From the IMG/VR virus record IMGVR_UViG_3300025127_000108, positions 1-36,858 of that record: a stretch of 36,858 nt of DNA; one strand, 5' to 3'. Positions 1-36,858 of the stretch are shown here, piece by piece. The notes beneath the pieces are model-generated. The model had not been told where the DNA came from. It saw only the letters and a program-made list of their open reading frames with translations, and made no database searches. How positions within the stretch are numbered: the first letter of the stretch is position 1; each line of letters starts with the position of its first letter. The position numbers and the translations under genes are program-made. This stretch comes from a virus.

Positions 1-14
1 GGTTTCATAGGCAC

Positions 15-44
15 AAAAAAAGAGGCACGACCGAAGCCGTGCCT
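15..44 (-). terminator. Intrinsic terminator with UUCG tetraloop
   Basis: Read on the minus strand, AGGCACGGC-TTCG-GTCGTGCCT (stem arms 23-31 and 36-44, one G-U pair) forms a 9-bp stem closed by a C(UUCG)G tetraloop. A run of seven T follows (A tract 15-21 on the plus strand). This is a textbook Rho-independent terminator. It ends the minus-strand transcript that carries the 46-aa gene at 50-190, whose stop codon lies 6 bases upstream of the stem. Confidence 0.9.
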
Positions 45-49
45 AATTG

Positions 50-190
50 TTATTTGTTTATGCTTTTAAGATATCTAACGCGCTTGTTATATTCCATTGC
101 AAGCTCATGCCTAGAATAACCGCGATAGTGTCCAGTCTTTTCTGACAGGTTTAACCACATTAACAGTTGAGGTAATGTAAGGTGTTTCAT
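50..190 (-). CDS. Small hypothetical protein, 46 aa
   Basis: This short minus-strand gene starts at ATG 190-188 and stops at TAA 52-50. The protein begins MKHLTLPQLLMWLNLSEKTG and ends with basic residues (NKRVRYLKSINK). It has no recognised domain. It is supported by a GAAAGG ribosome-binding site about 8 bases before the ATG and by terminators on both sides. The leader (GAAAGGTAACACGTT before ATG) closely resembles that of the 186-aa gene upstream (GAAAGGAACACGCT before ATG). The amphipathic, Leu-rich start and basic end would fit a small DNA- or protein-binding regulator, but that is inference only. Confidence 0.6.
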   Translation of the reverse strand: MKHLTLPQLLMWLNLSEKTGHYRGYSRHELAMEYNKRVRYLKSINK

Positions 191-207
191 AACGTGTTAC
201 CTTTCAT

Positions 208-242
208 AAAAGAAAACCAGCCCAGCAATCACGCTGGGCTGG
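208..242 (-). terminator. Intrinsic terminator between the two minus-strand genes
   Basis: Perfect 10-bp inverted repeat ccagcccagc (217-226) / gctgggctgg (233-242) with a 6-base loop. On the minus strand the stem is followed by TTTTCTTTT (208-216). It lies 8 bases past the stop of the 186-aa gene and just upstream of the ribosome-binding site of the 46-aa gene. It can therefore act as a full terminator, or as an attenuator that lowers expression of the downstream small gene. Confidence 0.9.
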
Positions 243-250
243 TATAGTGT

Positions 251-811
251 TTAGTGTTTCACGCCGTGCAGGATGCGTTTAGCGGATTGGATAGCATTGG
301 TAAGCGCTTCGAGATCAACGCCGTCGATACCTTCGCTATTCTCGATCACCTTAGTGCAATCGTTGAGATTGTCAGATAAGCGCTGACTATCTGATCTGAC
401 GCGACTAGGCGTGCCACCTTCCGCAATCTCTTGGCCGATCTTTTCACGCTTCTCTAATTGCGTCTTATAGTCACCGCGAATAGCGCCAACTTGTTGTTGC
501 CAATATCTCTTACTGAGCTTCTGAGCTTCAGTGAGTGATTTGGTAGGTGCGGCCATTATCTTTTGGGTAGTAGCCGAGAAACCTAGCACAATGGCCGCGT
601 TAAATTCATCGAACCATTGTTGACTAGCAGTCGATTGACTAGGCTTATCACCTTTTGGTTTAGGTGATATCAGATGCGTGCTAGGTATCTTCGCCTTGTG
701 CAATGTATCGACTAGGCTTGTTACAGCACGATCACCGGATAACTTCTTTTGAGTAGTTGATGTCACCTTGCTGGCAATTTCAACTGGTAGGCTTTCAACT
801 TGATTAGTCAT
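251..811 (-). CDS. Hypothetical phage protein, 186 aa
   Basis: I do not recognise this protein. It is polar and mostly helical in composition, with a Ser/Thr/Lys-rich first third (about residues 1-65), a more ordered middle (QQWFDEFNAAIVLGFSAT, about residues 65-82) and a charged coiled-coil-like stretch around residues 95-130. It has no membrane segment or signal peptide. A GAAAGGA ribosome-binding site sits about 8 bases before the ATG, and a strong terminator follows the stop. It is divergent from the late operon and separated from it by about 380 bases of control region, so it probably belongs to another expression class (early or middle). Function is unknown. Confidence 0.75.
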   Translation of the reverse strand: MTNQVESLPVEIASKVTSTTQKKLSGDRAVTSLVDTLHKAKIPSTHLISPKPKGDKPSQSTASQQWFDEFNAAIVLGFSATTQKIMAAPTKSLTEAQKLSKRYWQQQVGAIRGDYKTQLEKREKIGQEIAEGGTPSRVRSDSQRLSDNLNDCTKVIENSEGIDGVDLEALTNAIQSAKRILHGVKH

Positions 812-929
812 AGCGTGTTCCTTTCAAGAACTCTCGGCCTTACGGGTCAATATCGCCCTGCCGATGATTAAATAATGACACGTTATCGTATGAAATGCTA
901 CGGAGCTTTGCACATTAGTTTAGTTTTTT

Positions 930-946
930 GTTAGTGCGGCACTAAC
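930..946. promoter_or_regulatory. Perfect inverted repeat, candidate operator
   Basis: GTTAGTG-CGG-CACTAAC has perfect 7-bp arms around a 3-base centre, a spacing typical of a dimeric repressor site. It is not followed by a T run in either direction (the T run lies before it on the plus strand), which argues against a terminator. It sits roughly 120 bases upstream of the leftward gene and 245 bases upstream of the rightward operon. Confidence 0.5.
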
Positions 947-1129
947 ATTTACAGACCATACGCTTTTTTGCCATACGCTGAACCCACCCATACCCCATGG
1001 GCCGCTGTGTGTCGTAGCTGTATGTCTGTCTATATATTAGCAATTTTCTCAAACAAATCGGTTTTCCCTGAGTTCGACCCCCCACCCCCTTAAATATAGG
1101 AACACCCCCCGGTAGGAGTCCCAACCTCC

Positions 1130-1158
1130 TTGCATAAAAAATAATTTTACTATATAGA
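1130..1158 (+). promoter_or_regulatory. Weak candidate promoter for the late operon
   Basis: TTGCAT (1130-1135) and TATAGA (1153-1158) are separated by 17 bases in an AT-rich stretch just upstream of the small-terminase gene. Matches to the sigma-70 consensus are only partial (3 of 6 and 4 of 6). Phage late promoters often do not match host consensus, so this is a tentative placement. Confidence 0.25.
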
Positions 1159-1191
1159 TTGATACGAACGGTTAATAACCTGCGAAAAAAC

Positions 1192-1788
1192 ATGAGTATA
1201 CTAGTAGAACCAGAACTAGGTGTGGCGATTCCTGAAGAGCTACCGCCCATGGACCTGAAGAAACGCACTGACGCGGCTGCTGAAACCGCCAAAGAGCTTG
1301 CTGACCATGGTGTAAACCTAGAACCTACCAAAGAAGATGAGGATATTGCTGCCAGATTGGTTACGGCATACGCTGATGACCCCGAAAACACGTCTAAAAA
1401 AGTTACCACAAAGAGGGCAGCAACACTTACCCCGGCATCTCTAGTGCTTACAAACAACATTTTACAGGAATTTGGCCATTCTGTAGTCGAAAGTGCGTTA
1501 CAGGTACGTCACTTGGTGACTAACAAACTCATAGATGAGACAGAAAACCCAGATCCAAGGGTACGGATACGTGCTTTGGAGCTGTTGGGCAAGATTTCTG
1601 ACGTTGGATTGTTTGCAGAGAAGTCCGAAGTGACCATTACACACCAGTCCACCGATGATCTACGAGCTAGGTTAAGGGAAAAACTACAAAAGCTGAGTAC
1701 ACCAGAGGAAGATATACAAGATGCTGTCGTTATAGACGGTGAAGTTCTGGATGTTGACGCTGAACTGGGGCTGGAGACAGAAGAATGA
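1192..1788 (+). CDS. terS: Terminase small subunit
   Basis: Probable small terminase subunit, which recognises phage DNA and hands it to the large subunit for packaging. The protein (198 aa) has a disordered, acidic N-terminal part, a helical core (about residues 70-145, including RALELLGKISDVGLFAEKSE) and an acidic C-terminus. The order ELLGKI...GLFAEK...LRARLREKL is what I recall from small terminases of marine podoviruses. Position directly before the large terminase supports the call. I chose ATG 1192. A TTG at 1161 is in frame and would add residues before the acidic N-terminus, but neither start has a clear ribosome-binding site. The stop overlaps the next start (ATGA). Confidence 0.75.
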   Translation: MSILVEPELGVAIPEELPPMDLKKRTDAAAETAKELADHGVNLEPTKEDEDIAARLVTAYADDPENTSKKVTTKRAATLTPASLVLTNNILQEFGHSVVESALQVRHLVTNKLIDETENPDPRVRIRALELLGKISDVGLFAEKSEVTITHQSTDDLRARLREKLQKLSTPEEDIQDAVVIDGEVLDVDAELGLETEE

Positions 1789-2015
1789 AGACTTTTTTAC
1801 TGGTTATAACCATTTGGGGCTTCACAGCAGAAAAAGAGTGGGTATATGTGGGTAATAATATAGTTTTGGACGTGCTTATGCCCATAGAAGAGTGTGACGC
1901 TATGGCTAGAAACTGGGTTTGGCGTGAAAATAACGAAAATTACAAGTTTATAGTGCATTGTGAAGAAGCAATATTACCTGCAGAGCCTGAAGAGAAGAAA
2001 GAAACATCATTGTGA
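1785..2015 (+). CDS. Small Cys-containing protein, 76 aa
   Basis: Unknown small protein. It starts with a hydrophobic stretch (KTFLLVITIWGF, residues 2-13), followed by a short beta-rich, acidic body. It has two cysteines, in PIEECDAMARNW and KFIVHCEEA, and an acidic tail (EPEEKKETSL). It overlaps the small terminase by 4 bases and the large terminase by 4 bases, so it is translationally coupled to the packaging genes. Its layout resembles the 70-aa protein at 25316 (hydrophobic start, EC plus basic helix, second Cys before an acidic end). Whether the N-terminus is a signal peptide or a buried beta strand cannot be decided here. Confidence 0.75.
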   Translation: MKTFLLVITIWGFTAEKEWVYVGNNIVLDVLMPIEECDAMARNWVWRENNENYKFIVHCEEAILPAEPEEKKETSL

Positions 2016-3568
2016 CGTCAGCTTTAGCTTCAGATTTTACTGATGGTGAAGTTCAACACATGTTGGACAACCTTGACCAGTTTACTGCTGAAGAAATCGT
2101 TGAAATAGACAAATTAATAGATGAACTGGACTCCCGAAGAGCTAATCAGGCGGCATTTGATGACCTGATTGAGTTTTGTAAGCGTATGCAGCCTGATTAC
2201 ATCGTTGGTAAGCACCACAGGATGCTTGCAGACATGCTTATGGACATTGCAGAGGGTAAAAAAGACAGAATATGCGTCAACATACCCCCCAGACACGGTA
2301 AATCGCAGCTTGTATCTATATTTTTTCCGGCTTGGTTTCTGGGGCGCAACCCCAACAAGAAGGTTATGATGGTGTCACACACCACTGATCTGGCGGTAGA
2401 CTTTGGCCGTAAGGTTCGTAACCTGATATCTACAGATGAATATAGCACTATATTTCCTACGGTTAAATTAGCCATAGATTCTAAATCTGCTGGTCGATGG
2501 AACACTAATTCAGGAGGTGAATACTATGCGTGTGGTATTGGTTCATCTATTGCTGGTCGTGGCGCTGACCTCCTGCTCGTTGACGATCCCCATTCCGAAC
2601 AAGATGTCATTAACGGAAATTTTGAAGTCTTTGAAAAAGCCTACGACTGGTTCACATTCGGAGCGCGGACACGACTGATGCCCGGAGGTCGTGTGGCTAT
2701 CATACAAACACGTTGGCATATGGACGATCTAACCGGACGTGTAACCAGAGACATGGGACAAAACGAAAGAGCAGATCAATACGAGGTTATGGAGTTTCCT
2801 GCCATATTGGACATCGTAAATAAAAAAACTCACAAGTCAGAACAGAAACCGTTGTGGCCTGAGTTCTTTGACCTTGACGCGTTACTACGTACAAAGGCAT
2901 CTATGCCAGCGTTTCAGTGGAACGCGCAGTATCAGCAGGAACCCACGGCAGAAGAAGCATCACTTATCAAACGGGAGTGGTGGGGCATATGGAAAGAGGA
3001 ATACCCACCCGAGTGTGAATACGTGATAATGTCTTTGGATGCGGCAGCAGAAACACACAATCGTGCTGACTACACAGCATTAACGACGTGGGGTGTGTTT
3101 TTGAATGAGCATGAGGACAATTATAATATTATATTGCTAAACAGCATAAAGAGGCGTATGGAGTTCCCAGAACTCAAAGAACTCGCCTTGGAAGAGTATG
3201 AAGAGTGGGAGCCGGACGCGTTCATAGTCGAGAAGAAAAACTCTGGCACGGCTCTGTATCAGGAGATGCGCAGGTCTGGACTGCCGGTACAGGAGTATAC
3301 TCCGCATAGAGGTTCGGGAGATAAGTTGGCTCGTTTAAACTCTGTATCAGATATCGTAGCGTCAGGACTTTGTTGGGTTCCTGAGACTCGCTGGGCCGAA
3401 GAAGTGGTAGAAGAGATTGCAGGATTCCCGTTTATGAGTCATGATGACTTGGTTGATGCAACTGTTATGGCTCTCATGAGGTTCCGTCAGGGAGGATTCA
3501 TACGCTTGCCTAGCGATGAACCAGAAGAGCAGCAGTATTTCAAACATCGTAGAGGCGGGTATTATTAG
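2012..3568 (+). CDS. terL: Terminase large subunit
   Basis: Packaging motor and nuclease (518 aa). The ATPase domain shows a Walker A motif PPRHGKS (residues 92-98), a Walker B motif DLLLVDD (186-192) and a downstream coupling-type segment TRWHMDDLTGR (233-243). The C-terminal RNase H-like nuclease shows the expected acidic residues: D343 in SLDAAAET, E407 in FIVEKKNSGTA and D478/D479 in SHDDLVDA. Both activities therefore look intact, and length is normal for the family. Start is GTG 2012, overlapping the previous stop (GTGA). It drives DNA into the prohead through the portal encoded next. Confidence 0.97.
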   Translation: MTSALASDFTDGEVQHMLDNLDQFTAEEIVEIDKLIDELDSRRANQAAFDDLIEFCKRMQPDYIVGKHHRMLADMLMDIAEGKKDRICVNIPPRHGKSQLVSIFFPAWFLGRNPNKKVMMVSHTTDLAVDFGRKVRNLISTDEYSTIFPTVKLAIDSKSAGRWNTNSGGEYYACGIGSSIAGRGADLLLVDDPHSEQDVINGNFEVFEKAYDWFTFGARTRLMPGGRVAIIQTRWHMDDLTGRVTRDMGQNERADQYEVMEFPAILDIVNKKTHKSEQKPLWPEFFDLDALLRTKASMPAFQWNAQYQQEPTAEEASLIKREWWGIWKEEYPPECEYVIMSLDAAAETHNRADYTALTTWGVFLNEHEDNYNIILLNSIKRRMEFPELKELALEEYEEWEPDAFIVEKKNSGTALYQEMRRSGLPVQEYTPHRGSGDKLARLNSVSDIVASGLCWVPETRWAEEVVEEIAGFPFMSHDDLVDATVMALMRFRQGGFIRLPSDEPEEQQYFKHRRGGYY

Positions 3569-3579
3569 GGGTCAGTATC

Positions 3580-6033
3580 ATGGCAGTTGAAAAGGGACTA
3601 TATCAAGCTCCTGTGGGTTTAGACGCAGAGGATGACAAACCCAAAGATCTGGAGATTGAAATCGTAAATCCTGAAATGGTGACTATGGACGATGGTAGCG
3701 TAGAAATTACCATAGTTCCTGACGCGAAGCTTCCAGCCGATATTGCCTTTGATGGTAATCTGGCAGAAGTCATGGAAGATACTGCTCTGATGTCTTTATC
3801 AGAAGATCTCATAGAGCTGGTGGACTCCGACACTTACAGCCGTAACGAATGGGCAGATACATTCGTGAAGGGTCTTGACGTGTTAGGATTTAAGTATGAA
3901 GAGCGTACTGATCCTTGGGAAGGCGCTTGTGGTGTATATTCCACCGTATTGGCAGAAGCAGCCATACGGTTCCAAGCTGAAACCATGAGTGAAACTTTTC
4001 CTGCCATGGGGCCGGTGAAAACCAAGATTCTTGGCGAAGAGACAAAAGAGAAGGTTGAATCTGCTGCTCGTGTCAAAGCTGACATGAACTATGAGCTGAC
4101 AGAGAACATGATAGAATATCGTCCAGAGCATGAACGCCTGCTCTACAGCCTTGGACTCGCAGGTTCTGCCTTCAAAAAGGTTTATTACGATCCAAACATG
4201 GGACGACAGGTTGCACTGTTTATACCCGCAGAAGATTGTATTGTGCCTTATAGCGCATCCCATATAGAAACTGCAGAGCGTGTTACACACGTTATGCGTA
4301 AGACCAAGAACGAAGTAAAGAAGCTACAGGTCGCCAGATTCTATCGTGACATAGAGTTGTATGACCCACAGCCATACCATTCTGACATTGAGATACGTAA
4401 AGCTGAAGAGGGTGGATACTCTCTTTCAGATGACGATAGACATACATTGTATGAGATTCACGCAGATCTTGTGATAGAAGGTTTTGATGATTCAGAGGAT
4501 GAGATTGCAAAACCGTATGTTGTAACTCTGGAACGTAGTTCAGGCGATATCCTGTCTATATACAGAAACTGGAACCCTGACGACCCTTACATGCTAAAGC
4601 GCCAACACTTTGTACATTACGCTTATGTGCCGGGTTTTGGCTTTTATGGACTCGGACTTATCCACATCATTGGTGGGTATGCACGAGCAGGAACCTCCTT
4701 GATACGCCAACTTGTCGATGCCGGTACGCTCGCTAATTTGCCCGGTGGACTCAAATCCCGTGGCTTGCGTATCAAGGGGGACGACACTCCGATTGAACCG
4801 GGTGAGTTCAAGGACGTTGATGTGCCATCAGGTAGCATACGAGATAATATTATGCCGCTACCTTACAAAGAACCATCACAGACACTTCTGGCTTTGCTGG
4901 ATAAAATAACTAACGAAGGCCGCAGACTGGGCGCGATCAGTGACATGAACATATCAGACATGTCAGCTAATGCGCCAGTAGGCACAACGCTGGCGCTTTT
5001 GGAGCGTACGCTGAAGCCTATGGCTGCAGTACAAGCCCGTGTTCATTACGCCATGAAGCAGGAGTTTAAGCTCCTCAAGGCTTTGATGGCAGAATACGCG
5101 CCAGCCGAGTATTCGTATCAGCCTGCGCGAGGGGAAGTATCTGCCCGTCAGACTGATTACATGATGGTGGATGTAATACCTGTTAGTGATCCCAACAGTT
5201 CTACCATGGCGCAACGTGTAGTGCAGTATCAGGCTGTGCTGCAGATGTCATCTCAGGCACCACAGATATATGACTTACCACAACTGCACAGGCAGATGAT
5301 CGAAGTGCTTGGGGTAAAGAACGCAGATAAACTTGTTCCACTTAAAGAAGACATGAAACCCGCAGATCCTGTTAGCGAAAATATGAACGCACTGGTTGGA
5401 AAACCGTTGAAAGCATTTATATATCAAGACCACGATGCACATATCGGCGCACACATGGCGTTTATGCAAGATCCACAAGTTGCTCAGATGGTAGGTCAGA
5501 ATCCGCAAGCACAGCGGATTATGGCGTCTTTGCAGGCTCACATCGCTGAACATCTAGGATTCAAGTACCGCAAACAAATAGAAGAAAAACTGGGCGCACC
5601 GCTACCAGCACCAAACGAAGAGCTTCCAGAAAATGTAGAGGTCCAACTTGCACGGGTTGTTGCAGAAGCTGGTAAACAGCTTACACAAGCAAACCAGCAG
5701 CAGGCAGCTCGACAAAAAGCACAACAACAAGCTCAAGATCCTGTGTTCCAACTGCAACAACAGGAAATGCAAATCAAAGCGCAAGAAGTGCAGCGTAAGG
5801 CACAAAAAGATGCCGCCGACGCGCAAATTAAAAAACAAGAGCAACAGCGTAAAGTTGTTAAAGATATGGCAGACGTCAAACTTGAAGAGGAGCGCATACA
5901 GCTTGAGAAGTTAGAAGTTGGTATAGATGCTAAAAAAGCTGGAGTTAAATTGCGCGCAGACACTCGCAAAGAAAAAGAGAAGAATATCATTGAGGCTTCT
6001 AAGGTAATAACAGAGCTTAAGAAAGACACTTAA
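3580..6033 (+). CDS. Portal protein (head-to-tail connector)
   Basis: Dodecameric portal through which DNA is packaged and ejected (817 aa), called from its place between large terminase and scaffold and from family motifs. After an acidic N-terminal arm (about residues 20-65) comes the segment ERTDPWEGACGVY (108-120), followed by AIRFQAETMSETFPAMGPV, which I recall as a signature of marine podovirus portals. The C-terminal about 140 residues are Gln/Lys-rich and predicted coiled coil (QANQQQAARQKAQQQAQD, then KAQEVQRKAQKDAADAQIKK), resembling the long C-terminal barrel of P22-type portals that reaches into the capsid. Ribosome-binding site AGGGG lies upstream of ATG 3580. Confidence 0.9.
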   Translation: MAVEKGLYQAPVGLDAEDDKPKDLEIEIVNPEMVTMDDGSVEITIVPDAKLPADIAFDGNLAEVMEDTALMSLSEDLIELVDSDTYSRNEWADTFVKGLDVLGFKYEERTDPWEGACGVYSTVLAEAAIRFQAETMSETFPAMGPVKTKILGEETKEKVESAARVKADMNYELTENMIEYRPEHERLLYSLGLAGSAFKKVYYDPNMGRQVALFIPAEDCIVPYSASHIETAERVTHVMRKTKNEVKKLQVARFYRDIELYDPQPYHSDIEIRKAEEGGYSLSDDDRHTLYEIHADLVIEGFDDSEDEIAKPYVVTLERSSGDILSIYRNWNPDDPYMLKRQHFVHYAYVPGFGFYGLGLIHIIGGYARAGTSLIRQLVDAGTLANLPGGLKSRGLRIKGDDTPIEPGEFKDVDVPSGSIRDNIMPLPYKEPSQTLLALLDKITNEGRRLGAISDMNISDMSANAPVGTTLALLERTLKPMAAVQARVHYAMKQEFKLLKALMAEYAPAEYSYQPARGEVSARQTDYMMVDVIPVSDPNSSTMAQRVVQYQAVLQMSSQAPQIYDLPQLHRQMIEVLGVKNADKLVPLKEDMKPADPVSENMNALVGKPLKAFIYQDHDAHIGAHMAFMQDPQVAQMVGQNPQAQRIMASLQAHIAEHLGFKYRKQIEEKLGAPLPAPNEELPENVEVQLARVVAEAGKQLTQANQQQAARQKAQQQAQDPVFQLQQQEMQIKAQEVQRKAQKDAADAQIKKQEQQRKVVKDMADVKLEEERIQLEKLEVGIDAKKAGVKLRADTRKEKEKNIIEASKVITELKKDT

Positions 6034-6035
6034 AT

Positions 6036-6233
6036 ATGGCTAAAACCGTCTTTGACGTGCTTATAGAAAAACTAGATGAAGATAAATCTACAGCGTTACA
6101 GTTTCTTGGAGGGGGTGGAGCAAAAGATTTTGCCCAGTACAAGGAAATAACGGGCATGATACGAGGTCTAGATGCCTGCAAAAATTACGTAACAGACCTC
6201 TCGCGAAACTACATGGAAGATGATGATGAATAA
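6036..6233 (+). CDS. Small conserved phage protein, 65 aa
   Basis: This 65-aa acidic, helical protein starts two bases after the portal stop. It contains LGGGGAKDFAQYKEITGMIRGLDACKNY and ends in an acidic tail (MEDDDE). The central pattern (GGAK-x-x-x-x-Y+EI-x-G-x-IRGL) is familiar from small genes next to portals in T7-like and marine podoviruses. Its function is unknown; a connector or assembly role is inferred from position. Its 3' end overlaps the next gene by 14 bases. Confidence 0.8.
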   Translation: MAKTVFDVLIEKLDEDKSTALQFLGGGGAKDFAQYKEITGMIRGLDACKNYVTDLSRNYMEDDDE

Positions 6234-6603
6234 AACAGTTGAAAAACTTGCACCTGAAGAAGATCTTGATGCACAGCTACCCATACCTTGTGGTTACAGA
6301 CTTCTGGTAGCACTGCCAGATGTCAGTGATTATTACGAAGGCAGCACACTATTAAAGACTGATAGCGAAATAAAGAAAGAATACATCATGTCTATCATGG
6401 GTGTGGTCATTGATATGGGTGATGCCGCCTACACTGATAAAGATAGGTTTCCCACTGGTGCTTGGTGTAAAGTCGGTGATTATGTGATGTTTCGTATGAA
6501 TACAGGCACAAGATTTAAGGTAAACGGTAAAGAGTTCCGTTTAATGAATGACGATTCTGTAGAGGCAGTCATCCCTGACCCCCGTGGAATTTGCAAAGTC
6601 TAG
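6220..6603 (+). CDS. GroES-like co-chaperonin
   Basis: The 127-aa protein shows the Cpn10/GroES layout: a first strand PIPCGYRLLVALP (21-33), a mobile-loop-like stretch (about 36-52), a GVVIDMG strand (61-67), then CKVGDYVMFRMNTGTRFKVN (83-102) and a C-terminal strand that includes DDSVEAVI (111-118). GroES proteins cap GroEL; phage versions such as T4 gp31 help fold the major capsid protein. Here it lies between portal and scaffold, so a capsid-folding role is likely. There are three in-frame ATGs (6220, 6223, 6226). The GGAAG at 6215-6219 fits ATG 6226 best, giving 125 aa. Confidence 0.8.
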   Translation: MMMNKTVEKLAPEEDLDAQLPIPCGYRLLVALPDVSDYYEGSTLLKTDSEIKKEYIMSIMGVVIDMGDAAYTDKDRFPTGAWCKVGDYVMFRMNTGTRFKVNGKEFRLMNDDSVEAVIPDPRGICKV

Positions 6604-6612
6604 GAGTAGATT

Positions 6613-7650
6613 ATGGCGTTTCAAAAAGTTGAGTATGAGTTTCCTGATGAAAAAGATAAGAAGCCTGAGATAGAGGTGGAGGGTTCAGATGCCATTGAAA
6701 TTGATCTTTCTGGTAAGGCAGCTAAAGAGCCTGATCCAGAGTCTGCGCGTGCAGACAATACTGATGATGACAAACTTGAGATTGAAGTTGTTGACGATAC
6801 TCCAAAAGCTGATCGCAACCGCAAGCCTTCTGAGCCACCAGCTGATGTCACTGATGAAGAACTTGAAGAATACTCTGATAAAGTTCGTAATAGAATCAAG
6901 CACTTCAGTAAAGGCTACCATGACGAGCGTCGTGAAAAAGAAAAAGCCATCAGGGAAAGACAAGAACTTGAATCTTTAGCTCAACGTCTCGTTGATGAAA
7001 ACAAAGAGCTAAAAGGCACAGTTGGTAAAAACCAGTCAGCTATGCTTGAGCAAGCTAAAAGATCAGCTGCGGTTGAACTGGCAAGTGCTAAAGCAGGATA
7101 TAAAGAAGCGTATGAATCTGGAGATGCAGACGCTGTCACTGCAGCACAAGAAAAATTAACTGCTGCTACAATTAAATCTGATAAGGTAAATAATTTCAAA
7201 CTTCCTCCTTTACAGGAAGAAGAAACTCCTGTTAAGGTGTCACCAGAACCCACCCAACCAGTGGCGGATTCAAAAGCCAGAGAATGGGCAGCAGCTAATC
7301 CTTGGTTTGGATCTGAAGATGGTATTGGCATTGAAATGACAAGTTTTGCCATGGGTGTGCATAGTAAATTAGCTAAAGACAACGTTGTTGTTGGAAGCGA
7401 TGAATACTACGAGAAGTTAGATTCTCGTATGCGCCAAGTGTTCCCAGATAATTTTGAGGACACTTTAGAGGAAGTAGAGGTCGAGAAGCCGAAAAAACAA
7501 GCTAATGTGGTTGCTCCCGCAACTCGGAGCGTGGCACCTAAAAAGGTCAAACTAACGCAAACACAGGTAGCTATAGCTAAACGACTTGGAGTTCCTTTAG
7601 AATTATACGCCCAAAAGGTTGCAGAAGAGATGAGGAAAGATAATGGCTGA
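6613..7650 (+). CDS. Capsid scaffolding protein
   Basis: Probable scaffold that guides assembly of the major capsid protein and then leaves the prohead (345 aa). It is acidic and low-complexity for the first 100 residues, then has a charged coiled coil (about 110-135, RREKEKAIRERQELESLAQR) and another helical stretch to about 190. The C-terminal basic helix pair (KKVKLTQTQVAIAKRLGVPL) resembles the coat-binding ends of podovirus scaffolds. Ribosome-binding site AGGAG lies 9 bases before the ATG. Position between portal and capsid genes agrees. No protease-like motif is visible. Confidence 0.8.
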   Translation: MAFQKVEYEFPDEKDKKPEIEVEGSDAIEIDLSGKAAKEPDPESARADNTDDDKLEIEVVDDTPKADRNRKPSEPPADVTDEELEEYSDKVRNRIKHFSKGYHDERREKEKAIRERQELESLAQRLVDENKELKGTVGKNQSAMLEQAKRSAAVELASAKAGYKEAYESGDADAVTAAQEKLTAATIKSDKVNNFKLPPLQEEETPVKVSPEPTQPVADSKAREWAAANPWFGSEDGIGIEMTSFAMGVHSKLAKDNVVVGSDEYYEKLDSRMRQVFPDNFEDTLEEVEVEKPKKQANVVAPATRSVAPKKVKLTQTQVAIAKRLGVPLELYAQKVAEEMRKDNG

Positions 7651-8092
7651 AAATCGTATAGATCGTGAACAGACCACTCGTGAAAAAACGACCCGCACTA
7701 GAGCTTGGCAAAGGCCAGAGACCTTGCCCTCACCAAATCCCGAGCCGGGTTACGCATTTCGCTGGATTAGAGTCGCCACGCAGGGGCAAACTGATGCCAC
7801 TAACGTTTCCTCAAAATTTCGTGAAGGTTGGGAGCCTGTAAAAGCTTCGGATCATCCTGAGATTACAATGGTTACTATTGAGAACGAGAAGTTCAAAGAT
7901 AACGTTGTGATTGGTGGTCTTATTCTTTGTAAAGCTCCAGAAGAACTTATTGCAGAGCGCAAAGCCTACTACGAAAGTCAGACGGAAGGGCAGATGCAAT
8001 CAGTTGACAACAACCTTATGAGAGAAAACGATCCTCGGATGCCGCTCTTTCATGAGCGTAAAACAAAAGTTACTTTTGGCTCTGGGGGTTAA
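7643..8092 (+). CDS. Conserved head-region protein, 149 aa
   Basis: Function unknown. The protein opens with an Arg/Glu/Thr-rich arm (residues 1-25), then PSPNPEPGYAFRWIRVATQG and a compact alpha/beta middle (FREGWEPVKASDHPEITMV) that looks folded. A helix (APEELIAERKAYYESQ) follows, and a polar tail ends in FHERKTKVTFGSGG. It overlaps the scaffold gene by 8 bases, so the two are probably translationally coupled. Its place between scaffold and capsid genes suggests a minor head or assembly factor. I recall similar proteins in marine phages but no assigned function. Confidence 0.8.
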   Translation: MAENRIDREQTTREKTTRTRAWQRPETLPSPNPEPGYAFRWIRVATQGQTDATNVSSKFREGWEPVKASDHPEITMVTIENEKFKDNVVIGGLILCKAPEELIAERKAYYESQTEGQMQSVDNNLMRENDPRMPLFHERKTKVTFGSGG

Positions 8093-8123
8093 GTAAAAAC
8101 CTTTTATGTCTGGAGACAAATAG

Positions 8124-8756
8124 ATGGCATATCCTACCATTGATGCCCCATATGGCCTCCGCCCAATCGGAATGATTGGTGGTCATAGCTATGCGGGTTC
8201 TACACGTAAGATCCCCATCGCTTCAAACTACGGTACGGCTCTCTTCTATGGAGATGTGGTGCAGTATAAGAACGATGGAACCATCATTATCACCACATTG
8301 CAGAACGATACTTCTGTAGTGGCCGGTGTTATTGGTGTGTTTATGGGTGTAAGTTACACCGATCCGAATACGAACCAGTTGACATTCCGCCAAAGCTATC
8401 CCGGCAGCATTGTAGCCGATGATATTGAGGCGTATGTGTGTGACGACCCTAACGTATTGTTTAAAGTAGTGAACTGTACAGGTGCCTCTGCTGATGGCGC
8501 TGCTTCAGGACTGCTTCCTGCGTTTGTTAGCCGTGCTAACGCAATCTCCTGTAATGCGGAGCTTGTGCTTAACACTGGTGTAACAGCATCAGGCAACAGC
8601 CGTATGGGTGTATTTATTAACAATGTGACCACAATTCTGCCAATCACCGTTGTTGATGTCGTTCCTGACACCAAGAATAGTGACGGTAATTTTGTTGAGT
8701 TTATTGTTAAATTTACACAGGGTTATCAACGTTATCAGCAAACCGCTGGCGTATAA
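8124..8756 (+). CDS. Probable head decoration / structural protein
   Basis: A 210-aa, beta-rich, Gly/Thr/Val-rich protein starting MAYPTIDAPYGLRPIGMIGG, an opening I recall from virion proteins of uncultured marine phages. There is no membrane segment or enzyme motif. It lies directly before the major capsid gene with a 13-base gap, and both should be made in large amounts. A head decoration or stabilising protein fits best, though an additional coat subunit is possible. Ribosome-binding site GGAG lies about 9 bases upstream of ATG 8124. Mass spectrometry of virions would settle its copy number. Confidence 0.75.
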   Translation: MAYPTIDAPYGLRPIGMIGGHSYAGSTRKIPIASNYGTALFYGDVVQYKNDGTIIITTLQNDTSVVAGVIGVFMGVSYTDPNTNQLTFRQSYPGSIVADDIEAYVCDDPNVLFKVVNCTGASADGAASGLLPAFVSRANAISCNAELVLNTGVTASGNSRMGVFINNVTTILPITVVDVVPDTKNSDGNFVEFIVKFTQGYQRYQQTAGV

Positions 8757-8769
8757 GGAGGAGTAGATA

Positions 8770-9681
8770 ATGGCTATTTCACGCGCACAACTACTTAAAG
8801 AACTCCTTCCCGGCCTGAACGCTTTGTTCGGATTGGAGTACGCAAAGTACGGTGAAGAACATGCAGAAATCTTTGAAACAGAGACTTCTGATAGATCTTT
8901 TGAAGAGGAGACCAAATTATCGGGCTTCTCAGCAGCACCAGTCAAAAACGAAGGCTCTGCCATCGAATATGACAACGCACAAGAGGCGTTCACCGCTCGC
9001 TATTCACACGAAACAGTTGCAATGGGCTTTTCAATTACTGAAGAGGCTATTGAAGATAACCTGTATGACTCACTGTCATCTCGTTACACTAAAGCGCTGG
9101 CTCGTGCGATGGCATACACAAAACAAGTTAAGGCAGCAAATATCCTGAATAACGCTTTTGCTGCTGGTACTACATATGGAGATGGTAAGTCTCTGTGTGC
9201 CACAGATCACCCACTTGTGAGCGGTGGAACTAACTCTAACGAACCTGCAACTGCAGCTGATCTTAACGAGACTTCACTTGAAGCCGCCGTTATTCAGATT
9301 GCTGGTTGGACAGACGAGCGTGGTTTGCTGATTGCTGCAAGACCACGTAAGTTAGTGATTCCACCGAATCTACAGTTTGTGGCGACTCGTTTGCTAGAAA
9401 CTGAAGGACGTGTGGGTACAGCGGATAACGACCTTAATGCGCTTCGCAATAACGGTTCTATCCCAGAAGGCTATGTAATCAATCACTATTTGACTGATAC
9501 AGATGCTTTCTTCCTTATGACTGACGTTCCAAACGGCTTGAAGCACTTCGTACGTAGCCCAATGGCTACCGCTATGGATGCTGACTTCAGCACTGGCAAC
9601 AGCCGGTACAAAGCCCGTGAGCGTTACTCATTCGGTGTATCCGATCCACTGGGTATCTTCGGCTCACCCGGAGCTGCTTAA
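8770..9681 (+). CDS. Major capsid protein (Mu gpT-like)
   Basis: Major head subunit (303 aa) of HK97-like fold, resembling the Mu gpT family. Signature features are the N-terminal LKELLPGLNALFGLEY, a segment GFSITEEAIEDNLYD (residues 86-100) and YGDGKSLCATDHPLVSGG (136-153), which is typical of gpT-like coats. Length fits a coat with no cleaved scaffold domain, consistent with the separate scaffold upstream. It has the strongest ribosome-binding site in the region (AGGAGGAG) and is followed at once by a strong intrinsic terminator, as expected for the most abundant virion protein. Confidence 0.92.
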   Translation: MAISRAQLLKELLPGLNALFGLEYAKYGEEHAEIFETETSDRSFEEETKLSGFSAAPVKNEGSAIEYDNAQEAFTARYSHETVAMGFSITEEAIEDNLYDSLSSRYTKALARAMAYTKQVKAANILNNAFAAGTTYGDGKSLCATDHPLVSGGTNSNEPATAADLNETSLEAAVIQIAGWTDERGLLIAARPRKLVIPPNLQFVATRLLETEGRVGTADNDLNALRNNGSIPEGYVINHYLTDTDAFFLMTDVPNGLKHFVRSPMATAMDADFSTGNSRYKARERYSFGVSDPLGIFGSPGAA

Positions 9682-9688
9682 CTAGATT

Positions 9689-9722
9689 AGAGGGGGGTGG
9701 CTTGCTACTCCCCTCTTTTTAT
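9689..9722 (+). terminator. Intrinsic terminator after the capsid gene
   Basis: The strand folds as agagggg-ggtggc-TT-gctact-cccctct (9689-9716), nearly fully paired with two G-U pairs. The stem is followed by a T run to 9720. It starts 8 bases after the capsid stop. It should end or reduce transcription beyond the capsid gene and protect the 3' end of the capsid transcript. Confidence 0.88.
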
Positions 9723-9743
9723 TATACGATGAATTATTCCTGA

Positions 9744-9762
9744 CAGACCCATCGGGGGTCTG
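9744..9762 (+). promoter_or_regulatory. GC-rich hairpin in the leader of the next gene
   Basis: cagaccc (9744-9750) pairs with gggtctg (9756-9762) around a 5-base loop. Outer bases extend the pairing with one mismatch. No T run follows, so it is not a standard terminator. It lies 25 bases before the start of the 244-aa virion gene and may stabilise the RNA, mark a processing site or tune translation. Confidence 0.45.
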
Positions 9763-9787
9763 ACACTAGCCAAGACAGGAGACGTAC

Positions 9788-10522
9788 ATGGCTAATACTA
9801 CCTTCAACGGTGCAGTGCGCGCCGAAAATGGATTTAAAGTTGTAACCAAAAGCTCCACTCTAGGGACTTTCACAGAACAGTTAAACGCCACTAGCGGTGG
9901 TTCTTTAGAAGTTCAAAAAGTTGCTACATCTGGTAGGGACAATATTGTTGCAGCAGGCACAACTGTAGGTGCAAACAACGCTAGTTTAGGCACCGCAGCC
10001 ACAATCTTTAACATCGCTCCAAATGCACATGGTTCTGGTATTGCTGACGCAGCTATCAACACCTTTATAAACAAGATCGGCGGGGATATTGTTACAACAA
10101 TTCTTGTCGATTTGCACGGTGGTCTGGCTTCTGGTGGTGCTGCTAACGACGTTATCGGCACAGATGGTGGCGCTGCAAACGCATACATTGCAGAGTTAAC
10201 AAAAGAAGTTAACGGAATCCCATACAAAATGGAGTTTATCTGTATCGAAGTTCCAACTGGTGGTGATCCAGACATCAATCTCGTTTGTTCCGCAACAGGC
10301 ACAACTGCAGAAAACGCTGCCGTGACAAGCGGGACAGTGTTGTTTAACAATGGCGATTTAACATTAGGTCTTCATAACGAAGCAGATGCAGGTTCAACCT
10401 TAGCAGCGTTAAGTAAAAAGTTTTTGTATCTGACTTGTGGAGACGCCACAGAGGCCGCTTATACAGCTGGTAAAATTGTGATTAAAATTCACGGTGCAGC
10501 TTTTGATTTTAATAATGGCTAA
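9788..10522 (+). CDS. Virion structural protein, 244 aa
   Basis: A Gly/Ala/Thr/Asn-rich, beta-type protein beginning MANTTFNGAVRAENGFKVVT, an opening I recall from structural proteins of marine phages. There is no enzyme motif or membrane segment. Composition and position right after the capsid gene suggest an abundant head surface or fibre-like protein. It has its own good ribosome-binding site (AGGAG, 6 bases before ATG) and is bracketed by terminator hairpins at 9689-9722 and 10531-10554. It may therefore be expressed as a small unit of its own within the operon. Confidence 0.75.
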   Translation: MANTTFNGAVRAENGFKVVTKSSTLGTFTEQLNATSGGSLEVQKVATSGRDNIVAAGTTVGANNASLGTAATIFNIAPNAHGSGIADAAINTFINKIGGDIVTTILVDLHGGLASGGAANDVIGTDGGAANAYIAELTKEVNGIPYKMEFICIEVPTGGDPDINLVCSATGTTAENAAVTSGTVLFNNGDLTLGLHNEADAGSTLAALSKKFLYLTCGDATEAAYTAGKIVIKIHGAAFDFNNG

Positions 10523-10530
10523 TATTAACA

Positions 10531-10554
10531 GAGAGGAGAATACTCCTCTCCTTT
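10531..10554 (+). terminator. Intrinsic terminator-like hairpin
   Basis: gagaggag (10531-10538) / ctcctctc (10543-10550) is a perfect 8-bp stem with a 4-base loop, followed by the short pyrimidine run ctttctt. The T run is weak, so termination is probably partial. It lies 8 bases past the stop of the 244-aa gene and just before the ribosome-binding site of the next gene. Confidence 0.6.
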
Positions 10555-10570
10555 CTTGAAGGAGATTGAT

Positions 10571-11176
10571 ATGGGCCATAGTTCAGATATAAAAGCTAAA
10601 TTCATCAGCGATGAAAATGCGTCAGATGATGATCGTCTAGTAACGGCAGCAAGGCCAAACACTAGCGCTACCATGGCAAATACAACTTTTGCCGGAGGTG
10701 GTGCTAGAAATGTAACTGTTACTACCACTGGCAGTAGTGATAACGGTAAGACTTGTACCATCACAGGCACAGATGTTTTTGGTAATGCTATGACAGAGGT
10801 TATAACTTCTACTGGCAGCGCGACCACTGTTGCAGGCACTAAGTTGTTTCTTACAGTGACAGCTGTGGAATGTTCTGCTCAGTATGCAGCGAACATTAAA
10901 GTCGGGTCAGGTGATCTTTGTGCGGAAGCCATAAACGGAAGTAACAGAGTCAGGCTCAAAGGGTTTTCTATAGTATCTGGCGGCACAGCAGGAACAGTGG
11001 AGTTTATCAATAATACTCCGGAGAATGGTTCTGCGGTGTTTAAGTCTCGCACTATCGGAACTGATAATACCACATTAGACAGAACCATACCGGCAGACGG
11101 TGTTTTGTTTGAAGATGGCATGTCAGTTAAATATACGATAGCTACTATAGACATGATGACTTTCTTCCATGGCTAG
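10571..11176 (+). CDS. Virion structural protein, 201 aa
   Basis: Ser/Thr/Gly-rich beta-type protein with long runs of alternating small and hydrophobic residues (GGGARNVTVTTTGSSDNGKT; GTDVFGNAMTEVITSTGSAT). No domain I can name. Composition and location among head genes suggest a virion surface component or head-completion protein. Start ATG 10571 is preferred because AAGGAG lies 6 bases before it. A TTG at 10556 is in frame but lies inside the hairpin and ribosome-binding region. The 3' end overlaps the next gene by 8 bases. Confidence 0.75.
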   Translation: MGHSSDIKAKFISDENASDDDRLVTAARPNTSATMANTTFAGGGARNVTVTTTGSSDNGKTCTITGTDVFGNAMTEVITSTGSATTVAGTKLFLTVTAVECSAQYAANIKVGSGDLCAEAINGSNRVRLKGFSIVSGGTAGTVEFINNTPENGSAVFKSRTIGTDNTTLDRTIPADGVLFEDGMSVKYTIATIDMMTFFHG

Positions 11177-11459
11177 ACGAAAAGGCACCATGAAGGGTCA
11201 CACCATCAAGGGGGGTCACAAAAGACCCACCAAAGCTGGTGCGGGTATGACGGCAAAAGGTGTTGCTAAATATCGTAGAGACAACCCCGGAAGTAAATTA
11301 AAGACTGCTGTTACAGGCAAAGTAAAACCGGGCAGCAAAGCTGCTAAACGGCGTAAATCGTTTTGCGCTCGTTCTGCGGGACAAATGAAGAAGTTCCCAA
11401 AGGCAGCTAAGAATCCTAATAGCAGGTTGCGTCAAGCGAGGCGGAGATGGAAATGTTAA
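11169..11459 (+). CDS. Small highly basic phage protein (DUF6321-like)
   Basis: A 96-aa, very Lys/Arg-rich protein with no acidic cluster. It contains AGMTAKGVAKYRRDNPGSKL, then KRRKSFCARSAGQMKKFPKA, and ends RLRQARRRWKC. The pattern TAKG...Y+++NPGSKLK..V...KRRKSFCARS.G is one I recall from short proteins in many tailed phages, and I believe it matches the DUF6321 family; this was not checked. Charge predicts nucleic-acid binding; a packaged or ejected internal protein is possible. It overlaps both neighbours by a few bases and opens the basic-protein cluster that runs to 14230. Confidence 0.8.
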   Translation: MARRKGTMKGHTIKGGHKRPTKAGAGMTAKGVAKYRRDNPGSKLKTAVTGKVKPGSKAAKRRKSFCARSAGQMKKFPKAAKNPNSRLRQARRRWKC

Positions 11460-11698
11460 ATGCTCAGTTCGTAGCAGGCACTCTATTCGTCGCCTTTGTT
11501 GGCTTATGCGCAACTGGGCTTACGTGGATATCATCAACTTTATTAGAGGTTGATAAGAACGTGGCTGTTATTGCAGTTAAAGTGGACAATAACAGCCAGA
11601 AGATAGACGAACTACACACTATGTTAAAACCCATGTGGGAAGATTTTACAGGTAGACAATACGAAGATAATCTTGCATGGAGCAAAACCGAAAGATGA
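11447..11698 (+). CDS. Small membrane protein with coiled coil, 83 aa
   Basis: A single membrane segment (about residues 9-30, GTLFVAFVGLCATGLTWISS) is followed by a short amphipathic coiled coil (EVDKNVAVIAVKVDNNSQKI) and a polar tail. This resembles small phage holin-like or XhlA-like proteins, though those usually carry the membrane segment at the other end. It could also be a virion membrane-attachment factor. It overlaps the preceding basic gene by 13 bases. A second in-frame ATG at 11453 is possible. Confidence 0.7.
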   Translation: MEMLNAQFVAGTLFVAFVGLCATGLTWISSTLLEVDKNVAVIAVKVDNNSQKIDELHTMLKPMWEDFTGRQYEDNLAWSKTER

Positions 11699-11701
11699 TA
11701 A

Positions 11702-12385
11702 ATGCCATACTTACAATCAAATATACCACACTTCAACGCTTGGGTTCGGAGAGAGTACACTAAGAATTTTGAGGAATATCATGGAGAGTTTTTACATGCT
11801 ATGGTGGTTGCCGTGACTACGATGCCCAACCGCACTCTTAGTTTTCAAGTCATATTCACAGGATGTGAGTCTGACGATACTGACGACCCTAACGTACATG
11901 GTGGCGCTATGTGGGCTAGGATGCCTCTGACAGCGCTTGTGGCTGATGTACCCTATGAAGAGTGGCCTACAGAGTTACCACCCTACCTAGCTCAACCTTG
12001 GGACTGTATGTCACACTATCACGCAGTTTATAAAATTGAGCGGGCAACACCTGCACCTTGGATAGCCAAGGTAGATGGTGAATTTTACCCCGCTAAATAC
12101 TATTTCACTGTGGATTATACAGACAGTGAAGTAGCCGATCATCCTGCACAACATAAACAAAGTCATGTACTGGAGTTGTTAGACGCAGGAGAATATACAG
12201 GTAATATTGTAGCGTTACCTAACAATCGGGTGCGTGTCACGCATCCTGCGTGGTTTGAAACAGGGCAGGGCGCTCCAGACTTCAGACCGAACCAACATAC
12301 TTTCAATTCTAAAGAAAATGTAAGTTATGTTTGGGACACTGAGCGTGTGTTTAACAACTTGTATAAGGAAGAAGAAAATGGCTAA
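11702..12385 (+). CDS. Hypothetical protein, 227 aa
   Basis: I do not recognise this protein. It is soluble, aromatic- and proline-rich and looks globular. Visible features are an N-terminal WVRREYTKNFEEYHGEFLHA, a cluster rich in Tyr/Trp/Pro (PYEEWPTELPPYLAQPWDCM), and a C-terminal part with HPAWFETGQGAPDFRPNQHT. I found no known catalytic motif. It starts 3 bases after the preceding stop and overlaps the following basic protein by 8 bases. It is one of the few acidic to neutral globular proteins inside a run of basic proteins. A partner or enzyme acting on them is conceivable but unsupported. Confidence 0.75.
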   Translation: MPYLQSNIPHFNAWVRREYTKNFEEYHGEFLHAMVVAVTTMPNRTLSFQVIFTGCESDDTDDPNVHGGAMWARMPLTALVADVPYEEWPTELPPYLAQPWDCMSHYHAVYKIERATPAPWIAKVDGEFYPAKYYFTVDYTDSEVADHPAQHKQSHVLELLDAGEYTGNIVALPNNRVRVTHPAWFETGQGAPDFRPNQHTFNSKENVSYVWDTERVFNNLYKEEENG

Positions 12386-13289
12386 TGGATTTAGAGGCGA
12401 GCAGTCTGCAAAAGCGGCAAAAAAGAGAAGCAAAGATTTTGACTTCCCAGAGAAAGCATTTGGTGCAGGAAAGAAGAAACCCGCAAGTAGAGCTGCTAAA
12501 AGAGGCACTAAAAGCGGCGCTACTAAAAAAGTCAGCCCCGGACAAAAAGGTATTACTGCTCCTAGAACTGTTGCAGAAGCAAAACGGCGTGGCTCTAAAA
12601 CATTTATAGATAAATCAGGCAAGCGAAAAGCTGCGGTGACAGCGGAAGAGCTGAAGAAATCAGGTCTGTCTTTGCGTGATTATCTTAACAAGCAACAGGG
12701 TAAGACTCGTGCAGGACCAAAGGCTCCTACAACCAAACCAACGTCAAAACCTAAAAAGGCCACATCTGGCAATAAGTTTTTACAGGCAAGCGCAAAGAAC
12801 GTGGGTAAAACTAAGCCAACTCCAGTTCAAGTTGGTCTGGGTAGTGGTAAAGCTGCTGCACCAAAGAAGACCCCTGTGCAACAACCTCTAGGCACTGGTG
12901 TTCGCGGTAATCAACCTTTAGGGACTGGTAGACGTGAGAAAAAAGATACTAGCACTCCTTATACACCTATAGGTATGAAAGCCGGTGGCATGAAAAAAGG
13001 CTACAAGATGGGTGGCATGAAAAAAGGCTATTCCATGGGTGGCATGAAGAAAAAAGGTATGGCTGCTGGAGGTCTAAACGCCGCTATCAAAATGGTGGAC
13101 AAACAGAAAAAAGGTATGGCTGCTGGTGGCATGAAGAAAAAAGGTTACTCCATGGGCGGTATGCGTAAAAAAGGCTTTTCTGCCGGTAAGTCGGTTCGTG
13201 GTGTGGGTAAAGCCACCAAAGGCTTTCGTCCAGTTAAAATGGTTATGATGACTAAGGGCGGTAAAAAAGGCGGTAAGAAGAGAAGATAA
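12378..13289 (+). CDS. Basic Gly-Met-Lys repeat protein, 303 aa
   Basis: Strongly basic, low-complexity protein. Residues 1-200 are Lys/Ala/Pro/Thr-rich, with two PLGTG repeats near residues 172-185. Residues about 203-270 are tandem imperfect repeats of GGMKKGY(S/K)M and GMAAGGMKKKG. The end is very basic (KGGKKGGKKRR). I chose ATG 12378 because it overlaps the previous stop in the usual way and follows a GAAGAAA purine stretch; upstream in-frame codons read through the previous gene. No fold is predictable. A nucleic-acid-binding or internal virion role is inferred from charge and context. Confidence 0.8.
   Translation: MANGFRGEQSAKAAKKRSKDFDFPEKAFGAGKKKPASRAAKRGTKSGATKKVSPGQKGITAPRTVAEAKRRGSKTFIDKSGKRKAAVTAEELKKSGLSLRDYLNKQQGKTRAGPKAPTTKPTSKPKKATSGNKFLQASAKNVGKTKPTPVQVGLGSGKAAAPKKTPVQQPLGTGVRGNQPLGTGRREKKDTSTPYTPIGMKAGGMKKGYKMGGMKKGYSMGGMKKKGMAAGGLNAAIKMVDKQKKGMAAGGMKKKGYSMGGMRKKGFSAGKSVRGVGKATKGFRPVKMVMMTKGGKKGGKKRR
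12984..13186 (+). repeat. Imperfect tandem repeats encoding GGMKKGY-type units
   Basis: ggtggcatgaaaaaaggcta-type units recur within the 303-aa basic protein, alternating with ggtatggctgctggtggc-type units (encoding GMAAGG). Codon-level similarity between units is high, which suggests recent duplication by slippage or recombination. Confidence 0.8.
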
Positions 13290-13292
13290 TAA

Positions 13293-13448
13293 ATGGTTGC
13301 AAAGATATCTACGATAAAACGTAAGATAAAAACTGGCGAAAAGATGGGTTTTAGTGAGAGAGCTAGAGCCGTCAACAAGGGGCTTTTACCAAGTGCGAAA
13401 AAGAAAAAGAGATCCAAAAGTAGGAACAGGAAAAAAGCCAAAAGGTAG
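13293..13448 (+). CDS. Small basic protein, 51 aa (possibly the N-terminal half of a split gene)
   Basis: ATG 13293 lies 3 bases after the previous stop and opens a frame ending at TAG 13448. The protein starts MVAKISTIKRKIKTGEKMGF and ends in a Lys/Arg-rich tail (KKKKRSKSRNRKKAKR). The first half looks like genuine protein sequence. The tail continues in sense, in a different frame, into the gene below (KKPKGSGRRLYTDENP). It may therefore be a separate small gene, or the start of a protein split by a programmed or accidental frameshift in the A-rich stretch around 13397-13440. Confidence 0.6.
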   Translation: MVAKISTIKRKIKTGEKMGFSERARAVNKGLLPSAKKKKRSKSRNRKKAKR

Positions 13449-13686
13449 TGGTCGCAGGCTTTATACTGATGAGAATCCCAAGGATACCGTGGGTATAAAG
13501 TTTGCCACTCCTGCCGACGCCAGAGCAACTGTGGCAAAGGTAAAGAAAGTAAATAAGCCCTTTGCCAGAAAGATACAGATACTTACTGTCGGTGAACAGA
13601 GAGCCAAAGTCATGGGTAAAACCGAAGTTGCCAGAATATTTAGGCAAGGTAAAGAAAGCATAAGGAGGGCTAGAAAAAATGCCTAA
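13393..13686 (+). CDS. Basic conserved phage protein, about 97 aa
   Basis: The body GSGRRLYTDENPKDTVGIKF and the following TPADARATVAKVKKVNKPFA look well folded. They match a basic protein I recall from marine phages; function unknown. The start is uncertain. GTG 13393 has AAGGGG 10 bases upstream and is my choice. An in-frame GTG at 13354 gives 110 aa but an unnatural-looking N-terminus. Another possibility is entry from the 51-aa frame by a +1 (or -2) shift. The gene ends overlapping the next by 8 bases. Confidence 0.7.
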   Translation: MRKRKRDPKVGTGKKPKGSGRRLYTDENPKDTVGIKFATPADARATVAKVKKVNKPFARKIQILTVGEQRAKVMGKTEVARIFRQGKESIRRARKNA

Positions 13687-13948
13687 AGACGCTTGTTATC
13701 ACAAAGTAAAAGCTCGCTATAGAGTGTTTCCGAGCGCTTATGCTTCAGGGGCCATTGCGAAATGTAGAAAGGTCGGTGCGGCCAACTATGGCAAAGGTAG
13801 CAAAAAGAAGAAGAAAGCCACTGGAGGCGTTGTAAATTTTGACAATGGCGGTCTAGCTAGACGTAGAAGAAAAAGACCCACTAAAAACGGTAATGTGGCT
13901 AGAGGTTGTGGGATAGTTAGTCGTCGTAAAGTTACAAAGTACGTGTGA
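13679..13948 (+). CDS. Small basic Cys-containing protein, 89 aa
   Basis: The N-terminal segment PKDACYHKVKARYRVFPSAY, followed by ASGAIAKCRKVGAANYGKG, is a motif I recall from short proteins of phages and large DNA viruses. A Lys run and the motif GGVVNFDNGG (residues 49-58) follow, then a basic end RPTKNGNVARGCGIVSRRKV with TKYV. Conserved cysteines (ACYHK, AKCRK, RGCGI) could bind metal. It has a very strong ribosome-binding site (AGGAGGG) ahead of ATG 13679. A nucleic-acid-binding virion protein is likely but not shown. Confidence 0.8.
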   Translation: MPKDACYHKVKARYRVFPSAYASGAIAKCRKVGAANYGKGSKKKKKATGGVVNFDNGGLARRRRKRPTKNGNVARGCGIVSRRKVTKYV

Positions 13949-13954
13949 GGCATT

Positions 13955-14230
13955 ATGGCTGTACGTAAAACCAAAAAGGGATTAGCGCTAAAACGCTGGT
14001 TCAAGGAGGATTGGAAAGATGTACGCACTGGCAAAGCATGTGGCAGACAGAAGGGTGAAAAGCGCGGAACTCCTTATTGCCGTCCTTCCAAGCGTATTTC
14101 TTCAAAAACTCCTAAAACTGTTGGAGAAATGACGGCTGCTCAAAAACGTAGTAGGATTGCGCAGAAGAAGAGAATAGGACAACCAGCGGGTAAACCAAGG
14201 CGCGTTAAGTCGTTAAGAAGGAAAAAGTAA
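13955..14230 (+). CDS. Small basic protein, 91 aa (possibly DUF5872-like)
   Basis: Starts MAVRKTKKGLALKRWFKEDW, followed by KDVRTGKACGRQKGEKRGTP and YCRPSKRISSKTPKT, then a Lys/Arg-rich end. The pattern L+RWF+E+W.D..TGK.CGR......YC+PS occurs in short phage and giant-virus proteins. I believe this is DUF5872, but I could not verify the family name. The two cysteines and aromatic residues suggest a small folded core with basic tails. It follows the previous gene by 6 bases and is the last member of the basic cluster. The next gene starts immediately after its stop. Confidence 0.8.
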   Translation: MAVRKTKKGLALKRWFKEDWKDVRTGKACGRQKGEKRGTPYCRPSKRISSKTPKTVGEMTAAQKRSRIAQKKRIGQPAGKPRRVKSLRRKK

Positions 14231-14911
14231 ATGGCTACATCAGGCACCACCGCATTTGACATGGATTTCACTGAAATCGCTGAAGAAGCGTGGGAGCGTG
14301 CCGGACGTGAGATGCGGTCGGGTTACGATCTCCGCACAGCTCGCAGATCCATGAACCTGATGACTATTGAGTGGCAGAACCGTGGCATTAATATGTGGAC
14401 TATTGATAGCGGGACGATATCTGTCACTGCAGGAACGTCTCAGTATAATTTACCTGCAGACACCATAGACCTGTTAGATCAAGTAATCCGCACAAACGCA
14501 GGCAATGCAGCCACACAATCTGATCTCACCATAACACGTATTGGTGTTAGTACTTACGCGTCGATCCCAAACAAGTTAACATCTGGTAGGCCAATACAGG
14601 TATTTGTGGAGCGTTTAGCCACGCCCAGAATAAATCTGTGGCCTGTGCCAGATCAGACATATACGTTTGTGTATTTTAGAATGAGAAGAATAGAAGATGC
14701 TGGTAACGGTGTTGAAACAGCAGACGTGGTGTTCAGGTTCTTACCATGCCTCGTAGCTGGTTTAGCGTATCACATAGCCATGAAAACACCAGAGCTGGCT
14801 GATAGAGTCGCTATGCTAAAAACAGCTTACGATGAGCAATATAATCTGGCTGCAGGTGAAGATAGAGAGAAGACATCTGAGCGATATATACCGAGAGTTG
14901 CTAGGATTTAA
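14231..14911 (+). CDS. Head-tail adaptor (gp4-like)
   Basis: A 226-aa protein resembling the podovirus gp4-like head-completion or tail-adaptor family that binds under the portal. N-terminal helices contain AFDMDFTEIAEEAWERAGRE and the signature-like ARRSMNLMTIEWQNRGINMW. A beta-rich middle follows (SGTISVTAGTSQYNLPADTI and the RIGVSTYASIP region). The end is helical (LVAGLAYHIAMKTPELADRV). Position downstream of head genes and before tail proteins fits. I see no sign of a peptidoglycan hydrolase motif, which some gp4 proteins carry. Confidence 0.8.
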   Translation: MATSGTTAFDMDFTEIAEEAWERAGREMRSGYDLRTARRSMNLMTIEWQNRGINMWTIDSGTISVTAGTSQYNLPADTIDLLDQVIRTNAGNAATQSDLTITRIGVSTYASIPNKLTSGRPIQVFVERLATPRINLWPVPDQTYTFVYFRMRRIEDAGNGVETADVVFRFLPCLVAGLAYHIAMKTPELADRVAMLKTAYDEQYNLAAGEDREKTSERYIPRVARI

Positions 14912-14913
14912 CT

Positions 14914-15240
14914 ATGTCTAATAGATTCGCATCCACAAAAAGAGCTATCGCAGAGTGCGATATATGTGGATTTAGATATAAATTACGTGATTTACGTAAT
15001 ATAATAAGAAAAGGTAACGATACTAATCTAAAGGCATGTTATGAATGTTATGATCACGATCACCCGCAACATAAGTTAGGTATGTTTCCTGTGGATGATC
15101 CGCAAGCAATACGAGATCCAAGACCAGACTTTGCTGGTTACGCAGAAAGTAGATCATTTAAGTATTCGGGGTCTTTAGATAATAAACTAGAGTTCGTTAT
15201 GACTGCATCTGTAGGTTCGGTCACAGTATCAACTTCATAG
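14914..15240 (+). CDS. Zinc-ribbon-like small protein, 108 aa
   Basis: It contains two CxxC pairs, C15-D-I-C18 and C42-Y-E-C45, separated by 23 residues with basic content, as in a treble-clef or zinc-ribbon fold. After the second pair comes a His/Asp-rich stretch (YDHDHPQHKLGMFPVDDPQA), and then a short beta-rich C-terminal tail (SVGSVTVSTS). The protein starts 2 bases after the adaptor stop. Metal binding is predicted from the motif. The role is unknown: it could be a structural virion part that uses zinc for stability, or a DNA-binding factor. Confidence 0.8.
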   Translation: MSNRFASTKRAIAECDICGFRYKLRDLRNIIRKGNDTNLKACYECYDHDHPQHKLGMFPVDDPQAIRDPRPDFAGYAESRSFKYSGSLDNKLEFVMTASVGSVTVSTS

Positions 15241-15248
15241 GTAAAACA

Positions 15249-15479
15249 ATGGCAATGACGAGGGCAAACATGAGCAAGCAAGTAAACAACCCCCCTGCTA
15301 AATATAAAGGGTTTTCTAAACTACCAGAAGCGGTGCAACAAAAGATGGACCCGGAACTGGCTAAGACTTATAAGTTTGGCAAGCTGGTGCGAGCGAAAGG
15401 TAAAGCTAAAGGCGGCATCAAGATACGTGGCGCAGGTGCAGCAACTAAGGGTACTATGGCTCGCGGTCCTATGGGGTAA
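15249..15479 (+). CDS. Small basic conserved protein, 76 aa
   Basis: A 76-aa protein with a helical segment (KYKGFSKLPEAVQQKMDPEL) and a Gly/Lys-rich end, KAKGGIKIRGAGAATKGTMA, followed by RGPMG. The ending (IKIRGxGAATKGxxARGPM) is one I recall from short proteins in marine podovirus tail regions. Function is unknown. The basic tail is similar in style to the cluster at 11169-14230, and the gene sits between two adaptor-like proteins. An ATG at 15255 is a possible alternative start. Confidence 0.75.
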   Translation: MAMTRANMSKQVNNPPAKYKGFSKLPEAVQQKMDPELAKTYKFGKLVRAKGKAKGGIKIRGAGAATKGTMARGPMG

Positions 15480-15482
15480 GTT

Positions 15483-16127
15483 ATGAACTACACTAGCTTA
15501 AAAGCAAACGTCGAAGACATATGTGAGCAGACGTTTACGGCAGACCAACATGCTTTGTTTGCACAGCAGGCAGAGCAGTTAATTTATAATACGGTGGATT
15601 TAACGTCCATGCGTAATGTGGACAGTGGTAGTTTAACCGCTGGTGATGAGCTGTATACTACACCTGATGGGTATTTATATACCTATAGTTTCGCAATAGT
15701 AAATAATGATACTCAGACTTTCTTACTAAATAAGGACTCTAATTTTTTAAGAGAAGCATATCCTGTAACCACAACTGCTAAACGTGGACTACCTAAGTTT
15801 TATGCTTATCACAGCACTTCGGGTAGTAAGATAAAGCTAATGTTTTCTCCAATCCCAGATGCTAATTATACATTAGAACATATCTACGCTAAGTATCCTA
15901 CATCAATAGTCACTGCAGGAGGCACGTATCTAGGCGACAACTTTGACACTGCACTTTTAAACGGTGTCCTCATGGAGGCTATTCGTTTTATGAAAGGTGA
16001 GCCTGATATGGTAGCTATGTACGAAAAACGTTATTTACAGGCGATTACTTTGTTAAAACGAAGTTCTGATGGCCAATTACGTCAAGATTACTATCGTTCT
16101 GGACAATACAGGATGCCCGTTAGTTAA
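15483..16127 (+). CDS. Adaptor / tail-neck-like structural protein, 214 aa
   Basis: The N-terminus SLKANVEDICEQTFTADQHA, followed by LFAQQAEQLIYNTVDLTSMR, and a beta middle resemble neck and tail-adaptor proteins of short-tailed phages. The C-terminal helix contains LMEAIRFMKGEPDMVAMYEK and ends RQDYYRSGQYRMPVS. It has no enzyme motif. It follows the 76-aa gene by 3 bases. In this module it probably contributes to the neck below the gp4-like adaptor. Confidence in the precise role is low; confidence that it is a virion gene is good. Confidence 0.75.
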   Translation: MNYTSLKANVEDICEQTFTADQHALFAQQAEQLIYNTVDLTSMRNVDSGSLTAGDELYTTPDGYLYTYSFAIVNNDTQTFLLNKDSNFLREAYPVTTTAKRGLPKFYAYHSTSGSKIKLMFSPIPDANYTLEHIYAKYPTSIVTAGGTYLGDNFDTALLNGVLMEAIRFMKGEPDMVAMYEKRYLQAITLLKRSSDGQLRQDYYRSGQYRMPVS

Positions 16128-16136
16128 GAGTGTATT

Positions 16137-16568
16137 ATGGCAATAACTCAAACATTATGCACATCATTTAAGGTAGCTCTCCTAAACGGAGAGATGGACT
16201 TTAGTGCTGATACATCACAAACATTTAAGCTTGCCTTATTCACCTCTAGTGCAACTTTAGATGCAACCACAACTGCGTATTCTACGACTAATGAAGTTAG
16301 CGGCACTGGATATACTGCTGGTGGAAATACTTTGACTATAGCTGCAAACCCTGCATCTTCAGGCACCACAGCGTTTTTAGATTTTGCTGATACAACTTTC
16401 GCTTCGTCGTCTATCACTGCTAGAGGCGCGTTGATATATAAATCTGGTGGTGGAGATCCTGCCATAGCAGTTATAGATTTTGGAGAAGATAAGCAGACAA
16501 GTTCTGCAGATTTTGTTATCCAATTTGGAACGGCAGATAAAACAAATGCTATAGTTCGTATAAGTTAG
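16137..16568 (+). CDS. Conserved virion-associated protein, 143 aa
   Basis: Beta-rich protein with the opening ITQTLCTSFKVALLNGEMDF and the characteristic stretch TFKLALFTSSATLDATTTAY, followed by TTNEVSGTGYTAGGNTLT. I have seen this pattern in proteins next to tail fibre genes of many phages, without an assigned function. It is compact and lacks a coiled coil or membrane segment. It could be a fibre-attachment or tail-tip protein. No clear ribosome-binding site precedes ATG 16137. It may be translated by coupling to the preceding gene, whose stop is 10 bases upstream. Confidence 0.78.
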   Translation: MAITQTLCTSFKVALLNGEMDFSADTSQTFKLALFTSSATLDATTTAYSTTNEVSGTGYTAGGNTLTIAANPASSGTTAFLDFADTTFASSSITARGALIYKSGGGDPAIAVIDFGEDKQTSSADFVIQFGTADKTNAIVRIS

Positions 16569-16581
16569 TGAGGACTCGCAG

Positions 16582-19224
16582 ATGGCAACACAGTTTAGTA
16601 CATTATTAAAAATAGCTTTACCTACTCAAGGTGAGTTGAGTGGTAGCTGGGGTAACACTGTAAATGAAAACATAACCAAGATGGTAGAAGAGGCCATAGC
16701 TGGCACTGCTACTATAAATACTTGGAGCACCAACTCTGCCACATTATCCACAGCTAACGGCACAACAGCGGAATCAAGAAACGCTATATTGAACCTTACG
16801 GACACAGGTACGTCGTTGTCTGGTGCGGCTACGGTGATTGTGCCAGCACTCAGTAAAATATTCATAGTAAAGAATGGCACGGCTCAGACAGTCACTGTTA
16901 AGACAGCATCAGGAACTGGTGTCGCTGTTACAGCCGGAGAAACTTGCTTTGTGTTTTGTGATGGCACAAACGTAGTCGAAGCTCTTGATCGTGTCGCTGG
17001 TAATTTTAATGTTGGTGGTAATCTAACTGTAGATGGCAACGCCACTATTACAGGCACAACCACACTAAACGGAGGAACTCTCACATTAGGAGATGCCGCT
17101 TCTGATAATGTGGTTTTTGGGGCAGATGTAGACTCGTCCATAATACCTGATGATGATAATACATTTGATTTAGGATCATCCAGTCAACAGTGGCGAGATA
17201 TATACATCAACGGCTCCGCATATATTGACGGGTTAGCAGAAGACATACTAGTTGCCACCGACAAGAAAGTGCTTTTTAGAGACTCGGCTATATTTATAAA
17301 CTCTAGCGCTGACGGACAGCTTGACATTGATGCAGACACTGAAGTCGAGATAACTACTACAACTGTTGATTTGAATGGTAACTTAGACGTTTCAGGAACA
17401 TCCACGCTCACAGGTAACGTAACTCTTGGCGCTCAATTACGTATGCCGGACAATACGGAGCATAAAATACTTATAGCTGATGGCACTAGCTTTGAAGAAA
17501 AAGCTCTCGGTGATCTATCAGAAATATCCACAGTGGCAAATGATGATGTGTTTCTTGCAGTAGATACTTCAGGTGGCGGATTAAAAAGAATAACTCGCAG
17601 TACGATAGTCTCAGGTCTGGCCACATCTTCGGGCCTATCAAACGTTGTTGAGGATACGAGTCCGCAGCTTGGGGATGATTTGGACACGAATAGTTTCAAC
17701 ATAAAATTTGACGATGCGCATGGAATAAATGATGACGATGATAAAGAATTAATTGTTTTTCAAAAAACAGCCTCTGCAGTAAATCAGTTTGATATAACGA
17801 ACGCCGCCACTGGCAATGCTCCTGAGATATCTGCTACAGGTGACGATACCAACATTAGTTTTAAGATAACACCAAAAGGCAGTGGGCAGGTTTTATTAGA
17901 TGGTAATGTTGGAATTGAATCAGGTGTTATTGACTTAAAGAATAGCGGCTCTGTTTCTAACATTAAATTTTATTGTGAGTCATCTAATCTGCACTATACT
18001 GCGTTGCAATCTTCTGCTCACTCAGCATACTCAGGAAACGTCACGTTAACTTTACCGCCCGTAACTGATACACTTGTCGGTCTAGCTGCTACTCAAACTC
18101 TAACTAACAAGACGCTAACTACACCTGTGATAGCAGAGATAGATAGCTCTGCAGATATTACCTTAGATGCAGATGCTGACATCGTGCTTGACGCTGCAGG
18201 AGGTAATATTGAATTTAAAGATGCAGGCACATTACAGTTAACCATTGATATGGACGGAACTGCTGGTGCGCAAGTTATACAGCTAGGTGTGGACAGCGAC
18301 GATTTAATATTTAAGCAGTATGATGGCACAACTGTTTTGACTTTGGACGATGACACGACAGTCAAAGTTGCAACAGATTTAACAGTTGGAGATGATCTTA
18401 GCCTGATCTCTGATGGTGCTATATTATCTTTTGGTGCAGATAGTGATGTAACTTTAACTCATACCGCAGATACCAAACTAACTTGTAATCTTGTCATGGA
18501 GGCAACCACTTTTGAACCCACTGCAGATACTTCTACAGGTGATGCTGCAGCGATAGGATTTACTTCAAGTGAAGGAATCATCATTACAGGCCAAGGTAGT
18601 TCTAACGACGTCACTATTAAAAACGATGCTGATGCAGAAGTTATAGGCATACCCACAGGCACTACTAACGTAAATATTGTTGGCGTAGCTACAGCTGCTA
18701 CATTTGAACCAGATGGAGATACCTCTAGTGGAGATAATGCAGCCATAGGGTATGCAGCAGCAGACGGAATTGTTATCACAGGGCAAGGTTCTACCTCTGA
18801 TGTAACTATCAGAAATGACGCTGATGCTGCTGTAGCCACGGTTCCAACAGGGACTACAATATTTCAGTTTGAAGATGATGTTAAAGTCAATGGGCGAGCA
18901 ACTAGTCACATAAAAACACAAAGCTCTGGAGATTCTGATTTTGATCTAAGTCTTGCTAATAATTTTAAATTCACTTCTACAGCTGATGAAGCTATTACCT
19001 TTTCTAACCCATCAACCGGACAGTCTGGTAATATTATATTTATATGTGCAGATTCTAGTCACACTATTACAGCTGCTGAGAGAGTGGGCGTTGATGCTGC
19101 GACTCTTACCCGCATAAATACTGCTGGGACTTACTTTCTTTCATACTATTGCACTAACAATGATAATAGTGACAATAGCATTTTATTAACCGCTTCACCC
19201 GCACTCATAGCAGGAGGCACTTAA
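16582..19224 (+). CDS. Tail fibre protein, 880 aa
   Basis: Long fibrous virion protein. The N-terminus (STLLKIALPTQGELSGSWGN, then TVNENITKMVEEAIAG) is the usual virion-attachment start of marine phage fibres. The middle is built of beta-repeat segments such as NFNVGGNLTVDGNATITGTT and DDDNTFDLGSSSQQWRDIYI. Residues about 640-765 contain two tandem 64-residue units (TFEP-x-x-DTS-x-GD...). The C-terminus (about 800-880) looks globular and may bind the receptor. No lyase or deacetylase motif was noticed. It overlaps the following fibre gene at TAATG. Confidence 0.85.
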   Translation: MATQFSTLLKIALPTQGELSGSWGNTVNENITKMVEEAIAGTATINTWSTNSATLSTANGTTAESRNAILNLTDTGTSLSGAATVIVPALSKIFIVKNGTAQTVTVKTASGTGVAVTAGETCFVFCDGTNVVEALDRVAGNFNVGGNLTVDGNATITGTTTLNGGTLTLGDAASDNVVFGADVDSSIIPDDDNTFDLGSSSQQWRDIYINGSAYIDGLAEDILVATDKKVLFRDSAIFINSSADGQLDIDADTEVEITTTTVDLNGNLDVSGTSTLTGNVTLGAQLRMPDNTEHKILIADGTSFEEKALGDLSEISTVANDDVFLAVDTSGGGLKRITRSTIVSGLATSSGLSNVVEDTSPQLGDDLDTNSFNIKFDDAHGINDDDDKELIVFQKTASAVNQFDITNAATGNAPEISATGDDTNISFKITPKGSGQVLLDGNVGIESGVIDLKNSGSVSNIKFYCESSNLHYTALQSSAHSAYSGNVTLTLPPVTDTLVGLAATQTLTNKTLTTPVIAEIDSSADITLDADADIVLDAAGGNIEFKDAGTLQLTIDMDGTAGAQVIQLGVDSDDLIFKQYDGTTVLTLDDDTTVKVATDLTVGDDLSLISDGAILSFGADSDVTLTHTADTKLTCNLVMEATTFEPTADTSTGDAAAIGFTSSEGIIITGQGSSNDVTIKNDADAEVIGIPTGTTNVNIVGVATAATFEPDGDTSSGDNAAIGYAAADGIVITGQGSTSDVTIRNDADAAVATVPTGTTIFQFEDDVKVNGRATSHIKTQSSGDSDFDLSLANNFKFTSTADEAITFSNPSTGQSGNIIFICADSSHTITAAERVGVDAATLTRINTAGTYFLSYYCTNNDNSDNSILLTASPALIAGGT
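18508..18880 (+). repeat. Two 192-bp repeats in the fibre gene
   Basis: Units beginning acttttgaaccc (18508) and acatttgaacca (18700) are offset by 192 bases. They encode a 64-residue module each, with IGxxxxxGIxITGQGSxxDV and NDADAxVxxxPTGTT conserved. Synonymous changes show they are old enough to have diverged. Confidence 0.75.
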
Positions 19225-22200
19225 TGTCTATAATACAGGGTGGTGGCGCTCACAATGTAGATAGTGCAGATGCTGTTTTTGATCATTTAATCAACCAGTC
19301 TTTGCGGTTTGCGGATGATGATAATCCATCTTTAACATTTAGCCCATCATCTTCCGGAAACAGAAAAACTTGGACACTTAGTCTTTGGGTAAAACGTGCC
19401 AATATAGGAAATATGACAGGTCAAGAGATTCCTATTTTTTCTGCGGGTACTTCGGGAACCTCTTGGGCTATATTTTTTACCGCTGATGACGAATTGTTTA
19501 TACAATCGAGAAGTAGTAGTTCTAATCAATTTGTTCAAAAAACTAATGGCCTTTTTCGTGACGTTAGTGCTTGGTATCACATTGTATATGCCTTTGATAC
19601 TACACAAGCAACAGATACCAACAGATCTAAATTATATGTAAACGGTGAACAGATTACTCTGATTCAACACACCAGCAATACACTATATCCTAGTCAAAAC
19701 ACAGATTATCACGTTAATAACTCATCTCTTACTCACTATATCGGCTACGGTGCTACTCATAATGAATATTTAGATGGTTATTTAGCTGAAGTTAATTTTA
19801 TTGATGGCGCACAATATGACGCTAGTTATTTCGGCGAGACGAAAGACGGGGTGTGGATACCAAAAGAATACAGCGGCAGTTATGGCACTTATGGTTGGCA
19901 TCTCGATTTTGCTGATAGTAGTGATATTGGCAACAATGCAAACACCACAGATGGCACAAATGATTGGACTGTAAGTGGGGGTGGTTCGCCTACTTTAGTC
20001 GCAACTGATGTTGTACCAGATAGCCCAACCAATAATTTTGCTACAATGAATCCTCTTGATCAAGAGCAACAAGGCAGCAATGAAAATCAATATCGTGATG
20101 GAAATCTTGACGTTAAGTCAATAGGATCTTCTGGACGAGGAAAAACAAGAGCAACATTTGAAATCCCAACCACAGGAAAATGGTACTGGGAAACAATGGC
20201 CGAAAATACTACTGGTATGGAATTTGGTATTTTACCCTCATCAGAAGATCTTGATAACGCCGATCAATTAGGTGGTTTTGCTGGGGGTTACACCTATAGA
20301 AGTTCTGATGGGAACAAGAAAAATAGTGGGACTAAATCATCGTATGGAAATAGTTATACAAATTTAGATGTGCTTGCTGCTCTGGTAGATGCTGATGCGG
20401 GTGAAATATTTTTTTACAAGAACGGAACTATTCAGAATAGTGGAACCGCTGCATTTACTAGTTTAGATATGACTAAAGGATTTATGCCAGCTTGGGGTGA
20501 TATTACCACAAGTGGCAACGGCAGAATGGCTTTTAATTTTGGGCAGGATAGTACGTTTGATGGGCAAAAAACTGCTGGAAATAATACAGATGCAAATGGT
20601 AGAGGAGATTTTTTATATACTGTCCCGACGGGTGCATTAGCCCTCTGTTCAGCCAACTTACCAGACCCAACCATTGGCCCCGGAAAAGATCAAATAGCCG
20701 AATATTACTTTGAAACACAATTATATACGGGAGATGGTGGAGTACAACATATTGGTTCAGGTGGCGCACGGCATCCGCAAGATACAGTTACTATAGCAAA
20801 AAGTTTACGGTTTGAGGACTCAAGTTTACATCGTGATATAACTTCTTCTGGAAACACACGAACATGGACTTGGAGTGCTTGGGTAAAAAGATCATCTTTG
20901 GGTGGTTCTAATGGTCAGTATTTATTTACTGATGGTAAATCAAGTTCTTTATCTTCTTTAAATTTTGATTCTAGTGATAGGTTATATGCTCAATTAAGAG
21001 ATACTACAGCTGGCGCTAGTAAATATAAATTAACCAATCGTACATTTAAAAGTTTGTCTACGTGGTATCACATTGTCTGGCGTGTCGATACTACGCAGTC
21101 AACTGCTTCTGATAGAAGTCGGCTATATATTAATGGAACGCAGATAACGGATTGGAATACTGAACAAAATGTTGCTAGTGCCAGTAACGAAACTACTATA
21201 AACGCTAGTGGGACAGATCACCTTATAGGGGCATACAACACTAGTTCTACCAGCAGGCATTTTGATGGTTATATGGCTGAAGTTAATTTTGTTGACGGTC
21301 AATCATACGGTCCAGAAACTTTTGGTCAAGTTGGGTCAAATGGGTATTGGATTCCTAAATCGTTAAGTGGAGTTAGTTATGGAAGCAGCAATAATAGCTT
21401 CAGGTTAGACTTTGCAGATTCTTCTGCTTTAGGAGATGATGAAAGTGGTAATGGAAATGATTTTGACATTACAGATAACGTAGGCACACATGATCAAGTT
21501 ACTGATAGCCCCACACAGAATTTTGCTGTATTAGATTCTAATTATGTAAATGATAGAACACAAACATTTGCGGAAGGAAACCTTGACTATAGCAGCACAC
21601 AAACAAGTACAAATCCTGCGGTTGTAAGTACCTTTGCAGTAAACACTGGTAAGTGGTATTGGGAAGTATATATTCGTGCGCAAGGAAATAGTGCTAATAG
21701 TGTAGGGATTGCTAGTAAGCCAAACGATTTACAAGACGATTCTACTGCTGGCTATTCAAAAGACTGGGCTTTTTCTTATCAAAAAAGCGGCACGGCACGA
21801 AATAACGGTGATACAAGTTATGGAGATGCTTGGTCAACGGGCGATATTATTGGCGTAGCCTTAGATTTAGATGCTGGAACAGTAAAATTTTATAGGAACG
21901 GAACAGTACAAAATAGTGGAACTGCTGCATTTACAGGATTAAGTAGCACAGAAGGTTTTACATCTTATAGCTTAGTTTATAACAGCGGCGCACAAGTTTA
22001 TAACTTTGGGCAAGACGATAGTTTCGCTGGCAATAAAACAAGTGGCACTGCTGGAGCGGCAGATGCTAATGGCGCGGGTGCATTTTATTATACTCCACCT
22101 TCAGGCCATCTTGCATTATTAGATGACAATATACCGGTAGAAGGTATAAATGCACCTGATTGGGTTTGGATTAAGAACCGCAGTACGGATAACGTTTCAA

Positions 22201-23216
22201 ACGTTTTACAAGATAGTGTTCGTGGTATGGGTGCTAATGGAGTAAACTTCAACAGTCTAATTACAGATTCTGATACAGCAGAATTTGAACAAACTGATGC
22301 TGATGGTGTTAGTAGCCTTGATTTTCAAGGGTTTACAGTCGGTTATAATGATTCTACCGCTTTTAACAAAGCCTCAGAAACGTATGTTGCTTGGATGTGG
22401 AAGGCTGGTGGCGCACCAACTGTAGATAATTCTGCTGCCGCTGATGCGGCTCCCACAGCAGGGTCAGTAAAAATTGATGGTGCCAACAAAACCGATGCGT
22501 TTTCTGGCTCACCTAGTGCTGCTGTGACAAGATTATCTGCAAGCACAGTCGCCGGATTTAGCATAGTGACGTTTGCAGGCAGTAGTAGCAACGTGACCCT
22601 GCCACATGGTCTTTCTAGTGCGCCAGAATTTATTACTGTTCGGAGACGTAATGAAAATTCTTCTAACTGGTTTACATATCATAAAGGCGCACAATCAAGT
22701 GGTGCATTAGTTGGGTATTTAAATACACCTACTAATGGATATGATTTTGGGGCCAGTTCAACAGTTTTTCAAGATACGCAACCGACAGACAATGTATTTA
22801 GTCTTGGCAACAGTAACGCTAACAAAACAGGTGACACTTATGTAGCTTATTGTTTTCATAGCGTTGAAGGCTACAGCAGAATCGGATCATATACTGGCAA
22901 TGGTAATGCAGATGGCACGTTTGTCTACACAGGTTTCCGGCCCGCATGGGTTCTTTTTAAGCGCTCTGATGGTGGAAATTCACAAGCTAATGGATGGTTT
23001 TTGATGGATACCAAAAGAGATACAAACAATGTGATGACCGAGTTTTTGCGTCCAAATACAAATGACGATGAAGATACAGCGGCGAACTCAATAGCAGATT
23101 TTTTGAGCAACGGATTTAAGTTACGAGGTACTGGCGGAGATGTTAACACAAGTAATGCTAACTATATTTATCTCGCCTTTGCTGAAGCACCATTTAAGTT
23201 TGCCAATGCCCGATAG
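19224..23216 (+). CDS. Large tail fibre with duplicated LamG-SPRY units
   Basis: A 1330-aa virion protein, the largest complete gene here. Two copies of a LamG/concanavalin-like domain are visible: about residues 25-215 (SLRFADDDNPS, TWTLSLWVKR, YLDGYLAEVNFIDG) and about 525-715 (SLRFEDSS, TWTWSAWVKR, FDGYMAEVNFVDG). Each is followed by a SPRY-like domain: about 318-415 (GKWYWE, EIFFYKNGTIQNSGTAAF) and about 809-905 (GKWYWE, TVKFYRNGTVQNSGTAAF). The C-terminal third (about 975-1330) resembles DUF7483 (WVWIKNR..., WVLFKRSDGG..., and the ending YIYLAFAEAPFKFANAR). These are carbohydrate-binding-type folds, so receptor or surface-glycan binding is likely. Confidence 0.85.
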   Translation: MSIIQGGGAHNVDSADAVFDHLINQSLRFADDDNPSLTFSPSSSGNRKTWTLSLWVKRANIGNMTGQEIPIFSAGTSGTSWAIFFTADDELFIQSRSSSSNQFVQKTNGLFRDVSAWYHIVYAFDTTQATDTNRSKLYVNGEQITLIQHTSNTLYPSQNTDYHVNNSSLTHYIGYGATHNEYLDGYLAEVNFIDGAQYDASYFGETKDGVWIPKEYSGSYGTYGWHLDFADSSDIGNNANTTDGTNDWTVSGGGSPTLVATDVVPDSPTNNFATMNPLDQEQQGSNENQYRDGNLDVKSIGSSGRGKTRATFEIPTTGKWYWETMAENTTGMEFGILPSSEDLDNADQLGGFAGGYTYRSSDGNKKNSGTKSSYGNSYTNLDVLAALVDADAGEIFFYKNGTIQNSGTAAFTSLDMTKGFMPAWGDITTSGNGRMAFNFGQDSTFDGQKTAGNNTDANGRGDFLYTVPTGALALCSANLPDPTIGPGKDQIAEYYFETQLYTGDGGVQHIGSGGARHPQDTVTIAKSLRFEDSSLHRDITSSGNTRTWTWSAWVKRSSLGGSNGQYLFTDGKSSSLSSLNFDSSDRLYAQLRDTTAGASKYKLTNRTFKSLSTWYHIVWRVDTTQSTASDRSRLYINGTQITDWNTEQNVASASNETTINASGTDHLIGAYNTSSTSRHFDGYMAEVNFVDGQSYGPETFGQVGSNGYWIPKSLSGVSYGSSNNSFRLDFADSSALGDDESGNGNDFDITDNVGTHDQVTDSPTQNFAVLDSNYVNDRTQTFAEGNLDYSSTQTSTNPAVVSTFAVNTGKWYWEVYIRAQGNSANSVGIASKPNDLQDDSTAGYSKDWAFSYQKSGTARNNGDTSYGDAWSTGDIIGVALDLDAGTVKFYRNGTVQNSGTAAFTGLSSTEGFTSYSLVYNSGAQVYNFGQDDSFAGNKTSGTAGAADANGAGAFYYTPPSGHLALLDDNIPVEGINAPDWVWIKNRSTDNVSNVLQDSVRGMGANGVNFNSLITDSDTAEFEQTDADGVSSLDFQGFTVGYNDSTAFNKASETYVAWMWKAGGAPTVDNSAAADAAPTAGSVKIDGANKTDAFSGSPSAAVTRLSASTVAGFSIVTFAGSSSNVTLPHGLSSAPEFITVRRRNENSSNWFTYHKGAQSSGALVGYLNTPTNGYDFGASSTVFQDTQPTDNVFSLGNSNANKTGDTYVAYCFHSVEGYSRIGSYTGNGNADGTFVYTGFRPAWVLFKRSDGGNSQANGWFLMDTKRDTNNVMTEFLRPNTNDDEDTAANSIADFLSNGFKLRGTGGDVNTSNANYIYLAFAEAPFKFANAR

Positions 23217-23225
23217 GAGATAGTT

Positions 23226-23795
23226 ATGCCGTGGAAACATAATCATAGGATCATAGCAATAGGGCGCGCTTGGGTAAGTGACGACAATATTAAATATCCT
23301 GCTCAGTGGGTCAAAATGAGCGATACAGCAAAAGCTGCGGCGGGGCTGGTCTGGGAAGATCCACCAGCATCAGAAGCACCGTATGACAATCGCTTTTATT
23401 GGGGTAGAAAAACTGATGGCACATTGATTGAAAAAGCCTTGGCCGATGTTAATGCCGTTGATGATGATGGTAAGGCTATTATTGATGATGATGGTAAGCA
23501 GATGGTTACATTAGGTTTAAAATCTATAGCCATAGCACGAATCAAAATAGAGGCGGCTAGTTTGCTTGCACCGTACGATTGGTACGTTGTAAGGAAAGCA
23601 GAGACTGACAAAGCCATACCATCAGATGTAAGCACCTATCGTGCAGCAGTTAGAACGTCGTGTGCAAATATTGAAACAGCAATAAACGCTGTTGATACTC
23701 ATGCAAAATTTATGGCTCTGTACGACACACCTGTTGACAGTAATGGTGAACCAACTGGTGTTGCACCAATAAATGATTGGCCCGATGAGATTTAA
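23226..23795 (+). CDS. Probable tail fibre assembly / fibre-associated protein
   Basis: A 189-aa acidic protein. After an N-terminal KYPAQWVKMSDTAKAAAGLV and WEDPPASEAPYDNRFYWGRK come two short DDDGK repeats (about residues 78-90). The C-terminal segment LLAPYDWYVVRKAETDKAIP with VSTYRAAVRTSCANIETAIN is shared by phage tail-assembly and XkdW/DUF4376-like proteins that follow fibre genes. The most likely role is chaperoning or capping the fibres encoded upstream. It follows the 1330-aa fibre by 9 bases, with AGGAG just upstream of its ATG. Confidence 0.75.
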   Translation: MPWKHNHRIIAIGRAWVSDDNIKYPAQWVKMSDTAKAAAGLVWEDPPASEAPYDNRFYWGRKTDGTLIEKALADVNAVDDDGKAIIDDDGKQMVTLGLKSIAIARIKIEAASLLAPYDWYVVRKAETDKAIPSDVSTYRAAVRTSCANIETAINAVDTHAKFMALYDTPVDSNGEPTGVAPINDWPDEI

Positions 23796-24295
23796 TGGAA
23801 CCGATAACGACAGCAGTCGCTGCTGTAGCAGCTGCATCAAATGCCATCGCTTTTATAAAGGCGAGGATTAACGATGTTCAATCTGTTGCTGATATTTCAC
23901 AACAAATCGGCACACTATTCGATTGTCAAAAGAAGCTCAATGAAGAGCGTAACAAACAAGCTGGTGTTGGGGATATTAAGTTTCAAAGCAGCATTGATGC
24001 AGTGCTTGAGGCTAAAAGATTACAGGAGCAGATGCAAGAAATCAAAACTCTGATTAACTTGCGGTTTGGACCAGACACATGGAACGAGATTGTCAACCAT
24101 CATAATCAGAAACTTAGGGAACAAAAGGAAGCGGAGAAAGCGGCGCGTAAAGAGGCTCGAAGAAGGGCCAAGGAAATTGAAGAGACGATTAAAACAACAA
24201 TGCTCGTCACCTGTATTATCGCGATTGCGGTAGCCCTGTTTATTTTCTTGTTTGCGACTATAGCTCAGAGCAGCGCAGAGGAGATCGTGTTATGA
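23795..24295 (+). CDS. Tail-anchored membrane protein with coiled coil
   Basis: 166 aa. An Ala-rich hydrophobic N-terminal helix (TTAVAAVAAASNAIAFIKAR) is followed by a charged helical core, then a strongly basic and acidic coiled coil (about 110-132, EQKEAEKAARKEARRRAKEI). A single membrane segment follows (about 135-158, MLVTCIIAIAVALFIFLFAT). Layout suggests an inner-membrane protein with its bulk in the cytoplasm. Its place at the head of the small lysis-region genes suggests a role in lysis timing or membrane interaction. I cannot name a family. It overlaps genes on both sides by 1-4 bases. Confidence 0.75.
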   Translation: MEPITTAVAAVAAASNAIAFIKARINDVQSVADISQQIGTLFDCQKKLNEERNKQAGVGDIKFQSSIDAVLEAKRLQEQMQEIKTLINLRFGPDTWNEIVNHHNQKLREQKEAEKAARKEARRRAKEIEETIKTTMLVTCIIAIAVALFIFLFATIAQSSAEEIVL

Positions 24296-24612
24296 CTCAA
24301 AAGAAATTACAAAAAGATAGCGTATATTCAGAATATGATGAAGATGGTGATGGTATAGTATCTGATGAGGAGTTATCACACGTTAAAGAAATCAAGAAAA
24401 CAGAAACAGAACTACGCAAAAATTTAGCTCAATTACGTATGGCTAGGTATACTTTAGTTTTTATGGGTTGTTACGCTGTATTTTTAGCGTCTCCATGGTG
24501 TTCTGCAGAAAAATTAGAAGGTTTAGGTGCAGTCACCGACCTCATTTTTCTTAGTGGCGCAGGCATAGTCGGTGCATACATGGGTACAACAGCATGGATG
24601 AGTAAGAAATAG
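24292..24612 (+). CDS. EF-hand membrane protein (holin-like)
   Basis: 106 aa. It holds a canonical EF-hand loop DEDGDGIVSDEE (residues 16-27, with Asp at 1, 3 and 5, Gly at 6 and Glu at 12), then a charged helix. Two membrane segments follow: about 53-70 (TLVFMGCYAVFLASPW) and about 78-101 (LGAVTDLIFLSGAGIVGAYM). I recall this arrangement from marine phages. The EF-hand predicts Ca2+ binding, and two membrane helices are typical of class II holins. A Ca2+-responsive lysis or membrane protein is an inference. Overlap with the previous gene is 4 bases. Confidence 0.8.
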   Translation: MTQKKLQKDSVYSEYDEDGDGIVSDEELSHVKEIKKTETELRKNLAQLRMARYTLVFMGCYAVFLASPWCSAEKLEGLGAVTDLIFLSGAGIVGAYMGTTAWMSKK

Positions 24613-24624
24613 GAGTGATTAACA

Positions 24625-24756
24625 ATGATTACTGGTAGAGGTAAAAGACAACTGAAAAAGGTTGTTAAGGGTCTTAGTAAAGCTTCTAAAACACATGCTA
24701 AACAAGCTAAAACTCTTAGAAAAATAATGAATACCAAGAGGAAAGGTAGAATATGA
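24625..24756 (+). CDS. Small basic protein, 43 aa
   Basis: ATG 24625 to TGA 24756, preceded by AGGAG 9 bases upstream. The protein begins MITGRGKRQLKKVVKGLSKA and ends TKRKGRI; it is strongly basic and helical. I recall similar GRG-x-+QL-x-x-VVKGL-x-x-AS-x-x-HA-x-QA proteins in marine phages at the same location. Function is unknown. It could be a peptide that interacts with membranes or with nucleic acids. It overlaps a short ATG frame, and the next gene starts 3 bases after the stop. Confidence 0.72.
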   Translation: MITGRGKRQLKKVVKGLSKASKTHAKQAKTLRKIMNTKRKGRI

Positions 24757-24759
24757 GTT

Positions 24760-24927
24760 ATGGAAAACCTTATAATAGTTGCTATGTTGGCAGCGATGAT
24801 ACACGGTCATGTCACAGGCGGTGAGAAACAAGAAGTTGTAAAAGATAATATAAACTGGGAGCTTGCTGGTAATTTTAGGACGGAAAGCACTCCTAACACC
24901 GTTCAATGGGTCATAATCACGGATTAG
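24760..24927 (+). CDS. Small membrane or secreted protein, 55 aa
   Basis: ATG 24760 to TAG 24927. The N-terminal half is hydrophobic (MENLIIVAMLAAMIHGHVTG); the C-terminal half is polar (KQEVVKDNINWELAGNFRTE). The hydrophobic start could be a signal peptide or short membrane anchor. It lacks a lipobox cysteine, so it is not an obvious outer-membrane spanin. Start is 3 bases after the previous stop, and the next gene starts 2 bases after this stop, so it fits the tight coding pattern. I recall similarly small proteins at this position in marine phages. Function is unknown. Confidence 0.68.
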   Translation: MENLIIVAMLAAMIHGHVTGGEKQEVVKDNINWELAGNFRTESTPNTVQWVIITD

Positions 24928-24929
24928 TG

Positions 24930-25319
24930 ATGCCAAAACTAAGTGAGAACACAGAACTGGCAATGCCTATACGCAATCTGATTGCGTTACTTATAGCTGC
25001 AACGGTTGGCACATGGGCTTATTTTGGTGTTATTGAAAGGTTAAACACGATAGAGAATAAACTTATTTTGATGGAAACAGATTTAGGCATGAATACAGAG
25101 TTTCGTATTAAGTGGCCGCGTGGAGAAATGGGTAGCTTACCCGCCGATTCAGAGCAATTTATGATGATTGAGCATTTAGCTGGTGAGTTGGAAAAGTTGG
25201 CAGAAAGCATAGAATCAGGCAACGCACCACATGATCAGCAGCAGAAGCTTGTTTTAGAGTTTTATGACAGGCGGCTGACAAAGATTGAGGACAACATTGA
25301 AAAGTTGACGAACAAATGA
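24930..25319 (+). CDS. Membrane-anchored coiled-coil protein, 129 aa
   Basis: Start chosen at ATG 24930, 2 bases after the previous stop. An in-frame ATG at 24906 would overlap the 55-aa gene. The protein opens PKLSENTELAMPIRNLIALL, one membrane segment (about 13-33), then IERLNTIENKLILMETDLGM (coiled coil), the conserved-looking FRIKWPRGEMGSLPADSEQF, and a C-terminal coiled coil. The arrangement, N-terminal anchor with a periplasmic coiled coil, resembles an inner-membrane spanin-like protein, but a virion role is also possible. It overlaps the next start at ATGA. Confidence 0.78.
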   Translation: MPKLSENTELAMPIRNLIALLIAATVGTWAYFGVIERLNTIENKLILMETDLGMNTEFRIKWPRGEMGSLPADSEQFMMIEHLAGELEKLAESIESGNAPHDQQQKLVLEFYDRRLTKIEDNIEKLTNK

Positions 25320-25528
25320 TTGAAATGACGTTTGTTTTACTGTTGATGATAGGTGAGGAGCGGGTTGAATATACGCCTTATAAAAACCTGTCTGAGTGCC
25401 TGAACATACGCCGCAAGATAAAACGTAATGTGGGACACACTGCTGACTTTGAAAAAAAGTGGTCGTGCAAACAACTCAAAGTAAGATTAGAAGCTGGAGA
25501 GATTTTAGAAATCTTGGAGGACGAATGA
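25316..25528 (+). CDS. Small Cys-containing protein, 70 aa
   Basis: A hydrophobic N-terminus (MTFVLLLMIGEE) is followed by VEYTPYKNLSECLNIRRKIK and a second Cys in KKWSCKQLKVRLEAGEILEI. It resembles the 76-aa protein at 1785 in layout: hydrophobic start, EC followed by a basic helix, second Cys, acidic end. The two cysteines are about 25 residues apart and could form a disulfide if exported. It overlaps the preceding gene by 4 bases (ATGA) and the holin by 4 bases. Function is unknown. Confidence 0.75.
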   Translation: MIEMTFVLLLMIGEERVEYTPYKNLSECLNIRRKIKRNVGHTADFEKKWSCKQLKVRLEAGEILEILEDE

Positions 25529-25902
25529 TACAGGCACTTATCGGACCTATAGCTAATCTAGCTGGTTCCTTCATGGAGTCGAAGATAGAGCAAACAAAGG
25601 CTAAAGGCAGAGTTGCACAAGCAAAGGCCGAAGCCGAAGCCGAAGTTATGAAAGTCGCAGCCACTCACGAAGCTGGCTGGGAAAAGATAATGGCACAGTC
25701 CTCTGACAACAGTTGGAAGGACGAGGCGTGGACGATTTTGTTTATTATCATAATTGCCATGTGCTTTATTCCGTTTACGCAACCGTATGTCGAGGAAGGG
25801 TTTGCGGCTCTTTCTCGTACACCAGAGTGGTTCCAGTGGGCGATGTACGCCTCAATCGGCGCGAGCTTCGGAATACGCGGGATAAAAGGATTTAAGAAAT
25901 GA
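25525..25902 (+). CDS. Holin (GTA_holin_3TM-like)
   Basis: 125 aa. The start IQALIGPIANLAGSFMESKI, a helical Lys/Glu/Ala-rich linker ending with THEAGWEKIMAQSSDNSWKD, and two clear membrane segments (about 69-84, TILFIIIIAMCFIPFT; about 104-118, QWAMYASIGASFGIRG) match the holin family first described in gene-transfer agents, as I recall it. It should make the membrane holes that release the endolysin encoded next. Start ATG 25525 has TTGGAGG upstream and overlaps the previous stop. It overlaps the endolysin by 4 bases. Confidence 0.85.
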   Translation: MIQALIGPIANLAGSFMESKIEQTKAKGRVAQAKAEAEAEVMKVAATHEAGWEKIMAQSSDNSWKDEAWTILFIIIIAMCFIPFTQPYVEEGFAALSRTPEWFQWAMYASIGASFGIRGIKGFKK

Positions 25903-26348
25903 ATAAAGATAAATTACGCGAAGAAATCGCTGAAGATGAGGGGTGCAAATACGAGATCTATTTGGACCATCTCGGACTGCCGACGTGCGGTATCGGTCAT
26001 CTCATAACTGAGGCTGACGAAGAGCATGGCAAGGCTGTAGGCACAGTTGTTGAACAGGATCGTGTACAAAACCTTTTTGCTTTGGATATGGCCGTGACGA
26101 TTGATGAGTGCAAAGTATTGTACCCAGACTTCGATGACCTGCCCGAAGAATGTCAGCATATCATTGCAAACATGATGTTTAATATGGGTAGACCCAGACT
26201 TAGTAAGTTTAAAGGTATGAAAGCTGGTGTAGACGCTAGAGATTGGAATAAAGCCGCAGATGAGATGGTTGATTCCAGATGGTATACTCAGGTGCCTAAT
26301 CGTGCTAGAAGGTTAGTAGATAGAATGAGGGCGTTAGCGGAGGGTTAA
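25899..26348 (+). CDS. Endolysin, T4-type lysozyme (GH24)
   Basis: A 149-aa muramidase that cleaves the peptidoglycan sugar backbone. The triad Glu14 (EDEG), Asp23 (YLD) and Thr29 (LPTCGIGH) shows the same spacing as T4 lysozyme E11-D20-T26. The C-terminal domain includes DLPEECQHIIANMMFNMGRP and the typical ending WYTQVPNRARRLVDRMRAL. There is no signal peptide or signal-anchor, so it needs a membrane hole from a holin, which agrees with the holin gene directly upstream. It is embedded in the structural operon and precedes the tail protein by 3 bases. Confidence 0.93.
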   Translation: MNKDKLREEIAEDEGCKYEIYLDHLGLPTCGIGHLITEADEEHGKAVGTVVEQDRVQNLFALDMAVTIDECKVLYPDFDDLPEECQHIIANMMFNMGRPRLSKFKGMKAGVDARDWNKAADEMVDSRWYTQVPNRARRLVDRMRALAEG

Positions 26349-26351
26349 TCC

Positions 26352-28208
26352 ATGCCACTGCAAAAAATATCGTTAAAGCCCGGTATAAACCGTGAAGGAA
26401 CTCGTTATTCCACTGAAGGTGGATACTATGACGGTGACAAGATAAGGTTTAGACAAGGTTTACCAGAAAAAATAGGCGGTTGGTTGCGTATATCTGCATC
26501 TACTTTTGAAGGTGTAGCTAGATCATTGCACAACTGGGTAACTCTAGGCCAACAGAATCTTATAGGTGTAGGCACACACCTTAAGTTTTACATAGAAAAT
26601 GTCGGTAATTACAACGATATAACACCTCTACGCAGCACTGTGACTCTTTCAAATCCTTTTACCACAACTGCGGGTTCTGCTGTAGTTACTGTGACTGATG
26701 TAAACGGAGGGTATATAAACGGAGATTATGTTACCTTTAGTAACGCATCAACTGTGGGTGGTTTAGATTTAAACGGAGAGTTTAATGTTAGCCTTACAGC
26801 TGTTTCTGCTGCAGGCACATACACCATAACGGCTGATTCTGCAGCATCTTCAAGTGCCACTGGGGGAGGTTCTTCAGTATCCGCAGCTTATCAAATAAAT
26901 GTAGGTAATGCTTTTGCCACTCCAATCACAGGTTGGGGTGCTGGCACTTGGGGTGAAGGTTCTTGGGGTTTTGGTGTATCATCCACATCAGCGATCCGTT
27001 TCTGGTCGCAATCAAACTTTGGTGAAGATCTCATACTGGGACACAGAGGCGGCGAATTATTTTATTGGGATGCTACAAATGGCGTGGAGACTCGCGCAGT
27101 GTTACTATCTAGTCGTGCTGGTGCATCCGGAGTTCCTATAGTACAAAATTTAATATTAGTGTCTGACATAAGCAGGTTTGTATTTTGTTTTGGAACTAAT
27201 GAACTAGGTAGCAGCACATTAGACCCAACTTTGCTTAGGTGGTCTGATCAAGAAAACGCAGAAAATTGGACTCCGTCCGCCACTAATCAGGCTGGTAGTT
27301 TGCGTTTATCAAGAGGTACAGAAATAGTGGCTGCGGCTCAAGCACGCCAAGAAATTTTAGTATTCACTGATTCTTCTCTATATTCGTTACAGTATGTGGG
27401 CGCACCTGCAGTATGGACAGCTAATATTGTTGGAGAAAACATATCTATTTCATCTCAAAACGCTGTAGGTTATGCGAATGGCGTGGCTTATTGGATGGGT
27501 AAAGATAAATTTTACAAGTACGATGGCCGCACTTCACCTCTAAAATGCGATGTTCGTAAATATGTTTTTAATGATTTTAATACAGAACAATACTCACAAG
27601 TGTTCTCAGGCACCAACGAATCGTTTCATGAAATTTGGTGGTTTTACTGTTCAACAAGTGCAACAAACATAGACAAATATGTAATATACAACTACTTGGA
27701 GGACATATGGTATTACGGAACTTTAGCCAGAACTGCTTGGCTTGATTCTGGGTTACGTGATAACCCGTTAGCAGCAACTTATGATAATAATTTGGTGGAC
27801 CACGAGAGTGGTATTGACGACAATCAAGGGTCAAGCGCCGCTGCAATCACTGCTTACGTAGAATCATCTGAATTTGACCTTGATGATGGTCACAAATTCA
27901 TGCACGTAAATAGAATCATACCTGACGTAAGTTTTGATGGTTCTACTGCAACCAGTCCAGTTGTCACCATGACACTGAAACCATTACGTAATTCAGGTTC
28001 TGGCATACATTCAACTCCTTCTTTAGGTGGAGTAAATAACGCTACTGTTACTCGCACTGCTTCATCTCCCGTGGAAGTGTTTACAGATCAAATAGATGTA
28101 AGAGTACGGGGTAGGCAGTTGTCTATGAGAATAGAGTCTTCTGCAGAGGGCGTTACTTGGCAGTTGGGCGCACCAAGAATAGATATGCGTCCTGATGGGA
28201 GAAGATAA
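26352..28208 (+). CDS. Tail protein, P22 gp10-like stabilisation type
   Basis: 618 aa. The N-terminus LQKISLKPGINREGTRYSTE, followed by GGYYDGDKIRFRQGLPEKIG GW-type sequence, is a family signature I recall from marine podoviruses. These proteins resemble the P22 gp10 stabilisation protein that plugs the neck and holds DNA in. The middle (about 75-165) carries an inserted Ig-like, Ser/Thr/Gly-rich domain with TVTLSNPFTTTAGSAVVTVT. The rest is beta-propeller-like. It is longer than P22 gp10, mainly because of this insertion. It follows the endolysin gene directly. Confidence 0.82.
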   Translation: MPLQKISLKPGINREGTRYSTEGGYYDGDKIRFRQGLPEKIGGWLRISASTFEGVARSLHNWVTLGQQNLIGVGTHLKFYIENVGNYNDITPLRSTVTLSNPFTTTAGSAVVTVTDVNGGYINGDYVTFSNASTVGGLDLNGEFNVSLTAVSAAGTYTITADSAASSSATGGGSSVSAAYQINVGNAFATPITGWGAGTWGEGSWGFGVSSTSAIRFWSQSNFGEDLILGHRGGELFYWDATNGVETRAVLLSSRAGASGVPIVQNLILVSDISRFVFCFGTNELGSSTLDPTLLRWSDQENAENWTPSATNQAGSLRLSRGTEIVAAAQARQEILVFTDSSLYSLQYVGAPAVWTANIVGENISISSQNAVGYANGVAYWMGKDKFYKYDGRTSPLKCDVRKYVFNDFNTEQYSQVFSGTNESFHEIWWFYCSTSATNIDKYVIYNYLEDIWYYGTLARTAWLDSGLRDNPLAATYDNNLVDHESGIDDNQGSSAAAITAYVESSEFDLDDGHKFMHVNRIIPDVSFDGSTATSPVVTMTLKPLRNSGSGIHSTPSLGGVNNATVTRTASSPVEVFTDQIDVRVRGRQLSMRIESSAEGVTWQLGAPRIDMRPDGRR

Positions 28209-28411
28209 TGCCAACTCGCAGTGTAAATAGCACTAGATATGACATACCGTTTCGCGCTCCAGCGTTGCCATATGCACCTACGGAGTATGACCAACAACAA
28301 TTTGAACAGTTTAACAACGTCCTTAGACTGTATTTTAGTCAACTGGACACGGCCTTAAGAAATGCAAATTCATCAGATCAACCCGAAGCGGCAGCGTGGT
28401 TTTTAGGATAA
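28208..28411 (+). CDS. Small tail-region protein, 67 aa
   Basis: A 67-aa protein with APALPYAPTEYDQQQFEQFN, followed by NVLRLYFSQLDTALRNANSS and an end WFLG. The helix NVLRLYFSQLDTALR is amphipathic. I recall this small gene after gp10-like proteins in marine phages, with no known role. It shares a base with both neighbours (stop and start overlap), so translation is coupled. It may be a tail-assembly or needle-associated factor; this is inference from position. Confidence 0.78.
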   Translation: MPTRSVNSTRYDIPFRAPALPYAPTEYDQQQFEQFNNVLRLYFSQLDTALRNANSSDQPEAAAWFLG

Positions 28412-28740
28412 TGGCTAACGTATATACAAATGCAAAAAAAGATCTGACAACTACCAGCGCCACCACGCTGTATACTGCTCCTGAGTTAACCACGGGCATA
28501 GTAAAATCTATTCTTGTGTCAGAAGACTCAGGCAATGCAGATACTATAACGTTAACAATAACTGATGCAGAATCGTCTCCTGCCACATTTAGCCTTTTTA
28601 AAACTAAAGCTGTTAGTGCAAACAATACAGTAGAACTATTGACAGCTCCTCTTGTGGTGCAAACTGGTGAAATATTAAAAGTTACTGCAGCTACAGCAAA
28701 TAGACTACATGTTGTTGCAAGCATATTAGAGATAAGCTAA
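28411..28740 (+). CDS. Beta-rich tail-tip-like protein, 109 aa
   Basis: Start chosen at ATG 28411, which overlaps the previous stop. An in-frame ATG at 28396 would extend into the previous gene. The protein starts MANVYTNAKKDLTTTSATTL and continues as alternating beta strands (IVKSILVSEDSGNADTITLT, ETLLTA-type ends) up to HVVASILEIS. This layout occurs in small tail or fibre-base proteins of marine phages. No enzyme motif. Overlap of 1 base with the next gene. Confidence 0.78.
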   Translation: MANVYTNAKKDLTTTSATTLYTAPELTTGIVKSILVSEDSGNADTITLTITDAESSPATFSLFKTKAVSANNTVELLTAPLVVQTGEILKVTAATANRLHVVASILEIS

Positions 28741-29204
28741 TGCAGACGGTAGATAGCAACAAACAACAATTAGAAACGCATCAAGTCATAACTATGGCCA
28801 TAGTTGAACAACGAGGCGAAGAAAATTTACAAAAAGATTTACTTAATTTCACCAGTGAAGCATCTATGCCCTCCGCAGACGTGACTCAAATAGGCAACAC
28901 TGTGTTTGTTGGGCATGTAGGAAAAGGCAAAAATAAGACCAAAATGGTGGGACGTCCTTTAAACGTTGATACTGCCAGAAACTATGCAAATAACATGATT
29001 AAATACTACGCTTATCTACAGGACAAAGGCATAACTCACTGGAACGCTACATTTACTGGCGACACGTTAGTGCCACTGGCCCGCATAGTGCAGAAAAAAT
29101 TAATAAATACGGATACTAGACTATACGTAGGAAAGTATAAAGGCACTGACAAATACGGAGTGTTCACTAAAATAGGTGAAGAGCCGTTAGAGGGAGTGGC
29201 TTAA
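28740..29204 (+). CDS. Hypothetical protein, 154 aa
   Basis: I do not recognise a family with certainty. The protein has a polar N-terminal third (SNKQQLETHQVITMAIVEQR), then GNTVFVGHVGKGKNKTKMVG and a C-terminal part with YYAYLQDKGITHWNATFTGD followed by TLVPLARIVQKKLINTDTRL. It looks globular alpha/beta. The GKGKNKTK stretch is basic. It shares its first base with the previous stop. A second ATG at 28794 is in frame. It precedes the large internal virion proteins and may belong with them. Confidence 0.72.
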   Translation: MQTVDSNKQQLETHQVITMAIVEQRGEENLQKDLLNFTSEASMPSADVTQIGNTVFVGHVGKGKNKTKMVGRPLNVDTARNYANNMIKYYAYLQDKGITHWNATFTGDTLVPLARIVQKKLINTDTRLYVGKYKGTDKYGVFTKIGEEPLEGVA

Positions 29205-29205
29205 C

Positions 29206-31479
29206 ATGTCTGCAGTAGTTGATTTTGTTGATGATGTTAAAGACACAGTTACCGATGTTGTTGATGATGTCGTAGATCTCGTATCAGAACCCATTGAATG
29301 GATAGGTGACACTATCGAAGACGTGGGTGAGTGGGCTGTTGAAGAAATATTTGATCCCGTTATCGAGTCAGTAGAAGACAGCATAAAGCAAATAGGAGAT
29401 GACCCCGTAAAATTTGCAGCTCAAGTTGCAGCTGTAGCGTCAGGACAATATTGGGCTTTGCCTCTTATAGAAGGTGCAGACGTAGCAGCCGAGGGCGGTA
29501 GTGTTGAAGACGTGCTTTTGGCAACTGGTGAAGCCTACATCATGCAGCAAATAGGAGTCCCCGGTGCAGAAGCTGGCACTGGTGAAGTAGCAGAAAATAT
29601 ACTAACTAAACTCGTTGTAGATCAGGCTTTTGACAATATTAAAAAAGAAAATTTTGATGACGACCCACCGCCTGAAATTATGGGTACGGAGGAGGACGTC
29701 CAATTTTATGGAGAGGAACTACCAGAAGATCTTAAAGAGTCTTTAGAAGATGTTAATCAGACTTACCAAGACCTACAAGAAAAGGCTGGAGAGTTAGATG
29801 AGCTGTTTGATAGAGAAGAATATGCAGAAAAAACAGGTAAATATAACGAAATAGTCGGTGAGCTGCAAAACAAGATAGATACACAAAACGCTCTAAAAAC
29901 TGAAGTAGATGATTTACAAGCAACAATAGAGGCAACTGATTTATCTGATAAAGCTGGATATGCAAATGCAGTTGATAACTACAACAAAAAAGTTAAAGAG
30001 TACAATTCTGCAGTCGAGGATGCAGGAAATTACTACAATGAGTATTTTGCAGATGAGTCCTCTGAAGGTAGTCAACTTCAAGAGTACATAAGTCAAACAA
30101 ACGAAACGATAGCTTCTGCTAACGAAGAATATCAAGCGTTGAAAGAAGAATTTGAATCTAAGGGTGATGCGTTAGGGGTCGATGTAGCTAAAATATATGC
30201 AGATATAGAAAATCAATTCGTAGAAAATTTAACAGGTGGTCAGTTCAACGCAGAACAATACAAAACTTTAAACGATCTTGGAGATATAACTGATCAAGAC
30301 GCTAAGAAACATTTCTTAAAAATAGGTAGGTTAGATGATTTACCTGTAAATCAAACACAGTACGACCAACAATACACTGAAGCCTCTGATAAAGCTTACA
30401 AAAAAATTATTGAAGATGCGGGTCTAGATATTGAAAACATAACGCAAGAACAAAAAGACTTTTTGCTAGAAGAAATTGTAAGTTATGAAGGCGGTAAATT
30501 AAAAAATGTAAAAGATATTACAGAAGGCTCTGAGTCGTTAAGTTCTTTAATTAAAGATAAAATATCTGAAGATATATTCTTTATATCTGACGTGCAGGAC
30601 AAAGTTAGTAATGTTCTATCTGAATCAGGTGTGACTCCTAACGAGAGTGGAGTTATTAATTATGGTGATTTATCACAAACAGACAAAGACAAAATATTTG
30701 ATATTGCTAAAGATTATTACAGTCCACCAGAGCCTGTAGTAGACCCAGAAATCGACACTGGAGGTAAAGTAGACCCTGACGACTTACCAGATAGACCAGA
30801 TATTACAGATTTAACGCAAGATGATTTAGATTTCTTTGCAGAGATAGGTCAAGATCCAGAAGATTTTATAGAAGAGCAACAGTTAGGATACGACACAGAC
30901 ACTGACATAATTAGTGAAGAACCGGTAGCAGAAGACCCCATTACAGATTTAATTAGTGAAGAACCGGTAGCAGAAGATCCTATTACAGATTTAGTAACAG
31001 ATCTTATCACAATATCAGAGCTTACAAACGAAGATCAAGATCTACCAATTATTGACACAACAGGCCCGACGGTGCAAGATGAGGTGCCTGTTGACGTGTT
31101 TGATTATATTCCGGTAGACGATCAAGTTATATCTGACATTGACCCTATAACTGGAGATCCAATAATTACTGATGGCACTGGAGATATTGGTGATATTATT
31201 GGTGTTGGAGGCACATCAGGCGAGGGTGAAGGCGAAGGCGAAGGCGAAGGCGAAGGTGAAGGTGAAGGTGAAGGTGGACAACAGCAAGTGCAACAACTGT
31301 TACAAGCAGCTTTTACTCCTGTTACAGTCAGAGTGCCAGATAATGTCGCTAAGATTGCACCTGCGTACGATTTTAAAGACATTTTTAGAAATCCGGCTCA
31401 AACAGCTTTTTACCAGAGTCCATACTCGCAGAAGAGCGCAAATGAAGAGCTTTTACGGCTCATTACTGGAGGTAAGTAA
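29206..31479 (+). CDS. Large acidic coiled-coil virion protein, 757 aa
   Basis: A strongly acidic protein. N-terminal repeats are rich in Asp/Val (VDFVDDVKDTVTDVVDDVVD), and coiled coils follow around residues 180-330 (EDVNQTYQDLQEKAGELDEL and later). An Asp/Ile/Pro-rich stretch carries two ISEEPVAEDPITDL repeats (568-595), and a run of nine Gly-Glu pairs follows (about 672-689). The C-terminus (TPVTVRVPDNVAKIAPAYDF) looks folded. Size, low complexity and position fit an internal or ejected virion protein. It could instead be a fibre or scaffold; no enzyme motif is visible. Confidence 0.72.
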   Translation: MSAVVDFVDDVKDTVTDVVDDVVDLVSEPIEWIGDTIEDVGEWAVEEIFDPVIESVEDSIKQIGDDPVKFAAQVAAVASGQYWALPLIEGADVAAEGGSVEDVLLATGEAYIMQQIGVPGAEAGTGEVAENILTKLVVDQAFDNIKKENFDDDPPPEIMGTEEDVQFYGEELPEDLKESLEDVNQTYQDLQEKAGELDELFDREEYAEKTGKYNEIVGELQNKIDTQNALKTEVDDLQATIEATDLSDKAGYANAVDNYNKKVKEYNSAVEDAGNYYNEYFADESSEGSQLQEYISQTNETIASANEEYQALKEEFESKGDALGVDVAKIYADIENQFVENLTGGQFNAEQYKTLNDLGDITDQDAKKHFLKIGRLDDLPVNQTQYDQQYTEASDKAYKKIIEDAGLDIENITQEQKDFLLEEIVSYEGGKLKNVKDITEGSESLSSLIKDKISEDIFFISDVQDKVSNVLSESGVTPNESGVINYGDLSQTDKDKIFDIAKDYYSPPEPVVDPEIDTGGKVDPDDLPDRPDITDLTQDDLDFFAEIGQDPEDFIEEQQLGYDTDTDIISEEPVAEDPITDLISEEPVAEDPITDLVTDLITISELTNEDQDLPIIDTTGPTVQDEVPVDVFDYIPVDDQVISDIDPITGDPIITDGTGDIGDIIGVGGTSGEGEGEGEGEGEGEGEGEGGQQQVQQLLQAAFTPVTVRVPDNVAKIAPAYDFKDIFRNPAQTAFYQSPYSQKSANEELLRLITGGK
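30910..30993 (+). repeat. Two tandem 42-bp repeats (ISEEPVAEDPITDL)
   Basis: attagtgaagaaccggtagc is the shared start of both copies (30910-30951 and 30952-30993). They differ at only two bases (gaccccatt versus gatcctatt), both silent. The near identity indicates a recent duplication. Confidence 0.9.
31219..31272 (+). repeat. Nine-unit 6-bp microsatellite encoding (Gly-Glu)9
   Basis: Nearly uninterrupted (ggtgaa/ggcgaa) units encode a run of nine Gly-Glu pairs in the 757-aa protein. Units vary only at the third codon position, and the first carries gag. Such a repeat is prone to length change by slippage. Confidence 0.92.
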
Positions 31480-33041
31480 TGGTTGATATTTTAGATTACT
31501 TAGGTTTTGGTGGTGGCAGTAATTACGATTATAGTGATTTAACTGGGAACCCATTTGGTAATCCGGGGCAGACACAAACATCTCAAACTGGCGATGGTGG
31601 TGGCGGTTCAAGCATTTTTGACATTTTTACAAGTCCCTTTGAAGGTGATAATTTTTCAAAAATTATAGGTTCTGTTACTGCTGGCGCAGGTAGTATACAA
31701 CAAATAGGTGAATTATTCGGATACGATCCTTTTGGGCTTGCACAGCAACAACCATTGACGGGTTATCAAGGTGGGATACCGGACTACACTGCCACACGTC
31801 TACAAGTGCCTAATACTTATGATCCAGAACGCCGTCCGGGCAGTGGTGGGCAAAGGTATTTTACTGATGTCAGCTTTTCAGGTGCCGATTTACAGTCAGA
31901 AGCAGACAGACTAGAAGCGCTAAATAAAGCAAATATAGCATCTAGAACCAGAGCTGGTGTGCAAATGCCAGATGTTTACGCTGCAAGACAAGCTGCTGCA
32001 GAAGCTGCGGCGAAAGAGGCTGCGGCGAAAGAGGCTGCGGCTGGAGAGACTACGACACCTCGTCAATTTACACCTTTTAGTTCATCGGGCGCGCCTCCTC
32101 CCGATAATCCTAATACTCCGCAAAATGAAAGGCAGGACTTTCTTGATAGAGTGGCAGCGGGTGAAACATCTGATGTATTGACCGGTATCCCACCCGGTTT
32201 CAATCCAAATTCTGTTACACCATTCACAAATCTTCCGCGCCCGGGCGGTGTAGGTGCGCCCCCAGCGGATGACCCACGAACGCCGCAAAATGAATATCAG
32301 GACTTTCTTGATAAATTGGCATCGGGTGAAATTACGGGGGGTGGTCCTTTTGGTCCTAAACCACTAGTTGGTAATTTACAGGGTTCTGGCGTTGCTACAT
32401 CTAATAATCCCGCTGCCGCACAATCATTCAACCAGCTAAGTCCAGCTGAGCAAGCAGCATTACTGGGCGGTGCTATGAAGGGGTTTGCACGAGGTGGCAT
32501 AGCTCAGTTTGCTGCTGGACGTGGAGTAGACGTGCCGGATTCATCAAGCTCACCGATGCAAAAGGTGGCCAACATCAGATCAAATAAACCTATAACGACA
32601 CGAACTATGCCTAACGGAAGAAAAGGAATATTCCAAGGTAATGTGTTTTTAGGCTACGCCGATGAAGGTATTTCGGGTAGTGACATTACCGGTGCAATAG
32701 AAGAGCAAGTAGAGAGGTTAAAAGAATTTGGTGGTGCCGCTCTAAAGAAAATAGGTCTGCAAGAAGGCGGTATCGCACAACTTAAAAATCCTCAATATTT
32801 AGATGGTGATACCGATGGTATGGCTGACAGAATAGATGCAAGTATAGAGGGTGAGCAGCCTGCAGCTCTTAGTGACGGTGAATTTGTAATCCCAGCAGAT
32901 GTTGTTAGTCATCTTGGCAACGGCAACTCCGAGGCTGGTGCTAAAGTATTAGAAAAAATGATGGCAAGGGTGCGTAAAGAGCGCACCGGTAGCACGAAGC
33001 AGGGTAAAGAAATCGTACCTGAAGAATTTTTGCCCGCATAG
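31479..33041 (+). CDS. Internal virion protein, 520 aa
   Basis: Gly/Pro/Ala-rich protein. An N-terminal flexible region comes first, then three EAAAK-type units (about 175-188), then two 27-residue copies of GAPPxDxPxTPQNExQDFLD (204-230 and 259-285). A GGIAQFAAG motif is at about 339-347 and a second GGIAQ at about 430. DGDTDGMADRID (442-453) fits the Ca2+-binding D-x-D-x-D-G-x-x-D-x-x-D pattern. The conserved end AALSDGEFVIPADVVSHLGN and MMARVRKERTG is one I recall from marine phage virion proteins. A capsid-internal or ejected protein is likely. It shares a base with the previous stop. Confidence 0.75.
   Translation: MVDILDYLGFGGGSNYDYSDLTGNPFGNPGQTQTSQTGDGGGGSSIFDIFTSPFEGDNFSKIIGSVTAGAGSIQQIGELFGYDPFGLAQQQPLTGYQGGIPDYTATRLQVPNTYDPERRPGSGGQRYFTDVSFSGADLQSEADRLEALNKANIASRTRAGVQMPDVYAARQAAAEAAAKEAAAKEAAAGETTTPRQFTPFSSSGAPPPDNPNTPQNERQDFLDRVAAGETSDVLTGIPPGFNPNSVTPFTNLPRPGGVGAPPADDPRTPQNEYQDFLDKLASGEITGGGPFGPKPLVGNLQGSGVATSNNPAAAQSFNQLSPAEQAALLGGAMKGFARGGIAQFAAGRGVDVPDSSSSPMQKVANIRSNKPITTRTMPNGRKGIFQGNVFLGYADEGISGSDITGAIEEQVERLKEFGGAALKKIGLQEGGIAQLKNPQYLDGDTDGMADRIDASIEGEQPAALSDGEFVIPADVVSHLGNGNSEAGAKVLEKMMARVRKERTGSTKQGKEIVPEEFLPA
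32001..32042 (+). repeat. 15-bp repeats encoding EAAAK helix units
   Basis: Nearly three copies of gaagctgcggcgaaa-type units encode (EAAAK)2-EAAAG. This sequence favours a rigid alpha helix. The copies are almost identical at the DNA level. Confidence 0.8.
32088..32333 (+). repeat. Paired 81-bp repeats at 32088-32168 and 32253-32333
   Basis: Both encode 27 residues that share GAPP, DxPxTPQNExQDFLD and a terminal GE. The spacing between copies is 84 bases and the intervening sequence is Pro/Gly/Asn-rich. The copies differ by several substitutions, so the duplication is not recent. Confidence 0.78.
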
Positions 33042-33051
33042 GAGATAAATT

Positions 33052-33921
33052 ATGAGCGCGCTAGATCCAAGCACATCAGCAGCACAAACAGGGACAGGAG
33101 CTACAGACGTAGCTACAACAGACCCTCTAGTTGGTAAACAAACTGGGACTGAATCTGCACTTTCTACTTATGTCGGACCTTATGTCACTGATATGCTTGG
33201 CAAAGGTCAGGCACTTGCAGAATTAGGATATCAAGGTTATGGCGGACCTCTGACCGCTGGCGAATCTGCAGCGCAAACAAAAGCTTTTGAGGGTATAGCT
33301 GGGTTAGATGTGCCAACAGATTCCATGGGAGTATTTACTCCAAAAAGCTTCACTGATGAGGGTATCGCCAGTCAGTTTATGAACCCTTACCTTATGCAGG
33401 CGTTACAACCACAGATTGATGAAGCACGTCGTCAAGCTGAAATACAGCGCATAGCAGATGCGGGCAGACTTACACGGGCAGGTGCGTTTGGTGGATCTCG
33501 TCAAGCCATAATGGAGGCCGAAGGTAGTCGTAATTTGTTACAAAACCTTGCTGGTATAACAGGAGCCGGGTATAGAGATGCCTTTGATAAGGCGATGGCA
33601 CAGTTTAACGTTGAGCAAGGCAGAGAACAAGATGCGCAAACAGCGGCCAATGTCTATGGTTTAGCTGCATTACAGAAACAAGCTGACTTAGGGGCTGCAC
33701 AAAGCGCTATAGAACAAGCAGGTATTGACGCAGATTACGCTCAATTTAAAGAAGAGCGTGATTTTCCATATAAGCAAGTTCAGTATATGCAGTCATTGCT
33801 ACAAGGTTTACCATTAGCAACTCAAACTTATACCTATGGACAACCAAGCGGATTATCAAAGTTAGCTGACGTTGGTACAGGTTTAGATAATCTATATAAA
33901 ATTTTGATGGATCAAATTTAG
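33052..33921 (+). CDS. Internal virion protein, 289 aa
   Basis: Mostly helical protein. After a polar N-terminus (about 1-40) come YVGPYVTDMLGKGQALAELG, MNPYLMQALQPQIDEARRQA and EIQRIADAGRLTRAGAFGGS with RQAIMEAEGSRNLLQ, which I recall as the signature of this family in marine podoviruses. The end YKQVQYMQSLLQGLPLATQT is also typical. Role: likely part of the set of proteins packed inside the capsid and ejected into the host. It follows the 520-aa gene by 10 bases, with an AGGAG ribosome-binding site. Confidence 0.75.
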   Translation: MSALDPSTSAAQTGTGATDVATTDPLVGKQTGTESALSTYVGPYVTDMLGKGQALAELGYQGYGGPLTAGESAAQTKAFEGIAGLDVPTDSMGVFTPKSFTDEGIASQFMNPYLMQALQPQIDEARRQAEIQRIADAGRLTRAGAFGGSRQAIMEAEGSRNLLQNLAGITGAGYRDAFDKAMAQFNVEQGREQDAQTAANVYGLAALQKQADLGAAQSAIEQAGIDADYAQFKEERDFPYKQVQYMQSLLQGLPLATQTYTYGQPSGLSKLADVGTGLDNLYKILMDQI

Positions 33922-33930
33922 GGGTTAGAT

Positions 33931-35664
33931 ATGGCGTACGGTATTGATGAAATAATCGAACAAAAGAAAAACGCATACCGTGGCAACCCCGCTGCGTTAC
34001 AACAGCGTAGTAAGGTAAGTAAAAAACTTACTGACGTACTTGCGTTAGAAGAACTAACGAGAGAAGTGGACGCTAGATCACGCGCAATGTTGATGCAGGT
34101 AGAAAATCAACCCGGAACTATTGCAGATCAACTACAACGAAAAGCCATAGGTCAAAAACAGAGTGAGGTGCTGCAGGGTGTTTCTGGTGTGTTAGCTAAC
34201 AATCAAGCGCGCAGGCAACAAAATATGCAACGTATGGCGTCTCAAGGTGTGGCTGCACAACCAAGACGAAACATGCAAAACATGGCACAAGGCGGCATCG
34301 TTGGGTTTGCTAACGGCGGCACCGTAGTACAACAAATTAAAGCAATACAAGCAGACAATAGTTTGGACGAGGATGAAAAACAAAGACGCATAGAACAAGT
34401 TATTTCAAGCACGCCAGACGCTCAGTCACGTCAAGTCATGAGAGGTTTTAGCGGTCAAACCACCACACCCACCACTGAACAAGAGTTACCTCTTGGTGTA
34501 GATGGAAGTTTAAATGCTGCGATGGTTAATGCTAAACAAGAAGAGCAAGAGCAAGAACAAACCACTACTACGGGTGACGGAACTACAGCACCAGAAGAAA
34601 ACGAAGAAGAAACTGGACCCGCGTTAGATCCAAAATTAGGTCAGGTAGCTGTACCGGGCGCTCGCACTAAGTATTTAAGCACACCAAAAGGCGTAAAGTT
34701 AACCGATGCCACTACATTTGAACAAACACAAAAAGGCATACAAAACTTACTTGATACAGACCCTGATGCGGAAAGAGCGGCGCGTCTCAAGTTAAAACAA
34801 CAAGAGATAGGCATGACCCCTGCACGGATAGCTGCAGAAAAAGCCAGACAACAAGAGCTTGCTGATCTTGATGCAAGGCAGTTAGACCCTAAAAAATTAC
34901 AAAGGGATAGAATAAGTGCGTTTTTAAGAGGAGTATCCACGTCTGGCAGATTTGCAGGTGGTGATGCAAATGTGGCTAATCTTAGAGCGCAGCAAGAGTT
35001 AGCCGAGCGTAATCGACTTCTTGGTCGTCAACTTGGGGAGCGAGAATTTGAAGGTAAAGAGCAAGAAATAAAACAGAAGATATCAGATGCTGCCGATACG
35101 GCTTATGATACTGCCGCACAAAACCTACGTCAGGGAGTATCTTCATCTGCAGCTTTGACTAATACAGAAGTAAATATGCTATCTGATAACGCTAGGAGGA
35201 TAGTAGAAACAGATATTGCAAATATGGAAGCAGAAGATAGAAGCACTAAATTACGTATGGACGCCATGCTAAATAATGCCAGCCAAGGAGTTAAAATAGC
35301 GGTGGCTAATTTAGAGGCTTCTACGGCCAAAGAACGTATGAGAATAGAGACAGAATTAAAGAAACTAGAAATAGGAGAAACTAGTCTGGCTCGCGCAGAT
35401 AAGACATTAACTGAGTTAGCGAGGTACATGGCAAAAACTCGCACTGAGATAGAAAAGATTTATACAGATAGAATAGATGCTTTACCTGTGGGCGAACAAA
35501 CTGAAGAAGCGAGAAACGCGTTAAGAGCCGAACAAGCTACCATGATAAGTATAGCTTTAGCCCCATTAAGAGATAGAGCTAAACAAATACAGAACCGGAT
35601 GGCAGCTGCTGGTTCAGGTGGCAGTTCAAATTACGTACCGGGTTCCATGACAGTTAGTCCCTAG
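33931..35664 (+). CDS. Internal virion protein, 577 aa
   Basis: Long helical and coiled-coil protein. N-terminal helices include EIIEQKKNAYRGNPAALQQR; a QGGIVGFANGG motif lies at residues about 120-130; a disordered Gln/Thr/Glu-rich linker lies at about 170-225; and long charged helices follow from about 270 to 565 (for example QQELADLDARQLDPKKLQRD and ELAERNRLLGRQLGEREFEG). No enzyme motif is seen. Composition and position with its neighbours suggest an ejection or capsid-core protein. It starts 9 bases after the previous stop, with a weak AGGGG upstream. Confidence 0.75.
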   Translation: MAYGIDEIIEQKKNAYRGNPAALQQRSKVSKKLTDVLALEELTREVDARSRAMLMQVENQPGTIADQLQRKAIGQKQSEVLQGVSGVLANNQARRQQNMQRMASQGVAAQPRRNMQNMAQGGIVGFANGGTVVQQIKAIQADNSLDEDEKQRRIEQVISSTPDAQSRQVMRGFSGQTTTPTTEQELPLGVDGSLNAAMVNAKQEEQEQEQTTTTGDGTTAPEENEEETGPALDPKLGQVAVPGARTKYLSTPKGVKLTDATTFEQTQKGIQNLLDTDPDAERAARLKLKQQEIGMTPARIAAEKARQQELADLDARQLDPKKLQRDRISAFLRGVSTSGRFAGGDANVANLRAQQELAERNRLLGRQLGEREFEGKEQEIKQKISDAADTAYDTAAQNLRQGVSSSAALTNTEVNMLSDNARRIVETDIANMEAEDRSTKLRMDAMLNNASQGVKIAVANLEASTAKERMRIETELKKLEIGETSLARADKTLTELARYMAKTRTEIEKIYTDRIDALPVGEQTEEARNALRAEQATMISIALAPLRDRAKQIQNRMAAAGSGGSSNYVPGSMTVSP

Positions 35665-35677
35665 ATAAGGTTTTGCA

Positions 35678-36858
35678 ATGCCAACATATTCAATAAAAGG
35701 CGTAGATGGCAGAACTTATTCTATTCAAGGCCCAGAAGGGCTATCTGAAGCACAAGTCATAAATGCCATTGACAACGAACTCAGAGAGCAAGAACGCATA
35801 GCGCTTGAAGAGCGGCTCGCTCAACAACAAGAGAGAACTACAGCCGCCCTATTCGCTCAAGAAGACGAAGAAGATGCTGGGTTTCTTGAAAATATCGCCA
35901 CCGGTCTTGGTGCAGGTGCTGTAAATGTAGGTGAGTCAGCACTTCTTGGAGCTATTGCACCGCTTGATGAAGGTGCGGAACTTGCAGCAAGAGAAAAAAT
36001 ACAGGCCGCTGCAGACGCCCTACGCCCTGAAGGTGGCGACAAAGAAAGCATAACATACAATTTATCTCAGGCAGTGGGTTCTATTCTTGGTATAGCTGCC
36101 CCCGCCGTGATTGGCGCTGCTGCAGCGCCCGCTGCCATACCCGCCGCCGTTGCTGGCACAGGCATTGCCGGTCTGTTATCCGTGGGTGCTGGTGCCGGTG
36201 AGGCTAGTGAAAGAGCCAGAGCCGCAGGTGCTACAGAAGAAGAAAGAGGACGTGCAACTCTTATCGGTGCGCCTATCGGTGCATTAGACATCCTGCCCCT
36301 TGGTCGCGCACTCAAAGTTATTGATGTGCCTGTGATAACTAAGTTCTTAGATCGTTTTGGTCCAGATGACCCCGTGGAAGGGTTTAGAAGGTACGCTCAA
36401 AACGCCGCTGTCACAGCCGGTGCTGAAGGCTTACAAGAAACTACCTCTGCAATTCTTCAAAACTTAAATGAGCTTGGATACAACAAAGAAGCAGAGATCA
36501 TAGGGTCTGCACTTGAAGAGGGTGGCTATGGCGCAGGTGCTGGTGGAATAATACAATTTATTTCTGATATCGCTGGTGCCAGAAGAAGAGCCAAAGCTAA
36601 AAAAGGTGGGCTAGAGCCTAACAAAGAAGAGCTTGAACAGAGTCTACTCGAAAGCCAAGATTTAAGTGAAGAGGCTCGTGTACAGCAAGAAGCAAGAGAT
36701 CGTGCGGCACTTGCAGCTGCAGAACGTGGTGACGTAGAAGCATTTGAACAACCAGATTTGTTTGCGGCAGATCGAGAGTCACGAGAAAGACGTGGGGTAG
36801 ACGAGTTTAATATTCAAGATCAGCCGGACGTGCCTGAAGCTGCAGAAGTAGAACAACC
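35678..36858 (+). CDS. N-terminal part of a large internal virion protein (cut by window edge)
   Basis: Open frame from ATG 35678 to the window end (393 codons, no stop). The N-terminus MPTYSIKGVDGRTYSIQGPE, followed by GLSEAQVINAIDNELREQER, is a small domain I recall at the start of very large marine phage virion proteins. Hydrophobic Ala/Gly-rich segments follow (about residues 130-175, for example GIAAPAVIGAAAAPAAIPAA), possibly membrane-inserting, then TAGAEGLQETTSAILQNLNE and charged coiled-coil sequence. It is likely the largest ejection protein; any downstream enzymatic domain is outside the window. Confidence 0.75.
   Translation, partial: MPTYSIKGVDGRTYSIQGPEGLSEAQVINAIDNELREQERIALEERLAQQQERTTAALFAQEDEEDAGFLENIATGLGAGAVNVGESALLGAIAPLDEGAELAAREKIQAAADALRPEGGDKESITYNLSQAVGSILGIAAPAVIGAAAAPAAIPAAVAGTGIAGLLSVGAGAGEASERARAAGATEEERGRATLIGAPIGALDILPLGRALKVIDVPVITKFLDRFGPDDPVEGFRRYAQNAAVTAGAEGLQETTSAILQNLNELGYNKEAEIIGSALEEGGYGAGAGGIIQFISDIAGARRRAKAKKGGLEPNKEELEQSLLESQDLSEEARVQQEARDRAALAAAERGDVEAFEQPDLFAADRESRERRGVDEFNIQDQPDVPEAAEVEQ

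Follow-up and report, generated by a model that had tools for sequence, protein, structure and literature searches.

Why should a phage carry a block of small, strongly basic proteins among its head genes? The question is raised by the window analysed here, a stretch of viral DNA of 36,858 nucleotides (IMG/VR record IMGVR_UViG_3300025127_000108). A first-pass annotation of this DNA had proposed that these proteins could be capsid-internal DNA-condensing factors or ejected nucleoid-binding factors, like a viral protamine set, and that some might be assembly factors.

Results

Seven basic genes lie in one run beside the capsid gene

We find seven strongly basic products within 11169-15479, at the positions given by the first-pass annotation, with isoelectric points (pI) of 10.8-12.0 (Table 1); the remaining 35 of the 42 window genes scored have pI values of 4.1-9.3, none above 9.3 (the gene at 10571-11176 was entered with its start at 10574). 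The interrupting genes likewise agree with its description of a membrane protein and a globular orphan: one encodes a small protein with a hydrophobic N-terminus and the other an acidic globular one. All seven basic genes are confined to a single run of 11 consecutive genes, which for a fixed run has a chance of C(11,7)/C(42,7), about 1.2e-5, the run here having been picked post hoc. The cassette is flanked on the left by the major capsid protein (MCP) gene and cement-like genes and on the right by an adaptor-like gene.

Table 1. The basic cassette and its landmarks in the window. Locus counts, here and in the text, refer to related sequences and not to independent events.
Feature	Position	Strand	Length (aa)	pI	Net charge	Remarks
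Gene in scaffold position	6613..7650			4.9		
MCP	8770..9681	+				left landmark; phrog_371, 2e-22
B1	11169..11459	+	96	12.0	+31	DUF6321 module up to the C-terminus
Small non-basic protein	11447..11698	+	83			interrupts cassette; N-terminus hydrophobic by eye; in 41 of 239 loci
Acidic globular neighbour	11702..12385	+	227	5.0		outside the basic set; PHROG 3704, 1e-28; dN/dS 0.03
B2	12378..13289	+	303	11.3	+69	low-complexity; KKGYxxGGM repeats; C-terminal RGVGKATKGFRPVKM tail
B3	13293..13448	+	51	12.0	+19	least certain gene
B4	13393..13686	+	97	11.6	+22	GTG start; helical module (LYTDENPKDT...)
B5	13679..13948	+	89	11.1	+24	two-cysteine 'PSAYA' module; C-terminal RGCGIV tail
B6	13955..14230	+	91	11.8	+28	DUF5872 C-terminal half
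Adaptor-like protein	14231..14911	+				bounds cassette; 48% identity to phage DSL-LC04 adaptor, annotated there as Pam1 adaptor protein
B7	15249..15479	+	76	10.8	+14	variable body; conserved C-terminal IRGAGAATKGxxARGPMG tail

B1, B4, B5 and B6 are real genes encoding conserved modules under purifying selection of capsid grade, with dN/dS against relatives of 0.06, 0.04, 0.08 and 0.06, respectively, and of 0.04 for the MCP. The ratios for B2 (0.45) and B7 (0.26), which are real genes as well, are higher, and B3 has relatives in only 7 of the 239 loci and overlaps B4 by 56 bases. A low-complexity appearance is limited to B2, B3, B7 and the tails. The comparison with a pure protamine set must therefore be dropped, because four of the seven proteins are not charge polymers but conserved modules, helical or with paired cysteines, on which purifying selection is strong (dN/dS close to that of the MCP).

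Module families and their cysteines

B1 matches DUF6321 (PF19846) over residues 25-94 at 50.4 bits, above the curated cut-off of 28.5, and ends in RRWKC; the domain also ends at the protein C-terminus in 191 of the 196 sequences counted, an observed property that is not part of the Pfam definition. DUF6321 was found in 402 phage records. B6 matches DUF5872 (PF19197) at 59.0 bits (curated cut-off 27.5), covering only positions 48-111 of the 116 in the profile, and the match of B5 to the same profile (positions 12-50; E 0.019) falls below the cut-off, at 16 bits versus 27.5. B5 does match phrog_727 (6.4e-18) and was found in 364 phage records, and none of the PHROG matches of the seven basic proteins is named internal protein. 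DUF6321 has two cysteines in 181 and four in 13 of the 194 sequences with the motif, the PSAYA module has both cysteines or neither in 123 of 126, and DUF5872 has two in 83 of 83; paired cysteines are thus a feature of the families of B1, B5 and B6. In one alignment (A1), which later served as a search query, 14 of 15 rows are one codon short and the final cysteine is lost.

In the literature searched, DUF5872 and DUF6321 surfaced in one paper, as a table entry. No link between these families and the head interior was found in the main texts searched. A search of solved structures returned no convincing relative for B1, B5 or B6 alone or for profiles of B1 and B6, the B1 matches being designed repeat proteins with weak scores, which we rejected as relatives.

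Fused forms and recurrence in marine phages

A cyanophage protein of 597 aa, L325, contains all four conserved modules, with a B6-like segment (profile-profile probability 97.3%, E 2.6e-11) between those of B4 and B5. B5 is followed by B1 in 49 of the ORFs scanned, and the order B4, B5, B1 occurs in five. These fusions, together with gene order, support the view that B1, B4, B5 and B6 belong together. Judged by sequence, the cassette comprises the split-up counterparts of one protein known from related ocean phage particles, and its products are therefore probably packed in the head with the DNA. The predicted model of L325 has a mean pLDDT of 68.5 and a pTM of 0.32, although the helices of the B4 module reach a pLDDT of about 95; its structure matches have Z scores of up to 7.3 for helices and about 5 for a distinct segment, residues 446-508, where they are weak and ribosomal-protein-like. 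The model of B6 is also weak (mean pLDDT 66). Given the weak L325 model and Z scores, we claim no fold.

Across 76 distinct MCP-to-adaptor intervals the median number of basic genes is 4, versus 0.5 on the antisense strand, and DUF6321 is present in 69. Loci L009-L168 were retrieved with basic-protein queries, and only the interval rows from L169-L247, for which the query was a non-basic neighbour, are free of this bias; DUF6321 occurs in 19 of those 20 intervals (L169 being a contig that the basic queries found as well). The cultured pelagiphage HTVC033P encodes seven consecutive basic proteins, gp42-gp36, of 42-96 aa and net charge +15 to +22. Module genes are found next to the MCP gene or, in HTVC027P and P-SCSP2, between it and portal/scaffold; the carriers in S-SM1 and S-SCSM1 and gp137 of S-CREM2 are near terminase genes, and some carriers in S-CREM2 and S-B68 are close to nrdA and primase.

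Capsid-targeting N-termini and C-terminal tails

In the text available from PMC9026906, the T4 internal proteins IPI, IPII and IPIII are small basic proteins of the head interior, present in about 360-370 copies, that enter the prohead core via an N-terminal capsid-targeting sequence, bind DNA at low salt and are ejected into the host. In loci retrieved with S-SM1 T4-GC119, 20 short DUF6321 proteins were examined, and 13 of them start like IPII and IPIII (MKTYQEFIAEA, from the T4 record NC_000866), compared with 9 of 531 other plus-strand ORFs and 0 of 323 minus-strand ORFs in the same loci and 4 of 20,000 shuffles. The pattern was composed after viewing the cyanophage N-termini, the T4 N-termini being examined later, and an earlier, looser version had admitted four false matches. 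Among window-type short DUF6321 proteins, 0 of 128 have a T4-like capsid-targeting N-terminus, so that targeting here would require a different signal.

B2, B5 and B7 have in common a C-terminal RGxGx[AV] tail. In 8008 ORFs, a count that includes spurious frames, the pattern RG.G.[AV] occurs 0.63 times per 1000 residues in the last 30 residues versus 0.03 elsewhere; control patterns are flat or nearly so, with RG.G.[^AV] also mildly C-terminal (0.25 versus 0.16). The tail of B7 is 75% identical to that of 20 relatives, versus 15% for the rest of the protein, and that of B2 36% versus 16% (18 relatives). The MCP-to-adaptor interval holds 61 of the 86 tagged ORFs, with a further 13 upstream of it and 12 downstream, and the tail is therefore not restricted to the cassette; nor is it bound to a single function, since only one of ten larger tail-bearing proteins has a Pfam domain (LysM). 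A tail-like stretch at the N-terminus of a DSL-LC04 protein weakens the view that the tail is exclusively C-terminal. We regard it as unlikely that this tail on otherwise unrelated basic proteins is a signal for loading DNA-associated proteins as cargo into an HK97-fold head; if so, it would replace the N-terminal targeting sequence of the homologous cyanophage modules, and one internal-protein family would use two unrelated addressing systems.

Relatives in virions

The evidence from virions comes from other phages, outside the window phage's own group. The full record of S-CREM2 holds exactly two module carriers, gp137 (with a C-terminal B1 module) and gp160 (with a B5 module), and the available text of PMC10665884 reports both in the set of 52 ORFs, out of 219, that mass spectrometry detected in purified virions. 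Detection of gp137, which as a whole protein is acidic (net -20), rests on four peptides (4.1% coverage), which may come from outside the basic module, and the authors of that study caution that CsCl preparations can retain abundant proteins foreign to the virion. The single carrier in S-SCSM1, gp029 (517 aa; B6-like, B5 and B1), is annotated 'virion protein', a label that we counted 47 times in that record, versus 45 mass-spectrometry proteins in the available part of PMC9602691. The sole DUF6321 protein of S-SZBM1, SSZBM1_192 (165 aa), is absent from the 30 virion proteins detected for that phage. The accessible portion of PMC3037559 terms T4-GC119 'a hypothetical protein' and names other clusters virion structural, wording that suggests that T4-GC119 went undetected in S-SM1 virions. 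For S-CREM1, whose DUF6321 gene is SCREM1_179, the part of the report available gives 14 virion proteins.

Discussion

We lean, with modest confidence, towards the view that the cassette encodes head-internal, probably DNA-associated virion proteins that act like the internal proteins of T4. The capsid-internal part of the first-pass proposal is reasonable because of the fusions and gene order, the head-gene setting, the relatives in virion proteomes and the T4-like N-terminus on short relatives of the T4-GC119 type, although the undetected S-SZBM1 carrier counts against it. For this phage, we infer that the proteins lie inside the head, contact DNA, form disulfides and are ejected. The basic modules would be made late, at the same time as the head genes are expressed, move into the prohead ahead of DNA pumping and remain among the packaged DNA, neutralising part of its charge; like the T4 internal proteins, they might then exit with the DNA or aid it early in the host. 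After the particle has left the cell, the cysteine pairs in B1, B5 and B6 would probably form staples.

It is possible, but we think rather unlikely, that the proteins are instead prohead assembly factors, accessories to the scaffold around the MCP that are mostly lost before or at maturation, like the T4 core proteins gp67 and gp68. The position of the genes, beside MCP or, in HTVC027P and P-SCSP2, between it and portal/scaffold, would suit such a role, as would the failure to detect SSZBM1_192 in virions and the capsid-targeting N-terminus of cyanophage-type relatives, which T4 internal proteins use for entry into the prohead core (available text of PMC9026906). Nevertheless, carriers are kept in mature S-CREM2 virions and labelled as virion protein in S-SCSM1, and the charge of the cassette proteins far exceeds that of the window gene in the scaffold position.

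Distinctly improbable, in our estimation, is that the proteins bind host or phage nucleic acid inside the cell, in a takeover of nucleoid or transcription, their detection in virions reflecting carry-over. The high net charge, the caution voiced by the S-CREM2 authors about CsCl preparations and the carriers near nrdA and primase are in keeping with this, but placement in a late head operon, seen here and again in 69 of the 76 intervals, and the capsid-targeting N-termini of relatives argue against it. We give very little weight to housekeeping-like proteins associated with nucleic acid or ribosomes whose basicity is incidental, or to low-complexity filler genes: the loose evolution of B2 and B7 and the ribosomal-protein-like matches of L325 could be cited in their favour, but the evolutionary rates of B1, B4, B5 and B6 are about as low as that of the capsid protein, and the gene set recurs across many marine phages.

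If the cassette does encode head-internal proteins, the consequences would reach beyond this phage. Hundreds of isolated phages that infect marine cyanobacteria and SAR11, and at least hundreds of ocean contigs, encode DUF6321 and PSAYA, in every case with no function stated. Uniting the two as parts of a single head-internal set offers a role that can be tested for a large share of the late 'hypothetical' genes in very abundant viruses. The module set would also be a natural experiment on protein addressing into phage heads, and the cultured phages HTVC033P, HTVC027P and S-SCSM1 make the role testable now.

The cassette can be compared with several known systems. The ascovirus protein P64 is, in the available text of PMC6163548, a cationic protein of the virion that combines repeated two-cysteine motifs with a basic low-complexity part, and it was shown to condense viral DNA. 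The likeness to the window set lies in its cationic nature, the two-cysteine motifs and the low-complexity part, although P64 belongs to a eukaryotic virus and is unrelated in sequence; its 2-cysteine adaptor domain, pfam08793, had no match in any protein scanned (E up to 1). Encapsulins load diverse cargo into an HK97-fold shell by means of a short conserved C-terminal peptide, which the RGxGx[AV] tails, known here from sequence alone, resemble as conserved C-terminal peptides on diverse proteins. The DUF6321 virion proteins of cyanophages (S-SCSM1 gp029, S-CREM2 gp137 and gp160, S-SM1 T4-GC119) contain modules homologous to B1, B5 and the B6-like segment, but there the modules are domains of proteins of 297-517 aa, whereas in the window each is its own small gene beside the capsid gene. 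The scans run revealed no sequence family common to the T4 internal proteins and the window set, and the two differ in charge (+4 for IPII and +9 for IPIII versus +14 to +69) and in the paired cysteines of the window modules. Nevertheless, IPI-III and the window proteins are both small and basic, and the short N-terminal targeting sequence of the T4 proteins is matched in form by the cyanophage-type DUF6321 relatives, if not by the window proteins themselves.

Results

The window is a viral record of 36,858 bases. We have found that its seven strongly basic products (B1 to B7) lie where the first-pass annotation had put them, and every other scored gene has a pI of 9.3 or less. The order portal, major capsid protein (MCP), adaptor is borne out by PHROG matches and by comparison with phage DSL-LC04, and the terminase shares 44-46% identity with the enzymes of pelagiphages HTVC027P and HTVC023P and of one relative. 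The seven net charges sum to +207. Purely as a calculation, if each protein were present in 30 copies, about 8% of the phosphates in a 37-kb genome would be neutralised.

Features with coordinates or loci
Feature	Location
Basic proteins B1-B7	window 11169-15479
MCP	window 8770-9681
Adaptor-like gene	window 14231-14911
227-aa neighbour	window 11702-12385
108-aa four-cysteine protein	window 14914-15240
75-aa protein, DSL-LC04	L427 13181-13408
Beta-alpha-beta segment	L325 protein, residues 446-508
101-119-aa protein beside DUF6321 gene	L271, L292, L299, L302, L303, L304, L317, L323 (8 cyanophage-type loci)

Two neighbours deserve mention. The conserved 227-aa protein matches PHROG 3704, where it bears the doubtful name ferredoxin; elsewhere it follows DUF5872 or lies upstream of MCP, and thus changes place among loci. 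The 108-aa protein (CDIC...CYEC), found downstream of the adaptor in most loci seen, resembles a zinc ribbon by eye and matched no family in Pfam and PHROG scans.

Pfam scans identified B1 as DUF6321, matched B6 to the C-terminal half of the DUF5872 family, and gave B5 a weak match, under the cut-off, to the N-terminal part of DUF5872. The "PSAYA" module of B5 is present in PHROGs 727 and 3477, upstream of DUF6321 within one profile. B4 has no family in Pfam or PHROG, B2 and B7 are loosely conserved except for a C-terminal tail, and support for B3 as a gene is weak.

These modules recur together. Among 239 viral contig loci, B1 was found in 148, B4 in 107, B5 in 92 and B6 in 102. The 76 distinct, complete MCP-to-adaptor intervals hold a median of 4 basic genes (0.5 antisense), with B1 in 69 and B5 and B6 in 47 each; five hold no basic gene, and in one locus (L168) the modules sit upstream of MCP instead. 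Twenty of these intervals come from loci fetched with a non-basic neighbour as query (L169-L247), and 19 of them hold B1. Cyanophage-type contigs carry the modules fused, in the order B5-B1 in 49 ORFs and B4-B5-B1 in five, and a 597-aa protein (L325) unites B4, a B6-like segment, B5 and B1. Pfam scans did not detect the B6-like segment; its identity is drawn from a profile-profile comparison (probability 97.3%, E 2.6e-11) and from a DUF5872 protein that it weakly resembles in structure (E 1.4e-3). We note that fused virion-type proteins of L300 and L279 contain an inserted DUF192 domain (PF02643; 1.3e-26 and 6.7e-27).

Cysteines occur in pairs, which suggests that they form disulfides. Of 196 DUF6321 sequences two lack the motif; of the other 194, 181 have two cysteines, 13 have four and none has three. 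PSAYA has both in 108 and neither in 15, three sequences fit neither case (two of them look unrelated), and DUF5872 has two in 83 of 83.

Window-type B2, B5 and B7 share the C-terminal tail. Across 8008 ORF products, the final 30 residues contain RG.G.[AV] 151 times, versus 20 occurrences elsewhere. With a wider [KR] pattern, 178 proteins are picked out, all but one of them plus-strand (177), and their median net charge per residue is +0.21. The DSL-LC04 75-aa protein has a tail-like RGMGCATRGGG at its N-terminus.

The T4 internal head proteins IPII and IPIII share the start MKTYQEFIAEA. A review of T4 gives residues 4 and 7 as important for targeting and 8 and 10 for processing, with head-protease cleavage after L/I-x-E (PMC9026906). 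Among loci fetched with T4-GC119, this form of start is found in 13 of 20 DUF6321 proteins shorter than 300 aa and in 9 of 531 other plus-strand ORFs; it is absent from 55 longer DUF6321 proteins and, elsewhere in the counted set, from 128 short window-type proteins and six isolate proteins. Outside the counted set, SSZBM1_192 starts MKTFKQYITEA, T4-like by eye. Eight of the nine other ORFs form one family and one is distinct. That family, near-neutral, encoded where the DUF6321 gene ends and with a T4-targeting-like start (e.g. MKSFQQFLSESITING), may be another internal head protein. The beta-alpha-beta segment of L325 resembles it by eye, and weakly matches eL20-type ribosomal proteins and T7 Gp2 in structure (Z about 5).

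Among 50,697 phage records, 402 contain DUF6321-like matches, 364 PSAYA-like ones, seven B6 and nine B4. Three records (OQ594354, OL906435, PP438419) are identical in length (65,014) and in terminase match, and each is deposited with a different host in its name. Bacterial and archaeal genome contigs gave 75 loci, nearly all from metagenome bins or single cells and with titles pointing mostly to water; since 21 also hold a window-type MCP inside the fetched stretch, their source is likely phage contigs.

Of four carriers (proteins holding B1-, B5- or B6-like modules) that could be judged, three are detected or labelled as virion proteins. Both carriers in the S-CREM2 record were detected in the virion, against 52 of 219 ORFs overall (PMC10665884). 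The single S-SCSM1 carrier is labelled "virion protein"; by our count that record has 47 such labels in all, close to but not the same as the published 45 proteins (PMC9602691). The single S-SZBM1 carrier is absent from 30 detected virion proteins. T4-GC119 of S-SM1 was termed hypothetical (PMC3037559), and a homologue is annotated as structural protein in the S-B68 record.

Discussion

The cassette is, on our best reading, probably a set of head-internal, putatively DNA-associated proteins whose modules occur split or fused. In support are the module set, fusions, context, selection, detection of relatives in virions and targeting-like N-termini. Among the strongest facts against it are that the S-SZBM1 carrier was not detected among virion proteins and that few peptides cover the S-CREM2 carrier gp137. 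The basic proteins would lie inside the head of the window's phage, where they may touch DNA; they might be ejected, and their disulfides would form outside the cell.

T4 is already known to have basic proteins inside its head, and DUF6321 and DUF5872 are named families without explanation. In the open-licence PubMed Central literature that we searched we found no link between them and no account of the split and fused forms, the cysteine pairing or the two kinds of terminal tag.
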